NCBI GenBank assembly: GCA_949292905.1 | Contig: CASFAV010000004.1 | Location: 1 to 64,000 of the forward strand | DNA from: an uncultured Eubacteriales bacterium | GTDB taxonomy: Bacteria > Bacillota > Clostridia > Christensenellales > DTU072 | Reading direction: 5' to 3' | DNA: 64,000 nucleotides | Shown here: piece by piece, positions 1 through 64,000 of the stretch | Position numbering within the stretch: the stretch's first letter is position 1 | Layout: the number at the start of each line of letters is the position of its first letter | Notes under the pieces: model-generated | What the model was told of the DNA's origin: nothing | Database searches by the model: none | Seen by the model: only the letters and a program-made list of their open reading frames with translations | Position numbers and translations under genes: made by a program

Positions 1-1021
1 CAGGGATCGTGACGCTTGTCAAACCGCTGCATCCGTAGAATGCCTCATAGCCGATGCTTGTCCCCCCGGTGATGATCACCTCTTTCAAGGATTTGGGGAC
101 ATAATCGTTATTGTATGAATAATTCGACGCGCCGAAGATATTGCCGAAATGAGTTGCGCCTGTACCGTCAGCTTTCTCTCCGACAAACGGGATCGTCATA
201 CCTGTCAAACCGCTGCATCCGGAGAATGCGCTATCGCCGATGTTTCTCACGCTGTCCGGGATCGTGACGCTTGTCAAGCCGCTGCATCCGGAGAATGCAT
301 AAGAGTCGATGCTTGTCATGCTGTCGGGAATTGTTACGCTTGTCAAAGAGACGCATCCGGAAAATGCGTAATAGCCGATGCTTGTCACACTATCGGGAAT
401 TGTGATGCTTGTCAAACCGCTGCATCCGGAGAATGCATAAGAGTCGATGCTTGTCACGCTGTCCGGAATCGTGATGCTTGTCAAACCGCTGCATCCGGAG
501 AATGCCCAACTGCCGATGCTTGTCACATTGTTCCCGATCGTGACGCTTGTCAAGTTACTGCGATTTTCGAAAGCTCCCCCTTTTATCCCAACCACGGGCA
601 AGCCGTTGATCTCGTCGGGGATCTCGACCGAGGTCGCAGATGAGCCGCAAGAGGAGACGATATAGCCGTCTTTTTGTTCGTTCAATTCATAGCTCAAAGC
701 TGTTTGAGCGCCTTCGTTGTCATATGAGCCGCAATTTTTGCAACAATGTGTAGCGGGGTCGTAATCGTGCTCAATCAAAGGAAGCTGCAATTCTCCCCAC
801 GTCGCTTCAATAGTAGCGGCGGCGTCTTTGAAATATTTGCCGCAAGACGTACACCGCCAATGCTCAATGTTGCCCCCTGAGGTGCATGTAGACTCCCTAA
901 CGTCAACATGCATCAACGAATGTTTGTGAGAGTTATCGCCGCATGCCGCAAGCGTGAACGTTAAAAGCATCGCAGCCGCCAAAATCACTGCGATCACTAC
1001 ACCGATCCTTCCTCTTTTCAT
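1..1021 (-). CDS. BspA-like leucine-rich-repeat lipoprotein (3' end beyond window)
   Basis: The frame opens at the ATG at 1019-1021, preceded by a GGGGAGG ribosome binding site, and runs off the window edge, so only the first 340 codons are visible. Residues 1-27 form a lipoprotein signal ending in LAAC (lipid-anchored Cys27). Residues of about 40-95 hold paired cysteines (CTSCG, CCKNCG) like a small zinc-ribbon spacer. From about residue 150 there are at least seven 23-residue repeats of the type LTSITIPDSVTSIGYYAF followed by a GC-containing turn, the TpLRR/BspA pattern. The sixth repeat carries an insertion of about 40 residues. BspA proteins are surface adhesins, so an outward-facing role in binding host or community partners is likely but inferred. 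The 69-bp repeat units are nearly identical at the DNA level. Confidence 0.9.
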   Translation of the reverse strand, partial: MKRGRIGVVIAVILAAAMLLTFTLAACGDNSHKHSLMHVDVRESTCTSGGNIEHWRCTSCGKYFKDAAATIEATWGELQLPLIEHDYDPATHCCKNCGSYDNEGAQTALSYELNEQKDGYIVSSCGSSATSVEIPDEINGLPVVGIKGGAFENRSNLTSVTIGNNVTSIGSWAFSGCSGLTSITIPDSVTSIDSYAFSGCSGLTSITIPDSVTSIGYYAFSGCVSLTSVTIPDSMTSIDSYAFSGCSGLTSVTIPDSVRNIGDSAFSGCSGLTGMTIPFVGEKADGTGATHFGNIFGASNYSYNNDYVPKSLKEVIITGGTSIGYEAFYGCSGLTSVTIP

Positions 1022-1262
1022 AATGCCTCCCCGCACACGATTACCGTATGCATATTTTTGTCGTTACATTTCATAAACGCCACTGTTCGGTGAACAAACC
1101 TAACGAAGCTTTGTACATCGAATAGTTTAATTGATGTCAATTAATTACGATGTTGTTAAGCGTAACCAAATGGCATGCTTATGTTTTATGGTAATATAAT
1201 AACACCTTAACTATAAATTGTAAAGACGGTGTAAGTTTTACAACATTCATGCAAGTTGCTGT

Positions 1263-1457
1263 TTATTCATGGTTTTCTCCTTTGATATCGTCTATTTGTT
1301 TGAGCCGTTCAAGCCATTTGACTACACATCCGTTTTCCAAAAAGCCAAGCAATGCTCCGTCGCAGAAACGTTCGGCGCGAATCGCACCGACTATCTTAAC
1401 ATATTCGCGAAACGACGGATTGGTCATTATATAAATAACACCGTGTTGCTCACTCAT
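1263..1457 (-). CDS. Short GIY-YIG/T5orf172-type ORF, probably truncated
   Basis: A 64-residue reading frame. Its first 22 residues (GVIYIMTNPSFREYVKI) match the opening strand of GIY-YIG/T5orf172 (Mug113) nuclease-like proteins. The rest does not follow the family and is far too short for a complete domain, so the product is probably a remnant or chimera. A GGAGG ribosome binding site lies upstream. The start codon overlaps the stop of the upstream WYL fragment as ATGA, a sign of former translational coupling. Function unknown; probably inactive as a nuclease. Confidence 0.5.
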   Translation of the reverse strand: MSEQHGVIYIMTNPSFREYVKIVGAIRAERFCDGALLGFLENGCVVKWLERLKQIDDIKGENHE

Positions 1458-1840
1458 AGAATTCCCTCCGGATAGGCTTCGTTAATTTTCTGCAAATGAT
1501 GCTTCAAGGCTTTCACCACACTCTCCGGTCCCACAATCCTCAATTTCTCTCCGAGCATGCAGCACCAGCCGAAGAAGACAGGGCTGAGCTGTACGGCGGC
1601 GGAGAAAGTGACGCGGTTGTCGGGCTTGCAATATACGGGCAAGTCTTCGCCGAATTTGTCGTAGATGACGTCGAGAATGCTTTTGTCCGCTTCGAAAGAG
1701 ACTTCAACCGATTCGCCTCCGAACATTGAAAAAGCTTGCTTGCGATGTTCGGAGATATCGAGAGATTGCGGACGGGCAGAGACATTGATATCTGTATCAG
1801 TTACTTTCACATCCTGCATTCTGTCCACGCGATTTACGGC
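1454..1840 (-). pseudogene. C-terminal remnant of a WYL-domain transcriptional regulator
   Basis: About 125 residues match only the end of WYL regulators: a final WYL-like strand (VDRMQDV), then the C-terminal extension with FGEDLPVY, the SPVFFGW motif and the closing IVGPESVVKALKHHL helix. The N-terminal HTH and most of the WYL ligand domain are missing. The only start-like codon, a GTG at 1826-1828, has no ribosome binding site. Upstream sequence switches abruptly near 1832 into a coding-like segment on the opposite strand, so the 5' half was probably lost by rearrangement. WYL proteins regulate many stress and defence loci, but nothing functional can be claimed for this copy. Confidence 0.7.
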
Positions 1841-2191
1841 AAAGACCGTAAAGGCAAAGAAATCTCTATCAAACTTGCCTGCTACCGTGAAGTAGACAGC
1901 TTTATCAGCCTTCTCCGTAACAGAACGGACAAGCGTGGTACTGTCGTCGAATCTATTGACTTTACGGACTATAAGGCGCTGCCTATGGATCCCGTGAATT
2001 GCTTTGAACAGGAACAGACGGATTACACGAAATACGATGAGCTCGTAGGCGCGTTACAGTTATCCGCATTGGAACTTGCAATCCTGAACTGCTATATGAA
2101 TGGTATGGTACAATTTGAAGTTTGCGCCGAACTCGGTATCGGCAGAGGCAAGATAAACTCCCGCAAAGCAAGCATCCGTCAGAGATATTAA
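1832..2191 (+). pseudogene. Sigma-region-4-like HTH protein, 5'-truncated
   Basis: An open frame of about 120 codons with protein-like composition. It ends in a helix-turn-helix of sigma-70 region 4 style: LSALELAILNCYMNG, then a second and third helix ending GRGKINSRKASIRQRY and TAA. The first plausible codons (IYGKDRKGKEI) abut the WYL fragment on the other strand. No ATG with a ribosome binding site exists in this frame, because the upstream ATG at 1736 lies inside antisense WYL sequence. Similar small HTH proteins occur on mobile elements of gut Clostridia; that link is inference. Probably a non-functional fragment. Confidence 0.55.
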
Positions 2192-2239
2192 GCCTTTACG
2201 GCGCGCTTTGATATGACGCCGAATTTCATACAAACATAG

Positions 2240-2274
2240 AGGCAGGCACCATGATCTGATGTCTGCCTATTTTT
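2240..2274 (+). terminator. Intrinsic terminator after the sigma-like fragment
   Basis: AGGCAGGCA pairs with TGTCTGCCT (one G-T pair) across a loop of about 11 nt and is followed by ATTTTT. It lies 48 nt after the TAA of the sigma-like fragment, which implies that fragment was once a transcribed gene. Confidence 0.65.
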
Positions 2275-2606
2275 ATGCGTTGACGTTTTGCAAAAAAGCC
2301 TCTGAACGCCTTTGTTTGACGTGGCGAGCCGTGGACGATTCCCTATCGTCTTAATACGTTTCAAGCCGCAGAAAGGCTATTCCGCGCCTCAAACGGCGTT
2401 TCACTCTCTGATTTGTATTAAATACAAGATATTACGTTTTAATCGCTCCTAATACCTATATATCGTATCGATTTAGGCTATGCACGCTTTTCGATTTATT
2501 TACGGAATAACGAACAAATAAATCAAACGCTTTTTTCGTACTTCCTCCTTATAATATCGAAACGATCGCACGCGACGGAAAACGATATCCTGAAACACGA
2601 AATTCA
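2275..2606. other. AT-rich gap without recognisable gene
   Basis: No frame on either strand shows a start with a ribosome binding site or a recognisable product. The stretch is AT-rich and separates the decayed locus from the GH43 gene. I see no convincing promoter or RNA structure here. Confidence 0.5.
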
Positions 2607-2650
2607 TTTTTTTATATTATAGTATTTCTTTTTTTATATTATAGTATTTC
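2607..2650. repeat. Perfect 22-bp tandem duplication
   Basis: Seven T residues followed by ATATTATAGTATTTC occur at 2607-2628 and are repeated exactly at 2629-2650. The pair lies just past the stop of the GH43 gene. It may be a polymerase-slippage duplication; no function is evident. Confidence 0.85.
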
Positions 2651-2662
2651 TATAAATATATT

Positions 2663-5155
2663 TTAATAATATCGGCGTTTACGTTTTATCGCTGCGATCG
2701 CCGCTCCTGCGGCGAGCGCTACCGCTATCAAAAGAAGCGTGGCGGCAACGCCCGTGAGAGCGTATTGTATATATTTCGCTTCCTCGTTGCTTCCCTCCGC
2801 AATAACCGTATATTCCGGTACGACGCCGTCCGTTATCGGCGCCGCTATCACTACGTTTTCGACGTCCAAGCGCATTCTCAACGTGCCCGCGCGCAATTCC
2901 TCTATAAGCTTCTGCGCGAACTCTCCCACGTTCGTCAGCGCGTAATCGAATTCGGTATCCGCGCCGTATTCCAGTACCTTCACGCCGTCGCGGTAGAACG
3001 ATATAGAACCGTCTCCGTTCACGGATATCGCGGCGCGCGCGCCCTCGGACGAATAGAACGCTTTATGCGGCTCGTCCGCAAAGGCTTTGTATCCGTCGCA
3101 TTCGGTCATACTTTCAAACACGCTTATTGCCGTATTTCCGTAGAAGTATTGCATTACCGCGAGATTCACTCTCACGTTCTCGCCCTCGATGACCGTCACC
3201 CAGTCGTCGCCGTAGGCGGTATAATCGAATGATATGCTGAAGCCGTCGTCGTTTAGCCCCGGCATCGCAAGGAAGGCGCTTCCGTAATTCAACCTCGAAT
3301 ACTCCGCGTAATACGGCGACGGGGCTATCTCCGCAAACGTTTCGCCGTCTCCTACGTATCCGCTTGCCGCCCTTGTTGCGGTGACTTCTTCGTCGTACCA
3401 CAGTTCGTCCGCATAAGAATAGGTATTTGTAAATAACGCAATATCCGCGGTTGCCTCAGGCAACGCGGTCTTACTCGCGGCGAGCGCGAGCGCCGTTTCC
3501 TTACTCGGATACATATACGCCCACAGCGTTTCGCCCTCCTCCGCGCATACCGCCGCGATCGCCGTAGTGACCGCGGTGGTGCCCTCCATTGTCTGCATAA
3601 GGGCGTAACCCGAATATCTCTTGCCGCCCGTTTCGACAGCGAACGCGCCGCTTGCTTTATCGTACTCCCAGCTTCCCGAAATATCCCCCGCTATCCTGCC
3701 GCCGGCGTCAAATACCGCTTCCTTTTCCTTACAGGGCGCGCGGTATATGCCGTTGTCGCCGGTCATTACGAACAGACCGTACGTTCCCGCAAAATCGCAG
3801 TTTTCGCCACCCGTTATTACTTTATCGGTATCCTTTATAGCCTCAAACGGCGCGGCGACAAGCCAGCCGTCCGACGTTACGAGAAGCTCGTGCGCTTTCA
3901 TTACGTGGAACACGGTGCCGTCGGTGAATTTGTTGTGGTACACGACGTAATGCTTGCCGTCGTCGTCGGTAAACACGCTGTTGTGCCCTTGGGCTATATA
4001 GTTATGATCCCACCATCTGAAGCCGTAGCCGCTCATCACGCGTATGCCGTTATCGTCGTAGTTACCGAAGGTATCGTCATCCTCGGTATGCTTGTACAGG
4101 GCGGTATCTCCTCGAGCGTCGAGGTATTCTCCGTCGGGGGTGCGGCTACGGTAGTAGCGCATATTGTATCCGTCACTCGGACCGTATCCGCCGTAGGATA
4201 CGAACAGATAATAATACCCGTTGATGTATTCGATATAGGAGCCTTCGCCGGAGGAGCCCGCCCCGCCAGCGATATGCTTACCGAAGTATTCGTCCGAATA
4301 CACCGTGAAAGCGCGCGTACCGTCCGCTACCTCGCCTTCGACCTCGGTGGCGTATCCGACGCCGTAATCTCTCAAGCCCGTTTCTTCGTCGAGCTCCAGC
4401 ATATAGATACCGCCGTACCACGAGCCGTAGATAAGTTTCAGCTCTCCTTCCTCGTCGTAGAAAACCGCGGGATCTATCGCGTTGACCATATAAGTGAGTT
4501 CGCCTTCGTCGCTCACGCCGTAACGCTCCGGCACCTCGTCCGTTCCGCACACCTTCCCGAAATCGGTATATCGCGCTTTATCCGAATAATGGAAGCCCGA
4601 CCAGACCACCGTGCCCGCATAGCTCCAGTTCCCGTTCAGAGATTCCGATTCGAGCAGCACTATCGACGAGGTATTCATATAGCTTCCGTTGACCGAAAGA
4701 TACATCGTCCACTTACCTTTCGCCCTGTTGTAAATGACGTCGGGCGCCCACGAGTTGCCGAGTATCGTATCGACGTCGAGCGAGGAATATGCGGCGGGCG
4801 TTCTGAGCTCCGCATAAAGTTTTTCGGAGTCGCCGAGATTATTCTCTAAAAAAGTCCAGTTGACGAGATCGTAAGACTTCGCGTTCGCTATCTGCGTGCC
4901 GAATACGAAATAAACTTTTTTAAGCCCCGCTTTCGCGTCCGCCGAGGGATAGGTATTGCCTTCCTCGTCCTCGTAGGCAAGAACTATCGAAGGATCGTGC
5001 ACCGCCACGGTGTCGTGTAAAGTATAACTCGCAACGCGATTTTGCGGATTTTGCGTTTCGACGCCGCTTCCGTCGCGCGAGCACGCAGCGAGCGTAAATA
5101 CCAAAACCGTACATAAAACCGTAACCGTAACGACCGCGAACACGCGTTTACCCAT
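2663..5155 (-). CDS. Membrane-anchored GH43 family glycosidase (arabinanase-like)
   Basis: 830 residues. Residues 1-25 are a lipoprotein signal (LAAC, Cys25). The five-bladed propeller of glycoside hydrolase family 43 spans roughly 45-440. It shows HDPSI (Asp54, probable general base), NAIDPAVFYDEEG (pKa-modulating Asp) and SGEGSYIEY (probable general-acid Glu). GNYDDNGIRVMSGY and QGHNSVFTDDDGKHYVVYH are typical of endo-1,5-alpha-arabinanases and related arabinofuranosidases. Residues of about 440-560 resemble the C-terminal beta domain of such enzymes, followed by a second beta-rich module of about 200 residues. A hydrophobic helix at about 795-817 with a KRKRRYY tail ends the protein. It likely cleaves plant arabinan at the cell surface. 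AAGGAGGG precedes the ATG. Exact substrate is uncertain. Confidence 0.88.
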   Translation of the reverse strand: MGKRVFAVVTVTVLCTVLVFTLAACSRDGSGVETQNPQNRVASYTLHDTVAVHDPSIVLAYEDEEGNTYPSADAKAGLKKVYFVFGTQIANAKSYDLVNWTFLENNLGDSEKLYAELRTPAAYSSLDVDTILGNSWAPDVIYNRAKGKWTMYLSVNGSYMNTSSIVLLESESLNGNWSYAGTVVWSGFHYSDKARYTDFGKVCGTDEVPERYGVSDEGELTYMVNAIDPAVFYDEEGELKLIYGSWYGGIYMLELDEETGLRDYGVGYATEVEGEVADGTRAFTVYSDEYFGKHIAGGAGSSGEGSYIEYINGYYYLFVSYGGYGPSDGYNMRYYRSRTPDGEYLDARGDTALYKHTEDDDTFGNYDDNGIRVMSGYGFRWWDHNYIAQGHNSVFTDDDGKHYVVYHNKFTDGTVFHVMKAHELLVTSDGWLVAAPFEAIKDTDKVITGGENCDFAGTYGLFVMTGDNGIYRAPCKEKEAVFDAGGRIAGDISGSWEYDKASGAFAVETGGKRYSGYALMQTMEGTTAVTTAIAAVCAEEGETLWAYMYPSKETALALAASKTALPEATADIALFTNTYSYADELWYDEEVTATRAASGYVGDGETFAEIAPSPYYAEYSRLNYGSAFLAMPGLNDDGFSISFDYTAYGDDWVTVIEGENVRVNLAVMQYFYGNTAISVFESMTECDGYKAFADEPHKAFYSSEGARAAISVNGDGSISFYRDGVKVLEYGADTEFDYALTNVGEFAQKLIEELRAGTLRMRLDVENVVIAAPITDGVVPEYTVIAEGSNEEAKYIQYALTGVAATLLLIAVALAAGAAIAAIKRKRRYY

Positions 5156-5219
5156 ATCGAGTCCCTCCTTCCCGACGCACGCTTAAGAAAACTTTTCCGA
5201 AATCGCGCTTTGCACGCAA

Positions 5220-5248
5220 ATTTTAACAAAATCGGCTGTAAATGTCAA
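5220..5248 (-). promoter_or_regulatory. Promoter of the GH43 gene
   Basis: TTGACA (complement of 5243-5248), a 17-nt spacer and TAAAAT (complement of 5220-5225). It lies 65 nt upstream of the GH43 start, so the gene is probably monocistronic. Confidence 0.75.
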
Positions 5249-5304
5249 TATCGAACGAAGCGGAAACAGCGCTTAACCGAATTACGGCGCGTTTTTGCCC
5301 GCAT

Positions 5305-5334
5305 AAAAAACGGCGCCGCGAAACGGGCGCCGTT
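5305..5334 (-). terminator. Terminator of the amidohydrolase gene
   Basis: AACGGCGCC pairs with GGCGCCGTT. On the minus strand the stem is followed by a T run, 18 nt after the amidohydrolase stop. Confidence 0.85.
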
Positions 5335-5351
5335 CCTTAATTCAAACCGGG

Positions 5352-6932
5352 TCACGATCGATTCTTCAATATCACTTTTCCGTTCTTTTCGGGCAAAAAC
5401 TCTCCTTTTTTCAGAACGGCTTTTCCGTTGACGTAGACGTATTCGACGCCTTCGGGCGTGTAATCGGGTTCGTCCGTTTTCACCTTTATCCCGTCCGGCG
5501 CGAATACGGTGATATCTGCGTAGAAACCTTTTGCGAGCTTACCGCGCTCCTTTATGCCGAAGCGTTCCGCCGTCTTGAGCGTCATTTTATTGACGACGGT
5601 TTCCGTAGGCACGCCGAATTCCTCGGCGAGCTTATAAAAAAGCGGGAAAGCCTGATACGCGGCGCCGTTCTGAACGCCCGCTTCTTCCACCCAGGCGTCC
5701 GTCATGAATACCGAGAGATCATCGCGCATGAGGCGTTTCAGAATATCGCGGTTATAATATTTGCCGAGATACATACGCCCTTGCCCGTTACTTAATTCTA
5801 CGAGCTTGATATAGGTGTCGAAAGAGGACGCGCCTTCTTCGCGGGCTATTTCCTCCACCGTCTTGCCCTCGTAATCCTTATGTTCGGGCGAAATATACGC
5901 CACCGTGAAATCCTCGAAGTCTATTCCGAGCAGCTTTTTCGTTATCCATACCATTGTCTTGAGCTTGAAACGCGGGAGGCCTTTATTGCGCTTTGCTCTG
6001 TCCATCTGCATATACCAGGCGGGAAGCACCACCGTTATCACCGACGCGCCGTACTCGAAAGAATAGTTGTCGTAAGCGATGTCGAAGCCCTCCTCTCTCA
6101 ATTTACGGAACTTCGCGAGCATCGGCTCCAGGGACTTCCACGAGGTTTCTCCCACGAAAATGAGGTGCGAGAATTCCGTTTTCACGCCGCTCGCTTTCAT
6201 TATGTCGGCTACCTCGTCGAGCGCGAGCTCGAGATGCGGCTTCGATATGAGCGGGAAGCCCAAAGCCACTTTCGAACAGGCGCGCGGGTGTACGGTAAGG
6301 ATTCCGCCGTACTTCGCCACACGCTTTGCGAAAGCTATGAGTTCCTCTTTTTTCGAATATATCCCCGGCTCGTACATAAGCCCCAGAGAACCGCCGAAAG
6401 CGCCGCCCTCCATAGCCTCGTCCACATAGCTCAACGCTTTTTCGAGCTCCTTCTCGGTGAGTGAGCGCGCCTCGTAGCCGCTTACCCCTATCCTCACGGT
6501 GCCGTGCCCTATGAGCGGCGCGATATTGACGTAGAGATTGCCCTCCGCGTTACGCACGAAATCCCGAAACGAACCCGGTTTACGGGCGTGGAAAAGTCCT
6601 CCGCCCACTTTGTCGGCGTAAGGGCTGTTTTCGTCCAGTCCGAATGGCGAGAAGCCGCAGTTACCGGTCACCTGCGTGGTGATGCCCTGTCGTAAAAAGG
6701 GCTCGAAAAACTTCTCGGCGTCTTCTCTGTCAACGAAGAAATCGTTATGCGAATGGGCGTCGATCCAACCGGGGCTCACGGTAAGTCCCGAGCAGTATAT
6801 TACTTCGTCCGCCTCGCAGTCTATGCCTTCCGCGACATCTACAATTCTCTCGCCCTCGACGAGCACGTCGCCGTAGAATCCCTTTTCTCCGCTGCCGTCT
6901 ATGATAAAGCCGTTCTTAAATAATGTTTTCAC
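5352..6932 (-). CDS. N-acyl-D-amino-acid deacylase family amidohydrolase
   Basis: 526 residues from a GTG start at 6930-6932. This start is chosen because GGAGGT sits just upstream and because an ATG further out (6972-6974) falls inside the promoter. The protein is an amidohydrolase-superfamily TIM barrel. Visible features are the metal-binding IDAHSHNDF, VTGNCGFSPFG (the metal-bridging Cys typical of D-aminoacylases), HPRAC, EFSHLIF, and the late catalytic Asp in FMTDAW. The N- and C-terminal beta segments (LFKNGFIIDGSG; ADITVFAPD) form the usual sandwich domain. The family removes N-acyl groups from D-amino acids or processes related N-acyl or dihydropyrimidine-like substrates; the substrate here is unknown. 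Single-gene unit with its own promoter and terminator. Confidence 0.88.
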   Translation of the reverse strand: MKTLFKNGFIIDGSGEKGFYGDVLVEGERIVDVAEGIDCEADEVIYCSGLTVSPGWIDAHSHNDFFVDREDAEKFFEPFLRQGITTQVTGNCGFSPFGLDENSPYADKVGGGLFHARKPGSFRDFVRNAEGNLYVNIAPLIGHGTVRIGVSGYEARSLTEKELEKALSYVDEAMEGGAFGGSLGLMYEPGIYSKKEELIAFAKRVAKYGGILTVHPRACSKVALGFPLISKPHLELALDEVADIMKASGVKTEFSHLIFVGETSWKSLEPMLAKFRKLREEGFDIAYDNYSFEYGASVITVVLPAWYMQMDRAKRNKGLPRFKLKTMVWITKKLLGIDFEDFTVAYISPEHKDYEGKTVEEIAREEGASSFDTYIKLVELSNGQGRMYLGKYYNRDILKRLMRDDLSVFMTDAWVEEAGVQNGAAYQAFPLFYKLAEEFGVPTETVVNKMTLKTAERFGIKERGKLAKGFYADITVFAPDGIKVKTDEPDYTPEGVEYVYVNGKAVLKKGEFLPEKNGKVILKNRS

Positions 6933-6953
6933 CGCGCACCTCCGGTTTTTTTT

Positions 6954-6982
6954 ATTATATAAAAGGCTCTGCACCGTGTCAA
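6954..6982 (-). promoter_or_regulatory. Consensus promoter of the amidohydrolase gene
   Basis: TTGACA (complement of 6977-6982), 17-nt spacer, TATAAT (complement of 6954-6959). Predicted transcription starts near 6947, downstream of the ATG at 6974, which supports the GTG start at 6932. Confidence 0.9.
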
Positions 6983-7016
6983 TACCGCGCTTTGCGCATG
7001 CCGTATACGGGCATAT

Positions 7017-7043
7017 AAAAAGCCCGCCTTTTTACGGCGGGCT
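7017..7043 (-). terminator. Terminator of the small lipoprotein gene
   Basis: AGCCCGCC pairs with GGCGGGCT over a 7-nt loop, followed on the minus strand by TTTTTATA. Confidence 0.85.
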
Positions 7044-7068
7044 GTAAAATCGGAATAGCCGTTTCGGG

Positions 7069-7668
7069 TTACCTTATAACGGTTTCCGGGATAGTCACTA
7101 CGGTAGAATCGATATTCTTGAATACCATCTCCACTTTGGCGGGCACCCCCTCCACGGTAGTTGAAGCGCTGATCGTGCAGTTACCGCCTTTGAGGGTAAG
7201 CTCTATCTTCTTGAGCGTTATGCCGTCGAAAGAAATATCGGCGTCGCTTCTCGCCATATACACCTTATATTCGCGCGAATATTCGTAGTTCTTCCCGTTG
7301 AAAAGTTCTTCAACGGCATATTCTGCCAAAGGATCGGCGTCTTCGGACGTTTCCGGAACGTATCTTCCGTAATCGCTTACCCAGCCGTCGGCGGTTTTCG
7401 TATAGGTATAGAGGTATCCGTCATCTTTGAGCTCGGTATAGTACGGCTCGGACTCGGAATCGACGTAATAGGCTTTGTTGCCGTCGATCTTCATCGTATA
7501 CGAATACTCCATATCCAATGCTTCCATCGAAACGGAGAACTCGAGGCTTTCGGCTGTTTCGAGCTTCTCCCTGAAATCGTCGATTTTCGTAACGCTGTTG
7601 CAAGCGGAAAGCGCAAAACTCATCGCGATAAAGATCGCGATCGTCAAAATTACAGATAATTTTTTCAT
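7069..7668 (-). CDS. Small lipoprotein of unknown function
   Basis: 199 residues from the ATG at 7666-7668, where GGAGGAATAACA gives a strong ribosome binding site. An in-frame ATG further upstream would translate through promoter and operator DNA and is rejected. Residues 1-23 are a lipoprotein signal ending LSAC (Cys23). The mature part is an acidic, beta-rich domain with YTMKIDGNKAYYV and repeated aromatic strands, resembling LolA/LppX-like or DUF-type lipoproteins, but I cannot assign a family. It diverges from the XRE regulator at 7750, and one palindromic operator fills its promoter spacer, so it is probably repressed by that regulator. Confidence 0.85.
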   Translation of the reverse strand: MKKLSVILTIAIFIAMSFALSACNSVTKIDDFREKLETAESLEFSVSMEALDMEYSYTMKIDGNKAYYVDSESEPYYTELKDDGYLYTYTKTADGWVSDYGRYVPETSEDADPLAEYAVEELFNGKNYEYSREYKVYMARSDADISFDGITLKKIELTLKGGNCTISASTTVEGVPAKVEMVFKNIDSTVVTIPETVIR

Positions 7669-7687
7669 TGTTATTCCTCCTACGGAA

Positions 7688-7716
7688 ATTGTATAAGAAG
7701 TTTTCTTCTTTGTCAA
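7688..7716 (-). promoter_or_regulatory. Lipoprotein promoter with operator embedded in the spacer
   Basis: TTGACA (complement of 7711-7716), 17-nt spacer, TACAAT (complement of 7688-7693). The spacer at 7695-7710 is the perfect palindrome AAGAAG-TTTT-CTTCTT, so a bound repressor would block RNA polymerase. Confidence 0.85.
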
Positions 7717-7723
7717 TATTCTA

Positions 7724-7739
7724 TAGAAGTTTTCTTCTA
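7724..7739. promoter_or_regulatory. Second palindromic operator, in front of the XRE gene
   Basis: TAGAAG-TTTT-CTTCTA is a perfect palindrome with the same core as the copy at 7695-7710. The centres are 29 bp apart (about 2.8 helical turns), compatible with cooperative binding on one DNA face. It ends 10 nt before the XRE start codon and suggests autorepression. Confidence 0.75.
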
Positions 7740-7749
7740 AAATTGAAGC

Positions 7750-7956
7750 ATGTTCGTTATCGCTTCGAGAATAAAGGAACTTCGACAAGAAAAAGGCATG
7801 AATCAGGCGCAATTAGGCGCCGCTATCGGCGTGAGTCAAAAAGCGGTAGATTACTGGGAGCGCGGCGTAAACGAACCCAAAGCCTCGTATATCTACAAAA
7901 TGGCTGAAGTTCTGGAAGTATCTTCGGACTATCTTTTAGGGCTCAAGGACTGGTAG
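7750..7956 (+). CDS. XRE-family (Cro/CI-like) transcriptional regulator
   Basis: 68 residues consisting almost only of a five-helix HTH_3 domain. RIKELRQEKGMNQAQLGAAI, then GVSQKAVDYWERGVNEP (recognition helix) and the dimer-like end SDYLLGLKDW are all standard. It diverges from the small lipoprotein gene with 81 bp between starts. That gap holds two identical-core palindromes, so it most likely represses both genes. No clear Shine-Dalgarno sequence precedes the ATG because the region is occupied by the second operator. The signal it answers to is unknown. Confidence 0.9.
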   Translation: MFVIASRIKELRQEKGMNQAQLGAAIGVSQKAVDYWERGVNEPKASYIYKMAEVLEVSSDYLLGLKDW

Positions 7957-8058
7957 AAGTCCGCCGTAAATCGAATCTTATACGCGAAAACAAGCGTATC
8001 GTATACATGATTTTGCAAAGCTTTCGGTAACTTAATTTTTATTTATATTCTTTTATAT

Positions 8059-8301
8059 TTAATTTTCCGTTTCGTAGATCTTTACTTCGTTGTCCGGCAA
8101 CAGCTCGTAGGTAAGCTGTAAATCAAAGGAATTGCTAAACACCGCACCCCATTTATTTGAATCTCAAGACCATACTATCGGATATACGGACAGATAAAAG
8201 TTTTCTTTATCTTCCGTAAAAAACTTGACGGGATCGTTACTTCCGTCAGATATATATTTAGATAATATACACTTGTCATTATCCTTTCCGTACGCCGCCT
8301 G
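8059..8301 (-). pseudogene. Fragment of an unknown protein with internal stop
   Basis: An 81-codon frame with protein-like composition (KFFTEDKENFYLSVYPIVW, then an in-frame TGA at 8164-8166, then KWGAVFSNSFDLQLTYELL and TAA at 8059-8061). It begins directly after a TAA, with no start codon or ribosome binding site. It is best read as the decayed 3' end of a gene. No family recognised. The rest of the 7957-8466 stretch shows no gene, only GC-rich hairpins at about 8406-8464. Confidence 0.45.
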
Positions 8302-8466
8302 TTAACTTTCAAACGAAACCACTCGCTCAAATCTGTGCTTGTATGTGCTTTTTCGTTCGTTTACGGGGACTGTGAATTTATGTGCGGTTCGTTTAGCTCG
8401 TCAGGTTTGCACCGCTTCGCGGCGCAAACTTGCGGACTCCTCGAGGCGTAGCTTCGAGAAGTCTTG

Positions 8467-8520
8467 CCCGTCACTAGCTCCAAAAAGAAACAGACGGGCA
8501 AGCCGTCTGTTTCTTTTGGG

Positions 8521-8533
<13 letters not shown>
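8467..8533. repeat. Long hairpin that inverts the tRNA-Thr 3' end
   Basis: CCCGTCACTAGCTCC (8467-8481) is the exact reverse complement of 8519-8533, which is the T-arm/acceptor end of the tRNA gene. Inside it, 8483-8497 pairs with 8503-8517 around the loop GCAAG. Apart from one A-G mismatch (8482/8518) this is a 31-bp stem. Confidence 0.9.
8482..8517 (-). terminator. Terminator of tRNA-Thr
   Basis: On the minus strand AAAAGAAACAGACGG pairs with CCGTCTGTTTCTTTT across five loop bases and ends in a T run, starting 4 nt after the tRNA 3' end. Confidence 0.8.
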
Positions 8534-8593
<60 letters not shown>

Positions 8594-8632
8594 TTATTAC
8601 GTTGTTTACGCCCCTTCCGAGGTCGCTTTCTT

Positions 8633-8661
8633 ATTATAGGTTGTGTTTTTGCTTATGTCAA
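8633..8661 (-). promoter_or_regulatory. Promoter of tRNA-Thr
   Basis: Perfect TTGACA (complement of 8656-8661), 17-nt spacer and TATAAT (complement of 8633-8638), 39 nt upstream of the mature tRNA 5' end. Confidence 0.9.
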
Positions 8662-8681
8662 TTGTTTTTGCCTTAATTCGT

Positions 8682-8710
8682 TTTACAAATTTGCCATGAT
8701 GGCATATAAT
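8682..8710 (+). promoter_or_regulatory. Promoter of the SIS-domain gene
   Basis: TTTACA at 8682-8687, 17-nt spacer, TATAAT at 8705-8710. It diverges from the tRNA promoter and lies 42 nt upstream of the SIS start codon. Confidence 0.85.
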
Positions 8711-8752
8711 ACTATACATAGCGGCGTTTCGTCGTCGCAAGGAGATTTGCTT

Positions 8753-9787
8753 ATGTCGATCATGCTCAACGAGTTCCTGTCCGCGCCCGACGTCGTCCGT
8801 AACGTCATCGCCGCGAACAAAGCCGTTTACCGCGCTATCGCCAAAGAGTTCAAAGAACGCGGGATCACCAATATAACCACCGTCGCGCGAGGCACGTCCG
8901 ACAACGCCGCCACTTACTTCAAATATATAGTGGAAGCTATCGGAGAGATAATGGTAAGCAAATTCACTCCTTCCATCACGACCGTCTACGGCGCCAAAGT
9001 CAACCTCTCCAAAAATATGGTGCTCGCTATATCCCAAAGCGGTATGTCCACCGACACGCTTATGGTAGTGCAAAGCGCCAAGGAAACGGGTGCTATGACC
9101 GTAGCCGTCACCAATAATCCCGAATCCCCTCTCGCGCGCATGTGCGATTACCATATAGATCTTGCGGCTGGCGTCGAACACAGCGTAGGCGCGACTAAAT
9201 CTTTCCTTGCCGCCCTTACCGCTATGTATATGCTCTCAAACGCTCTCTCGCCCGTCACCGCGAAAATGAACGTGGCGGAGCTTGCTCCCCTTCTCGAGGA
9301 CTTCATCGAAGGCTATAAAGACTCCATAAAGGCTTTTGCGGAGGAGACCAAAGACGTCAACAATTACATTATCCTTACGCGCGGGCTGTGCCAATGCGTG
9401 GCGAGCGAGCTTTCGCTCAAAATGATGGAATCCTGCTATAAATTCACCCGTCCTTTCTCGACGTCGGACTTCATGCACGGACCGATCTCCATAGTGGAAG
9501 AAGGCACTCCCGTATTCATGATAGCGCCCGACTCCGAATTCACCGAAGAATTCATAAGCATGACCACCCGTCTCAATCTTCTCGGCGCAAACATAATATC
9601 GTTTACCGACATCAAAGACGTGGAGCTTATGTCGGCAAAAACCCTGCGTATGCCCACGGGACGCGGAATGCACGCGCCGTTCATCTATTCGATAGCCGTC
9701 GAATTGTACGTGGCGTATATGGCTGAAGCGCTCGGCATAAACGCCGATTCTCCGAGGAACCGCAGCAAAGTTACCATTACGAAGTGA
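8753..9787 (+). CDS. SIS-domain sugar-phosphate isomerase/aminotransferase-like protein
   Basis: 344 residues from the ATG at 8753, which has AAGGAG eight bases upstream; the frame is open much further 5', but that part crosses the tRNA and is not coding. It contains two tandem SIS domains like the isomerase half of GlmS, with no glutaminase domain. Seen are VARGTSDNAATYFKYI, the phosphosugar-binding SQSGMSTDTL, HSVGATKSFLAAL, and in the second domain LTRGLCQCVASELSLKMME and SDFMHGPISIVEEGTPV. Relatives deaminate or isomerise amino-sugar phosphates (AgaS-, FrlB- or NagB-II-like). The exact substrate cannot be told from sequence and no sugar genes are adjacent. Confidence 0.88.
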   Translation: MSIMLNEFLSAPDVVRNVIAANKAVYRAIAKEFKERGITNITTVARGTSDNAATYFKYIVEAIGEIMVSKFTPSITTVYGAKVNLSKNMVLAISQSGMSTDTLMVVQSAKETGAMTVAVTNNPESPLARMCDYHIDLAAGVEHSVGATKSFLAALTAMYMLSNALSPVTAKMNVAELAPLLEDFIEGYKDSIKAFAEETKDVNNYIILTRGLCQCVASELSLKMMESCYKFTRPFSTSDFMHGPISIVEEGTPVFMIAPDSEFTEEFISMTTRLNLLGANIISFTDIKDVELMSAKTLRMPTGRGMHAPFIYSIAVELYVAYMAEALGINADSPRNRSKVTITK

Positions 9788-9806
9788 CAGAAACGCATAA
9801 ACTTGT

Positions 9807-9834
9807 AAGCGAGCGGTTATTCGCCCGCTTTTTT
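9807..9834 (+). terminator. Terminator after the SIS-domain gene
   Basis: AAGCGAGCG pairs with CGCCCGCTT (one mismatch) around GTTATT, followed by TTTT. It ends only 11 nt before the GNAT start codon. Confidence 0.75.
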
Positions 9835-9845
9835 ATAATCCGAAT

Positions 9846-10379
9846 ATGAAATTCGTTGAAATACAAAACATTAAATCCGATAAATTCGCAAAAGCGTTGT
9901 ATCGCGAAGCGTTCCCGCTGCGCGAACGGAAACCGTATTTTATGCTGAAACGCAAAACGGTATCCGTAAACGCTATAACCGAAAACGGCGAAAAATGCGG
10001 AATAATAATCTATATCGAAACCGCCGATCTCGTATATATCGACTTTTTCGCGATATCCGCTGTTTCCCGCGGAGGCGGTAAAGGGGGAAAGGCAATCGAG
10101 GCGTTCTGTCGCGCGCACGCCGCGAAGCGCATCGTGCTCGAAATAGAGAATCCTTATATCGATTGCGACAATGCCGAGCAGCGCGAAAAACGCAAAAATT
10201 TTTATCTTCGCCACGGATTTACCGAAACGGACGTAAACGTAAAGATGAAAGGCTTGAACGCAATCTTGCTTACTTACGGCGGGGAAGTAAGCTATGAGCA
10301 ATACTTACGCGCGTTAACGGAAGGCTACGGCAAAGCTTTCGTGCGCTTCGTATCACCCCGTAAGATCGCTTCGCGTTAA
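9846..10379 (+). CDS. GNAT-family N-acetyltransferase
   Basis: 177 residues with the GNAT fold. The central strand YIDFFAISAVSRGGGKGGKAI carries the Q/RxxGxG/A-like acetyl-CoA pyrophosphate loop. VLEIENPYIDCDNAEQREKR and KNFYLRHGF form the last core strands, followed by a C-terminal extension. It transfers an acyl group from acyl-CoA to an amine; the acceptor is unknown. No Shine-Dalgarno sequence is visible and the preceding gene's terminator almost touches the start. A TATAAT at 9834-9839 would place transcription start at or next to the ATG, so the mRNA may be leaderless. Convergent with the end of the his operon. Confidence 0.82.
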   Translation: MKFVEIQNIKSDKFAKALYREAFPLRERKPYFMLKRKTVSVNAITENGEKCGIIIYIETADLVYIDFFAISAVSRGGGKGGKAIEAFCRAHAAKRIVLEIENPYIDCDNAEQREKRKNFYLRHGFTETDVNVKMKGLNAILLTYGGEVSYEQYLRALTEGYGKAFVRFVSPRKIASR

Positions 10380-10412
10380 CGCGAAGCGCGCTCCTTCGGG
10401 AGCGCGCTTTTT
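10367..10412 (+). terminator. Overlapping palindrome and terminator after the GNAT gene
   Basis: CGCTTCGCG-TTAA-CGCGAAGCG (10367-10388) is a perfect palindrome containing the GNAT stop codon. It overlaps a second hairpin, AAGCGCGCTCC-TTCG-GGAGCGCGCTT (10384-10409), followed by TTTT. The two are mutually exclusive. They also lie downstream of hisIE on the other strand, where no T run follows. Confidence 0.85.
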
Positions 10413-10440
10413 TCTTCTCTTTCATATTGCGTCCGCGCTA

Positions 10441-11091
10441 TCAGCCGCCCTGCTTTATCTTTTTGTCGATGACGTGGCGGGAAGCGAGCTCCGCGAATAC
10501 GTCTTTGGTCTCGATACCCATCTCCACCATCATCACCATCGCGTGATACATTAGGTCCGCAAGCTCGTATACAGCCGCCTGCTTGTTGCCCGCCTTACCT
10601 TCGATGATGACTTCGGTGCTCTCCTCGCCCACCTTCTTCAATATCTTGTCGATGCCTCTGTCGAAAAGATATGTAGTGTAGCTCCCTTCTTTTGGGTTCA
10701 ACTTGCGCCCTTTGATAAGGTCGTAAAGCCCTTCTATCGAAAAGTCCTTGTATTCGTCCGATACGTACACGTCGTCAACGAAACAACTCTCGTTACCGAG
10801 GTGGCAGGCGGGTCCGTCTTTCACCACTTCCACGACGAGCGCGTCCCTGTCGCAGTCGGCGCGTATGCACACTATGTGCTGATAATTCCCGCTCGTTTCG
10901 CCTTTCAGCCACAGCTTGTCGCGCGAACGGCTGTAAAAGCAGGTAAGTCCCTTTTCCATAGAAATTTCGAGGCTCTCCCTGCTCATATACGCAAGCGTAA
11001 GCACCTGCTTCGAAAAATAATCCTCTACGACGACAGGTATAAGTCCGCGTTCGTCGAATTTGAGTTCTTCTATTTTAACTGTTCCTAACAT
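10441..11091 (-). CDS. hisIE: Bifunctional phosphoribosyl-AMP cyclohydrolase / phosphoribosyl-ATP pyrophosphatase
   Basis: 216 residues, the usual length of the fusion. Residues of about 1-115 are HisI, opening the adenine ring of PR-AMP; metal and zinc ligands are seen in CIRADCDRDALVVEV and CHLGNESCF. Residues of about 120-205 are HisE, hydrolysing PR-ATP, with the acidic helix KVGEESTEVIIEGK and ELADLMYHAMVMMVEMG. These are the second and third steps of histidine synthesis. Last gene of the his operon; its start overlaps hisF by 7 nt, with AGGTAAGGAT as the ribosome binding site inside hisF. Confidence 0.97.
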   Translation of the reverse strand: MLGTVKIEELKFDERGLIPVVVEDYFSKQVLTLAYMSRESLEISMEKGLTCFYSRSRDKLWLKGETSGNYQHIVCIRADCDRDALVVEVVKDGPACHLGNESCFVDDVYVSDEYKDFSIEGLYDLIKGRKLNPKEGSYTTYLFDRGIDKILKKVGEESTEVIIEGKAGNKQAAVYELADLMYHAMVMMVEMGIETKDVFAELASRHVIDKKIKQGG

Positions 11092-11846
11092 ATCCTTACC
11101 TCCACGCCTTCGGCTTTCAATAATTTTTTCAGTTCTTTAATTTCCACTTCGCGGAAATGGAATATCGACGCCGCAAGTCCCGCGTCCACCTTGGGTATCT
11201 TACGGAAAAGCTCCGCGAAATCCTCCGCTTTACCCGCGCCGCCGGAAGCTATCACGGGGATATTGACTATATCGGTGACCGCCGTAAGCATCTCGATATC
11301 GAAGCCGCCCTTCACGCCGTCGGTATCTATACTGTTCAAGACTATCTCGCCCGCGCCGTGCGTTGCGCCGTATCTCGCCCATTCGAGGGCGTCCATACCG
11401 GTATCCTCTCTGCCGCCTTTCGCAAACACCCTGAACGCGCCGTCCACGCGCTTGACGTCCATCGAAAGCACCACGCATTGATCGCCGTATTTTTTCGCCG
11501 CCGCGGTTATCAAAGACTTGTCGCGGATCGCGCCGCTGTTGACGCTTACCTTGTCCGCGCCGCTCTTGAGTACCCTGTCGAAGTCGTCAACGGTATTGAT
11601 CCCTCCGCCTACGGTAAGCGGTATGAATATCTCTTGCGCCACTTCTTCGAGAATGTCTTTGAAAAGCGCGCGTCCCTCGTAAGACGCGGTAATGTCGTAG
11701 AACACGAGCTCGTCCGCGCCCGATTCGTTATAGTAACGCGCGAGCTCCACGGGACTTTCAACGTCCCGTATCGAAGTGAAATTCTTGCCTTTCACGACTC
11801 TGCCGTCCCTTACGTCCAGACAGGGTATGATTCTTTTAGTGAGCAT
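11085..11846 (-). CDS. hisF: Imidazole glycerol phosphate synthase, cyclase subunit
   Basis: 253 residues, a full (beta/alpha)8 barrel. The two catalytic aspartates are in IPCLDVRDGRVVKG (Asp11) and VLSMDVKRVDG, and phosphate-binding loops are LTVGGGI and IASGGAG. With HisH it turns PRFAR plus ammonia into imidazole glycerol phosphate and AICAR; the AICAR re-enters the purine route at PurH, whose gene lies in the same gene block. Overlaps hisA by 11 nt and hisIE by 7 nt. Confidence 0.98.
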   Translation of the reverse strand: MLTKRIIPCLDVRDGRVVKGKNFTSIRDVESPVELARYYNESGADELVFYDITASYEGRALFKDILEEVAQEIFIPLTVGGGINTVDDFDRVLKSGADKVSVNSGAIRDKSLITAAAKKYGDQCVVLSMDVKRVDGAFRVFAKGGREDTGMDALEWARYGATHGAGEIVLNSIDTDGVKGGFDIEMLTAVTDIVNIPVIASGGAGKAEDFAELFRKIPKVDAGLAASIFHFREVEIKELKKLLKAEGVEVRIC

Positions 11847-12561
11847 TTCCGTCTCCCAAAGCTATCGCTTCGGATAGCTTAATCGCATTTTTATATAGCG
11901 CCTTCCCTATTATCGCGCCGTATACTCCTATCTTTGCGAGCGCCTCTATATCATTAAGAGAGGTTACCCCGCCCGAAGCTATCACGTCGAGTCCCGCGAT
12001 ATTTTTGAGCTCCTCGTACGCCGAAATATTAGCTCCGCGCATACAGCCGTCGCGGGATACGTCGGTATAGATCACGGTCTTTATCCCCGCGTCCCTCAGC
12101 CTTACGCAGAAGTCGTATCCGCGTTCCGAGGAAAGTCTCTCCCAGCCGTGAGTGGCTACGAAACCCTCTTTCACGTCCGCTCCCACGGCTATCGCCGCGC
12201 CGTACTTCGACGCCATTTCTTTCGTGAAAGCGAAGTCCGTCACCGCGACGGTACCGAGTATCACCCTTTTCACGCCGAGCTCGAGATAGCTTACTATGCG
12301 CTTTTCGTCGCGTATGCCGCCGCCCACTTCTATATCGACGGCGCCCGTGGCGGCGAGCGCTTTTATGGTCGGGAAATTGACGGGGCTTCCGTACCGCGCG
12401 CCGTCGAGATCGACGACGTGCAGATTACGCGCTCCTTCCGCGATGAAGCCTTTCAGCACTTCCGTAGGATCGGAAGAATAGGTTTCGCGCGAGTCGAATT
12501 CCCCTTGCGTCAGTCTCACGGCGGAGCCGCTCATCAGATCTATTGCAGGTAATATTTCCAT
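11836..12561 (-). CDS. hisA: ProFAR isomerase
   Basis: 241 residues, a (beta/alpha)8 barrel homologous to HisF. It opens the ribose of ProFAR by an Amadori rearrangement to PRFAR. Catalytic Asp8 lies in ILPAIDLMSG and the second Asp in AVGADVKEG; TDVSRDGCMRGANI and ASGGVTS are the phosphate-binding loops. The start is 19 nt after hisH, with AAGGAT just upstream. Ordinary member of the operon with nothing unusual. Confidence 0.98.
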   Translation of the reverse strand: MEILPAIDLMSGSAVRLTQGEFDSRETYSSDPTEVLKGFIAEGARNLHVVDLDGARYGSPVNFPTIKALAATGAVDIEVGGGIRDEKRIVSYLELGVKRVILGTVAVTDFAFTKEMASKYGAAIAVGADVKEGFVATHGWERLSSERGYDFCVRLRDAGIKTVIYTDVSRDGCMRGANISAYEELKNIAGLDVIASGGVTSLNDIEALAKIGVYGAIIGKALYKNAIKLSEAIALGDGNAH

Positions 12562-12580
12562 ATCCTTTCCTTATCGACGG

Positions 12581-13198
12581 CTATTTGAGTTCGTCGAAGG
12601 CGCGCAGTATCTTCAATCCCGCGGAGCCGCTTTTCTCGGGGTGGAACTGCGTGCCGTAGACCTTGCCTTCGCGCACCACGCCGCTTACGGACACGCCGTA
12701 CGCGGAGGAAGCGAGCGTGTGCTCCGCCTCGGGCACATAATACGAGTGAACGTAATAAACGTAGTCGCCGTCGGAATTGTCTTTTAGTATCGGGTCGTTT
12801 CTCAATATTTTCAGGCTGTTCCAGCCCATTTCGGGCACTTTGAGCGAAACGCCGATATCGTCGAGATCTTTTGTAAGCGAGCGCACTTCGCCGGGCACGA
12901 AGCCCAATCCGGAATGAACGCCGTACTCGTAACTCACGTCGAAAAGCATCTGCATTCCGAGGCAGATACCCAGCAAAGGCTTACCGGAGAATACTTCCTC
13001 GCGAATGACGGGCGTAAGTAACGTGGCGTCGAGCTTCGCTCTCGCGTCCGCGAACGCGCCCACTCCGGGAAGAATGAGTTTATCCGCTTTTCTTACGCGC
13101 TCCGCGGAAGCGGTAACTTCCGCTTCTATGCCGAGGTATCTCAACGAAGCGGTCAGACTGAATAGATTGCCTACGCCGTAATCGATTATCGCTATCAT
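12581..13198 (-). CDS. hisH: Imidazole glycerol phosphate synthase, glutaminase subunit
   Basis: 205 residues, a class I glutamine amidotransferase that hydrolyses glutamine and channels ammonia to HisF. The triad is intact: the nucleophile Cys in LLGICLGMQMLF and the His and Glu in YGTQFHPEKSG. This intact active site contrasts with the degenerate one in CarA in the neighbouring pyr operon. Overlaps hisB by 4 nt. Confidence 0.97.
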   Translation of the reverse strand: MIAIIDYGVGNLFSLTASLRYLGIEAEVTASAERVRKADKLILPGVGAFADARAKLDATLLTPVIREEVFSGKPLLGICLGMQMLFDVSYEYGVHSGLGFVPGEVRSLTKDLDDIGVSLKVPEMGWNSLKILRNDPILKDNSDGDYVYYVHSYYVPEAEHTLASSAYGVSVSGVVREGKVYGTQFHPEKSGSAGLKILRAFDELK

Positions 13199-13815
13199 AG
13201 ACTGCCCTTCGTGGACGGTATCGCGTCTGCAAACTTCGCGTCGTAAGCCACGGCTTCGCGCACCGCTCTGCCGAAGCCTTTGAATACCGCCTCCAAAATG
13301 TGGTGAGTGTTCTTGCCGCTCAATTTCCTGACGTGCATCGTGACGCCCGCGCTTCTTACGAACGCCATGAGGAATTCTTCCACGAGCTCGGTATCGAAGC
13401 TGCCCGCTTTCGCGGGTATATCCTCGCCGTCGTCCTCTATCCTGGTCGCCCTGAGCTCCACGTCGTAGGCAAGATAGCTCCTTCCGCTGAAGTCGAGCGC
13501 CACCATAACGAGCGCTTCGTCCATCGGAAGTATCGACGAGCCGTATCTCGTTATCCCGCGCTTGTCGGCGAGCGCCTCTTTGAACGCCGTGCCGAGCACT
13601 ATCCCGATGTCCTCCGCCGAATGGTGAAAATCCACTTCCGTATCGCCCTTACAGGTAAGCGCGATATCCGTTTTCGACATTGCGGTGAACAGCGTGAGCA
13701 TGTGGTCGAAAAATCCGTTGCCGCTCTTTATCTCCGCTTTGCCGCTACCGTCAACGTCGAGCTTGAGCGTTACGTCCGTTTCGTTGGTCTTTCTTTTGAT
13801 CTCGCTTATTCTCAC
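13195..13815 (-). CDS. hisB: Imidazoleglycerol-phosphate dehydratase
   Basis: 206 residues, monofunctional: it lacks the N-terminal histidinol-phosphatase domain of enterobacterial HisB. Manganese-binding histidine motifs are GFFDHML, DFHHSAEDIGI and GKNTHHILEA, and the conserved end IPSTKGSL is present. It dehydrates imidazole glycerol phosphate to imidazole acetol phosphate. Overlaps hisH by 4 nt and lies 2 nt after hisC. Confidence 0.97.
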   Translation of the reverse strand: MRISEIKRKTNETDVTLKLDVDGSGKAEIKSGNGFFDHMLTLFTAMSKTDIALTCKGDTEVDFHHSAEDIGIVLGTAFKEALADKRGITRYGSSILPMDEALVMVALDFSGRSYLAYDVELRATRIEDDGEDIPAKAGSFDTELVEEFLMAFVRSAGVTMHVRKLSGKNTHHILEAVFKGFGRAVREAVAYDAKFADAIPSTKGSL

Positions 13816-13817
13816 TT

Positions 13818-14882
13818 TCAGGCTCCCGTAATTATATTTTTGATTTCCTTAATGAGTATTTCCATTTCATATCCGCTTCCCACGGTGATACGCACGAAGT
13901 CTTTCAGGGCAGGATCGGAGAAATGCCTTACGAGCACGCCGCGCGCCTTGAGCGCGAGGTACAGCGCTTCGCCCGCGATCTCGTCCGAACGCGCGAGAAG
14001 GAAATTCGCTACGGAAGGCAGCACCTCGAAACCGAGCTCTTTGAGCGCCGCCCTTGCGTATTCTCTCGTTACGATTATCTTCCTGCGGTTAACGTCGAAC
14101 CACTCTTTATCTCTTATCGCTTCCGCTCCGAGCTTCTCCGTGAGTCTGTTCACGTTATAAGGATTGAAAGAGAATTTGACCGCTTTTAGATCCGCTATAA
14201 GCGCCTCGTTAGCTATCGCGAATCCCAGTCTTGCGCCCGCTAAAGAACGCGACTTCGAGAAGGTCTGCACGACGATGAGGTTACCGTATTTTCGGGTGAG
14301 CTCCACCGCGCTCTCCGCGCCGAAATCGACGTAGGCTTCGTCGACGACGACGAGGCGGTCGGAGTTCGCGCTCACTATCCTCTCCACCTCTTCGAGCGTT
14401 ATCGCGATACCCGTCTGCGCGTTGGGATTGGCGAATATCACGTTGTCCGGGCAATCCACGAAGGCTTCGACGTCCAGCGAATAGTCGCTTTTAAGCGGTA
14501 TTACATGGTTTTCCACTCCGACGAGCGCGCCGAACACGGGATAGAAGCCGTAGCTTACCGAAGGAGAAGCGAGTTTATGCTTCCCGTCGCAGAACGCCGC
14601 ATAGATAAACGCGAGTATCTCGTCGGAGCCGTTGCCGACGATGACCTCGCTCCGCTTGACGCCGTAATACTCCGCTATCGCGTCGCTCACGACGCGACAT
14701 TCGGGATCGCTGTACAGCCTTAATCCGCGCACCGCGTCCTCGTCAATCGCCGCCACCGCTTTGGGCGAAGGCGGATAAGGACTCTCGTTGGTATTGAGTT
14801 TGATATACTTCCTGTCCTGCGGCTGTTCCCCGGGAACATAGGGATCGAGAGAAGAATATCTGTCTATAAGGAACTTGCTCAT
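13818..14882 (-). CDS. hisC: Histidinol-phosphate aminotransferase
   Basis: 354 residues, fold-type I PLP enzyme that transaminates imidazole acetol phosphate with glutamate. The PLP lysine is in QTFSKSRSLAGARLG. VVDEAYVDFG holds the PLP-ring Asp and Tyr. The usual NPNNPTG loop reads NPNAQTG here, a tolerated variation. HFSDPALKDFVRITVGS at the end carries the substrate-carboxylate Arg. Overlaps hisD by 4 nt. Confidence 0.96.
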   Translation of the reverse strand: MSKFLIDRYSSLDPYVPGEQPQDRKYIKLNTNESPYPPSPKAVAAIDEDAVRGLRLYSDPECRVVSDAIAEYYGVKRSEVIVGNGSDEILAFIYAAFCDGKHKLASPSVSYGFYPVFGALVGVENHVIPLKSDYSLDVEAFVDCPDNVIFANPNAQTGIAITLEEVERIVSANSDRLVVVDEAYVDFGAESAVELTRKYGNLIVVQTFSKSRSLAGARLGFAIANEALIADLKAVKFSFNPYNVNRLTEKLGAEAIRDKEWFDVNRRKIIVTREYARAALKELGFEVLPSVANFLLARSDEIAGEALYLALKARGVLVRHFSDPALKDFVRITVGSGYEMEILIKEIKNIITGA

Positions 14883-16153
14883 TTTCCGTAACGGACGGCG
14901 ACGCTCGCCGCGTGCGCCGTAAGCCCCTCCTCCTTTGCGAATCTCATCACTTCCGAAGCTATCACGTCGAGCGCTTCGCGCGAATAACTTATGTACTGCG
15001 ACTTTTTGATAAAATCGTCCACCGAAAGAGGCGACGAGAAGCGCGCCGTGCCGCTCGTGGGAAGGGTGTGATTGCTCCCCGCTAAATAATCGCCCACCGC
15101 TTCGGGAGTATAGTGTCCGAGGAATACGGAGCCCGCGCTCGTTACCTCGGGAAGCAGTTTTTCGGGATCTTCCACGCTCAATTCGAGATGTTCGGGGGCA
15201 AGTTCGTTGGAGATGCGTACCGCTTCCGAAAGATCTCCCGCTACTATTATCTTACCGTTATTCTCTATCGAAACGCGCGCTATTTCCTCGCGGGCAAGCT
15301 TTTTAAGCGCCTTTTCGATCTCCGCCGCCACTTCCTCCGCGAGCCGCTCGCTCGGCGTTATGAGTATGGCGGTAGCCCTCTTGTCGTGCTCCGCCTGCGA
15401 CAGCATATCCGCCGCCACGTAGTCCGCGCGGGCACTCTCGTCCGCTATGACGAGTATTTCGCTGGGGCCCGCTATCATATCTATTCCGACTACGCCCTGC
15501 ACGAGCTTTTTTGCGGTAGCGACGTAGACGTTTCCCGGTCCAACTATCTTGTCGGCGCGCGGGACGGACTCCGTCCCGTAAGCCATCGCCGCTATAGCCT
15601 GCGCGCCGCCGGACTTGTAAACCTCGTCCACGCCGGCAACTTTTGCCGCGGCAAGTATCGCGTCCGCTATCTTTCCGTTTCTGTCGGGCGGCGTGCACAT
15701 TATTATGCGCTTCACGCCCGCGATTTTGGCGGGGATAGCGTTCATGAGTACGGTCGAAGGATAACTCGCCGTGCCTCCCGGAACGTACAGCCCCGCGCAG
15801 GCAACTGGTATGAAACGCTGACCGAGTACCGCGCCGTCGCGTTCTATACGGTAATCCTTCCTGACCTGCGCCGAATGAAATTCGCGTATGTTCGCCGCCG
15901 CCTTTTCCATTATGGCGACAAATTCCTTATCCACGCGCGCGTATGCCGCGTCGATCTCCGCGGGAGTCGCCTTCAACGAATCGAGCTTCGCTTTATCGAA
16001 CGCTTCCGCATAGCGGTACAACGCCTTGTCGCCCTCTTTACGCACGTTCTCAATAATGTCTGAAACGCGCGCTTCTATCTCCCCGACGTCGTCTTCGCCC
16101 CTACAAAGTATCTCCTCGAGCGGAAGTTCGCCCGTGCGGTAAATCTTTATCAT
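14879..16153 (-). CDS. hisD: Histidinol dehydrogenase
   Basis: 424 residues from the ATG at 16151-16153, which overlaps the hisG stop (ATGA). The frame stays open upstream, but that part is an arginine-rich shadow of hisG. It oxidises histidinol to histidine in two NAD steps. GNVYVATAKKLV, DMIAGPSEILVIAD, SQAEHDKRATAIL (zinc ligands Gln and His), ELAPEHLEL (catalytic Glu-His) and the GHYTPEAVGDYLAGSNH segment are all intact. Confidence 0.97.
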   Translation of the reverse strand: MIKIYRTGELPLEEILCRGEDDVGEIEARVSDIIENVRKEGDKALYRYAEAFDKAKLDSLKATPAEIDAAYARVDKEFVAIMEKAAANIREFHSAQVRKDYRIERDGAVLGQRFIPVACAGLYVPGGTASYPSTVLMNAIPAKIAGVKRIIMCTPPDRNGKIADAILAAAKVAGVDEVYKSGGAQAIAAMAYGTESVPRADKIVGPGNVYVATAKKLVQGVVGIDMIAGPSEILVIADESARADYVAADMLSQAEHDKRATAILITPSERLAEEVAAEIEKALKKLAREEIARVSIENNGKIIVAGDLSEAVRISNELAPEHLELSVEDPEKLLPEVTSAGSVFLGHYTPEAVGDYLAGSNHTLPTSGTARFSSPLSVDDFIKKSQYISYSREALDVIASEVMRFAKEEGLTAHAASVAVRYGK

Positions 16154-16770
16154 TTCACTACCTCTCTCAATTTCGCTACGAGAGTTTCTATCTCCTCGCG
16201 CTTGAACTGATAACTCGCCTTGCACGCGATGAGCCTTGCGCTTATATCGGTTATCTCGGTGAATACGCTCATATCGTTTTCTTTGAGCGTGGTGCCCGTT
16301 TCGACTATGTCCACGATGACGTCGCTCATTCCGAGTATCGGCGCAAGCTCTATCGAGCCGTTCAGCTTGATGATCTCTATGTCCCTGTTGACCGAGGCGT
16401 AATACTTCCTCGCTATTCCGGGGAACTTGGTCGCGACGCGAAGCGGTCTTTCGACGTCCTCGCGGTAACCGTTTTTCGCGGCGACGGCAACTCTGCATTT
16501 GCCCATCTTGAGATCGAGGAGCTCGTAGACGTCGGGAGCGTATTCGAGAAGGATGTCCTTACCCACCACGCCGATATCCGCGACTCCGTTCTCGACGTAG
16601 ACCGTGACGTCGCTCGGCTTGACAAGAAAATAACATATCCCGCCCGCGGAATCTTCGAATACGAGTTTACGGTTCTCTTTCGTTATCTCGTCGATGTTGT
16701 AGCCGACTTCGGCGAGAAGTTTAAGCGTTTTGTCGGCAAGTCGTCCTTTGGGTAAAGCTACGTTAAGCAT
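16150..16770 (-). CDS. hisG: ATP phosphoribosyltransferase catalytic subunit, short form
   Basis: 206 residues. This is the short HisG type, which lacks the C-terminal histidine-binding domain and needs HisZ. It catalyses the committed step, ATP plus PRPP to PR-ATP. NVALPKGRLADKTL opens the protein, and IVDIVETGTTLKENDM is the PRPP-binding loop. Overlaps hisZ by 8 nt, so catalytic and regulatory subunits are translated together. Confidence 0.96.
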   Translation of the reverse strand: MLNVALPKGRLADKTLKLLAEVGYNIDEITKENRKLVFEDSAGGICYFLVKPSDVTVYVENGVADIGVVGKDILLEYAPDVYELLDLKMGKCRVAVAAKNGYREDVERPLRVATKFPGIARKYYASVNRDIEIIKLNGSIELAPILGMSDVIVDIVETGTTLKENDMSVFTEITDISARLIACKASYQFKREEIETLVAKLREVVK

Positions 16771-17887
16771 TGTCTTTCACCTCCGTGAGTTTCTGCCCGT
16801 CGAAACGCATTATTTTACGGTATTTGCCGTCGGCAAGCGGGGCGCTTCCCACGGAAACCGATTTACCCTCGGCGCGCAACTTGTCGGCTGCGGCGGCTAC
16901 CGCCGCGATATCCGCGCCCTCAGCGTATTCCACGAATACGTCCTGATCGAATTCCGCTTTGCGCGAATAATAGGAAACTATTTCGTCCACGTAGACCGCG
17001 AAGCCTATCGCGCCGGCGTCTTTAGCGAATTTTTTCATAAGTTTGTCGTATCTGCCGCCCGAAAGCACGGGGCGCGGCACCGCGGGCGTGAAGCCCGTGA
17101 ATATTATGCCGTTATAATAACCGGTGTCGTTGACGAAGGAAAAGTCCAGTCTCACGTTTTCGTAAAACTCCGTAGAACGCAACGCTCTGTCCAAAGTTTC
17201 GAGCTCGTCCAAAGCTATACGCATACCCGCGTTCATCACCGCTTTACGCGCCTTCTCTATCCCCTCCGAAAGGGTGCCGCTCACCGAGGTAAGCGTTTCG
17301 AGCGCGGAAAAAGCTTCCTCGGAAATGCCGAGCCTAGCGGAAGCCGCTTTCAAGCCGTGGATATTTTTGCCGGTCACGTAGCCGTAAATTTCTTCGTTCG
17401 CTTCGTAGTCGAGTCCCAGCCCTTCGATAAGCGCGGAAACGAAACCGACGTGCGAAATGTCGAGTATGAAATCCTTGTCCACTGCGGCGAGCGCGTTGAG
17501 CGCGAGTCTCGTCACCTCGTAAACGGTGTATCCGTCGATATCGCCTATCGCTTCGAGCCCTATCTGTTCGGACTCGCGGAATTCGGGCGAATTGCGCGCC
17601 GGACGGTAGACGTTCTCGATATAATACAGCTTTCTGACGCCCTTTTCGGCTTTTGCGTTTTTGACGATGGACAGAGTGACGTCGGGCTTGAGCGCCATGA
17701 GCTTACCGCCCGCGTCGGTGAACGTGATTATCTTGTCACTTATAAGAAAATCCTTGTTCTCCATATAAAGCGAATACTCCTCGAAACGGCTCATAAGGTA
17801 TTTCTTATAGCCGTAGCTTTCGAAAAGATTGCCGAGTACCAAGGAAACTTCGTCCTCTTTGCGCATCGAATTCAATTCTATTTCCAT
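16763..17887 (-). CDS. hisZ: ATP phosphoribosyltransferase regulatory subunit
   Basis: 374 residues from the ATG at 17885-17887, chosen because GGAGAG lies just upstream and because a longer frame would run through the promoter. It is a class II aminoacyl-tRNA synthetase paralogue (HisRS-like): MALKPDVTLSIVKN is motif-2-like, and YYNGIIFTGFTP and SGGRYDKLMKKF are typical HisZ signatures. It lacks aminoacylation ability and gives HisG histidine feedback control. First gene of the his operon. Confidence 0.93.
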   Translation of the reverse strand: MEIELNSMRKEDEVSLVLGNLFESYGYKKYLMSRFEEYSLYMENKDFLISDKIITFTDAGGKLMALKPDVTLSIVKNAKAEKGVRKLYYIENVYRPARNSPEFRESEQIGLEAIGDIDGYTVYEVTRLALNALAAVDKDFILDISHVGFVSALIEGLGLDYEANEEIYGYVTGKNIHGLKAASARLGISEEAFSALETLTSVSGTLSEGIEKARKAVMNAGMRIALDELETLDRALRSTEFYENVRLDFSFVNDTGYYNGIIFTGFTPAVPRPVLSGGRYDKLMKKFAKDAGAIGFAVYVDEIVSYYSRKAEFDQDVFVEYAEGADIAAVAAAADKLRAEGKSVSVGSAPLADGKYRKIMRFDGQKLTEVKDNA

Positions 17888-17951
17888 AAACTCTCCGTGG
17901 AATTTAATTATATGCCGAAATATTCCGCTACCGCTCGAAGGCGGTAAAAGT

Positions 17952-17995
17952 ATATTATCACGCTTTAGCGATTTAGTCAACTAAATTGCTAAAGC
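17952..17995 (-). promoter_or_regulatory. his operon promoter with palindromic operator over the -35 box
   Basis: TTGACT (complement of 17975-17980), 17-nt spacer, TAATAT (complement of 17952-17957). The -35 box is the centre of the palindrome TTTAGTCAACTAAA (17972-17985), itself part of a 34-bp inverted repeat at 17962-17995 with 16-bp arms and one mismatch. A repressor bound here would compete with polymerase. A TrpR-like YerC/HisR regulator is a candidate, by inference. Confidence 0.8.
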
Positions 17996-18018
17996 GAACC
18001 GAAAATTCTTTCTGTCCG

Positions 18019-18753
18019 TCATCCGAGATCGACGCGCGCGAAAACTTCGCCTATTTTCGCGTTGATGACGAGGGTCGCGCGCCTGTCGGCGGGCGTGGGA
18101 TCGCGGTTGACGATGACGAGGTTTTTCCCGCCGAAATAATCTATGAGCCCCGCCGCGGGGTAGACGGCAAGCGAAGTTCCCGCGACGATGAGGGTGTCTG
18201 CGCGCATGATGGCGCGTATCGCGCCCGTCATTACCCCCTGATCGAGCCCTTCCTCGTATAGAACGACGTCGGGTTTCACCACACCGCCGCAGGAGCAACG
18301 GGGAACGCCTTCGGAGTCCCTTACCTTCTCCACGCCGTAAAACTTCCCGCACCTGTCGCAGTAATTGCGGAGTACGGAGCCGTGCAGTTCGAATACGTTT
18401 TTCGAACCCGCCGCCTGATGGAGCCCGTCTATGTTCTGCGTTATGACGGCTTTGACCTTACCGAGCTTTTCCCATTCCGCGAGTTTTATATGGGCGGCGT
18501 TGGGGAGTATCCCTTCGACGAGGAGCTTGTCGCGGTAAAAGTCGAAAAACTCCTTCGTATGCCGTTCGTAACAGGTGTGGCTCAACATATATTCGGGAGG
18601 ATATGCGTACTTTTCGGCGTACAATCCGTCGGGACTGCGGAAATCCTTGAGACCGGATTCCGTGGAAACGCCCGCGCCGCCGAAAAAGACGACGTTATCG
18701 GAATTAACGAGCACTTCGCGCAACTCGCGCGCGTAATCTTCGACAGTCTTCAT
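18019..18753 (-). CDS. cobB: Sir2-family NAD-dependent protein deacylase
   Basis: 244 residues. Rossmann and zinc domains of sirtuins are complete: FFGGAGVSTESGLKDFRS, ITQNIDGLHQAAGS with the catalytic His in ELHGS, four zinc cysteines (YCDRCG and CSCGG), KPDVVLYEE and GTSLAVYPAAG. It removes acyl groups from lysines, consuming NAD and yielding O-acyl-ADP-ribose and nicotinamide. The start overlaps the pyrE stop by 1 nt (TAATG), so it is translated as the last gene of the pyrimidine operon. Its end lies just upstream of the his promoter. Confidence 0.95.
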   Translation of the reverse strand: MKTVEDYARELREVLVNSDNVVFFGGAGVSTESGLKDFRSPDGLYAEKYAYPPEYMLSHTCYERHTKEFFDFYRDKLLVEGILPNAAHIKLAEWEKLGKVKAVITQNIDGLHQAAGSKNVFELHGSVLRNYCDRCGKFYGVEKVRDSEGVPRCSCGGVVKPDVVLYEEGLDQGVMTGAIRAIMRADTLIVAGTSLAVYPAAGLIDYFGGKNLVIVNRDPTPADRRATLVINAKIGEVFARVDLG

Positions 18754-19403
18754 TATTTGACTTCGAGCCAGCCGCTGCCGTTAGGATCTTCGCGGAACGC
18801 AGTCACCATACGGTATTCCTTTTCGGTAATGTATTTTTCGTCGAGAGCCACCTTGCTCAGAACGCTGAAATTGCTGAGAGATTCGTTCCTTATATTCGCC
18901 GCGGCGAGGCGCTCGTAGCCTTTACGCATCTCGTAGGTGAATATCGACACGATACCGATGACTTCGCCGCCCGCTTCGCGGAGCGCTTCCACGACTTCTA
19001 TCGCGGAGCCGCCCGTCGAGATGAGATCTTCGACGACGACCACCTTCTTGCCCGCGGGGTCTGCGCCTTCTATGCGGTTGCCCCTGCCGTGCTCCTTGTT
19101 GCCGGAGCGAACGTATCCCATCGGAAGATTGAGCTTTTCGGACACTATCGCCGCGTGCGGTATGCCCGCGGTGGAAGTTCCCATCAAAACTTCCGCTTCG
19201 GGATATTCCGCTTTTATCACCTCGGCGATACCGTTCTCCACGACCGCGCGTACCTCGGGGTATGCGAGAGTAAGTCTGTTGTCGCAGTACACCGGCGACT
19301 TGATGCCGCTTGCCCAGGTGAAAGGCTCCGAAGGGCGTAAAAATACCGCTTTTATCGATAACAACGCTTTTGCTACGTTTTCAGCCAAAATTTTTCTGTC
19401 CAT
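18753..19403 (-). CDS. pyrE: Orotate phosphoribosyltransferase
   Basis: 216 residues from the ATG at 19401-19403, preceded by AGGAG at proper spacing; the ATG ten codons earlier lacks this. It joins orotate to PRPP to form OMP. The PRPP motif is VVVVEDLISTGGSAIEV, and the N-terminal half shows FTWASGIKSPVYCDNR. Situated 55 nt after pyrF and coupled to cobB. Confidence 0.96.
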   Translation of the reverse strand: MDRKILAENVAKALLSIKAVFLRPSEPFTWASGIKSPVYCDNRLTLAYPEVRAVVENGIAEVIKAEYPEAEVLMGTSTAGIPHAAIVSEKLNLPMGYVRSGNKEHGRGNRIEGADPAGKKVVVVEDLISTGGSAIEVVEALREAGGEVIGIVSIFTYEMRKGYERLAAANIRNESLSNFSVLSKVALDEKYITEKEYRMVTAFREDPNGSGWLEVK

Positions 19404-19458
19404 GATATTTTCTCCTGTTCGTTTAAGAATCAACGGATTTACTTATCTCCGCCGCGGT

Positions 19459-20172
19459 TCAGTCCGCAAACTGCCTTACGCATTCCTCGTACGCGGCGAG
19501 CGGATCCGAAGCTCCCGTGATGCTCCTTCCCACCACTATGTAGGTGCTGCCCAATTCTTTGGCGAGCGCGGGAGTAGCGACGCGCTTCTGATCGTCTACG
19601 GAATCTCCCTGAAGCCTTATACCGGGAGTCACGGAAATAAGTCCGAGCTCTTTGATTATGCCCGCTTCGTGCGCCGAGCACACTACTCCGTCGAGTCCCG
19701 CTTCGGCGGCGTTCTCGGCGTAAGCCTTGACGGTATCCTTGAGCGGAACGGATATGAGCAATTCCTCTTTGAGCGTTCTCTCGTCGGTCGAAGTAAGCTG
19801 GGTTATCGCTATGAGTTTAGCCCTTTCGCGCCCCGCCTGCTCCGCGCCTTCCGTAAGCCCTTTAAGCGCGTATTCCATCATCTTGATACCGCCCGCCGCG
19901 TGCACGTTGGTGATATCCACGCCGAGCGCGCCGAGATTGCGCATCGCTTTGTAAACGGTATTGGGTATGTCGTGCAGTTTAAGGTCGAGGAAGATCTTGT
20001 ATCCGCGCTTTTTGAGCTCGCGTACCATCTCCGGACCTTCTTTATAAAAAAGCTCCATTCCTATCTTGAGATAGGGTTTAGCGTCGCCCATCTTCGCGAG
20101 AAAAGCGTATACGTCTTCTTTCGAAGAAAAATCGCAGGCTATGATTACCTCTCTTTTGATGTTGTCAAGCAT
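19459..20172 (-). CDS. pyrF: Orotidine 5'-phosphate decarboxylase
   Basis: 237 residues, (beta/alpha)8 barrel, final step to UMP. The catalytic Asp-Lys-Asp array is in IFLDLKLHDIPNTV, and TPGIRLQGDSVDDQKR and VVGRSITGASDP bind the phosphate. Overlaps pyrD by 8 nt. Confidence 0.97.
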   Translation of the reverse strand: MLDNIKREVIIACDFSSKEDVYAFLAKMGDAKPYLKIGMELFYKEGPEMVRELKKRGYKIFLDLKLHDIPNTVYKAMRNLGALGVDITNVHAAGGIKMMEYALKGLTEGAEQAGRERAKLIAITQLTSTDERTLKEELLISVPLKDTVKAYAENAAEAGLDGVVCSAHEAGIIKELGLISVTPGIRLQGDSVDDQKRVATPALAKELGSTYIVVGRSITGASDPLAAYEECVRQFAD

Positions 20173-21100
20173 TGTGCGCCCTCCCGATGATATCAGTTAA
20201 TTTGTCTATGCCGAGTTCTTCCATAAGCGCGGGAAGTCCCTCGATAATATTTTTGCAGGCGTACGGATCGATAAGATTTGCGGTGCCCACCATTACCGCC
20301 GAAGCGCCCGCATACATCATTTCGATGACGTCGCGCGCGGAGGAAACGCCGCCCATACCTATTATAGGGAGCGCCACCGCTTCTCTTACGGCGTACACCA
20401 TATTGACCGCAACGGGGAAAACTCCCCTGCCGCTGTAACCGCCGCGTTTGACCGAAATTATCGGATGCGCGGTGCGTAAGTCGATACGCATTCCGAGTAA
20501 AGTGTTGATGAGGCTTATCCCGTCGGCGCCCCCTCTTTCCGCCGCTTTGGCGAGCGCCGTGATATCGGTAACGTTGGGACTCAGTTTGACGACGACGGGC
20601 TTGACGGAAGCCTCTTTCACCGCCGCTACGAGCTCCTCCACCACCTTCGGATCGGTGCCGAAAGCGAGTCCGCCGCCTTTCACGTTGGGACAGCTTATGT
20701 TGAGTTCCACGGCGAATACCTTATCCGCGCCGTTGAAGCCCGCGGCGGTACGCGTGTACTCCTCGAAGCTGTGTCCGCCCACGTTGGCGATGACCTTACC
20801 CTTATATACCTTATCGAGCTTCACGAGCTCGCGCGAGACCACGTTCTCTACGCCGGGGTTCTCCAGACCTATCGCGTTGATGAGCCCCGCGGGGCAGTCC
20901 GCGATACGCGGCTGGGGGTTTCCGTAGCGCGCTTCGAGAGTCGTGCCCTTCAAGGATATCGAGCCTAAAATATTTATATCGTACCAGTCCGCGAACTCGT
21001 AGCCGAAGCCGAAAGTTCCGCTCGCGGGAATGACCGGATTTTTAAGCGTATATCCGAAAAGCTCTATTCGGGTATCCTTATTGCCGCAAACGGTATTCAT
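20165..21100 (-). CDS. pyrD: Dihydroorotate dehydrogenase, class 1B catalytic subunit
   Basis: 311 residues. Class 1B enzymes use FMN and a partner (PyrK) that passes electrons to NAD. Seen are IPASGTFGFGYEF, the active-site Cys in ELNISCPNVKGGG, VVKLSPNVTDI and the FMN-binding IIGMGGVSSARDVIEMM and GASAVMVGTANL. The neighbouring pyrK confirms the class. Overlaps pyrK by 4 nt. Confidence 0.97.
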   Translation of the reverse strand: MNTVCGNKDTRIELFGYTLKNPVIPASGTFGFGYEFADWYDINILGSISLKGTTLEARYGNPQPRIADCPAGLINAIGLENPGVENVVSRELVKLDKVYKGKVIANVGGHSFEEYTRTAAGFNGADKVFAVELNISCPNVKGGGLAFGTDPKVVEELVAAVKEASVKPVVVKLSPNVTDITALAKAAERGGADGISLINTLLGMRIDLRTAHPIISVKRGGYSGRGVFPVAVNMVYAVREAVALPIIGMGGVSSARDVIEMMYAGASAVMVGTANLIDPYACKNIIEGLPALMEELGIDKLTDIIGRAHNA

Positions 21101-21819
21101 AATATCACCTCCGCCGCGTCGAATACAGGTCCTTCCTTACATACGCGCTTCGGTCCGGAGCGCGTCATTATACTGCAACCCATACAGGCGCCGAAGCCGC
21201 AGCCCATACGCGCTTCGAGCGAAACTTCGCCTTCAGCGTCGAATTCGGTAAGGTACTTGAGCATCACCGTGGGACCGCAGGCGTAGTAATAGTCGTAGTC
21301 TACGGAATTGTTTTTGAGACAGCTTACGGCGTTGCCGCAAAATCCTTCGGTACCGTCGTCCGTAGCGACCGTGAAGTCGGCTATCGCGGAGAATTCTTTA
21401 CCGAGTATCACGTCGCGCGCGCTCCTGAAGCCCGCTATGACCGCGGGACGGATACCGCGCGAAGCAAAGTCTTTCGCAAGGTAATAGAGGGGCGCGACGC
21501 CGAGCCCGCCGCCTATAAGTAACGGGCGCTTCGCGCGTTCGGTGCGGAAGCCGTTGCCGAGTCCCGTAAGCGCGCTAATTTTGTCGCCCGCTTTAAGCTT
21601 CGTCATCGCTTCCGTGCCCTCGCCTACCACGCGGTAGAAAATCGTCAGTCTGCCGTCCGCGTAGTCGCCCGCGCCGAAAGGACGGGCGAGAGAGAAGCCG
21701 TCCAGATTGAGTTCGACGAAACTGCCGGGCTTGACGTAGGAGCAACCTTCGAAGGTCATCGCGTAAGCGTCGTGCGTGAGTCTTTCGTTTTTGATTATTT
21801 CAAGCGTTTCCTTCTTCAT
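21097..21819 (-). CDS. pyrK: Dihydroorotate dehydrogenase electron-transfer subunit
   Basis: 240 residues with ferredoxin-reductase architecture: FAD-binding barrel (RPFGAGDYADGRLTIFYRVV), NAD-binding domain (LLIGGGLGVAPLYYLAK), and a C-terminal [2Fe-2S] site with four cysteines in CGFGACMGC plus a later Cys (KRVCKEG). It accepts electrons from PyrD and reduces NAD. Located between carB and pyrD. Confidence 0.97.
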   Translation of the reverse strand: MKKETLEIIKNERLTHDAYAMTFEGCSYVKPGSFVELNLDGFSLARPFGAGDYADGRLTIFYRVVGEGTEAMTKLKAGDKISALTGLGNGFRTERAKRPLLIGGGLGVAPLYYLAKDFASRGIRPAVIAGFRSARDVILGKEFSAIADFTVATDDGTEGFCGNAVSCLKNNSVDYDYYYACGPTVMLKYLTEFDAEGEVSLEARMGCGFGACMGCSIMTRSGPKRVCKEGPVFDAAEVIL

Positions 21820-21825
21820 ACCGCG

Positions 21826-24800
21826 TCAGCTTATAGTGGACACGCCCATGGTGGTCTCCTCGAGCACGTCGAGAAGCACCCTCACCGTGTCGAGCGAAGT
21901 GAATACCGGAACGTTGTTGTCGACGGCTGTTCTTCTGATGATGGCGCCGTCCGCCTGCAGCGCGGTACCCTCCGTTATTGTATTGACGACGTAGGTGACG
22001 TAACCTTTCCTCAAGCTTTCGAGTATCTCCTCGCTCCCCTGAGAAAGTTTGCGGCGAACGCGGGTGCGTATACCGTGCGCCTTCAGGAATTTCGCCGTTC
22101 CTTCGGTGGCTTCGATATTGAATCCGAGGTCGTAGAAGCGCTTGATGAGCGGAAGCGCCGCCGCCTTGTCGGCGTCACCTATCGTGGCGAATACCGTGCC
22201 GTAATTATCGACGCGCAATCCGCTCGCTTTAAGAGATTTGTATACGGCGCGCGTCAGCGTGTCGTCGTAGCCTATCGCTTCTCCGGTGGATTTCATTTCG
22301 GGCGAAAGCACCGCGTCGAGACCGGTAAGTTTCGAGTAAGAGAAGGTCGGAGACTTGACGTACCAACGTTTTTTACGCGGATAAACTCCGGTATAACCGA
22401 GCTCTTTGAGCGTGGAGCCGAGCATAACCTTCGTCGCGATATCCGCTATCGGCGCGCCCGTGGTCTTGGCAAGGAAAGGCACCGTCCTCGAAGAACGCGG
22501 ATTGACTTCGATTATATAGACCTTTTCCGACGAATCGACGACGAACTGGATATTGAAAGGTCCTATTATCTTGAGTTCGAGCCCTATCCGCACGGTGTAA
22601 TCCACTATCGTTTCGCGCACCTTCTCCGAAAGAGAATAGGTGGGATATACGCTCATCGAGTCGCCGCTGTGTACGCCCGCGCGCTCGATATGCTCCATTA
22701 TGCCCGGAATGAATACTTCGCTTCCGTCGCTTACGGCGTCCACTTCGCATTCCTGACCGAGTATGTACTTGTCGATGAGCACGGGGTGCTTCTTGTTGAG
22801 TTGCACGGCTTCCTCAAGTATCGGTTCGAGCTGAGCGCGGTCGTAGACGATGTGCATCATCCTGCCGCCCAGAACGAACGAAGGACGCACGAGCACGGGG
22901 TATCCTATTTCCTCGGCGGCTTTCACGCCCGCCTTGACGGAGAATACCGCTTCGCCGCGCGGCATGGGGATATCGAGCTTATTGAGCGCCTCGGCAAAGA
23001 GATCCCTGTCCTCGGCAAGCGCGATACTCTTCGAACTGCTGCCCAGTATCTTCACGCCGGCGTTGTCGAGATCCTCTGCAAGGTTTATCGCGGTCTGTCC
23101 GCCCAGCGCCACTATCACGCCCTCCGGCTTTTCGAGCTCTATGACGTTCATGACGTCTTCGAAAGTGAGCGGCTCGAAATACAGCTTGTCCGACAGAGTG
23201 TAGTCCGTCGAGACCGTCTCGGGGTTGTTGTTGATGATGATGGCTTCGTATCCCGCTTCCTTTATCGCCCATACGGCGTGAACCGTGGAATAGTCGAATT
23301 CGATACCCTGACCTATGCGTATGGGACCCGAACCGAGCACTATCACCTTTTTGCGATCCTCCACGCGCGATTCGTTCTCGCTCTCGTAGGTGGAGTAAAG
23401 ATACGGGGTATAACCTTTGTATTCGCCCGCGCAGGTGTCGATACTTTTATATACCGGCACTATGCCCGCGCTCTTGCGGAAAGCGGCGACTTCCTTCTCG
23501 GAAGTTTCCCATTTCTCCGCGATGTACGAGTCCGCAAAGCCCATCCGTTTGACGTTGAGAAGCACCTCTTTGTCCCACTTATGCGCTTCGAGCTCGCGCT
23601 CCGCTTTCACGATTTTTTCCAGTTTGTCGAGGAAGAATTTGTCTATGCGCGTGAGCTCGTAAAGGTAATCGACGGGTATGTCGCGGCGTATCGCTTCCGC
23701 AAGCGCGAAAGTCCTCTCGTCCGTACATTCGATGATGAGGTCGACGAGATCGTGGTCGCTCAACGCCTTGAGTTTCTTCATCTCGACGTGGTTGAGTCCC
23801 GTTTCGAGGGAGCGCATGGCTTTGAGCAACGCCTCCTCGTATGTTCTGCCGATACTCATCACCTCGCCCGTAGCTTTCATCTGGGTATTCAGCACCCTGC
23901 TCGCTTTGGTGAACTTGTCGAAGGGGAAACGCGGCACCTTGCATACGACGTAATCGAGCGAAGGCTCGAACGCCGCGGAAGTGTTGGCGAGCTTGATCTC
24001 GTCCAGACGGAGCCCGCAGGCGATCTTCGCCGAAACGCGCGCTATCGGGAAGCCGCTCGCCTTACTCGCGAGCGCCGACGAGCGCGAGACTCTCGGATTC
24101 ACTTCTATGACGTAATATTTGAAGCTGAACGGATCGAGCGCGAACTGCACGTTGCAACCGCCCTCTATCTTCAGCGCGCGGATGATACGGATAGCCGCCG
24201 CGCGGAGCATGGAATATTCCTTGTTCGTAAGTGTCTGACCGGGCGCCACCACGATACTGTCGCCGGTGTGGATACCCACGGGATCCACGTTCTCCATACA
24301 GCATATCGCTATAGCGGTGTCCGCCTTGTCGCGCATGACTTCGAATTCTATCTCTTTATAACCTTTTATCGATTTTTCGATGAGCACCTGCGTGACGGGA
24401 GAAAGTTTTAGAGCGTTTTTCGCAAGCTCTCTGAGTTCCTCGTCGTCGTCGGCAAAGCCGCCGCCCGTGCCGCCCAACGTAAACGCGGGACGAACGATTA
24501 TCGGATATCCTATGCGGTTGGCTATTTTTAAGCAGTCCTCCACGGTGTGCGCCGTATCGGACTCGATGACGGGCTCCCCTATCCTCTCGCAAAGATCTTT
24601 GAAAAGCTGTCTGTCCTCCGCCTGCGATATCGCGGAATACCCGGTTCCCAGAAGCTCGACCTGACATTCGTCGAGGATACCTTTGGTCTGCAGCTGCATG
24701 CCGAGATTCAATCCCGTCTGTCCGCCCAGCGAGCAAAGCAGTCCGTCGGGGCGTTCGTGCCTGATTATTTTAGCGACGTGTTCGAGATCCAGAGGCTCCA

Positions 24801-24996
24801 TATAAACCTTGTCCGCCATCGTGGTGTCCGTCATTATCGTAGCGGGGTTGGAGTTGACGAGAATGACCTCGTAGCCTTCTTCCTTGAGCGCTATGCACGC
24901 CTGAGTGCCCGCGTAATCGAATTCCGCCGCCTGTCCTATAACGATAGGTCCGGAACCTATCATCATTATCTTCTTAATATCTGTTCTCTTTGGCAT
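21826..24996 (-). CDS. carB: Carbamoyl-phosphate synthase large subunit
   Basis: 1056 residues, complete. Two homologous ATP-grasp halves each begin with a glycine-rich PreATP motif ([38 protein letters not shown]). An oligomerisation domain lies between, and a methylglyoxal-synthase-like allosteric domain makes up about the last 130 residues. It phosphorylates bicarbonate and carbamate and takes ammonia from CarA or from solution. Its N-terminus overlaps the end of carA by 23 nt. The partner CarA looks unable to hydrolyse glutamine, so the ammonia supply to this subunit is the open question. Confidence 0.97.
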
Positions 24997-26080
24997 TTTT
25001 CTTACCTCCCGCTCTCAAATATCCCATGAAACGCTCGAAAAGATAACCGTTATCGTCGCTGCCTACCACTTCCGAAGGTCCGTACTCGGCGCATACCACC
25101 TTCGCTTTGACGTCCTCCGCGCCCTCCGCGTCGCCGTCTATGACGTTGACGTGAGTGACTGCGAGCGACGTATTTTTAAGCGAATCGGCGTCTACGGCGT
25201 AGCCGTGATTCTGCGAGGTTATCTCCACTTTCTCGCTACCCGCTTCCCTCACGGGATAATTCGCTCCGCGATGTCCGTGAGTCATCTTGACGGTCTTGCC
25301 GCCGTACGCGAGCGCTATTATCTGCATCCCCAGTCCCGCGCCCATTATCGGCAATTTGCCTCGCGCCTTTTTGACGAGCCCGATGACTTCCGCGGCGTCG
25401 GCGGGGTCTCCCGGTCCTTCCGATATCACGAGTCCGTCAGGCTTATACTTCATTATCTCCTCGTAAGGTGTATTGTACGGGACCACTATGACGTTACAGC
25501 CGTTGGCGTTAAGCTTCTTGATAAGGCTGAGCTTTCCGCCGCAATCGGCTACCGCAATATTGAATTGGGGATTCCTTGTACGCGAAAACCAGATATTCTT
25601 CGTCGAAACGGCAGCTACTTGTCCGGAAGGGAGCGCGTAAGCCTTGAGCTCCTTCACGCATTCGCCGACGTCCCTGTCTGCGTCCGTTATCATAGCGCGC
25701 ATCGAGCCTTCGTCGCGTATGAGCTTCACTATCTCGCGGGTGTCGACTCCGCTCAATCCCGCCGCTCCCGCGTCGCGCATGACTTCCGAAAGCGTCTTGG
25801 TGAATCTGAAGTTGGACGGCACGTCGTTATATTCGCGCACCACCATACCGGCGGTATAAATACCTTTGCTTTCGTAATCGTCGTCGGTCATGCCGTAGTT
25901 ACCGATAAGCGGATAACTCATTACGACGATACGGGAATAATTGACGGCGTCCGACAATATCTCCTGATAACCGACCATGGCGGTGTCGAACACTATCTCC
26001 GCAATGCGGGTATCGGCGCTTCCGAAGCCTTCGCCGATATAAAATTTGCCGTTCTCCAGCACAAGCATTCGTTTGCTCAT
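24974..26080 (-). CDS. carA: Carbamoyl-phosphate synthase small subunit with degenerate glutaminase site
   Basis: 368 residues, full length and in frame, so not a pseudogene by structure. The N-terminal CarA domain ([35 protein letters not shown]) and class I amidotransferase fold ([26 protein letters not shown]) are clear. The triad is gone. The nucleophile motif GICLGHQ reads GAGLGMQ (Cys to Gly249, codon 25334-25336). YHPEA reads YGPSE (His to Gly334, Glu to Ser336). Canonical CarA releases ammonia from glutamine for CarB; this one should not. Like vertebrate CPS I, which lost its Cys, the complex may use free ammonia. Sits between pyrC (adjacent, no gap) and carB (23-nt overlap). Confidence 0.95.
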
Positions 26081-27304
26081 CTATATCCTCCGTAAATTGA
26101 TATCTTTGTAAACGGTTTCGCCGTCTTTGAGAGTAAGTATCGGGAAGCCGTAAAATTCGGTGCCGATGAAAGGCGAATTCACGCTCTTGGAAAGGATTTC
26201 TTCCGCCGTGTATATGCGCGGATTGTCTATGTCGAGCGCCGCCAGATCGGCGCGCTCGCCTACTGCAACGCGGTTCACGGGAAGGGAAAAACGCTTCGCG
26301 GGGTTGTACGAAACAAGCTCGACGAAACGCTTGAAACTTATCCTGCCCGTCCTCACGAGTCCGGTATACACGGACGGCAGCATCGTTTCTAAGCCGATGA
26401 TACCGTTCAACGCAGAGGCGAAATCGCTTTTTTCCTCTTTCGAGTGCGGCGCGTGGTCGGTGGCTATCATATCCGCCGTGCCGTCGAGTACGGCGGTCAC
26501 GGTAGCGCGCATATCCTCGTAAGAACGAAGCGGCGGGTTCATCTTGAAATTGCCTTCGCGCGGCGCGAATCTTTCGTTTAAGAAAAGATGATGCGGCGTG
26601 ACCTCGGCGGTGACGTCGAGTCCAGCGCGTTTGGCTTCTCTCACCATTGCCCAGCTTTTCGCCGTGGAGAGATGGCAGAAGTGATATCGGCACCCCGTTT
26701 CTTTGACGAGTTCGAGCTCCGCTTCCACGGCGTATATCTCCGCTTCGGGCGAAGTGCCGTAGCCCTCCTTTTCGGCGTGAGAAGCTATTATCCTGTCGTA
26801 TTTCTTGGCGATAAGCATCGCCTTTTTCAACAGGTTCAAGTCGTTCACTCCCCTGCCGTCGTCGCTGAACGCCCTGACGTGAGGAGCAAGCCCCGCGATG
26901 TCGGCAAGCTCTTTTCCCTTCTCTCCCACGGTCACCGCGCCGAAAGGATAGACCGCCACTACCGCGTCCCTTCCGATTATATCGGTCTCCGCTTTGAGGT
27001 GCTCCCGGGAATCGGGCACCGGATCGAGATTGGGCATTGCCATCAGAGCGGTTATACCGCCCTTTGCGGCGCTTCGGGTTCCCGTAAGCACGGTTTCCTT
27101 ATACTCAAACCCCGGTTCTCTCAAATGCGCGTGCACGTCTACCGCGCCGGGCATAACGAACGCCCCGCGTAAGTCGTACGTCTCCGAAGTGCCGTCTGCT
27201 TCCGCGTTCAAAGAGGCGATCATACCGTTCTCGACGGAGATGTCGGCGCGTACGAGCTCGCCTTCGTCCGAAAGTATGCGGGCATTGAAAAGTATCTTCT
27301 TCAT
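26081..27304 (-). CDS. pyrC: Dihydroorotase
   Basis: 407 residues, class I dihydroorotase of the amidohydrolase superfamily. Metal ligands are in GAVDVHAHLREPGFEYKE, ASHAEKE, FCHLSTAKS and the catalytic Asp in IATDHAPHSKEEK. It cyclises carbamoyl aspartate to dihydroorotate. Its start overlaps the pyrB stop by 1 nt and its stop abuts carA. Confidence 0.97.
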   Translation of the reverse strand: MKKILFNARILSDEGELVRADISVENGMIASLNAEADGTSETYDLRGAFVMPGAVDVHAHLREPGFEYKETVLTGTRSAAKGGITALMAMPNLDPVPDSREHLKAETDIIGRDAVVAVYPFGAVTVGEKGKELADIAGLAPHVRAFSDDGRGVNDLNLLKKAMLIAKKYDRIIASHAEKEGYGTSPEAEIYAVEAELELVKETGCRYHFCHLSTAKSWAMVREAKRAGLDVTAEVTPHHLFLNERFAPREGNFKMNPPLRSYEDMRATVTAVLDGTADMIATDHAPHSKEEKSDFASALNGIIGLETMLPSVYTGLVRTGRISFKRFVELVSYNPAKRFSLPVNRVAVGERADLAALDIDNPRIYTAEEILSKSVNSPFIGTEFYGFPILTLKDGETVYKDINLRRI

Positions 27305-28176
27305 CAGAGTTTACCCTCCAGCGCGAGCGTAAGCACCGCCATGCGCACATATACGCCGTTGGTCATCTGCTTGTATATCCTGCTCTTGTCGCACTCGGCG
27401 ACTTCGGAAGCTATCTCGATACCGCGGTTTATGGGCGCGGGGTGCATTATGATGGCGTTCGGCTTCATTTTCGCGACGCGCTCGACGGTAAGTCCGTACT
27501 TCGCGTGGTATTCCTCTTTGGTGATATTCATCTCCTGCTCGTGGCGCTCGAACTGCACGCGCAGAAGATTGATTATATCCATCTCTTTCACCGCTTTGTC
27601 GAGCTCTATGTATTCCCCCGTCTTGTCCGAAAACTGCGGCGGTCCCGAAACGTAAACCTTCATACCGAGCCGCTTCATGACTTCGGAATTGCCGTGCGCC
27701 ACGCGCGAATGCGATATGTCGCCCACCAAAGCTATTTTCAATCCTTCGAACGCGCCGTACTCCTCGTAGATCGTCATGAGGTCGAGAAGCGTCTGCGTGG
27801 GGTGATCGCTCGTGCCGTCGCCGCCGTTAAAAATAGGGACCTTGATCGTTTCCAAGTCCCTATAATAAACGTCTTTCGTATGTCTTATGACCACTCCGTC
27901 CACTCCGAGGCTCTCGAAAGTACGAACGGTATCGTAGAGCGTTTCGCCTTTGGAAACGCTCGACGAGGCGAGATTGAAGGAAAGCGGCGTGATACCGAGA
28001 TTGATCATCGCCATCTGGAAGCTGTACTGCGTACGGGTGGAATTCTCATAAAAAAGGTTGACCATTTTCTTCCCGGGGAAGTTGATTGTCCAACCTTTTT
28101 TGAAACGAATAGCAAGCTCTATGATGTCCATTATTTCCGGCGTCGATAACGTTTTAAGCGTCAACAGTCCTCTCAT
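27304..28176 (-). CDS. pyrB: Aspartate carbamoyltransferase catalytic chain
   Basis: 290 residues. The carbamoyl-phosphate loop FYENSTRTQYSFQMA and aspartate-domain motifs HPTQTLLDLMTI and HPAPINRGIEI are all present. No pyrI regulatory chain is nearby, so this is a Bacillus-like unregulated trimer. First gene of the pyr operon; the predicted leader is only about 30 nt, leaving no room for a PyrR attenuator. Confidence 0.97.
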   Translation of the reverse strand: MRGLLTLKTLSTPEIMDIIELAIRFKKGWTINFPGKKMVNLFYENSTRTQYSFQMAMINLGITPLSFNLASSSVSKGETLYDTVRTFESLGVDGVVIRHTKDVYYRDLETIKVPIFNGGDGTSDHPTQTLLDLMTIYEEYGAFEGLKIALVGDISHSRVAHGNSEVMKRLGMKVYVSGPPQFSDKTGEYIELDKAVKEMDIINLLRVQFERHEQEMNITKEEYHAKYGLTVERVAKMKPNAIIMHPAPINRGIEIASEVAECDKSRIYKQMTNGVYVRMAVLTLALEGKL

Positions 28177-28213
28177 ACATACCTCTTGCGAATATTAAGT
28201 TTTGATTTTCGCT

Positions 28214-28243
28214 ATTATATCACACGCGCGTAAGCCTTGTAAA
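28214..28243 (-). promoter_or_regulatory. Promoter of the pyr operon
   Basis: TTTACA (complement of 28238-28243), 18-nt spacer, TATAAT (complement of 28214-28219). It lies 38 nt upstream of pyrB. Confidence 0.75.
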
Positions 28244-28261
28244 GCGATTGGAGCAATTAGT

Positions 28262-28289
28262 AAGAAAAGGCTCCGCGTGAAGCGGAGCC
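28262..28289 (-). terminator. Terminator of the pur operon
   Basis: GGCTCCGC pairs with GCGGAGCC; on the minus strand it is followed by TTTTCTT. It separates purL from the pyr promoter. Confidence 0.85.
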
Positions 28290-28318
28290 CGTAAAGCGAA
28301 CGCAAACGGGAGCGAAGC

Positions 28319-31300
28319 TTACAGGAAGTATTTTACGCCGGAAGCGAATATCTTCATATCGTAGTCGCCTTTCACGTTGAGGTAAAGTCCTTCGCGCCAG
28401 CGTTCGGCGTGCCCCATTTTGCCGAAGATCCTTCCGTCGGGCGAAACGATACCTTCGATAGCGTAAACGGAGCCGTTCGGATTGAAAGGAGAAAGCATCG
28501 TGGCGTTGCCGAAAGGATCGGCGTACTGAGTGGCTATCTGACCGTTCTTAACGAGCGTCGCGACGGTAGCCGCGTCGGCTACGAATTTACCTTCGCCGTG
28601 ACTAACGGGGACTTTATAAACTTCGCCGGGCTTAACTCCGGCAAGCCACGGAGAAGCGTCTGTCGCCACTCTGACTTCCACTATCGTGGAAACGTGGCGC
28701 GCGATATTGTTGAACGTGAGCGTCGCGGACGAAGGCGTCTGCGGCTCTATCCTTCCGAAAGGAAGAAGTCCGAGCTTGATGAGCGCCTGGAAGCCGTTGC
28801 AGATACCGAGGGCGAGACCGTCGCGCTTGTAAAGCAGGGTCTCGACGCCCTCTTTGAGGGCGGGATTGCGGAAAGCGGTGGCTATGAATTTACCGCTGCC
28901 GTCGGGTTCGTCGCCGCCGCTGAAACCGCCGGGGAAAGCTATTATTTCGGAAGCGTCGAGCAGCTTGCGCATAGCGGAAATGGACTGTTCGATATCCCGA
29001 GCGCTTCTGTTTTTCACGACGAATATTTCGGGAATACCGCCCGCTCTCTCGAAAGCGCCCGCGGTGTCGTACTCGCAGTTCGTGCCCGGGAAAACGGGTA
29101 TGAACACGCGCGGCTTGCCGAAACCGGAAGGCGCGAAAGTCTTACCGGAAAGGAAGGAAGCGTTCTCCGCTTCGCCCGCGGCGCCCGCCGTGGTGGGGAA
29201 AACGCCTTCGAGAGTGGAAACGTAAGCCGATACGAGCTCTTTGACGGAGATGAGGCGGGAACCCTCTCTCACCACCGCTTCTGCGGAAAGTACGCCTTTA
29301 AGTTCCGCAAAAGGCGTATCTATTCGGTCACGCGTGACGAGTATGACGTCGCCTATCGCGGGAGTGAAATCGTCGCGGGTAAGGGGACGTTCGAGCACGG
29401 CGCCGTGCATGTCTCCCATGAGCGAACGGGCAAGCGCCACGGCGAAGCCGCCCTCTTCAACGACTGCGGAAGCCGCGACTTTGCCGTCGCTTATAAGTTT
29501 TTCGATGAATCCGTAGCTGTTTTTAAGGGCTTCGTAATCGGGACGCCCGTATTCGTCGCGTTTTACCGCGAATCTGTATATGAAGCCTTCTGCGGGGAAT
29601 ACGTTGGTCACGAGCTTGTCGTCTCTGCCTATACCCATTGCGAAAGCTATGAGCGTGGGCGGCACGTCGATATTCTCGAAAGTGCCCGACATGCTGTCTT
29701 TACCGCCTATCGCGGCGAGCTTCAGGTTATACTGGGCGTCGAAAGCGCCGAGGAGCGCTTCGAAAGGCTCTCCCCACCTCTTATCGTCCTTGTTGAGCCT
29801 CTTGAAAAACTCCTGGAGCGTAAGTCTTATCGTATCGAATCTGACGCCGGAAGCGACGAGCTTCGACGTCGCGGCGACTATGGCGTATATGGCGCCGGTG
29901 TACGGCGAAGATATCATGAGATCGGGATAAAGCCCGTAAGACGAACACGTCACCGTGTGAGTGAAACCGGTAACGTGCGGCTTCGCACCCATGATAAGGG
30001 CGGGAGTAAGCTGCGTTTTGCCGCCGAAAGGCATATAAACGCTGCCCGCGCCTATGGTCGAGTCGAAAGTTTCTCCCGCGCCCTTACGCGAACAGCAGGC
30101 AAGCGAGGAAAGCGCGTTTTTCAACGCTTCCTCGGTATTCCCTTCGCGGATAAGCTTTTCGGTCTCCGCGTCGAGCTCCTCGAAATAGGAGCTTACGCCG
30201 CCTTCTACGGTCACGTCCTGCTCCTGCTTGACGCCGTTGGTGTCGAGGAAAGCGCGCTCTATATCCACTATCGTTTCGTCTTTATAGAACATCCTGAGTC
30301 GCTCGGTGTCGGTCACCACCGCAACGGCGGTGGCTTTGAGGTTTTCCTCCGCCGCAAGCTCCGTAAAGCGCGCGGCGTCAGCCTTGTCCACCACTACCGC
30401 CATACGCTCCTGCGACTCGCTTATCGCAAGCTCCGTCGCGGTAAGCCCTTCGTATTTCTTGCTCACCTTGTCGAGACCGATGTCCAGTCCGTCCGCAAGC
30501 TCGCCTATCGCCACGCAAACGCCGCCAGCGCCGAAATCGTTGCAACGCTTGATCATGCGCGCCGCTTCGGGATTACGGAAGAGCCTCTGAAGTTTGCGCT
30601 CCTCCGGCGGGTTGCCCTTCTGCACCTCGGCGCCGCAGGCGTCCACGGAATGCACGTTGTGCGCCTTGCTCGAACCGGTGGCTCCGCCGCAGCCGTCCCT
30701 TCCCGTGTCGCCGCCCACGAGGAGCACGACGTCGCCGGTAGCGGGACGCATTCTTATCACGTTGTCGGCGCGCGTACCGCCGATGACGTAGCCCGTTTCC
30801 AGCCTTTTAGCTTTGTAGCGATCGTTATAGACCTCGTGAACTATACCTGTAGCAAGCCCTATTTGGTTGCCGTAGCTACTGAATCCCGCCAAAGCCGTTT
30901 TCGTAAGCGTGCGTTGCGGGAGCTTGCCGGGGAGTGTTGCGGCATAGCTCTCGTTGGGGTCGGCGGCGCCGGTTATGCGCATAGCCTGATAAACGTACGA
31001 GCGCCCCGCGAGCGGGTCGCGTATCGCGCCGCCCAAGCAGGTCGCCGCCCCGCCGAAAGGCTCTATCTCCGTGGGGTGGTTGTGCGTTTCGTTCTTGAAC
31101 ATTATGAGCCACTTCTCGGCGGCTCCGTCGTTATCGACTTCGACTACCACGGAACAGGCGTTGATCTCCTCCGAAGCGTCGAGGTTGTCGAGATAGCCTT
31201 CCTTGCGGAGCGCTTTCGCTGCAAGAGTGGCGATATCCATAAGACAACAGTATTTGTCTTTTCTTCCCGCGTACTGACGGGCGAATACGTCACGGTAAAG

Positions 31301-32044
31301 CTCGAAGCTCTCCGCGATACGCGGGTTGTCGGAAAGTATCTTTACGTTCTTTATCTCGGTGAGAAAGGTGGTATGTCTGCAATGGTCGCTCCAGTAAGTA
31401 TCTATAACTTTGAGCTCGGTGAGCGTGGGGTCTCTTTTTATTTTGCGGAAATAGTCCCTTACGAACTTAAGATCCTCCAAAGTCATCGCGAAGCCGAAGC
31501 CCGCGTAATATTCTTCGAGTTCCTTCTCGCTCATCGCGATAAAGCCTTCTATATCCACGCGCATTTTGCCTTCCTTGACGGAGGAGCGCTTTAACGTAGC
31601 GGGTATTTCCGAACTTCCTTCCTTGCTGTCGACGGGGTTGATGAGGAATTTACGCACTTTCGCGAGATCTTCCCCGTTCAAGCCGTCGAAAACGTAGACG
31701 GTGGCGCACCTGACCAGCGGGCGGACGCCCGCGGTGAGAAGCTGGACGCACTGTTCGGCGGAATCGGCGCGCTGGTCGTACTGCCCGTCGAGATATTCGA
31801 CTACGAGCGTCTGCTTCCCCGCGAAAGAGGAATCGTCGTCGTACGTCACGTCCACGGGAGGCTCCGAAAAAATGGATACGCGCGCTTTCTCCAGCGTCGC
31901 GGCGTCGAGCCCTTCGACGTCGTAGCGGATAAGTCTTCTAAGACCGGTCGCTTCCTTGCCGAGGAGCGTTCCGAGATCGCTTGCGAGTTTTGCGGTCGCG
32001 GGATCGAAGCCCGCGCGTTTTTCGACGTAAATTCTGTTTACCAT
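28319..32044 (-). CDS. purL: Phosphoribosylformylglycinamidine synthase, single-chain
   Basis: 1241 residues, the large form in which PurS-, PurL- and PurQ-like parts are fused. It converts FGAR and glutamine to FGAM with ATP. The N-terminal PurS-like domain is followed by two AIR-synthetase-like halves (SDHCRHTTF, NETHNHPTEIEPFGGAATC, VGGDTGRDGCGGATGSS, IGGKDSMSGT). The C-terminal amidotransferase is intact (PGTNCEYDTAGAFERAG, Cys in LALGICNGFQAL, His in FGKMGHAER). Last gene of the pur operon, 1 nt after purD. Confidence 0.97.
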   Translation of the reverse strand: MVNRIYVEKRAGFDPATAKLASDLGTLLGKEATGLRRLIRYDVEGLDAATLEKARVSIFSEPPVDVTYDDDSSFAGKQTLVVEYLDGQYDQRADSAEQCVQLLTAGVRPLVRCATVYVFDGLNGEDLAKVRKFLINPVDSKEGSSEIPATLKRSSVKEGKMRVDIEGFIAMSEKELEEYYAGFGFAMTLEDLKFVRDYFRKIKRDPTLTELKVIDTYWSDHCRHTTFLTEIKNVKILSDNPRIAESFELYRDVFARQYAGRKDKYCCLMDIATLAAKALRKEGYLDNLDASEEINACSVVVEVDNDGAAEKWLIMFKNETHNHPTEIEPFGGAATCLGGAIRDPLAGRSYVYQAMRITGAADPNESYAATLPGKLPQRTLTKTALAGFSSYGNQIGLATGIVHEVYNDRYKAKRLETGYVIGGTRADNVIRMRPATGDVVLLVGGDTGRDGCGGATGSSKAHNVHSVDACGAEVQKGNPPEERKLQRLFRNPEAARMIKRCNDFGAGGVCVAIGELADGLDIGLDKVSKKYEGLTATELAISESQERMAVVVDKADAARFTELAAEENLKATAVAVVTDTERLRMFYKDETIVDIERAFLDTNGVKQEQDVTVEGGVSSYFEELDAETEKLIREGNTEEALKNALSSLACCSRKGAGETFDSTIGAGSVYMPFGGKTQLTPALIMGAKPHVTGFTHTVTCSSYGLYPDLMISSPYTGAIYAIVAATSKLVASGVRFDTIRLTLQEFFKRLNKDDKRWGEPFEALLGAFDAQYNLKLAAIGGKDSMSGTFENIDVPPTLIAFAMGIGRDDKLVTNVFPAEGFIYRFAVKRDEYGRPDYEALKNSYGFIEKLISDGKVAASAVVEEGGFAVALARSLMGDMHGAVLERPLTRDDFTPAIGDVILVTRDRIDTPFAELKGVLSAEAVVREGSRLISVKELVSAYVSTLEGVFPTTAGAAGEAENASFLSGKTFAPSGFGKPRVFIPVFPGTNCEYDTAGAFERAGGIPEIFVVKNRSARDIEQSISAMRKLLDASEIIAFPGGFSGGDEPDGSGKFIATAFRNPALKEGVETLLYKRDGLALGICNGFQALIKLGLLPFGRIEPQTPSSATLTFNNIARHVSTIVEVRVATDASPWLAGVKPGEVYKVPVSHGEGKFVADAATVATLVKNGQIATQYADPFGNATMLSPFNPNGSVYAIEGIVSPDGRIFGKMGHAERWREGLYLNVKGDYDMKIFASGVKYFL

Positions 32045-32045
32045 A

Positions 32046-33299
32046 TTATTTGATCCCTATATCCTTTCTGTAACGCATATCCTTGAAGGATATTTTGTCG
32101 ATTTCGGCGTAAACCTTCTTACGCGCGTCTGCTATGTCCGCGCCGAGCGCGGTAAGCGCGAATACTCTGCCGCCGTTAGTGACGAGCGTGCCGTCTTTGT
32201 ACGCGGTGCCGGCATGATAAAGTATGACGTCCTGCGAAAGTTTCCCCAAAGTTATCGGATAACCTTTAATGACGTTTTCGGGATAGCCGCCGCTTGCCGC
32301 GACTACCGTGAGCGAAGCTCCGCCTTTCCATTTGATATCGACGGTATCGAGCCTTTCTTCCGTGACGGCGAGCACTATCTCCATGAGGTCGCTGTCGAGA
32401 AGGGGCAATACCGCCTGCGTTTCGGGATCGCCGAAACGCGCGTTGTATTCGATGACCTTAACGCCTTTGGGAGTCGCCATCAAACCGAAATATATCACGC
32501 CTTTGAACGTCCTGCCTTCTTCGTTCAAGCCCTTTATAGTGGGATAAACGATGTTTTCGAGCGTTTCGCGCTCGATCTCCTCGGTATACACGGGCGTAGG
32601 CGCGAACGCGCCCATTCCTCCCGTATTGAGTCCCTTGTCGCCGTCGTAAGCTTTTTTGTGATCCTGGCTCGCGGGCATACATCTGACGCATTTGCCGTCG
32701 GTGAACGCGAGCACGGTCATTTCCCGTCCCGTAAGGAATTCTTCGATGACGACGGTGCTGCCCGCGCCGCCGAATACCTTGGAAAGCATCATATCGTCGA
32801 GCGCCTTGAACGCCGAATCGCGGTCGGGGCAGATGATGACGCCTTTACCGAGCGCGAGTCCGTCCGCTTTCAACACGATCGGGAAATCCTCCGCTTTTTC
32901 TATGTATCCGCGCGCTCCCGCGTATTCGCCGAAAGTCGCGTATCCCGCCGTGGGTATGCCGTGACGCTTCATGAATTCCTTGGAAAACGCCTTGCTTCCT
33001 TCGATTATCGCGGCGTTTTTGCGGGGGCCGAACGCTTTGACGCCTTCGGCTTCGAGCATATCCACGAGTCCCGCCGCCAGAGGATCGTCCGGCGCGACGA
33101 ATACGAGATCTATCGCGTTTTCTTTGGCGTAAGCGGTGATTTTATCGAGTTCCATAGCCTTTATCGGCACGATCTCCGCTATCTCCGCTATGCCGGCGTT
33201 GCCGGGCGCGCAGTACAGCTTGTCCACGAGAGGGCTTTCCTTCAGTTTTCCGCATATCGCGTGCTCCCTTCCGCCGGAGCCTATTACGAGAACTTTCAT
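32046..33299 (-). CDS. purD: Phosphoribosylamine-glycine ligase (GAR synthetase)
   Basis: 417 residues, ATP-grasp enzyme joining glycine to phosphoribosylamine. VLVIGSGGREHAI and CAPGNAGI open it, LKADGLALGKGVIIC binds ATP, and NARFGDPETQAVLPLL holds the metal ligands. Preceded by a 110-nt gap after purH that contains a strong hairpin. Confidence 0.98.
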   Translation of the reverse strand: MKVLVIGSGGREHAICGKLKESPLVDKLYCAPGNAGIAEIAEIVPIKAMELDKITAYAKENAIDLVFVAPDDPLAAGLVDMLEAEGVKAFGPRKNAAIIEGSKAFSKEFMKRHGIPTAGYATFGEYAGARGYIEKAEDFPIVLKADGLALGKGVIICPDRDSAFKALDDMMLSKVFGGAGSTVVIEEFLTGREMTVLAFTDGKCVRCMPASQDHKKAYDGDKGLNTGGMGAFAPTPVYTEEIERETLENIVYPTIKGLNEEGRTFKGVIYFGLMATPKGVKVIEYNARFGDPETQAVLPLLDSDLMEIVLAVTEERLDTVDIKWKGGASLTVVAASGGYPENVIKGYPITLGKLSQDVILYHAGTAYKDGTLVTNGGRVFALTALGADIADARKKVYAEIDKISFKDMRYRKDIGIK

Positions 33300-33368
33300 A
33301 TCTTCTTTCCTTGATTCGCGCCCGCGCGAACGCGGGCTGCCTCCCTTACGGTATGTCTTTTATTGCGA

Positions 33369-33400
33369 TTTGCCCGATCTCCTTCAGGAAATCGGGCAAA
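33369..33400. other. Hairpin in the purH-purD gap
   Basis: TTTGCCCGAT (33369-33378) pairs with ATCGGGCAAA (33391-33400) over a 12-nt loop. No T run follows on the minus strand, so it is not a terminator. It may stabilise or mark processing of the long pur mRNA. Confidence 0.6.
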
Positions 33401-33409
33401 ATTCGTTTT

Positions 33410-34942
33410 TTAATGTTTGAAATGGCGGCTTCCGGAGAACACCATCGCGATGCCGAACTCGTTGCATTTGTCGATGCTGTCCTTGTCGCGTATCGAGCCG
33501 CCCGGCTGAACTATCGCCGTAATGCCCGCTTCGTGAGCCGCGCATACGCAGTCGTCGAAGGGGAAGAACGCGTCGGAGGCAAGCACGCAACCTTTGGGAT
33601 CGGCGCAATGCTCCGCCGCCTGCTTCGTTGCCCAGATACGGTTGGTCTGACCGACGCCTATACCCTGCGTCTGCTCGCCTTTCGCTATCACTATGGCGTT
33701 GGATTTGCAGTGTTTGACCACTTTCATCGCAAATTCCATCGTCTTTTTCTCCGCTTCGGTGGGCGCCTTCTCCGTCACCACGTCCCACTTCGAGATAACG
33801 CCTTGATCCTGCTCCTGCATGATGAGCCCGCCGTAGCACTTCTTGAATTCCATCGTGCCTTCGGGATTGGGTTCTCCCACGTCCGCGCATTTGAGTACGC
33901 GAAGATTGGGTTTAGTCCTGAGCACTTCGAGCGCTTCGTCGGTGAAATCGGGCGCTATCACAATTTCGAGGAATATTTTGACCATTTCGCGCGCGGTATC
34001 CGCGTCCACGGTACCGTTAGCCGCGACAATTCCTCCGAATATCGACACGGGATCGCTCGCGTATGCGAGTTTGTACGCCTCGTATATGCTGTCCGCGGAC
34101 GCCACTCCGCAGGGATTGGCGTGCTTCACCGCCACGACGGTGGGTCTTCCCTTGAACTCTTTCAAAAGCTCCACCGCGCCGTTCGTATCGTTGATATTGT
34201 TGTAGGAAAGCGGCTTTCCGTTAAGGAAAGTGGCGTTTATAAGCGAATTCTTGACGGGTATTACTTCGGAATAGGAAGCGGCTTTCTGATGAGGATTTTC
34301 GCCGTAACGCATTTCGTCCTTCTTCTCGTAAGCGAGAGTGAGCTGTTCGGGGAATTCGATACCGAGCTTCTGCCTCAAATAAGTGGAAATGAGCGTGTCG
34401 TACACCGCCGTATGCTGATATACCTTATACATAAGATATTTGCGGGTGTCCATAGTGACCGCGTCCGCTTTCATCTCCGCGAACACGCGCTCGTAATCTT
34501 TCGGATCCACTATGACTATGACGTCCTGGAAATTCTTCGCCGCGGACCTTAACATCGTGGGACCGCCTATGTCGATATTCTCGACCGCTTCCTGAAAGTC
34601 TATCCCCTCGCGCATTATCGTCTGCTTGAAAGGATAAAGATTGACTATCACCACGTCTATCGTATTGATCCCGAGCTCTTTAAGCTGAGCCATGTGCTCC
34701 GGATCGGAGCGCATAGCGAGAAGTCCCGCGTGTACCGCCGGGTGCAGAGTCTTCACTCTGCCGTCGAGGCATTCCGGGAAGCCCGTAACGTCGCTTATGC
34801 CGATGACGGGAAGCCCCGCTTCCTTGAGGACTTTGAAAGTCCCGCCCGTGGAAATTATTTCGTAGCCGAGATCCGCAAGCGTTTTGCACGCATCCACGAT
34901 ACCTGTCTTGTCCGAAACGGAAACTAAAGCTCTTTTTTTCAT
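33410..34942 (-). CDS. purH: Bifunctional AICAR transformylase / IMP cyclohydrolase
   Basis: 510 residues. N-terminal IMP cyclohydrolase (VSVSDKTGIVDACKTLADLG, GRVKTLHPAVHAGLLA) and C-terminal AICAR transformylase (VAVKHANPCGVASADS with catalytic Lys-His, and the terminal FSGSRHFKH). It uses formyl-THF and closes the purine ring to IMP. It also recycles AICAR produced by HisF. Overlaps purN by 4 nt. Confidence 0.98.
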   Translation of the reverse strand: MKKRALVSVSDKTGIVDACKTLADLGYEIISTGGTFKVLKEAGLPVIGISDVTGFPECLDGRVKTLHPAVHAGLLAMRSDPEHMAQLKELGINTIDVVIVNLYPFKQTIMREGIDFQEAVENIDIGGPTMLRSAAKNFQDVIVIVDPKDYERVFAEMKADAVTMDTRKYLMYKVYQHTAVYDTLISTYLRQKLGIEFPEQLTLAYEKKDEMRYGENPHQKAASYSEVIPVKNSLINATFLNGKPLSYNNINDTNGAVELLKEFKGRPTVVAVKHANPCGVASADSIYEAYKLAYASDPVSIFGGIVAANGTVDADTAREMVKIFLEIVIAPDFTDEALEVLRTKPNLRVLKCADVGEPNPEGTMEFKKCYGGLIMQEQDQGVISKWDVVTEKAPTEAEKKTMEFAMKVVKHCKSNAIVIAKGEQTQGIGVGQTNRIWATKQAAEHCADPKGCVLASDAFFPFDDCVCAAHEAGITAIVQPGGSIRDKDSIDKCNEFGIAMVFSGSRHFKH

Positions 34943-35529
34943 ATACGCTCCTCTTTTATAAGTTTTTCGATTGTTTTGGGTAATAATTTATGTTCCTCGA
35001 CGAGGATCCGCGCCTGTAGGGTTTCGGGAGTGTCGTAGGGATAAACGGGCACTTCGACGCGGTCGATGATCTCGCCCGTGTCGGTGCCTTCGTCAACGAA
35101 ATGAACGGTGCAACCGGACTTTTTCGCGCCCGCTTCGAGTACCGCCTTGTGTACCCGCAAGCCGTAGAAGCCTTTGCCGCCGAAGTCCGGTAGAAGCGCG
35201 GGATGGATATTGATTATGCGCCCTGCGAACGCTCTCACTATATTCGGAGTGAGTATCGTGAGATAGCCCGCAAGAACTATGAGATCGACTCCGTCCTCTT
35301 TGAGCTCCGCAATCACTTCGTCGTACATCTCGTCCAACGCGTCGTACTTCTGCTTGTCGTAAACGCTTACCGGAATACCCGCGCGCTCCGCTCTCGATAT
35401 GGCGTATATCCCCTCGCGGGAAGCGATGCACTTGACTATTTCCGCGTGCACTTCGCCCGCCTCGACGGCGTTGATTATACTCTGAAAATCGGTGCCGCCT
35501 CCCGAAACGAATACCGCTATTTTCTTCAT
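34939..35529 (-). CDS. purN: Phosphoribosylglycinamide formyltransferase
   Basis: 196 residues, formyl-THF-dependent GAR transformylase. Catalytic Asn and His are in [18 protein letters not shown] and the Asp in [21 protein letters not shown] is the phosphate loop. Overlaps purM and purH by 4 nt each. Confidence 0.97.
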
Positions 35530-36545
35530 ACGAGCTCCACTCCTTCGCCCTTGACGACCGAACCTATCTCATAGGCTTTCTCGCCTTCGCCGTTGAGATA
35601 CTCGATAACCTCTTTTGCGTACTTCGGGCTAACGCAAACCACCATTCCGATACCCATATTGAAGGTATTGTACATTTTTCTGTCCTCGATGCCGGCGCGT
35701 TCGCGGAGCACTTCGAATATGGCGGGGAGCTTGTACGAATCCTTTACGATGCGCACTCCGAGCCCTGCGGGAATGATACGCGGTATGTTCTCGATGAAAC
35801 CGCCGCCCGTGATATGCGCGATACCTTTCACCTCGTAGCGGGAGATGAGCGCGAGTATCGTTTTCACGTAAATGCGCGTAGGCGTGAGAAGCACTTCGGC
35901 AGGCGTCGCTCCGAGCCTGTCGTCGTAACGCATGAGCTCCTCTTTGACGGGCGGGAAAAGCTTACGCACGAGCGAATACCCGTTGGAGTGTATGCCGCTC
36001 GACGCAAGTCCTATCAATACGTCTCCTTCCTTTATTCCGGAGCCGTTTATTATCTTGTCGCGCTTCGCGGTGCCGCAGGAGAATCCCGCTATGTCGTACT
36101 CGTCCTCGGCGTAGAAACCGGGCATTTCGGCAGTCTCGCCGCCTATGAGCGCGCAACCCGCTTCTCTGCAACCCGCGGCTACGCCCTTCACTATCTCCGC
36201 CACCTTCTCCGGAACGAGCTTCGACAGCGCTATGTAGTCGAGGAATATGAGCGGCCTGGCGCCCTGACAAACTATGTCGTTGACGCACATCGCCACGGCG
36301 TCGATACCTATGGTATCGTGCTTGTCGAGCACGAAAGCGTATTTGAGTTTTGTGCCCACTCCGTCGGTGCCCGCGACGAGCACGTCGCCCGAGGGAGAAT
36401 CGTCCAGCGCGTAAAATCCGCCGAAGGATCCGAGGTCGCCTACGACGCGAGCGTCGTAAGTGGATTTGACGTATTCCTTCATCAACCTGACTGCGGAATA
36501 TCCCGCTTCGACGTCTACGCCCGCCTGTTTGTAATCGATAGCCAT
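35526..36545 (-). CDS. purM: Phosphoribosylformylglycinamidine cyclo-ligase (AIR synthetase)
   Basis: 339 residues, ATP-dependent ring closure of FGAM to [35 protein letters not shown] and [18 protein letters not shown] are the nucleotide-binding motifs, and [17 protein letters not shown] is typical. Ordinary operon member, 28 nt after purF. Confidence 0.98.
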
Positions 36546-36573
36546 AACATCTCCTTGTAAATATCGTTTTTGC

Positions 36574-37998
36574 CTATTCGTTGGCGGTCTTGTTGCTTTT
36601 CACGACGGACTCCACGTTCTCCGCGTAATCGGCGTTGAAGCAACCGGTGCAATAATCCTTGCCGCCGCAAGCCTTCTTGAGAAGTTCGAGCGGGATATAA
36701 TGCAGCGAATCCGCGCCGATGATCTTACAGATCTCGTCCTCGTTGCGGTAACCGCCGATGAGTTGCTCCTTGGTCTCCATATCCACGCCGAAATAGCAAG
36801 GGAATTTGACCACGGGCGAAGCCACTATCATGTGGACTTCGGTAGCGCCCGAAGCGCGCAGAAGGGAAATTATCTTCTTGCTCGTCGTGCCGCGCACTAT
36901 ACTGTCGTCGATGAGGATAAGGCGTTTTCCTTTGATATTCGAGCGGAAAGCGTTGAGTTTGATCTTAACGCTCGACTCGCGCTGTGACTGTTCGGGCTGA
37001 ATGAACGTGCGCCCGATATAACGGTTTTTGCTCAAAGCGTCAACGTACGGAAGTCCGCTCGCCTCGGCGTAACCGCGCGCCGCGACTACCGCAGAGTCGG
37101 GTACGCCCGAAACTATATCGGCGTCTATTTTGTAGAGTTCGGCAAGCATTCTGCCGCACTCGTAACGGGAATCGTATACGCTTACGTCGTCTATCGTGGA
37201 ATCGGAACGCGCGAGATAAACGTATTCGAAAATACAGGGTTTCATACTGGGGTCGGCGTACCTGGTCGAAGTAAGCTTGCCGCCCGACTCGACGGTGATT
37301 ATCTCGCCGGGATTGACGTCGCGGATAACGCGCGCGTCTATAGCGTCGAGCGCGCAGGACTCCGAAGCGAACAATACGTCGCCGTCCTTTTCGCCCATGA
37401 CGAGAGGCTTGAGACCGTATTTGTCGCGGACGGCTATTATCTTGTCGCCGGTGAGAATAACGAGCGCAAATGCCCCGATAAATCTCTTGCAGGCTTCGTG
37501 AATGCCTTGTTCGACGGACTCCTTGCTGTGCTCGTTGATGAGCGCCGCTATCACTTCGGAATCGGTGGAGGACTGGAATATGTGCCCGCGTTTGATCATT
37601 TCGTCGCGTATAGCCGAGCTGTTGACGATATTGCCGTTATGCGCGAGCGCCATTCTGCCGTATCTGCCGTAAAATACCACGGGTTGCGCGTTGATGACGT
37701 TGGACGAGCCGGTCGTCGAATACCTTACGTGACCTATCGCCGCTTTGGTGTCGGGCAGAAGCGCGAGCTCTTCTTCGCTGAAAACTTCGCTCACGAGCCC
37801 CATGTTTTTATAATAAGCCACCTTGTTGCCGTCGTAAGATACGGCTATGCCCGCGGACTCCTGACCGCGGTGCTGTAACGCGAAAAGCGCAAAATACACT
37901 TCGCGCGCGAGCGGTTTCTTTTTGGTGGACTGGACGCCCACGATACCGCATTCCTCGTGAACGCCCATTTCTTTAGAGGGGATTATTACTGATTTCAT
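36574..37998 (-). CDS. purF: Amidophosphoribosyltransferase
   Basis: 474 residues. It makes phosphoribosylamine from PRPP and glutamine, the committed purine step. The glutaminase nucleophile follows a short propeptide (HEECGIVGV, so N-terminal processing is expected). [10 protein letters not shown] and HNGNI complete the site. The phosphoribosyltransferase motif is [17 protein letters not shown]. Cysteines in [10 protein letters not shown] and DYCTGCFN match the 4Fe-4S cluster of Bacillus-type PurF. Confidence 0.98.
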
Positions 37999-38038
37999 AT
38001 AAATTTATAAACTCCGGATTTGTCGAATTTGCCGATTG

Positions 38039-38761
38039 TTAATTTTTGCCGAGAAGGCGCTTCATGACTTCCTGATAAGCGTCCTCAACTCCGCCCATGT
38101 CTCTGCGGAAACGGTCCTTGTCGAGCTTCTCGTGGGTGGTCGAATCCCAGAATCTGCAGGTGTCGGGAGAAATTTCGTCGGCAAGTATTATCTCGCCGTG
38201 GAATACGCCGAACTCCAGTTTGAAGTCGATAAGATCGATATTGATCTCCTTGAAAAACGCCGTCAGGATCTCGTTGATCTTAAGCGCCATCGCCTTGATG
38301 GTCTTGAGATCTTCTTCGGTTGCTATACCCATGGCGAGCGCGTGATAATCGTTGATCATCGGATCGCCGAGCTCGTCGTTTTTATAAGAGAATTCGAGCA
38401 CCGGACAAAGCAGAGATGCGCCTTCCGGGTATCCGATACGCTTGCTGAGGGAGCCCGCCGCCACGTTTCTGACGATGACTTCGAGCGGAACGATCTTCAC
38501 CTTCTTTACCAGCGTTTCGGTGTCGGAAATTTCTTTCACATAGTGCGTGGGAATGCCCTTTGCTTCGAGCATACGGAAAAGCATATTGGACGCGCGGTTG
38601 TTGACGGAACCCTTGCCGAGGATCTGTCCCTTCTTCAGTCCGTTGAACGCCGTGGCGTCGTCTTTATAGGATACGAGCACGAGATCGGGATCGGAAGTCG
38701 CGAATACCTTTTTCGCCTTCCCTTCGTAGAGTTGTTCCAGTTTCTTTACGTTTTCGTACAT
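38039..38761 (-). CDS. purC: SAICAR synthetase
   Basis: 240 residues, ATP-dependent coupling of CAIR with aspartate. [49 protein letters not shown] and the final [10 protein letters not shown] are family hallmarks. Lies 40 nt before purF and 76 nt after purE. Confidence 0.98.
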
Positions 38762-38837
38762 TTTTATTTCCTCGCTGATTGATTTCGTTGTTTTGTTGCT
38801 GTGTTGTTAACGTTTACCTTATATAAATAAAGCAAGA

Positions 38838-39338
38838 CTATATCAGTCCTGCCATTATTTCGTCTATCGCCTTGTCGTCGCGGAGTATGTCCGCGGTCAT
38901 CTTCGCTTTACGCTCCTTGAGTTTCAGGGTGAGTCCTTCGTCCGCGAGTGCCAGTATCTGCACCGCAAGCAAAGCCGCGTTTTCGGCGGCGTTCACGCCC
39001 ACCGTGGCTACGGGTATCCCCGCGGGCATCTGCACCGTCGATAAAAGACTGTCGAGCCCGTCCATAAATGAGGATTTGATAGGAAGCCCTATCACCGGAA
39101 GCGTAGTATGCGCGGCGCATACGCCCGCAAGATGCGCGGCTTTTCCCGCGCAGCATATCATCACGCCGTATCCCGCGTCGGCGGCTCCGGCGGCGAAAGC
39201 CATGGCTTCGCCGGGCGTACGGTGTGCCGATAGCACTCTCACCGTCGCTTCCACTCCGAAAGCTTTGAGAGTTTTGACCGCGGGCGCCACTACGGGCGCG
39301 TCGGACTTACTGCCCATCAGTATCGCTACCTTTTTCAT
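38838..39338 (-). CDS. purE: 5-(carboxyamino)imidazole ribonucleotide mutase
   Basis: 166 residues. ILMGSKSDAPVV, VLSAHRTPGEAMAFA and the PVIGLPIKSSFMDGLDSLLS loop are diagnostic. The family interconverts N5-CAIR and CAIR, or carboxylates AIR directly in class II. No purK is in the cluster, so the carboxylation route is unresolved. AAGGAGG precedes the ATG. First enzyme gene of the pur operon, behind a leader of about 170 nt with a terminator. Confidence 0.96.
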   Translation of the reverse strand: MKKVAILMGSKSDAPVVAPAVKTLKAFGVEATVRVLSAHRTPGEAMAFAAGAADAGYGVMICCAGKAAHLAGVCAAHTTLPVIGLPIKSSFMDGLDSLLSTVQMPAGIPVATVGVNAAENAALLAVQILALADEGLTLKLKERKAKMTADILRDDKAIDEIMAGLI

Positions 39339-39352
39339 ACGACCTCCTTAAA

Positions 39353-39383
39353 CAAAAATGCACGGCGCAAATACTCCGTGCAT
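39353..39383 (-). terminator. Attenuator-like terminator before purE
   Basis: ATGCACGG pairs with CCGTGCAT over a 10-nt loop, followed on the minus strand by TTTTTG. It lies between the leader ORF and the purE ribosome binding site, within one transcript, so it can act only as a conditional terminator. Confidence 0.8.
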
Positions 39384-39385
39384 GA

Positions 39386-39487
39386 TTATTCTTCGCTTAT
39401 TTTCCGCGCGCCTCCGCTCACTCCGCGACGAAACGCTATTCGTCCCGAAAAGAAACGCTTGTCAGCCTTATACGTAATCGAGTCCAT
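39386..39487 (-). CDS. 33-residue leader ORF of the pur operon
   Basis: A short frame inside the purE leader. It starts at an ATG (39485-39487) with CGGAGG ten bases upstream and ends in TAA two bases before the terminator hairpin. The peptide is basic (MDSITYKADKRFFSGR at its start) and has no run of one amino acid that would suggest classic attenuation. It might couple translation to folding of the following hairpin, or it might be incidental to a structured RNA. Confidence 0.4.
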   Translation of the reverse strand: MDSITYKADKRFFSGRIAFRRGVSGGARKISEE

Positions 39488-39508
39488 ATACACTTAACCT
39501 CCGGCGCG
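39407..39508 (-). ncRNA. Candidate structured leader RNA of the pur operon
   Basis: Near the predicted RNA 5' end, CGCGCC (complement of 39503-39508) can pair with GGCGCG (complement of 39407-39412) and close a domain of about 100 nt. Inside is a GACGAA/TTCGTC hairpin. A terminator follows downstream. The arrangement (closing stem, inner hairpin, terminator, first gene) is that of a riboswitch. I see no match to the purine, ZTP or ykkC-type (PRPP) consensus. The pairing is my reading, not a computed fold. Confidence 0.4.
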
Positions 39509-39518
39509 ATACGCATAG

Positions 39519-39547
39519 ATTATACCAAAACGCCCCCTTCAATGCAA
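39519..39547 (-). promoter_or_regulatory. Promoter of the pur operon
   Basis: TTGCAT (complement of 39542-39547), 17-nt spacer, TATAAT (complement of 39519-39524). Predicted start near 39512, giving a leader of about 170 nt before purE. Confidence 0.8.
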
Positions 39548-39604
39548 ACGATTTAGGGGTACAAAATAAAGATTTTCCCATATCGTCGCGGGGGCTCAAA
39601 TTCC

Positions 39605-39633
39605 TTGACAACGGGGCGCGATTACCATACAAT
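39605..39633 (+). promoter_or_regulatory. Promoter of folD
   Basis: TTGACA at 39605-39610, 17-nt spacer, TACAAT at 39628-39633. It diverges from the pur promoter about 60 bp away. The leader of about 27 nt is too short for a THF riboswitch. Confidence 0.85.
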
Positions 39634-39666
39634 ATCATATTATAAACAGGAAAAAGGAGCGAAAAA

Positions 39667-40512
39667 ATGTCCGAACCGAAGATACTCGACGGAAAAGCGT
39701 TAGCCAAAGAAATAGAAGCGGAACTCGCGGCGAAAGTGCGCGCGCATAAAGAAAAAACGGGCAGAACTCCCGTGCTTGCCACGATACTCGTAGGCGAAAA
39801 TCCCGCCTCCGTCACCTACGTTCGCATGAAAGGTAACGCCTGCAGGCGCGTGGGGATCGAGCCGCTCAAAGTGGAACTTCCCGAAACGACCACTACCGAG
39901 GAGCTTCTCGCGGAAATAGCGAAGCTCAACGCCGACGACAACGTGTGCGGGATACTTCTTCAGCACCCCGTGCCGCGCGGTATAGACGAACAGCTCTGCT
40001 TCAACTCCATAGCGCCCGAAAAGGACGTGGACGGCGTGAACGTGACCTCGTTCGGAGCGGTCACGATGGGCGACAAGAAAGCGTATAAATGCGCAACTCC
40101 CTATTCGATAATGACGATACTCACCCGCTACGGCATCGAACTCGAAGGCAAAGAAGCCGTCGTTATCGGCAGAAGCCCCATTCTCGGTAAGCCCGTGGCA
40201 ATGCTCCTTCTGAACGCGAATTGCACCGTCACGATCTGCCATTCGCGCACGAAAAATCTCCCCGAAATAGTCAAAAGAGCGGATATCGTCGTAGCCGCCG
40301 TCGGTAAACCCAGATTCGTCAAAGCCGAATGGATCAAACCGGGCGCCGTACTCGTGGACGCGGGCTATAACGAAGGCAACGTGGGCGATATAGACCTCGA
40401 GAACGCGGCGCCGCTTTCGTCGGCGTATACGCCCGTGCCGGGCGGTGTGGGGCCCTGCACCATCGCCATGCTTATGTCCCAAACCGTGGAGAGTTTTTTG
40501 GATAAAGAGTAG
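39667..40512 (+). CDS. folD: Methylene-THF dehydrogenase / methenyl-THF cyclohydrolase
   Basis: 281 residues, bifunctional FolD. Catalytic Tyr and Lys are in [25 protein letters not shown] replaces the commoner [29 protein letters not shown] (NADP loop) and [15 protein letters not shown] complete the enzyme. It makes 10-formyl-THF for PurN and PurH, which fits its position divergent from purE. AAGGAG precedes the ATG. Confidence 0.96.
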
Positions 40513-40544
40513 TCTTTGCGCGAAAATTTAAGAAATAAAGAGTA

Positions 40545-40581
40545 AGCGTTCCGAGAATGAATCGAGGAACGCTTTTCTTTT
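40545..40581 (+). terminator. Terminator of folD
   Basis: AGCGTTCC pairs with GGAACGCT across 13 nt and is followed by TTTCTTTT, about 30 nt after the folD stop. Confidence 0.8.
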
Positions 40582-40614
40582 GCCGTTCGCAATACTTTTT
40601 TTCATAAGGTAGCT

Positions 40615-40771
40615 GTTGCGCCCGCCTACCCGGACGGGCGCGCCCGTAAACACCCTGCGAAAGCGTCTTTTTGCCGATACTCTACGGGAGCCTCGTTCGA
40701 CACGAAACCGTAGTTCTTCACTCGTACCCTTGAGCCTCGACAAAAATCCGTCTTTCTCGAGTGCCGACTAC
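40615..40771 (-). repeat. Dispersed repeat, copy A (157 bp)
   Basis: Read on the minus strand it starts GTAGTCGGCAC and ends GGCGGGCGCAAC. It aligns along its whole length with copy C (51534-51689) with one single-base indel. Shared blocks include GGATTTTTGT, GCTCCCGTAG, CAAAAAGAC, CAGGGTGTTTA and a terminal hairpin GCGCCCG/CGGGCGC (40618-40641). Open frames in the segment lack a ribosome binding site, so I do not call a gene. Confidence 0.85.
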
Positions 40772-40811
40772 GTTGAGAAGGCATTACGTTAAATATGGCA
40801 AATAAAATTAA

Positions 40812-41048
40812 ATATCCGCATAATAACGATTTGCATATATAGCGCATTTTGCGCCTGAGGGAACAGGATTTTCGTTCAATTACGAGGGTAGGAGCGAAGA
40901 TTGCAATACTGCATCGAGCGACACTCCCGACGTAAGTGGACGAAAAGACGTTTCCGCAAGGCGGTTAGCGTTGCGATCATCCGGTAGGTGAGCGCAATTA
41001 CCGGTAGCCGCAACCTGATGGTGCGCCCGTCCGGTAGGCGGGCGCAAC
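40812..41048 (+). repeat. Dispersed repeat, copy B (diverged)
   Basis: Opens with ATATCCGCATAATAA and a TAGCGCATTTTGCGCC box, as upstream of copy C. It continues with a diverged core (GGATTTTCGTT, GAGGGTAGGAGCGAAG, ACTCCCGACGT, CGAAAAGACG) and ends in the hairpin GCGCCCG/CGGGCGC at 41023-41045. It lies head to head with copy A, about 130 bp upstream of the giant surface-protein gene. No gene is seen in 40513-41174. Confidence 0.75.
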
Positions 41049-41174
41049 TTATAGCAATTTTATAGTAAATAATTGTGTTAGTCGCTTGCGCGCAGGGATT
41101 TATTATATTAAATTATAGTATATCGGTTGAATTTTCCGGGCTGCCGCGTGTGTTTACGCGCAGGAGGTACAGAT

Positions 41175-44100
41175 ATGAGTAAGAAAATCGTCAGAAAGTT
41201 TTCCGCTTTTGCAATCATTCTCGTCGTTATGCTCGCTTCGCTGTGCATTTTCACGCTCTATCAGAGTTCCGTGAACGCCGTTATCCTCGACGCTCTCGAC
41301 GACATAGATATCGATACCGCTCAGATCTCCTCGTCGCTCGATCGGGTCGACGTTGCCGAAGCGGCTACCATGAATCCGAGCATTTCATCGATTACTTCAA
41401 CGGGATCGTTCATAATAATGGGTGGGTATGAACGGAGAACTAAAGTTATAGGTAATACTTCCGGCGATAAGGATAATTCGGTAAGCGCAGTATCACTTAA
41501 TTTTTCTACACGTTACGCTAACGCAAAAGCAGGCAGTGCACTGACATACAAACTCACGGCTTACGTAGCAGCCAACGACCAAGGAAGGAACCTTTGGATA
41601 AGCGGTACCGCCTCGTCCGGCAGTAGCGTTTACGGCGAAACAACAGGTTCAGGCTTTACTCTTTCAACCAACACAGCGACGCTACCTACAAACTCCGGTT
41701 CCATATCTTCCTCTTTCCATTTGGACGTTGACTGGCAAGCGGCTTCGGTTAAAGTAGCGCGAATAGAAAATCTGACTATTGTTATAGGCACATCAGATTC
41801 CACCGCTCCCGAAGTGTCGGCAACGGGGCTTACCGGTATGAATTATACGACTTCAAGTCAATTCAAGGTAAAAGACACCGTAGCCGGAATTTACAGCGTT
41901 TCTTATACTTACTATACGCTGAATAATGTTCCGGACAGTTCGAAAAACAAAAGCTTCTCATATTCTTCCCGCACGACAGAAACGAATATCGATATGCCTT
42001 ATGAAGGTAAATATGAAATCACGGTAGAAGATAACGTCGGCAATAAGAGAACCGTAACTTATTACCGCTACGAAGCCGATATCCAATTCAAGAGCGCAAA
42101 CAGTTCGCAAGGCACTGTTAACGTAACGGCAGTCACGGGAAAAACCTCAGGCAGTACATACGACGTAAGCGCGACCGTTACCCCCGCCAACGGATATTAC
42201 TTTACGGGTTGGGTACGCACCGGCGACGGCGGTACCGCTAATTTCGGAGCAGGCACCTACTCGTCCGGAAAGTGGGAACATAAGTCCCAGTCCGTCCCCG
42301 CTTATTCCGGAGGGACCATTACCTGGACCGCGCAATTCGCGCCTATAAGCGCGTGGTTCAATTATACGTCGGGTAGCAGTATGACCTACAACGGCGGCGC
42401 GCAGACCAACATAGCTTCCGTATCGGTCAAAAACGATAACGGCGGAACCCAACTCAGTTACACTCTCACTTACGCCGGCACCTCAAAAGCGGGCAATACG
42501 TACTCTTCCGCAAGCAAGCCGGTATTCGCGGGCACGTATTACGCCGAACTCACCGTCACCAAGGGCGGCGGTGTTCTCGGAAGCGGTGATTCCTCCGCGT
42601 CGGCGTTTACGATAAATCAGGCTACTCTTACGCTCACTCCTCAGTTTACGGGCACGATGTCCAAGACTTACAACGGCACGACCGCAATGCCCGGCGTCGG
42701 GTGTTCGACGTGGACTTTCGATACGACCGCCTCGCCGCAGAAAAACGACGGTCTGTCCGCCTCGACCAGATCCGATTCGGAGTTTTCATTCAAGATACCC
42801 GACGCCAACGCAGGGACCAAAACGATACAGATATGCGGCGCGGGCGGCGCGGTCCTGAATGTCGGCTCCTCTCTCTCCGCATACGTTTCGCTATCCACTA
42901 CCCTCGGCGACGCCGCCGACAGAGTTGCTTCCTACTCCCTCGTCTTCTCGGGGACTACCGCCACATATACGATCGCGCAGAAAACTGTTTACGTCAACCT
43001 TGCTTATGCCGGAAAGATAACCGGCTACGTAGGCGAAGCCTTATACAATGACGTTCCCGGCAAGGTTTACGACGGCACGACCGACGCCGTCCTGTCCATA
43101 GAACTGTACGGTCTTGAGAACGGCGAAACCTATTCAGTAGGCGTGAGCGGGACAAACGCGGAAAGCGGAAAAACCGTGCACCTTACTTATGACCCGTACG
43201 CTTTCGATTATTCGATTCCGGGCGAATATACCATAAAGGTCGACTCTCTGACACTTAAAGACGGCAACGGTAAAGCGAGCAATTATTCGCTCGACTCCTC
43301 GTCCGCGGACTGCGCGGGAATATACATCGTTCGTAAGCCTGTCAAGCTCGCAATATCGGGAGAAACGTCCAAAACTTACGACGGCACGGACGTAGCGACC
43401 CCTACCGTGGTATTCGCGGCGGGTTACGAGCCGCTTCAAAAAGACAATATAAGCATTTCGGCGGGCACCGCGATCTATTCGCAAGCCGCCGTCGGCACCG
43501 GACTCACCGTTACTCTCTCGGGGTATTCTCTCTCGGGAGATCTTGCCGGATATTATTATCTCGACACGGCGCCGGTAACTTCCTCTGCGGGAAGTATCAC
43601 AAAGCGCGACCTTACCGTAAAATTCACTTACGACGGCAAGGTTTACGACGGCACGACGGATGTCAACACGAACGATTTTACATTCCATTACGATGAACTC
43701 ATAACGGGCGACGACGTTACGGCAAGCTGTACAGCTACATTCGACGACGCTAACGCGGGAACGCGTAAAGTAAGTTCCGTTGATATAGCGATCGACGGCT
43801 CGGACGTCGGCAATTACTCTCTTACCTCGACAAGCTACACGCTTAACGCGGTGACGATATCGAGAAGGTCCGTCGAGGACAACGACGATATCGTGCTTAT
43901 ACTCGATACGGAAGGAATACCTTCCCATACCTATGACGGCAACGAATACACCCCCGCGCCCGAAGTCAAAGATACTGCGATAAACGGCGGAACGGACCTT
44001 ATCTACGACGTCGATTACACTCGCGGATACAGCAGTCTCGACAGAATCAACGCGGGCACTTACTATTACATAATCACAGGCAAAGGCAACTACACCGGTC

Positions 44101-47100
44101 AAAAATCGTTCCTGTTCGAGATAACGAAGTCCGCGCTCTCGCTCACCGCGAACGACATTTCGCTCGTGTACGGGCAGACTCTCTCCGCTTCTCAGATAAA
44201 AGGCGTTGCGGTCAATCCCCTCAACGAGTCGCTCGTAGTGGACGGCACGTGGAGCTTCGTAACGGAAATAGCTTACAATACTTCGCTCGCATCGAAAGGT
44301 AATATCCCGCTCGTCTCCTCTTCGGGAACGGTAACGGTGCTTTTCACCGTAGTCGATACGGATACTTCCCCTTTCAATACGCGCAACTATAATCTTACCA
44401 AAGAAACCACTCTCGAGCTCACCGTAACGCCGCGTGAAATTTCCATAGTCGCGAAAGCGCAGAGCTCCGTATACGGCACCGATCCCGGATTCGACAAAGC
44501 CGCGTTTACCGCGACCGTCGCGCTCGCCGAAGGCGAGATACTCAATTTCACGCCCGTTACGGAAGACTCGACGCTTTCCTCGGGAGCTCTAGAGTGCGGC
44601 GTCGTCTATAACAGCGACGTCGGTAATTATCCGATAACAAGCACTTTCGCTTCGGAAAATTATACCATAAATTATACCGAAGCTTTCTTCACCGTCACCA
44701 AGCTGAGCGTTACGGTCGTTCCCGACAGCGGACAACAAAAATATTTCGGCGACGCCGATCCCAACGCTTTCACATACACCACGACCACAACGCAGTCGCT
44801 TGCCTCAGGCTTTACCGTATCCCTCGATGGTGCGCTCGCACGCGCGGCAGGCGAAACGGTAGGCACCTATTACTATTCGCTCGGCACCATAACGGACGCC
44901 GCCAATCCAAACTACACCGTAACTCTCAATAATACGAGATCGTTTAACGTCCTCGCCCGTCCGTTAAACGTAACGGCCTACTCTTACGAAGTGTATTTCG
45001 GCGAAGCCTTCCCCGCGCTCGGCTTTACGGTAGCCGACGGACTCGACGCCGTTACTCCGATCGTCGGTACCGACGATAGCGGTAACTATACTCTTACCGT
45101 GGGAACGCAGACGGTCATATTCGAAATCGACGTGATCCGCACCGCGAAAGGTTCGAGCGTCGTAAGTTCCGCGATAACGGTAGGAAGTTACGATACTTAC
45201 GCCGTGCTCGGCACGAACGCGAACTTTACCGTAACGGCTGAACGCGGCTCATTCGAGATACTCCGCCGCCCCGTTACCGTCACCCCGAACGGCGGTCAAT
45301 ACAAATCTTACGGCAGCTCCGATCCCGTCTCCTTCTCCTATACCGTCTCGCTTACGCCCGGTTACGAAGGATTGACGGGCGACGCGCAGGTGACCAACTA
45401 TTCGATCACGGGCGCGCTTACCAGAGAAGCAGGCGAAAACGTGGGAAGCTACGAGATATATCAGGGTACCGTCACCGACGACAATAACCCGAATTATTCG
45501 ATAACTTTCACTGAGGGCGTCACCTACACAGTCGAGCGCAAATCCGTCGTGATCGTTCCCGTCACGGTCACCATAGACTTCGGCGATCCGCTTCCCGACG
45601 ACGATGCGCTCACCTATACCGCTACCGGCGTTCTCGCGGGCGAAACTCTCGTGGGCGGTCTGAAGTTCGCCCCCGACGTTTACGAGCTCGCGGCACAAGG
45701 CTCGGTGCCCGTAGGAAACTACGACATCGTAGCGGACTCCGAGCTCAATAACGACCTGAACCCCAATTACGACATTACCGAAGTACGCGGTAAGGAAGCG
45801 CTGCGCGTTCTCGCGCTTACCGCGTATATCGAAGCGGACGGAAATTCGATAGTTTTCGGCACGGAAACTTACACCCTCAACTTCACCGCGCACGACCGTA
45901 AAGGTAATCCGATAGATAAAAGTTTTATAAGCGGAGAACTTGCGTTGCGCGACAACGTAAGCGGCATTCTTGCCGTAGGAAATTACGATATCGTTCTCGG
46001 TACGCTCGCATGCGAGAACTACGAGATCGATCTTTCCGGCACTCCTCAACTCGAAGTTACCCCCAAACTTATCACCGTAACGAGCGGGGACGTATCTCAG
46101 ATCTACGGCGAAACGAGACTTACTCCCGAATTTTCCGTGACGGAGCTTGTCGACGGATATAAGCTCGACGCGCAAAGCGCGCTCGGCGTGAGTTATCCCG
46201 ACAGAGAAGCCGTCGGTCAATACGCCGTCACGCTCGGCAATCTCGAAAGCCTCAATCCCAATTACGATTTCGCGTTCGACAGAGAATATTTCTACTACAT
46301 TACCGCGCGTCCTATCGTGATAGTGCCCGACCAAGGCATGACTTCCGTCTACGGAAACACCGAAGTCAATATCACTTATACCGCCTACTATTACGACGAT
46401 AACTCGAAAGCGGGTCTTATCGGCGCCGATACCCTCGGCGGTAAGCTATCGAGAGAGAATTCTACCAATAAGAACGTAGGCATATACAAGATCCTTTTAG
46501 GCACGCTGAACAATTCCTCCGCCGCGGGCTATAACGCAAACTATACCGTGGAGCTTTCCTCCACACCCGTTTATTACGAGATAACCCCGCGCCCCGTAAC
46601 GGTCACGGCTAACGCCCTTTCGCAGGTATTCGGCGAAGCGGAGCGCGTGCTCACCGTAACGTATTCGGCAGGCGGACTCGTAGGCGGCGATTCGCTCTAC
46701 GGCAGTCCCGAACGCGAGAACGGCGTAATACCCGGAGTTTACGCGATAACCCAGGGCACTCTCGGCAACGACAACGGCAACAACCCCAATTATAAGATCA
46801 CCTTCGTGGGCGCCACTTATACCATTACGAAGCGCCCCGTCACCTTCTATGCCGCCGACGCTTCGAAGGGCTACGGCGAGACCGATCCCGAATCGTTCGA
46901 CTATTACGCTTTCGGCGGAACTGGTACGAGCGGTAACGCTTTCGTCTCCGGATACGAGCCCACCGTCGTTATTACCCGCGCCGAAGGCGAATACCCCGCA
47001 AGCTACGCCTATTCGTATTCGGCTACCGGCGACTATGCGGATTATTACATCTTCACTTACAGATACGACACGCAGTTCACCATCACGAGAGGTCAGGCGG

Positions 47101-49736
47101 CGGTCAACGTGATAGACGCGGTATTCGATAACGGCGTATTCTACATAGAAAGAGTTTATCGCGGCGAAGCGTACACCCTCGAGACGGAACTAACGATGGG
47201 TACCGGGCTCACGACCACGATACGCATCAATAACGCAGCCACCGACAAATACACCGACGTGGGCGAATATACCGCGCTCGTATCGGTGACCGGCGACTCC
47301 TATTTCGCTGGTACCACCGCCACGGTGCGCATAACCGTGAAACCCTACGATCTCGGCGAGCTCTCCCCTCTCGCCGCGCTCGAAGAAGGCAGTAGGAAAA
47401 AGACTTACGGCGACTCCGATCCGTCGTTCGCGGCAACGGTCGGCGGTCTTAACGACGCGCAGGTAAGCGTATCGTTTACCCGCTCCGCGGGAGAGAACGC
47501 AGGCTCCTACCTCTTCGACTCCGTTACGGTCCACGATAAGAACTACACCGCAAGCGTAGCCGCAGACGAATATTTCACCGTCGAAGCGCGCCCGATAGAG
47601 ATAGTGCCCGCCACCTTCAAAAAGACGTACGGCGCGCTCGATCCCGAACTCGTTCAGACCGTGACTTCCGACGTCGGAGAGATCTTCAAAGTAACCTTCT
47701 CAAGAGAAGACGGCTATAACGCGGGAAGCTACGATATTACCTCCGTAACGCTCGAAGAAGGTTTCGCCGCTAACTACAGCGCCGTACTCGGCGAAGCGGA
47801 AGACAAGTTCATAGTCGTTCCCAAAGCCGCCACCGTGACGGCGAACGCCATCACTCGCGTCTTCGACGCGACGGACGGCGGCGTAACGCTCACGTATACC
47901 GCCGACGGATTCCTCTATGACGACGCCGAAGCGCTCGAAGGAGCGCTCGGGATAGCGGACCTCGAGAACCTTCCCGTGGAAGCGGGCACCTACGAGATAA
48001 TAGCAGCGACCGCATTCGCGCACCCCGACTACACGGTGACCTTCGTCGGCGCGGAATACGTAATCGAGCGCGCTCCCGTAACTGTTATTTCCAATAGCGT
48101 AAGCTACGAATACGGAGTAGAGATCGCGCCGTTCACGTACAGCGTCGAGGGCACGGTCTACGCGGAATACCCCCTCTCGGGCGAACTCGGCTTGCTCTCC
48201 TCGTTCAACGTGGGCAGTCACGCAATACCGCAGGGAACTCTTACCGACGAGAACAACCCCAACTACGATATCGCTTACGTAGCGGGCACTTGCGAAATAA
48301 CGGTGATAACGGTAACGGTAACGCCCGTTCCTCTTACCGAACAGGTCTACGGCGACGCTCCCGCGGTCATCGCTTATACGATAAGCGGTAACGTGGTGAG
48401 CGCAGACGTCGGCGAAAACGGTATGTTTATCCGCGGTGCGCTCGCGTGCTCCGGCGTTTCCGCAGGAGATCACGCTATAGAGATTGGCACGCTCCGCGAA
48501 GAAAACCCCGACTACGTGATAGAATTCGAACCCGCAGGCGCGATATACAGGATAACGCCGAGAACTCTGACCGTCACATCCAATGAAGTAAGCGTATATT
48601 ACGGCGACGCCGAAGCCGAGCTCACCTACTCCGTCGAAGGTCTCGTCGAAGGCGACTCTCTTGCCGGCGCGCTCTCGCGCGTGGCAGGCAATTCCGTAGG
48701 CGCCTACGCGATAAACATCGGCGACCTTAACGCGTATAACGCGGAAGACTACGAAGTCAAATTCGTTTCCGCAAACTACGTTATCATGCCGAGACCGCTC
48801 ACCGTGCAGATATCCGACCAAAGCTCCGAATACTCCGAAACGGGCGAATACGCTTTCGACGGAACCGCTTATAAGATAACCGAAGGCACCGTAGTCGAAG
48901 GCGACAACGTCGGCATAACGATCGCAAAAGAAGCGGGCACGGCTATGGGATTATACGCTATAACCGGCACATATACCAATAAGAATTACGACGTTACCTT
49001 CGTAAACGGCGTATACGAAATAAAGAAGTATTCGAGCTTTATAAGCTATACGGCGAGCGTATCCTTAATTTACGACGGCACCGCATACGTTATCGACGCC
49101 ACCTGCTCGAGCGGCGCGCCAGTGCTCGTAACCTACGAACTTAACGGCGAAATAAGTCACGTCAACTCTTTCTCCGAAGTCGGCAAATACGTTATCACCC
49201 TTACCGCCGAGGAAACCGACAGCTATTACGCCCCCGCCGTCGCGGCTATGGAGATAACCATTCTGCGCGACGTACTGCTTGCCGAGGATGGCGGCATCGA
49301 TATCCGCGTGGATAACGAAGACGGTTTCGATCCCGACATATCTGTCGAAATGGAGAAACTCCCGCAAAACGATCCCGGTATCAATTCCGTTATCTCATCT
49401 TCCGAATCCATAGTACGCGCGTATAACGTGCAGGTCGTGGACGGCAACGGCGAGCTCACCACGGGCATAAACAATCCGTCGATCTCCGTGAAGGTCCCCA
49501 CCGCTCTCAGAGACAACGACACCGTTAAAGTGATCGTCAAGGAAAACGGCAACTATTCCGTAAGACTGCTGGAGGTACGAGAGGACTACGTCACGATAGA
49601 TAACGCCGCGGAGGTTACCACGATAGCGTTCATCAGCGAAGCCGAAAGCGATTATCTCATATATATCCTCATCGGCTGCGCCGCGCTCATAATTATCGTT
49701 TCCACGATAGTATTTATGTTCCGCAAGAGAGCGTGA
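41175..49736 (+). CDS. Giant MBG/YDG-repeat surface protein (2853 residues)
   Basis: Start at the ATG at 41175, eight bases after GGAGG; an ATG 16 codons earlier has no such site. A signal/anchor helix spans about 10-30. A beta domain and an Ig-like segment run to about 295. An InlB-type repeat (GYYFTGWV) spans about 300-395. Six YDG-type units follow (YNGG, YNGTT, YDGTT, YDGTD, YDGTT, YDGN at about 403-920). About 17 MBG-type units then run to about 2640, each starting like VTANALSQVFGEAERVLTV. A C-terminal domain (about 2700-2820) precedes a transmembrane helix (about 2826-2848) and the tail RKRA. No LPXTG motif, so it is membrane- rather than wall-anchored. MBG domains are mucin-binding or structural stalks in bacterial adhesins; binding target is inference. 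Confidence 0.93.
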   Translation: MSKKIVRKFSAFAIILVVMLASLCIFTLYQSSVNAVILDALDDIDIDTAQISSSLDRVDVAEAATMNPSISSITSTGSFIIMGGYERRTKVIGNTSGDKDNSVSAVSLNFSTRYANAKAGSALTYKLTAYVAANDQGRNLWISGTASSGSSVYGETTGSGFTLSTNTATLPTNSGSISSSFHLDVDWQAASVKVARIENLTIVIGTSDSTAPEVSATGLTGMNYTTSSQFKVKDTVAGIYSVSYTYYTLNNVPDSSKNKSFSYSSRTTETNIDMPYEGKYEITVEDNVGNKRTVTYYRYEADIQFKSANSSQGTVNVTAVTGKTSGSTYDVSATVTPANGYYFTGWVRTGDGGTANFGAGTYSSGKWEHKSQSVPAYSGGTITWTAQFAPISAWFNYTSGSSMTYNGGAQTNIASVSVKNDNGGTQLSYTLTYAGTSKAGNTYSSASKPVFAGTYYAELTVTKGGGVLGSGDSSASAFTINQATLTLTPQFTGTMSKTYNGTTAMPGVGCSTWTFDTTASPQKNDGLSASTRSDSEFSFKIPDANAGTKTIQICGAGGAVLNVGSSLSAYVSLSTTLGDAADRVASYSLVFSGTTATYTIAQKTVYVNLAYAGKITGYVGEALYNDVPGKVYDGTTDAVLSIELYGLENGETYSVGVSGTNAESGKTVHLTYDPYAFDYSIPGEYTIKVDSLTLKDGNGKASNYSLDSSSADCAGIYIVRKPVKLAISGETSKTYDGTDVATPTVVFAAGYEPLQKDNISISAGTAIYSQAAVGTGLTVTLSGYSLSGDLAGYYYLDTAPVTSSAGSITKRDLTVKFTYDGKVYDGTTDVNTNDFTFHYDELITGDDVTASCTATFDDANAGTRKVSSVDIAIDGSDVGNYSLTSTSYTLNAVTISRRSVEDNDDIVLILDTEGIPSHTYDGNEYTPAPEVKDTAINGGTDLIYDVDYTRGYSSLDRINAGTYYYIITGKGNYTGQKSFLFEITKSALSLTANDISLVYGQTLSASQIKGVAVNPLNESLVVDGTWSFVTEIAYNTSLASKGNIPLVSSSGTVTVLFTVVDTDTSPFNTRNYNLTKETTLELTVTPREISIVAKAQSSVYGTDPGFDKAAFTATVALAEGEILNFTPVTEDSTLSSGALECGVVYNSDVGNYPITSTFASENYTINYTEAFFTVTKLSVTVVPDSGQQKYFGDADPNAFTYTTTTTQSLASGFTVSLDGALARAAGETVGTYYYSLGTITDAANPNYTVTLNNTRSFNVLARPLNVTAYSYEVYFGEAFPALGFTVADGLDAVTPIVGTDDSGNYTLTVGTQTVIFEIDVIRTAKGSSVVSSAITVGSYDTYAVLGTNANFTVTAERGSFEILRRPVTVTPNGGQYKSYGSSDPVSFSYTVSLTPGYEGLTGDAQVTNYSITGALTREAGENVGSYEIYQGTVTDDNNPNYSITFTEGVTYTVERKSVVIVPVTVTIDFGDPLPDDDALTYTATGVLAGETLVGGLKFAPDVYELAAQGSVPVGNYDIVADSELNNDLNPNYDITEVRGKEALRVLALTAYIEADGNSIVFGTETYTLNFTAHDRKGNPIDKSFISGELALRDNVSGILAVGNYDIVLGTLACENYEIDLSGTPQLEVTPKLITVTSGDVSQIYGETRLTPEFSVTELVDGYKLDAQSALGVSYPDREAVGQYAVTLGNLESLNPNYDFAFDREYFYYITARPIVIVPDQGMTSVYGNTEVNITYTAYYYDDNSKAGLIGADTLGGKLSRENSTNKNVGIYKILLGTLNNSSAAGYNANYTVELSSTPVYYEITPRPVTVTANALSQVFGEAERVLTVTYSAGGLVGGDSLYGSPERENGVIPGVYAITQGTLGNDNGNNPNYKITFVGATYTITKRPVTFYAADASKGYGETDPESFDYYAFGGTGTSGNAFVSGYEPTVVITRAEGEYPASYAYSYSATGDYADYYIFTYRYDTQFTITRGQAAVNVIDAVFDNGVFYIERVYRGEAYTLETELTMGTGLTTTIRINNAATDKYTDVGEYTALVSVTGDSYFAGTTATVRITVKPYDLGELSPLAALEEGSRKKTYGDSDPSFAATVGGLNDAQVSVSFTRSAGENAGSYLFDSVTVHDKNYTASVAADEYFTVEARPIEIVPATFKKTYGALDPELVQTVTSDVGEIFKVTFSREDGYNAGSYDITSVTLEEGFAANYSAVLGEAEDKFIVVPKAATVTANAITRVFDATDGGVTLTYTADGFLYDDAEALEGALGIADLENLPVEAGTYEIIAATAFAHPDYTVTFVGAEYVIERAPVTVISNSVSYEYGVEIAPFTYSVEGTVYAEYPLSGELGLLSSFNVGSHAIPQGTLTDENNPNYDIAYVAGTCEITVITVTVTPVPLTEQVYGDAPAVIAYTISGNVVSADVGENGMFIRGALACSGVSAGDHAIEIGTLREENPDYVIEFEPAGAIYRITPRTLTVTSNEVSVYYGDAEAELTYSVEGLVEGDSLAGALSRVAGNSVGAYAINIGDLNAYNAEDYEVKFVSANYVIMPRPLTVQISDQSSEYSETGEYAFDGTAYKITEGTVVEGDNVGITIAKEAGTAMGLYAITGTYTNKNYDVTFVNGVYEIKKYSSFISYTASVSLIYDGTAYVIDATCSSGAPVLVTYELNGEISHVNSFSEVGKYVITLTAEETDSYYAPAVAAMEITILRDVLLAEDGGIDIRVDNEDGFDPDISVEMEKLPQNDPGINSVISSSESIVRAYNVQVVDGNGELTTGINNPSISVKVPTALRDNDTVKVIVKENGNYSVRLLEVREDYVTIDNAAEVTTIAFISEAESDYLIYILIGCAALIIIVSTIVFMFRKRA

Positions 49737-49766
49737 GCGTAAAATAAATTTTACGTTAACTTATAT

Positions 49767-49795
49767 TTTACGGGTCGCATGGCCCGTAAATTTTT
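49767..49795 (+). terminator. Terminator of the MBG-protein gene
   Basis: TTTACGGG pairs with CCCGTAAA and is followed by TTTTT, 30 nt after the stop. Confidence 0.88.
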
Positions 49796-49822
49796 GCATT
49801 TTACACGCGCGCGTGATATAAT
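49794..49822 (+). promoter_or_regulatory. Promoter of the acyltransferase gene
   Basis: TTGCAT at 49794-49799, 17-nt spacer, TATAAT at 49817-49822. It overlaps the end of the preceding terminator. Confidence 0.75.
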
Positions 49823-49868
49823 CGGTGAGATATAGAAACTAGGCCTAAACGATATGAGAGGTACAAGC

Positions 49869-51161
49869 ATGAAAAAAATATTGAAAGCGGAAATGTGGGA
49901 TAAGATGCAATATCTTTTCCGCAACTATTACGACCGCTCGATGCATGCGGTATATTACTACGACGGCACGATAGACGAGGAAGCGCTCAAAAAGGTCTAC
50001 GACGCCATACTGAAGAAGATACCCGTATTGCACTCCACGTTCCACAATAATTTCATTCGCCCCTATTGGACGGTGAACGAAGACTATACGAGCGCGGACT
50101 ATTTCGAACTCGTGGAAACGGACGACGTGTGGGGATACCTCGACAAATTCCTCGGCACGGAAATTTGCGCGCAAGGTAAAGTGCAATTCCGGGTAAAGCT
50201 TATCCGCTCCAAAGGCAAAGACGTACTCGCCACCGTGTGCAATCACATGTGCTTCGACGGACCGGACCTCAAATATTTCAATTCCAAAGTCGCCGAGACT
50301 TACACCGAATACAAAAAAAGCGGCAAGCTCGCGCCCGAAATAAAGTGCGGTACGAGAAGCGCCGAGCAAGTGTATTCCAAGATGAACGAGGAAGACTACA
50401 AGCACGCCAAATCTTTATACAAAAACGTTTCTACCGTAGAGAATAAGCATACGTTCCCGTTTGCGGAAAACGACGGTACGGAGCGCTCCCGTCTCGTGCT
50501 CCGCAAGCTCGACAAAGCCGCTTTCCTCGCGATGAAAGCGCGCGGCAAGGCGCAGGGCGCAACGATAAACGACATTATACTCGCGGCGTACTTCCGCGCT
50601 TTATTCAAAATCACAAAAGCGGATTCCCCGCTTACCGTACCCTGCATGTACGACCTGCGCAAATATATCGGCGGCTCCACGGCGGGACTTACGAACCTCA
50701 TCGGCTTCATGCCCTGCACGCTTTCTCCCGATTACGGCAAGGATATGGAAGAAACGGTGGAGAAAGTCAAAGAGGCGTTGCTTCCCGCCAAAAACGACAG
50801 ATTTACGGGGCTGTATTCGCTTCCCCTTCTTAAACTCGCCTATACGGTATTCCCGCATTGCATAAGCGAGATAGCGATAGGATTGGGCTATACGAATCCC
50901 TACATAGGAATGTCGAATATCGGCATACTCAAACCCGAAGAATGCGCCTTCGACGGAATGATGCCCTCGGACGCCTTCTATTCGGGTGCGATCAAATTCA
51001 AGCCGTATATGCAACTTGCGTTCACCACGTTCATGAACGAGATAACGTTCACGATAGGTATACGCGGCAACGATAAAGACGCAAAGATATTCTACGATTT
51101 CATCGGAGACGTGATAGCGGAGATCAAGGCTTACGCGGACTCCCCTCTCACCGTGCGCTGA
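49869..51161 (+). CDS. Condensation/WES-type CoA-dependent acyltransferase-like protein
   Basis: 430 residues from the ATG at 49869, which follows GAGAGG; an ATG five codons earlier lacks a site. It has the two-lobed fold of chloramphenicol-acetyltransferase-like enzymes. LKKVYDAILKKIPVLHSTF lies near the N-terminus, the catalytic HxxxDG motif appears as NHMCFDGPD (about residue 122), TINDIILAAYFRALF is the crossover helix, and PCMYDLRKYI sits in the second lobe. Relatives include PapA5-type and alcohol acyltransferases and condensation domains; no carrier protein or NRPS is nearby. The acceptor is unknown. It has its own promoter, so a link with the upstream adhesin is only positional. Confidence 0.78.
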   Translation: MKKILKAEMWDKMQYLFRNYYDRSMHAVYYYDGTIDEEALKKVYDAILKKIPVLHSTFHNNFIRPYWTVNEDYTSADYFELVETDDVWGYLDKFLGTEICAQGKVQFRVKLIRSKGKDVLATVCNHMCFDGPDLKYFNSKVAETYTEYKKSGKLAPEIKCGTRSAEQVYSKMNEEDYKHAKSLYKNVSTVENKHTFPFAENDGTERSRLVLRKLDKAAFLAMKARGKAQGATINDIILAAYFRALFKITKADSPLTVPCMYDLRKYIGGSTAGLTNLIGFMPCTLSPDYGKDMEETVEKVKEALLPAKNDRFTGLYSLPLLKLAYTVFPHCISEIAIGLGYTNPYIGMSNIGILKPEECAFDGMMPSDAFYSGAIKFKPYMQLAFTTFMNEITFTIGIRGNDKDAKIFYDFIGDVIAEIKAYADSPLTVR

Positions 51162-51235
51162 ACGCACGGCGAAAGCGCGGGAGAAAGGCGAAACAAATAT
51201 TCAACCGAAACAACAAATCGCGCAATCCTTACGCA

Positions 51236-51268
51236 AAACCCGCCCGATATTAGGGCGGGTATATTTAT
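51236..51268 (+). terminator. Terminator of the acyltransferase gene
   Basis: ACCCGCCC pairs with GGGCGGGT around GATATTA and is followed by the AT-rich run ATATTTATAT. Confidence 0.7.
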
Positions 51269-51324
51269 ATCCCGTAAAGTATTACGTCTCATATAAATAA
51301 ATATAAAATAAGATATATCATATA

Positions 51325-51451
51325 TCCGTATAATAAAGATTAACACAATAGCGCATTCTGCGCCCCACCAATAAGGCTAAAATACTTATTCTAATATTGA
51401 CAACAGTATATAGCGCATTCTGCGCCCGTCCGGGCAGACGGGCGCAACCGA
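51325..51451 (+). repeat. Upstream modules of dispersed repeat copy C
   Basis: TATATCCGTATAATAA and a TAGCGCATTCTGCGCC box match the opening of copy B. A second TAGCGCATTCTGCGCC box at about 51411 runs directly into the hairpin GCGCCCG/CGGGCGC (51422-51445). No coding frame is convincing in 51162-51826. Confidence 0.75.
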
Positions 51452-51533
51452 GAGCGATATACTATAAATCAAGCGATAAGATATTAATTTTAATTATTAT
51501 TCAATACCTTATCTCAACCACGCTATTGTAGAA

Positions 51534-51689
51534 GTAGTCGGCACCCGAGTGCGGTGGATTTTTGTTTAGCTGCAAGGGTAGGCGCGAAGGCTGTAGGTTT
51601 ACGCCGAGCAACGCTCCCGTAGCAGATAGACAAAAAGACTCGCTCACAGGGTGTTTAAGATTGCGCCCGTCCGGGCAGGCGGGCGCAAC
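51534..51689 (+). repeat. Dispersed repeat, copy C (156 bp)
   Basis: Starts GTAGTCGGCAC and ends in the hairpin GCGCCCG/CGGGCGC (51663-51686). Aligns end to end with copy A (40615-40771) except for one base. A continuous frame through the core (KGRREGCRF, APVADRQKDSLTGCLR) is partly conserved in copies A and B, but no start codon with a ribosome binding site exists. Confidence 0.85.
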
Positions 51690-51702
51690 CGAGAGCGCGC
51701 GC

Positions 51703-51827
51703 AGGTATTTTGCGCGCTTTTAATCTACCGTATGAAAAAACCGAAGCGAGTCGTTTTCTCGTACAGTTACATACGTTATTTACGTGTCGCTTCGGCTATT
51801 ATTATTTAGTTTGCGCGCAAAATACCT
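51703..51827. repeat. 15-bp inverted repeat downstream of the ABC operon
   Basis: AGGTATTTTGCGCGC (51703-51717) is the exact reverse complement of 51813-51827, which reaches the ABC-gene stop codon. It encloses the operon terminator. Confidence 0.85.
51735..51795 (-). terminator. Terminator of the marR-ABC operon
   Basis: CCGAAGCGA (51741-51749) pairs with TCGCTTCGG (51787-51795); the 37-nt loop has its own small hairpin. On the minus strand six T residues follow the stem. Confidence 0.75.
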
Positions 51828-53758
51828 TACTCCAATTCGAATGCGCCTGTATAGAGTTTGTAATAGGTTCCTTTCATGGCGAGCAACTCTTCGTGCGTGC
51901 CGCGTTCGATTATCCTGCCGTGGTCGAGAACGAGTATCATATCGGAATTGCGTACCGTACTCAATCTGTGCGCGATGACGAATACCGTTCTTCCCTTCAT
52001 GAGGTTATCCATGCCGCGCTGTACGATGGCTTCGGTACGTGTGTCTATCGAGCTCGTAGCTTCGTCGAGTATCATCACGGGCGGGTCTTCGAGCGCCGCT
52101 CGCGCTATCGATATGAGCTGCCGCTGTCCCTGAGAGAGTTCGGAACCGTTATTCGTAAGCATCGTATTATATCCGTCGGGCAGGCGCGTGATGAAGTCGT
52201 GCGCTCCCGCGAGTTTTGCCGCCGCTTCCAACTCCTCCTGCGTGGCGTCGAGCTTGCCGTAACGGATATTGTCGGCAACCGTTCCCGTAAAGAGGTTGAC
52301 GTCCTGCAATACCATTCCGAGCGAACGCCTTAAATCGGCTTTCTTTATCTTATTCACGTTGATACCGTCGTAACGTATCTTGCCGTCCTGTATATCGTAG
52401 AAGCGGTTGATAAGGTTGGTGATCGTCGTCTTACCCGCACCCGTCGCGCCGACGAAAGCTATCTTTTCGCCCGCTTTCGCGTTGATGCTGACGTCGTGAA
52501 GCACGATCTTGTCGGGAGTGTAGCCGAAATCCACCTCGAACATCTCGATATTGCCTTTGAGTTCGACGTAAGTCGTGGTATCGGTCGCTTTGTGATAATG
52601 CTTCCACGCCCATTGCCCGGTGCGCTCCGCACTCTCGGTAAGCGTGCCGTCGGGATTTTTGACGGCGTTGACGAGCATGACGTAGCCGTTATCGGCTTCG
52701 GGCTCCTCGTCGAGAAGTTCGAATATCCTTCCCGCGCCGGCAAGGCCCATGGCAACCATGTTGACCTGCATCGAAGTCTGACCTATCATCATCGCCATCT
52801 GACGGGCTATGCTCAAAAAGTATACGATGACGCCGATACTTATCACGTTAACGCCCTGAAGCCCGACGTTCATCGCCTTATACAGGAGCAGCAATCCGCC
52901 GAATACCGCGAGCAATACGTACATTATATTGCCGATGTTATTCAGTATAGGCATCAGAATGTTGCCGTAACGGTTGGCTTTGGACGAGTCGTCGAAAAGC
53001 TTGTTGTTGAGCTCTACGAATTTGGCTTTGCCCTCTTCCTCGTGGTTGAAGACTTTGACGACCTTCTGCCCGTTGACCATTTCTTCGATATAGCCTTCCG
53101 CCGTGGCGAGCGAACGTTGCTGGCTCATCATATATTTAGCGGAGCCGCCGCCCACCACTTTGACGATATAGAACATCACGCATATGACGATTATCACGAA
53201 CAGCGTCATCCAGAGGCTGTAGTATATCATCATTACGAATATAGCTATCATACTGATGAGACTCTGGAAAGTCTGCGGCAGGCTCTGTCCTATCATCTGA
53301 CGGAGCGCGTCGGTATCGTTGGTATAAGTGGACATTATGTCGCCGTGGGCGTGAGTGTCGAAGTATTTGATGGGCAAGGATTCCATCTTATGGAACATAT
53401 CCACGCGGAAGCGTTTGAGCGTGCCCTGCGTGATTATTGCGCCCAGTCTGGTGTATACGAAGGACGCTATCACGCCGACAACGTATATCGAGCCCATCGT
53501 GACGAGTATCTTGAGGAGATCTTTGGCGACGGAGTCCATACCGTTCTGTACTCCGGGAATGATACAGTCGTCGATAAGCTCCTGTAGATAGGTATTCGCT
53601 ATAACGCCCGAAATAGAGCTCGCCGCTATACACAGCGCTACTATTATCCAGTACGCCTTATAGCCTTCGAATACGTATTTCATCAAGCGGGTAACGGTGC
53701 CTTTTCTGATCTTCGGCATCGCCTGCATTCCTCTCTGCATCATGGGACCTCTAGGCAT
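51827..53758 (-). CDS. ABC exporter half-transporter with canonical ATPase site
   Basis: 643 residues: six-helix ABC membrane domain (about 25-330) followed by an ATPase domain. Walker A GATGAGKTT, signature LSQGQRQLI, Walker B MILDEATSS with the catalytic Glu, and the switch His in IAHRLST are all intact. Residues of about 355-400 form an extra insertion before the ATPase domain. It overlaps the preceding ABC gene by 8 nt and is probably its heterodimer partner, like BmrCD, LmrCD or YfiBC drug and lipid exporters. Substrate unknown; the MarR regulator upstream suggests drug or toxic-compound export. Confidence 0.93.
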   Translation of the reverse strand: MPRGPMMQRGMQAMPKIRKGTVTRLMKYVFEGYKAYWIIVALCIAASSISGVIANTYLQELIDDCIIPGVQNGMDSVAKDLLKILVTMGSIYVVGVIASFVYTRLGAIITQGTLKRFRVDMFHKMESLPIKYFDTHAHGDIMSTYTNDTDALRQMIGQSLPQTFQSLISMIAIFVMMIYYSLWMTLFVIIVICVMFYIVKVVGGGSAKYMMSQQRSLATAEGYIEEMVNGQKVVKVFNHEEEGKAKFVELNNKLFDDSSKANRYGNILMPILNNIGNIMYVLLAVFGGLLLLYKAMNVGLQGVNVISIGVIVYFLSIARQMAMMIGQTSMQVNMVAMGLAGAGRIFELLDEEPEADNGYVMLVNAVKNPDGTLTESAERTGQWAWKHYHKATDTTTYVELKGNIEMFEVDFGYTPDKIVLHDVSINAKAGEKIAFVGATGAGKTTITNLINRFYDIQDGKIRYDGINVNKIKKADLRRSLGMVLQDVNLFTGTVADNIRYGKLDATQEELEAAAKLAGAHDFITRLPDGYNTMLTNNGSELSQGQRQLISIARAALEDPPVMILDEATSSIDTRTEAIVQRGMDNLMKGRTVFVIAHRLSTVRNSDMILVLDHGRIIERGTHEELLAMKGTYYKLYTGAFELE

Positions 53759-55496
53759 TTTCTTCTTCCTCCTTCCCGCCGGACTGCGTTTCGTATACTT
53801 CGCGATAGATATCCGAGGTCTTCATAAGCTCCTCGTGAGTACCGCGATCGACTATCCTGCCGCCGCTCATAACGAGTATGAGATCCGCGTCTTCGACGGA
53901 GATCACGCGCTGAGCGATAATTATCTTGGTCGTATCGGGGATCTCGTCGCGCATGGCTTTACGTATGAGCGCGTCGGTCTTGGTGTCCACAGCGGACGTG
54001 GAATCGTCGAGAATAAGTATCTTGGGCTTCTTGAGCAAAGCTCGCGCAATGCACAGACGCTGTTTCTGCCCGCCGGACACGTTGGTGCCGCCCTGCTCTA
54101 TGAACGTATCGTATTTGTCGGGCATCTCTTCTATGAATTCGTGCGCCTGAGCAAGCTTACACACGCGCTCGATCTCCTCGTCGGTAGCGTATTTGTTGCC
54201 CCACCTCAAATTCTCTTTGATGGTGCCCGCGAAAAGCACGTTTTTCTGAAGAACGACGGATACGGCGTCGCGAAGCGCCGCGAGATCGTACTCCTTGACG
54301 TTCCTGCCGCCTACCAAAAGTTCCCCTTCGGACACGTCGTAAAGACGCGGTATAAGCTGTATGAGAGTGGACTTCGAGGAGCCCGTGCCGCCTATGATAC
54401 CGACGGTCATACCCGATTTTATCTCTAAATTGATGTCCTCGAGCGCGTTACGCTCCGCTTTCTCGGAATAACGGAAATTGACGTCGCGGAAGGATATGTC
54501 GCCGTTAGCCACCTCTTTTACGCCGTTCTCGGGAGAAACGAGAGAAGGTTGACGGGTAAGCACCTCGGTGATACGCTTGCCGGATTCGATGGACATCGTT
54601 ATCATGACCATTATCATCGAGAGCATCATCATCGAGCTCATTATCTGCGTGGCGTAGCCGATAAGCGCGGAAAGCTGTCCCGTGGTGAGCTCGGTTTCCT
54701 TGGTATCGATAATGAGCGTGGAGCCGTAGGACGCCACTATCATGATGACCGCGTATATGGCGAGCATCATTATGGGGTTATTGAGGGCGAGGATCTTCTC
54801 GGCGTACGTGAAGTCGCTTCTCACGCGCTCTACCGCGGTGCCGAATTTTTCCTTCTCGTAATCCTCTCTCACGAATGCCTTCACGACGCGGATACCGCGC
54901 ACGTTCTCCTGTACGGAATTGTTCAAGGCGTCGTAACGCTTGAATATTTTACGGAAGAAAGGAAGCACTTTGACGATGATCAAAGCGAGCGCCGTACCGA
55001 GCACGGGCACTACAGCAAGGAATATGAGCGCTATCTTCCAGTTGATACTGAAGCTCATGGCAAAGGCGAAAATCAACATAAGCGGCGTCCTTATCGCGCC
55101 GCGGATGATCATCTGGTACGCGTTCTGCACGTTGGTAACGTCGGTAGTCATACGCGTGACGAGCGAAGACGCCGAAAAATCGTCTATCTCGCGGAACGCG
55201 TATTCCTGAAGCGCGAAATACATGTCCTGTCTGAGATTCTTCGCAAGCCCCGTCGACGCTATGGCGGCGTATTTGCCGCCGAGAATACCGCTCACGAGCG
55301 ATACTACCGCCATTGCCACAAGTATGAGCCCGTATTTGAGTATCGGTTCCATGCCCTTGTCGAAATTGTCGATAAGGATAGCCATTATCATGGGGATAAC
55401 GGTTTCCATAACGACCTCTACCACGATGAAAGCCGGAGTGAGTATGGACGGTAGCTTGTATTCTCTGACGCTTTTGCCGATTGTTTTAATTACCAT
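53751..55496 (-). CDS. ABC exporter half-transporter with degenerate ATPase site
   Basis: 581 residues: six-helix ABC membrane domain and ATPase domain. Walker A is GGTGSSKST and the signature VSGGQKQRL. Walker B reads ILILDDSTSAVD, with Asp in place of the catalytic Glu. The switch histidine is Gln (IIAQRVISVEDAD). Loss of both is the known mark of the non-catalytic site in heterodimeric exporters, which fits pairing with the next gene. Start overlaps marR by 11 nt. Confidence 0.94.
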   Translation of the reverse strand: MVIKTIGKSVREYKLPSILTPAFIVVEVVMETVIPMIMAILIDNFDKGMEPILKYGLILVAMAVVSLVSGILGGKYAAIASTGLAKNLRQDMYFALQEYAFREIDDFSASSLVTRMTTDVTNVQNAYQMIIRGAIRTPLMLIFAFAMSFSINWKIALIFLAVVPVLGTALALIIVKVLPFFRKIFKRYDALNNSVQENVRGIRVVKAFVREDYEKEKFGTAVERVRSDFTYAEKILALNNPIMMLAIYAVIMIVASYGSTLIIDTKETELTTGQLSALIGYATQIMSSMMMLSMIMVMITMSIESGKRITEVLTRQPSLVSPENGVKEVANGDISFRDVNFRYSEKAERNALEDINLEIKSGMTVGIIGGTGSSKSTLIQLIPRLYDVSEGELLVGGRNVKEYDLAALRDAVSVVLQKNVLFAGTIKENLRWGNKYATDEEIERVCKLAQAHEFIEEMPDKYDTFIEQGGTNVSGGQKQRLCIARALLKKPKILILDDSTSAVDTKTDALIRKAMRDEIPDTTKIIIAQRVISVEDADLILVMSGGRIVDRGTHEELMKTSDIYREVYETQSGGKEEEENA

Positions 55497-55947
55497 CCGG
55501 TTTACCTCCTTGAGAATAAATATTGTATAAATTCGATTTTATCTTATCCATTGCGCTGAATAATGCGTCCGCTTCGTCCGAGGAGATGTCTTTGAACATC
55601 ACCCTCTCGAGCTGCTCGAGATCGGCGACGATACGGTTATGACTCTCTACGGCTTTGGGCGTGAGGGTTATCTTATTGAGCCTGGCGTCCCGCTTGACCG
55701 CTTCGCGCACGATGTAGCCCTTGCGCTCCATGCTGTCGAGTGTGGCTGTAACGGTGGAACGCGCTATATCGAATTCCGCTTCGATATCCTTCTGGAATAT
55801 TTCTCTGTCCGTATTCTTCATAAGGAAACCTATCAGCATCCCTTGACCGGGAGGCAAAAGAGGCGTCTTTGCCTTCCTGTAACGGGCGAGCACCTTATGC
55901 AACATATTGTCGACCTCGCGCATGTCGCGAAGAAACTTCCTTGCCAT
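55486..55947 (-). CDS. MarR-family transcriptional regulator
   Basis: 153 residues from the ATG at 55945-55947, with CAGGAG upstream; a longer frame would cover the promoter. Winged helix: LLPPGQGMLIGFL, IFQKDIEAEFDIARSTVTATLDS (recognition helix) and the wing MERKGYIVREAVKRDARLNKI. The long terminal helices mediate dimerisation. It probably represses the operon through the palindrome beside its promoter and is released by a small-molecule ligand, as in other MarR-exporter operons. Confidence 0.94.
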   Translation of the reverse strand: MARKFLRDMREVDNMLHKVLARYRKAKTPLLPPGQGMLIGFLMKNTDREIFQKDIEAEFDIARSTVTATLDSMERKGYIVREAVKRDARLNKITLTPKAVESHNRIVADLEQLERVMFKDISSDEADALFSAMDKIKSNLYNIYSQGGKPDGN

Positions 55948-55977
55948 ATATCTCGACTCCTGACGGGAAACGTTGTT

Positions 55978-56022
55978 TGTTAGTACGCTAACAATTATAT
56001 GCCGCGATAATAGCGATGTCAA
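55978..56022 (-). promoter_or_regulatory. marR-ABC promoter and palindromic operator
   Basis: Perfect TTGACA (complement of 56017-56022), 17-nt spacer, TATAAT (complement of 55994-55999). TGTTAG-TACG-CTAACA at 55978-55993 begins right after the -10 box, over the predicted transcription start, a typical MarR autorepression site. Confidence 0.88.
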
Positions 56023-56059
56023 CTTTTTTACATATGTATTACTAAATACTTAACGCCCG

Positions 56060-56100
56060 AAAAAACAGCGGTTTTCGCCGTAGATCGCGCAAACCGCTGT
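56060..56100 (-). terminator. Terminator of the glycine cleavage operon
   Basis: ACAGCGGTTT (56065-56074) pairs with AAACCGCTGT (56091-56100); on the minus strand the stem is followed by TTTTT. It lies about 55 nt after gcvPB. Confidence 0.82.
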
Positions 56101-56155
56101 AAGAAATATCAGTATTCGAGCAACTTGAATCCGCTGTACGGTAACCCGTATAAGC

Positions 56156-57595
56156 TTATCCTTTCCATCTCAGTATCTGCCGCTTGGCGGCGAGCACTTC
56201 GTCGGGACGGGATATGACGGCGTTGTGCGGCGCGCTTACGAGCTTTTCGGGGTCGGCGTGCGCCTCGTCGTAAACGGCGCGTAAAGCCTCTATCGCCGCG
56301 TCGAGAGTCGCCTTGTCCTCCGTTTCCGTGGGCTCGAACATCAGCGCTTCGTGCACTATCGTCGGGAAGTACATCGTCGGCGGGTGCATACCGCGATCGA
56401 TCAGAGCTTTCGCCACGTCCATCGCGCTCACTCCGCATTCCTCTTTCAGTCGTTCGCAAGACGCGACGAATTCGTGCATGCAATGCCGCGCGCCTCCTTC
56501 GACGGGATAAAGATCGGATATGCCCGCTTTCAGGTAATTTGCGTTGAGTACGGCGCCTTCCGCGCTCCTTCTTATACCCTCCGCGCCGAGCGTGAGAATG
56601 TAAGCGTAAGCCTTGAGATACACGAGGAAGTTGCCGTAGAAAGAGCTGACTTTGCCTATACTGTCTCCGGAATACGCAAACGAATAAGTACCGTCGGCGT
56701 TCTTTATCACGTGCGGATCGGGAAGATATTTTTCGAGTGCGCGCTTGCATCCGACGGGACCCGAACCGGGTCCGCCGCCGCCGTGAGGCGTGGAGAACGT
56801 CTTATGAAGATTGAGGTGGACCACGTCGAAGCCCATGTCCCCGGGACGGACTATGCCCATCACGGCGTTGAGATTCGCGCCGTCGTAATAAAGAAGCCCG
56901 CCGGCGGAATGAACTATCTCCGCGATGGCTTCGATGTTCTTTTCGAAAAGTCCGAGCGTGGTCGGATTGGTGAGCATGAGCGCCGCCGTATCCGCGCCCG
57001 CCGCCGCGCGCAGCGCGTCGAGGTCGACCCCTTTCCCCTCGTCGGAAGGTATGTTGATCACTTCGAAGCCTGCCATTGCGGCGCTTGCGGGATTGGTACC
57101 GTGCGCGCTGTCGGGTACTATTATTTTTTTACGCGCGAGATCTCCCCTGCCTTTGTGATATGCGGCGATGATGCTGAGCCCCGTATATTCTCCGTGCGCC
57201 CCCGCCGCGGGTTGCAGAGTCACCGCGTCCATTCCGGTTATCTCTTTGAGCGCTTCGCTCAATCCGTACATCACTTCGAGCGCGCCCTGCACTGATCCTT
57301 CGGGCGCCAGCGGATGAATATCGGTAAAGCCCTCGAAAGAAGCTATTTCTTCGTTCAGTTTGGGGTTGTACTTCATCGTGCAGGAGCCGAGCGGATAGAA
57401 TCCGTTGTCCACGCCGAATGCCATGCGCGAAAGCGCGGTATAATGCCTTACGAGCGCGACTTCCGTAAGCTCGGGAAAATCGAAATTCTCTCTTAACGCG
57501 CAAGAAGGCGCGTACACGGGCACGTCGGGGTTTCTTATCGTCGCGGCGCGCGCGCCGAGAGAGCTCTTCTCGAATATAAGGTTATCCGCACTCAT
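56156..57595 (-). CDS. gcvPB: Glycine dehydrogenase (decarboxylating) subunit 2
   Basis: 479 residues from the ATG at 57593-57595, which has AGGAGG upstream and overlaps the gcvPA stop (ATGA). The PLP lysine is in LNLHKTFSTPHGGGGPGSG. PDSAHGTNPASAAMAGF and YYDGANLNAVMG are typical of the PLP-binding half of split P-protein. With GcvPA it decarboxylates glycine and loads the aminomethyl group on lipoyl-GcvH. Last gene of the operon. Confidence 0.97.
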   Translation of the reverse strand: MSADNLIFEKSSLGARAATIRNPDVPVYAPSCALRENFDFPELTEVALVRHYTALSRMAFGVDNGFYPLGSCTMKYNPKLNEEIASFEGFTDIHPLAPEGSVQGALEVMYGLSEALKEITGMDAVTLQPAAGAHGEYTGLSIIAAYHKGRGDLARKKIIVPDSAHGTNPASAAMAGFEVINIPSDEGKGVDLDALRAAAGADTAALMLTNPTTLGLFEKNIEAIAEIVHSAGGLLYYDGANLNAVMGIVRPGDMGFDVVHLNLHKTFSTPHGGGGPGSGPVGCKRALEKYLPDPHVIKNADGTYSFAYSGDSIGKVSSFYGNFLVYLKAYAYILTLGAEGIRRSAEGAVLNANYLKAGISDLYPVEGGARHCMHEFVASCERLKEECGVSAMDVAKALIDRGMHPPTMYFPTIVHEALMFEPTETEDKATLDAAIEALRAVYDEAHADPEKLVSAPHNAVISRPDEVLAAKRQILRWKG

Positions 57596-58902
57596 AACGC
57601 GCCTCCTATAAGCGCCGTCGCTTCGTCTATTTCCGCTTTTGAATTGAGCTCGGTGAAGCACCACAGCAATTCGTCGTCGCTCAGTCTGAGACCGCCCAGA
57701 ATACCGCGCTCGTCGAGAGCTGCAAGTATTCTGTCGGAAGCTCCCTTCGCAACGGTGACGAATTCGTGGAAAAATTCGCCTTCGTAACGCAATTCAAGCC
57801 CCGTTTCCCTGAACTTACGCGCCGCGTAATGCGCGTAAGAGGTGCACGCCGAAGCCGCTTCGCGCATACCCTCTTTGCCCATTGCTCCCATATATACGGT
57901 AGCCGTCAACGCGCACAACGCTTCGTTCGAACAGATATTCGACGAAGCGCGCTCCCTCTTTATATGTTGTTCGCGGGGCTGTAAAGTGAGCACGTACGCC
58001 TTGCGCATATTTTTGTCCACCGTTTCGCCCACTATCCTTCCGGGCAGCTTGCGCACTTCCTTTTCCTTACATGCGATGAAGCCGAGATAAGGTCCGCCGA
58101 ACGCAAGACTCATTCCGAGAGGTTGTCCTTCGCCCACGGCTATGTCCGCGCCGCAATCGGCAGGAGTTTTCAACAGCGCGAGAGATATCGGATTGCAGCC
58201 CCCGATGAACTTCGCGCCTGCGGCGTGAGCCGCTTCCCCTATCGCGTCGAAATCTTCGATAAGTCCGAAATAATTGGGTCTTTCGGCATAAACCGCCGCC
58301 GCGGAGCCGTCGAGAAGCGCGCCGAGCGCTTCTGCGTCCGTCAAGCCGTCTTTGGCGGGCAGTACGACAAGTTCCATATTTTTCGCGGCGAGGTACGTTT
58401 TCATCACTGCGAGAACGTCGGGGCGAACGTTGTCCGTTACGAAAACTTTATAACGTCCGCGCTCCTTTGTCATCAAAGCCGCTTCGGCAGCCGCTGTGGC
58501 GCCGTTGTAAAGGCTTGCGTTCGACACGTCCATTCCGGTCAGAAGGCATATATAAGTCTGATACTCGAACATCGCCCTCAGTATCCCCTGAGACATTTCC
58601 GCCTGATATGGAGTGTACGCGGTCACGAATTCGCTACGGGAAGCGATCGCTTTCACCGCGCTCGGGATATAATGCCTGTAAGCTCCCGCGCCGCGCATAC
58701 AGCTACGGTAAACGCGGTTCAAGGAAGCCGTTTTTTTCAGTTTCTCGTAAACTTCCTGTTGCGAAAGCCCTGCCGGAAGCTTCAGTCTGCCGGCTCTTAA
58801 GCCGGCGGGAATGTCCGCGAAAAGCTCGTCGACGCTCTTGACTCCTGTCGCGGCGAGCATTTCCTCGCGTTCCCGCTCGGTCACGGGTATATAGTCTGAC
58901 AT
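57592..58902 (-). CDS. gcvPA: Glycine dehydrogenase (decarboxylating) subunit 1
   Basis: 436 residues, the partner half of split P-protein, without PLP lysine. YIPVTEREREEMLAATGVKS opens it. FLGAGAYRH-type sequence reads MRGAGAYRHYIPSAV here. TPYQAEMSQGILRAMFEYQT and YNGATAAAEAALM are diagnostic. The split form is usual in Gram-positive bacteria. Begins 1 nt after gcvH. Confidence 0.97.
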   Translation of the reverse strand: MSDYIPVTEREREEMLAATGVKSVDELFADIPAGLRAGRLKLPAGLSQQEVYEKLKKTASLNRVYRSCMRGAGAYRHYIPSAVKAIASRSEFVTAYTPYQAEMSQGILRAMFEYQTYICLLTGMDVSNASLYNGATAAAEAALMTKERGRYKVFVTDNVRPDVLAVMKTYLAAKNMELVVLPAKDGLTDAEALGALLDGSAAAVYAERPNYFGLIEDFDAIGEAAHAAGAKFIGGCNPISLALLKTPADCGADIAVGEGQPLGMSLAFGGPYLGFIACKEKEVRKLPGRIVGETVDKNMRKAYVLTLQPREQHIKRERASSNICSNEALCALTATVYMGAMGKEGMREAASACTSYAHYAARKFRETGLELRYEGEFFHEFVTVAKGASDRILAALDERGILGGLRLSDDELLWCFTELNSKAEIDEATALIGGAL

Positions 58903-58903
58903 C

Positions 58904-59257
58904 TCAAAGTCCCGCCTTATACGCCGTTTCGTCCATGAGCTCCGCGTTGAGCCCGTCGATCTTTATCTTACATATCCACGCCGTCATGGCGTCGGCGTTG
59001 ATGAGCTCGGGAGCGTCCTCGAGCGCCGTATTCACCTCGGTGACCACGCCGCTCACCGGAGAGAATATCTCCGAAGCCGCTTTCACGGATTCCACCTCGC
59101 AAAGCTTACCGCCCGCTTGCACCGCGGAGCCTACTTCCGGGAGTTCTACGTACACGACGTCGCCGAGTTCGCCGGCGGCGTAATCGGTGATCCCTACTGC
59201 GGCGATATCGCCGTCAACGTCCGCCCATTCGTGCGACTTCGTAAAATAAAGACTCAT
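58904..59257 (-). CDS. gcvH: Glycine cleavage system H protein
   Basis: 117 residues, the lipoyl carrier. The lipoylated lysine is in CEVESVKAASEIFSPVSG. FTKSHEWADVDGDIAAVGIT at the N-terminus is characteristic. No lipoate ligase, lipoyl synthase or dihydrolipoamide dehydrogenase is in the window, so these must be elsewhere. Lies 52 nt after gcvT. Confidence 0.97.
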   Translation of the reverse strand: MSLYFTKSHEWADVDGDIAAVGITDYAAGELGDVVYVELPEVGSAVQAGGKLCEVESVKAASEIFSPVSGVVTEVNTALEDAPELINADAMTAWICKIKIDGLNAELMDETAYKAGL

Positions 59258-59309
59258 ATTACACCTCTTTTTGATTTATTTACGGGGTTATCCCGTCTGT
59301 TCGTATCTT

Positions 59310-60392
59310 TTACGCCCGCTTATAGAAAGGTAACGGGACGGGCGCGAGTTTAAGGCGCCTGCCGCGCACCTCGGCGTACAATTCGCAGTCGGCGAATTCG
59401 CGGCGCACGCGAAGCATGGCGATCGCGTAGCCGAGCGCGGGCGCCATCGTGCCGGAAGTGGCGACGCCCGCTTCCTCTCCGTCCGCCGTAAATATCGGCG
59501 CGCCCTCGCGCACTATGCCCCTGTCCGCGACCCTGACGCCTATTCTCACGTACTGCGGCGGACGGCTCAACAAAGCGGCTTTGCCGATAAAATCATCTTT
59601 CGTATATTTGACGGCGAAATCCAGTCCTACTTCGGAAACGGGATAGTCGGCACGGAGCTCGTGCCCGTAGAGCGGCATGGCGGCTTCCGTCCTGAGCGTG
59701 TCGCGCGCGCCGAGCCCCGCGGGTACCAGGCCGTAAGGCTCGCCCGCCGCCATGAGCGCGTCGTAAAGCGCGGGCGCGTCCGAGGGCGCGCAATAAAGCT
59801 CGAAACCGTCTTCGCCGGTGTAACCGGTGCGCGAAACGAGGGCGTTCACTCCGCCCACGGAAACGTTTTCTTTGAAAGAATAATACTTTTCGGGAAGCTT
59901 CGAAGAGTCGGATAGCGAGGACAATATCTCGCCCGAGCGCGGACCCTGTAAAGCGAGTTGCGCGACTCTATCGGAAATATCTTCGAATTCCACTTCGAGA
60001 TCGTCGATATTCGCGCTCATCCATTCGAGATCCTTGTCTTTATTCGCGGCGTTCACGACGATGAGGAAATCTCCGCCGCTTTTCTTGTAAACCAACACGT
60101 CGTCCACGGCGCCGCCGCCGGGATAGCACATCAGCGAATAACGCACTCTGCCCGTGTCCATCACCGTGAAATCGTTGGTAAGCACTCGGTTGAGCGCCTT
60201 GACGGCGTCCTTGCTTTTCAACGTGAATTCGCCCATATGCGACACGTCGAACAACCCTGCCGCGTTACGCACGGCGTTGTGCTCCGCGATTATACCTTGC
60301 GGATAATTCACGGGCAGTTCGTAACCCGCGAAATCCACCATAACTCCGCCGCGTTCGATATGCTTGGCGTAAAGGGGGGTGCGTTCGGACAT
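59310..60392 (-). CDS. gcvT: Aminomethyltransferase (glycine cleavage T protein)
   Basis: 360 residues. It releases ammonia from the aminomethyl-lipoyl group and makes 5,10-methylene-THF, the substrate of FolD. GLFDVSHMGEFTLKSKDAV, VRYSLMCYPGGGAVDDVLVY, SRTGYTGEDGFELYC and the folate-site GARDTLRTEAAMPLYGHEL are conserved. First gene of the gcv operon. CGGAGG precedes the start. The ammonia it frees could feed an ammonia-using CarAB, a speculative link. Confidence 0.97.
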   Translation of the reverse strand: MSERTPLYAKHIERGGVMVDFAGYELPVNYPQGIIAEHNAVRNAAGLFDVSHMGEFTLKSKDAVKALNRVLTNDFTVMDTGRVRYSLMCYPGGGAVDDVLVYKKSGGDFLIVVNAANKDKDLEWMSANIDDLEVEFEDISDRVAQLALQGPRSGEILSSLSDSSKLPEKYYSFKENVSVGGVNALVSRTGYTGEDGFELYCAPSDAPALYDALMAAGEPYGLVPAGLGARDTLRTEAAMPLYGHELRADYPVSEVGLDFAVKYTKDDFIGKAALLSRPPQYVRIGVRVADRGIVREGAPIFTADGEEAGVATSGTMAPALGYAIAMLRVRREFADCELYAEVRGRRLKLAPVPLPFYKRA

Positions 60393-60430
60393 AAGCGTTG
60401 CCTCCGGGCAGATATTAGCTTTATATTATA

Positions 60431-60459
60431 ATTATACAGCCGCGCGCGCGACTTATCAA
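60431..60459 (-). promoter_or_regulatory. Promoter of the gcv operon
   Basis: TTGATA (complement of 60454-60459), 17-nt spacer, TATAAT (complement of 60431-60436). The leader is only about 30 nt, so no glycine riboswitch fits. Confidence 0.82.
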
Positions 60460-60510
60460 TAGTATCTCGATATTTTTACACTCGGGTTTTGCACGGTATG
60501 AAGGCGATTT

Positions 60511-61077
60511 TCAGCCTTTGATAACGTTGACTCCGCGCATGAGCTTGTCGAAGTCGCCGTCTGCTACGTAATTCTTGATAAGCTCCGCAAGCGCGCGGAA
60601 ATTCCTGTCGTAAACTTCCTTTTCCGCTTCCGGGATACGCGAAAGTACGTAGTCCTTGAGTTCGGAGCCGTTCCTGCCTATGCCGACGCGGATACGCTTG
60701 AAGCGCTCCGTGCCTATCGCGCTCACGACGTCGCGCATTCCGTTGTGCGTTCCCGCCGAACCGAAAGCCCGCGCGCGAAGTACGTACCTCGGCAGATCCA
60801 CGTCGTCGTATATGACGATCAGCTCGTCGGGAGAGGCTTTGTATTTTGCCATAAGACTTTTCACGGCTTCGCCGCTGAGGTTCATGTAAGTGAGCGGCTT
60901 GGCGAGAACGATTTTCGCGTTTCGGCGCGAAAAAGTGACGGTAAGCGCGTTGCACTCCGCTTTCTTGATACTTTTATTGAAACTCTCCGCTATCGCGTCG
61001 ACCGCCTTGAATCCCATATTGTGATAGGTGTCGGCGTATTCCGCCGTGGGATTTCCGAGTCCTACTATCAAAAGCAT
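60511..61077 (-). CDS. pth: Peptidyl-tRNA hydrolase
   Basis: 188 residues. It recycles tRNA from peptidyl-tRNA dropped by ribosomes. LLIVGLGNPTAEYADTYHNMGF carries the catalytic His (with Tyr where Arg is common), KPLTYMNLSGEAV and VIYDDVDLP (catalytic Asp) follow, and GSAGTHNGMRDVVSAIGT binds the substrate. Starts 3 nt after tadA. Confidence 0.97.
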   Translation of the reverse strand: MLLIVGLGNPTAEYADTYHNMGFKAVDAIAESFNKSIKKAECNALTVTFSRRNAKIVLAKPLTYMNLSGEAVKSLMAKYKASPDELIVIYDDVDLPRYVLRARAFGSAGTHNGMRDVVSAIGTERFKRIRVGIGRNGSELKDYVLSRIPEAEKEVYDRNFRALAELIKNYVADGDFDKLMRGVNVIKG

Positions 61078-61080
61078 ATA

Positions 61081-61539
61081 TTACCTCTTTTGTCGTTTCC
61101 CCTTGAAATATTCGCTCAAAACGCTTGAACATTCCTCACGCATTATTCCGCCCGTGACGGGGAAGCGGTGATTGAATCTTTCGTCTGCGGGCAAATTGTA
61201 TAGTGAACCGCAACAACCGTATTTGGGATCCTCGGTACCATAATAGAGTTTCCCTATCCTTGAATTGATGAGCGCACCGGCGCACATCGCGCAAGGCTCG
61301 AGCGTAACGTACATTTCCGCGTCTTCGAGCCACCAGTTGCCCAAAGCCCGCGCGGCGATCTCGATGGCTTCTATCTCCGCGTGCCTTACCGCGCAGCCCG
61401 CGGCTTCCTTCCTGTTGTGGGCGCGCGCTATGACTTCGCCGTCCTTCACTATGACGGCTCCCACGGGGACCTCGTCCTCCGCCGCCGCTTTACGCGCCTC
61501 TTCGAGCGCGATGCTCATATAATATCTTGCGTCTTCCAT
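61081..61539 (-). CDS. tadA: tRNA adenosine(34) deaminase
   Basis: 152 residues, zinc deaminase converting wobble adenosine of tRNA-Arg(ACG) to inosine. The zinc site is complete: HAEIEAIEIAA (His and catalytic Glu) and TLEPCAMCAGALI (two Cys). The tail SVLSEYFKGKRQKR is typical. Sits 3 nt before pth, giving a small translation-quality gene pair. Confidence 0.95.
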   Translation of the reverse strand: MEDARYYMSIALEEARKAAAEDEVPVGAVIVKDGEVIARAHNRKEAAGCAVRHAEIEAIEIAARALGNWWLEDAEMYVTLEPCAMCAGALINSRIGKLYYGTEDPKYGCCGSLYNLPADERFNHRFPVTGGIMREECSSVLSEYFKGKRQKR

Positions 61540-61578
61540 ATCCGACTTCCGTGTTTCGCGCCGCGTAAGCGGCGTAAG

Positions 61579-62451
61579 TCATTCGGGAATATCCTTCCCC
61601 CGCCCGACTTCCTTCGCGTAATCTTTCGTATAAAGTTTTTCGGCTATCTCGGCATACAGTCCGAATATGCCCGCGTGTTGCCCTATAAGAGCGTCGAGTT
61701 CGCTCAACGGATACGGGTGCGGGAATCCGTCGTCGCCGACTTCCACCGTCAACCCCAGCCTTCCCGTCGTCAACGTCCAGTAATCCTTGAGTCCTCCCGA
61801 CGAACGCGGCGTTTTTTTGAGTTTATATCCGAGAGCGCGCGCCACCCGCGCCGCTTCCCGCCTGTACCGCGTATCCCTGCGGAATCCCCAGTACACCTCT
61901 TCGCCCTTCGCGTGATACGCGACTACGAGTGCATAATCTTTGTCCGCGCGTTCCATGACGTCGCGCGCCGCGCGCGTTTCGGGTTCGCTGAACGGCCGCG
62001 CTCCGACGTATCCTGCGGGAGCGGGCAATGCGAGGTTGTATTCCCCTTCGCCCCAGCCCGCGTCGAAATTGGTGTTGATATCCACGCCCGCGATATTCGC
62101 TTTCCACATGGTGAAATCGGTAGAGCCGCCGTTGACGCGCACGAGCCGCGTTCTCTCCCGCATACGCAAAGCGAATTCGTCGAGCCCGTGTTCGGAAAGT
62201 ATCGCGCCGTCGATATCGAGCGACGGTACCACGTCTATCGGGTAATCCCCCGTATACGCCGCCGCGAGCGCGAGAAGCAGCCGCGTCGTTACGTATTCGC
62301 GCGCGTGTACCCCGCCCACTATGAGCACGCCTCCTTTCCTCTCGCTCCCTTTGGAGATCATCGGTATGGGATAGCCGTATCTCGTTTCGCCTATATATTC
62401 GAGCCTGCCGCCCGCTTCTTCCGCCGCTTTTATCAATTCGGGATATCGCAT
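61579..62451 (-). CDS. M14-family zinc carboxypeptidase-like protein, cytoplasmic
   Basis: 290 residues without a signal peptide. The M14 zinc site is visible: HxxE in GGVHAREYVTTR, the third ligand His in VVAYHAKGEEVYWG, and the probable catalytic Glu in GLTVEVGDDGF. DGWANxRG-like substrate features read as GVDINTNFDAGWGEG. Relatives include gamma-D-glutamyl-diamino-acid peptidases acting on peptidoglycan fragments; a role in muropeptide recycling is plausible but unproven. Neighbours are tadA and rlmH. Confidence 0.85.
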   Translation of the reverse strand: MRYPELIKAAEEAGGRLEYIGETRYGYPIPMISKGSERKGGVLIVGGVHAREYVTTRLLLALAAAYTGDYPIDVVPSLDIDGAILSEHGLDEFALRMRERTRLVRVNGGSTDFTMWKANIAGVDINTNFDAGWGEGEYNLALPAPAGYVGARPFSEPETRAARDVMERADKDYALVVAYHAKGEEVYWGFRRDTRYRREAARVARALGYKLKKTPRSSGGLKDYWTLTTGRLGLTVEVGDDGFPHPYPLSELDALIGQHAGIFGLYAEIAEKLYTKDYAKEVGRGKDIPE

Positions 62452-62493
62452 ATACCTATATATGCGGAATATCGCCGAAAATTGCTTCGCGGA

Positions 62494-62955
62494 CTACTTG
62501 TGATACGAAGTTCCGTTTATGATGGTTTCCGCCCGATACAGCTGTTCGAGCAATATCACGCGCATCAGTTGGTGAGGATAGGTCATCTTGCCGAAAGAAA
62601 CGATCCTATCCGCCCTCGCATAAACGCTTTCGTCCACTCCGTGCGAGCCGCCTATTACAAAGGTGAATTCGCTCACGCCGCGCGCGCTTTCCTTGTCCAG
62701 CATACGGGCGAATTCCTCGCTCGTGAGCTGTTCTCCGCGCAGGTCGGTAAGCACGACGTAGCCTTTGCATTTCGAGAGTATCCCTTCCGCTTCCTGTTTT
62801 CTGTTTGCGGCGGGGGAGGCATCGCAAGTCCCTTCCCTGCATTCGGTAACGTCGACGTGCGCGAAGCGCGAAAGTCGCTTGAGGTATTCGTTGACGGCGT
62901 CCGTCCAGTATTTTTCTTTCAGTTTGCCAACGGCAACGACGTGCAATCTGATCAC
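62494..62955 (-). CDS. rlmH: 23S rRNA (pseudouridine1915-N3)-methyltransferase
   Basis: 153 residues, small SPOUT methyltransferase (trefoil knot). VVAVGKLKEKYWTDAVNEYL opens it; FVIGGSHGVDE binds SAM; KMTYPHQLMRVILLEQLYRA and the final NGTSYHK are diagnostic. It modifies the 1915 pseudouridine in helix 69 of 23S rRNA. Overlaps the upstream CPBP gene by 4 nt. Confidence 0.97.
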   Translation of the reverse strand: MIRLHVVAVGKLKEKYWTDAVNEYLKRLSRFAHVDVTECREGTCDASPAANRKQEAEGILSKCKGYVVLTDLRGEQLTSEEFARMLDKESARGVSEFTFVIGGSHGVDESVYARADRIVSFGKMTYPHQLMRVILLEQLYRAETIINGTSYHK

Positions 62956-63998
62956 CGCAGTATTCCCCAGATATACGTAAATATCGTCACTATCGTAGCG
63001 GATACGAAAGCCGTGATCAACAGAATGTGATCTTTAAGGGAAACTTTGCTTTTCGTGCCCTTCGCGCCCGCCTCGGCGGCGTGAGAGCTTCCTCTTGCGT
63101 GCCCGGCGCTCTCTTCCGCGGCGTCGTAATCGGCGTTATACGCGGGATAACCGTAAATATAATTGATACGCGCGCGCACGTCTTCGTCCGAAGGCTCCGC
63201 TATACCCGATCTCAAAGGTTCCACGGGATCGCGTTCCGCTCTGTAGCGGGCGTTGACGGAAGCAAATTTTCTGAGACAAACTATTATCAGCCATACCGCG
63301 ATAGCCACGGAAGCGGCGAGCACGATCACGTTGGAATAGACGAAAGAGCTTACGAAGTTGGTAAGCTGCCCGACGGGACTGCCGGTCTGCGAGCCGTAAT
63401 CGGAAAGGGTTATCACGAAGTTATTGATGAAGTGCACTATCATTCCGGGCAGTATGCTCTGCGACTTGACCGCCATATACGCGATAATGACGCCTATTAT
63501 CATAGTGGGGAAGAGCTGCGGCACGTTCTGGTGAAAGACGCCGAAAAAAGTTCCCATGAATATGATCTTGACGCTGTCGCTTTTCTCGTTGTCGAGAGCG
63601 GCGAGCAGAACGCCGCGGTTGGTTATTTCCTCGAAAAACGCGGGGAACATCGCGCCCGTCACTATCTCCAGAATAAGCACTTCGGGACCCGAATAAATGG
63701 TGCCGCCGCCGACGGTATAAGTATAACCGAGCAGTTGCAGCACGGTATAGGAAACCGTGGATGCGCCTATATTGACTACGTAGCCGAGAAGTCCCACCGC
63801 TATCGCCAGAAGATATGAAACGGGAGAGATACGGGTATTGAGCCTTACGTCCCTGACGAAATCGGAATTGGAACCGGCTATCCACGTTCTGTAAAGCAGG
63901 TAAGGCAGCACGCCCAGGCAAACGCACTGTATCGCCGTGCTGAACAGCCACGAGGAAAGGTTGTCGCTCAGATTGAGATAGGAAAAGAGCAGCCTCAT
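62952..63998 (-). CDS. CPBP-family intramembrane metalloprotease
   Basis: 348 residues with about eight hydrophobic segments. The three CPBP (CaaX-like/Abi) motifs are present: EEITNRG (EExxxR), FFGVFHQN (FxxxH) and HFINNF (HxxxN). A hydrophilic segment of about 80 residues after the core precedes a final transmembrane helix (HILLITAFVSATIVTIF). Bacterial members act in immunity to peptides or in membrane-protein processing; target unknown. The first ATG lies 2 nt from the window edge and no ribosome binding site can be seen, so the true start may be outside. Confidence 0.88.
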   Translation of the reverse strand: MRLLFSYLNLSDNLSSWLFSTAIQCVCLGVLPYLLYRTWIAGSNSDFVRDVRLNTRISPVSYLLAIAVGLLGYVVNIGASTVSYTVLQLLGYTYTVGGGTIYSGPEVLILEIVTGAMFPAFFEEITNRGVLLAALDNEKSDSVKIIFMGTFFGVFHQNVPQLFPTMIIGVIIAYMAVKSQSILPGMIVHFINNFVITLSDYGSQTGSPVGQLTNFVSSFVYSNVIVLAASVAIAVWLIIVCLRKFASVNARYRAERDPVEPLRSGIAEPSDEDVRARINYIYGYPAYNADYDAAEESAGHARGSSHAAEAGAKGTKSKVSLKDHILLITAFVSATIVTIFTYIWGILR

Positions 63999-64000
63999 AA

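Follow-up and report, generated by a model that had tools for sequence, protein, structure and literature searches.

Putative MITE-like repeats with divergent structured-RNA modules in Clostridia

MITEs usually retain their ends and lose their interiors. ERIC/IRU are imperfect palindromes that insert at TA, and TA is also the target of Correia/NEMIS and RUP. The ERIC/IRU of Enterobacteriaceae and Vibrionaceae are short, many-copy intergenic repeats with a stable RNA fold, classed as MITEs without a transposase of their own and reported to affect transcript stability (PMC10969869). The BOX repeats of pneumococcus are modular, with a variable number of internal modules; they form clusters, insert next to one another, fold as RNA and are in some cases expressed (PMC3049150). 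Correia/NEMIS and RUP are small elements with inverted ends, the RNA hairpins of Correia being cleavable by RNase III and the ends of RUP being IS630-like (PMC10969869, PMC3049150).

The repeats considered here come closest to ERIC, BOX, Correia and RUP in size, fold and dispersal, and differ in their head-to-head layout and conserved interior (PMC10969869, PMC3049150, PMC1590033). Like ERIC/IRU, they are small, intergenic, multi-copy folded elements without their own transposase; no resemblance in sequence was noticed, and unlike ERIC/IRU each element has a pair of diverging modules, the family shows several unrelated terminal sequences, and the interior is conserved class-wide. With BOX they share modularity and folding, but BOX modules stand in tandem, whereas the cores here are head-to-head with inverted ends and do not follow the order boxA-boxB(n)-boxC; BOX, moreover, was described from streptococci, and the present core is conserved across orders. 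Small size and inverted ends also recall Correia/NEMIS and RUP, yet it is the interior and not the ends that is conserved here, and no IS630-type DDE_3 transposase was found in the 13 carrier genomes tested. Within the available parts of the BOX/ERIC/Correia literature and of the metagenomic structured-RNA surveys, no earlier description of the family was found; an unnamed entry in the supplement of PMC8040213 is possible. We consider it probable that these are MITE-like elements, mobile but non-autonomous, whose cargo consists of divergent structured-RNA modules.

Copies in the window, the genome and the class

The window, meaning the whole 64,000-nucleotide stretch analysed, is C4:1-64000 of a 1.95-Mb assembly, and its features are collected in Table 1. 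The original prediction described three copies of a repeat, A, B and C, bracketing a giant adhesin locus. As it claimed, copies A (40615-40771, minus strand) and C align over their full length (~73-74% identity), and copy B is a diverged third core copy (~61-63% identity to A and C), whose core is followed by several tandem hairpins. A degenerate core pattern, derived from the copies themselves after their inspection, matched the window exactly three times, at A, B and C, and found nothing in 100 shuffles. Also borne out were the recurrence of the upstream modules, at 40812-40855, 51322-51365 and 51408-51425, and the presence of a solitary GC hairpin, at 51421-51448.

Table 1. Features of the repeats in the window
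Feature	Position	Strand	Scores and remarks
Two-core element, 434 bp: copy A (-)/spacer/copy B (+)	40615..41048		each outer end carries GC-rich terminal hairpins
Copy A structured core, subtype A, common to C16:124381 and C12:477	40651..40766	-	R1 158 bits; R2 E=4e-6
Copy A terminal hairpin (GCGCCCGTCCGGGTAGGCGGGCGC AAC on - strand)	40615..40641	-	
AT-rich spacer of head-to-head pairs, with ATATCCGCATAATAACGATTTGCATATATAGCGCATTTTGCGC	40767..40848		
Copy B structured core, subtype B, common to C12:246-395 and C8:84136	40849..40963	+	R1 156 bits; R2 E=4e-10
Copy B terminal hairpin array: one full (TCCGGTAGG type), one half, one full GCGCCCG type	40973..41048	+	
Core-less upstream module ATATCCGTATAATAAAG...AGCGCATTCTGCGCC, remnant	51322..51365	+	sequence
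Second upstream module joined to solo terminal hairpin, core lost	51408..51449	+	
Copy C: core 51539-51653 (subtype C) and terminal hairpin 51663-51689	51534..51689	+	R1 164 bits; R2 E=9e-8
241-bp unit containing copy C	51457..51697	+	36-bp direct repeat on both sides (51421-51456 = 51662-51697)

Searching the genome with a covariance model built from 14 of its own copies (R1) returned 15 full copies as well as hairpin-only fragments, and most copies form head-to-head pairs around a common 80-bp AT-rich spacer; the spacer between A and B is found again within core pairs at C4:275k, C16:124.5k, C12:0.4k and C8:84.3k. A and B therefore form a single 434-bp element, which amends the original prediction. 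The outer ends of this element form an inverted repeat, GTTGCGCCCG... and its complement, and versions of the A-spacer-B composite that are 83-92% identical occur elsewhere in the genome and in G008, G010 and G012. Four subtypes can be told apart among the copies compared, ~60-76% alike between and ~80-95% alike within subtypes. Genome-wide, the outer ends are GC hairpins of the variants GCGCCCG/CGGGCGC, GCGCTCA/TGAGCGC, GCGGCTA/TAGCCGC and GCGCTTA/TAAGCGC, which corrects the earlier statement that every copy ends in the first of these; most terminal hairpins keep TCC-GKTA-GG across variants, and hairpin halves have been exchanged between copies.

Judged by open reading frames, the copies are intergenic, and the reading frames listed around the loci included no neighbouring gene common to them. 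The copies do lie on either side of the adhesin gene, a 2869-aa ORF with MBG and YDG domains, but their bracketing of it is incidental, given the copies elsewhere in the genome and the lack of copy C in G008 and G010. Very long genes (>2800 aa) were observed downstream of three of the ~8 own-genome element loci (window 41127-49736, C4:266000-274419 and C16:124902-134000).

Beyond this genome, the proposed search of relatives for the core was also productive. The core pattern matched in genomes including Candidatus Stercoripulliclostridium pullicola and merdigallinarum, and R1 gave matches in 11 of 40 GTDB-family genomes, with weak ones in three further families; these weak matches are mostly multi-copy repeats in their own right. 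A second model (R2) was built from 22 cores of other families, none of them from f1, the family of the window copies. R2, with double compensatory changes in 31 of its 36 pairs, picks up the f1 cores at the loci searched, A, B and C of the window among them (the weakest own-genome copy at E=0.01), and it alone sees two diverged core-like sequences at C8:135295-135430 (L022:7296-7431; E 3e-7) and C14:87024-87162 (L024:5025-5163; E 0.003). Among 396 genomes of the order, 56 carry the fold that it describes (25 of 142 genera), and a sample of 391 genomes from the class has 21 such carriers, some of them from families beyond that order; copy numbers per genome in these sets are lower bounds. No element match came from phages, plasmids or viral contigs.

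Ends, target sites and turnover

Mobility is well supported in family f3. Its elements have fixed lengths, mostly 279 bp (two head-to-head cores) and otherwise 187 bp (one core) or 322 bp, and inverted ends of ~26 bp (TGCCAGACAGGAATAATACGAACCAG) that are flanked by TA on the left in 20, on the right in 14 and on both sides in 10 of 25 elements, against a background of 2.9%. In one genome, G228, about 40 copies of the end sequence run forward and 39 in reverse. Elements of 275-283 bp with two cores, partly with different inverted ends, are found in f6, f32 and f91, and single-core elements of 164-190 bp in further families; head-to-head core pairs occur in at least six families (f1, f3, f6, f49, f82 and f91). 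As in MITEs, the window element and the three f3 sizes stay below ~500 bp with no transposase gene, and terminal inverted repeats are present in the window and in f3, f6, f32 and f91. A search by f3 ends for a longer, autonomous version returned only elements of a few hundred bp, the widest end pair being ~515 bp apart, and comparison with G161 contig 1 resolved no f3 empty site, the intergenic DNA being too diverged. Terminal sequences vary by lineage, and the interior, an RNA fold often laid out as a divergent pair, is kept across several orders, which is the reverse of a typical MITE. Since the interior is kept and the ends change, the long-standing question whether small bacterial repeats are merely parasitic DNA or carriers of a working RNA becomes testable.

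For f1, we infer mobility. In this family neither a clean target duplication nor an empty site came to light, and TA follows CAAC(C) at some ends only. The orthologous loci show turnover, with insertion and deletion not separated at any single f1 site. At the copy-C locus the window holds a hairpin, the 241-bp unit and a second hairpin, where G008 has a single hairpin, and G010 likewise lacks the core of copy C at the orthologous site; because the 36-bp direct repeat accompanies this difference, deletion explains it equally well. Similarly, TGCGCCCG stands at the start of some cores and again at the start of the terminal hairpin, so that a short direct-repeat deletion could account for the core loss at 51408..51449. 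The element at C4:275k is inverted in G012, and other orthologous loci carry different subtypes or additional copies.

Dispersal, inverted ends, the TA preference of f3, copy gain and loss, and inversion together argue for mobile elements. The alternative is an immobile family, amplified by local duplication, of ordinary structured-RNA genes of the chromosome or of cis-regulatory RNAs. It would account for the strong covariation and conserved internal-loop nucleotides described below, and between close species several copies do keep their loci. We nevertheless judge it unlikely: in f3, dozens of near-identical, fixed-length copies with inverted ends and flanking TA lie at unrelated sites, the presence of the family is patchy (it is absent from G003 and G007, which belong to the same genus as the window genome), and the copies have no neighbouring gene in common. 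Target-primed reverse transcription, considered on account of 5'-truncated copies, was rejected, as 3'-truncated copies exist too (C4:275417-275600).

Fold, covariation and strand asymmetry

The core is predicted to fold as one long imperfect hairpin followed by the GC-rich terminal hairpin. RNAalifold applied to the own-genome copies gave 45 pairs, 25 of them with double compensatory changes, and 97.8% of cells were paired in this fold as against 40-51% with partners slid, where control (a) of the covariation tool ignores relatedness and the slid controls correct for it in part only. Among 53 distinct f1 sequences, in an alignment fitted to the model, 40 of the 45 pairs were double-compensated, and in a class-wide set of 51 distinct sequences, likewise fitted to the model, 35 of 36. 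The base pairs thus covary, as the original prediction had asked to be checked. On the outward strand, G-U cells outnumber A-C cells by 105:21 in f1 and by 72:18 in other families; taken by columns, the excess is significant in two of three alignments, A1 (p 0.006) and A5 (p 0.015), but not in A2 (p 0.13). The consensus fold energy is -65 kcal/mol on the outward strand versus -44 on the reverse strand, and class-wide conservation extends to unpaired positions of the GGA/AGA and CGMAG/CRAG loops. Covariation and strand asymmetry together support a putative RNA function of the core. Rfam 15 returned no credible match over the cores at gathering and relaxed E-value thresholds, nor any Rfam match for omega-RNA (the reRNA of IS200/IS605 TnpB and the omega RNA of IscB), for which neighbouring ORFs were simply listed; promoters in the spacer did not exceed chance. 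A kink-turn identity of the GGA/AGA loop was dropped because it was inconsistent between subtypes. A covariance model is now supplied for an RNA-like fold that many gut Clostridia carry and Rfam 15 lacks.

These data also bear on the suggestion that the repeats are palindromes acting as DNA, in the form of cruciforms or of hairpin-loop sites of recombination, and not as RNA. The swapping of hairpin halves and the inversion of entire elements show that the palindromes do recombine, but a cruciform is neutral as to strand and the wobble excess lies on one strand, an asymmetry with which single-stranded DNA of that strand would be compatible; the conservation of specific unpaired bases likewise speaks against this suggestion, to which we give little credence. 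Slightly less probable still are REP/BIME-like palindromes, whose bulged terminal hairpin would serve, as single-stranded DNA, as the substrate of a mobilising Y1 transposase (RAYT/IS200-type). Bulged hairpins and mosaic, inverted head-to-head arrays are shared with REP/BIME and RAYT systems, and the bulge and loop of the hairpin are conserved (TCC-GKTA-GG). REP palindromes, however, are 20-40 nt long and flank their cognate Y1, whereas the present unit is much larger and the only Y1_Tnp in the genome belongs to a separate, unrelated IS200 whose terminal hairpins differ and which has no element copy next to it; the f1 hairpin is missing from the f3 and f6 relatives, the f3 ends are inverted and flanked by TA, and the covarying core of ~117 bp would be left unexplained. 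From the candidates originally listed, the non-autonomous mobile element and the structured RNA survive in combination, and the REP-like array is not supported. Decayed ends of a protein gene or coding transposon, which inverted ends and patchy distribution would suit, are effectively refuted by the absence of a frame open in every copy, the compensatory pairing and the fixed short elements with nothing between their cores in several families. Neither outcome that the original prediction had named against itself, a lack of further copies or decayed ends of a protein gene, was observed, the copies being many.

Possible role and adjoining repeats

If the repeats are mobile elements of the kind proposed, their payload would be the conserved ~117-nt structured-RNA module, present once or, typically, twice in divergent orientation. 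A transposase would act in trans on the element ends, recombination between hairpins and between cores would then reshuffle the copies, and the interior would be kept because the outward-reading strand folds as RNA. With the two cores pointing away from each other, insertion beside a transcribed gene in either direction delivers one core in sense, and it is on this ground that a role in cis on the host transcript is proposed. It is tempting to speculate, and we do so tentatively, that the core most likely works as a cis element within the host transcript, protecting, processing or antiterminating it and thereby rendering insertions tolerable. A bolder possibility, of which we are doubtful, is a class-wide superfamily of clostridial mobile elements, hitherto undescribed and defined by the conserved RNA, usually in two divergent copies, whose ends change and whose success is due to the RNA itself, be it as a transposition cofactor or through antitermination or transcript protection neutralising insertion damage in both orientations. 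The RNA proposed to define such a superfamily would have the GGA/AGA loop beside a UUUU/AAAA stem and the CGMAG/CRAG internal loop near the apex.

Several other repeats were observed. A terminator-like hairpin, AAGCGTTCCGAGA...TCTCGGAACGCTT, adjoins several element ends (window 40541-40583, C8:134.57k, C8:84.5k and C8:135.5k), as if preferred by the elements or travelling with them. At C8:134.85k-135.25k (L022:6870-7250) a separate long palindromic repeat, GGGCTTGCGCC...GGGCGCAAGCCC, stands in tandem next to copy M. Another dispersed repeat, CCCTTCTCCTCGGTTTGG...GGGCGCA...TGCGCCC, found at C12:71.9k-72.4k (L021:5943-6408) and at L059, L060, L061, L062 and L075, is common to the window genome (G000), G001, G006, G009 and G015, and in G001 it borders element copies. 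Elsewhere in the window, a nearly perfect inverted repeat of 31 nt (8467-8533) overlaps the end of a tRNA gene (8521-8593), and a tandem repeat with a 69-bp period (120-622) comprises six copies that are 60-82% alike.
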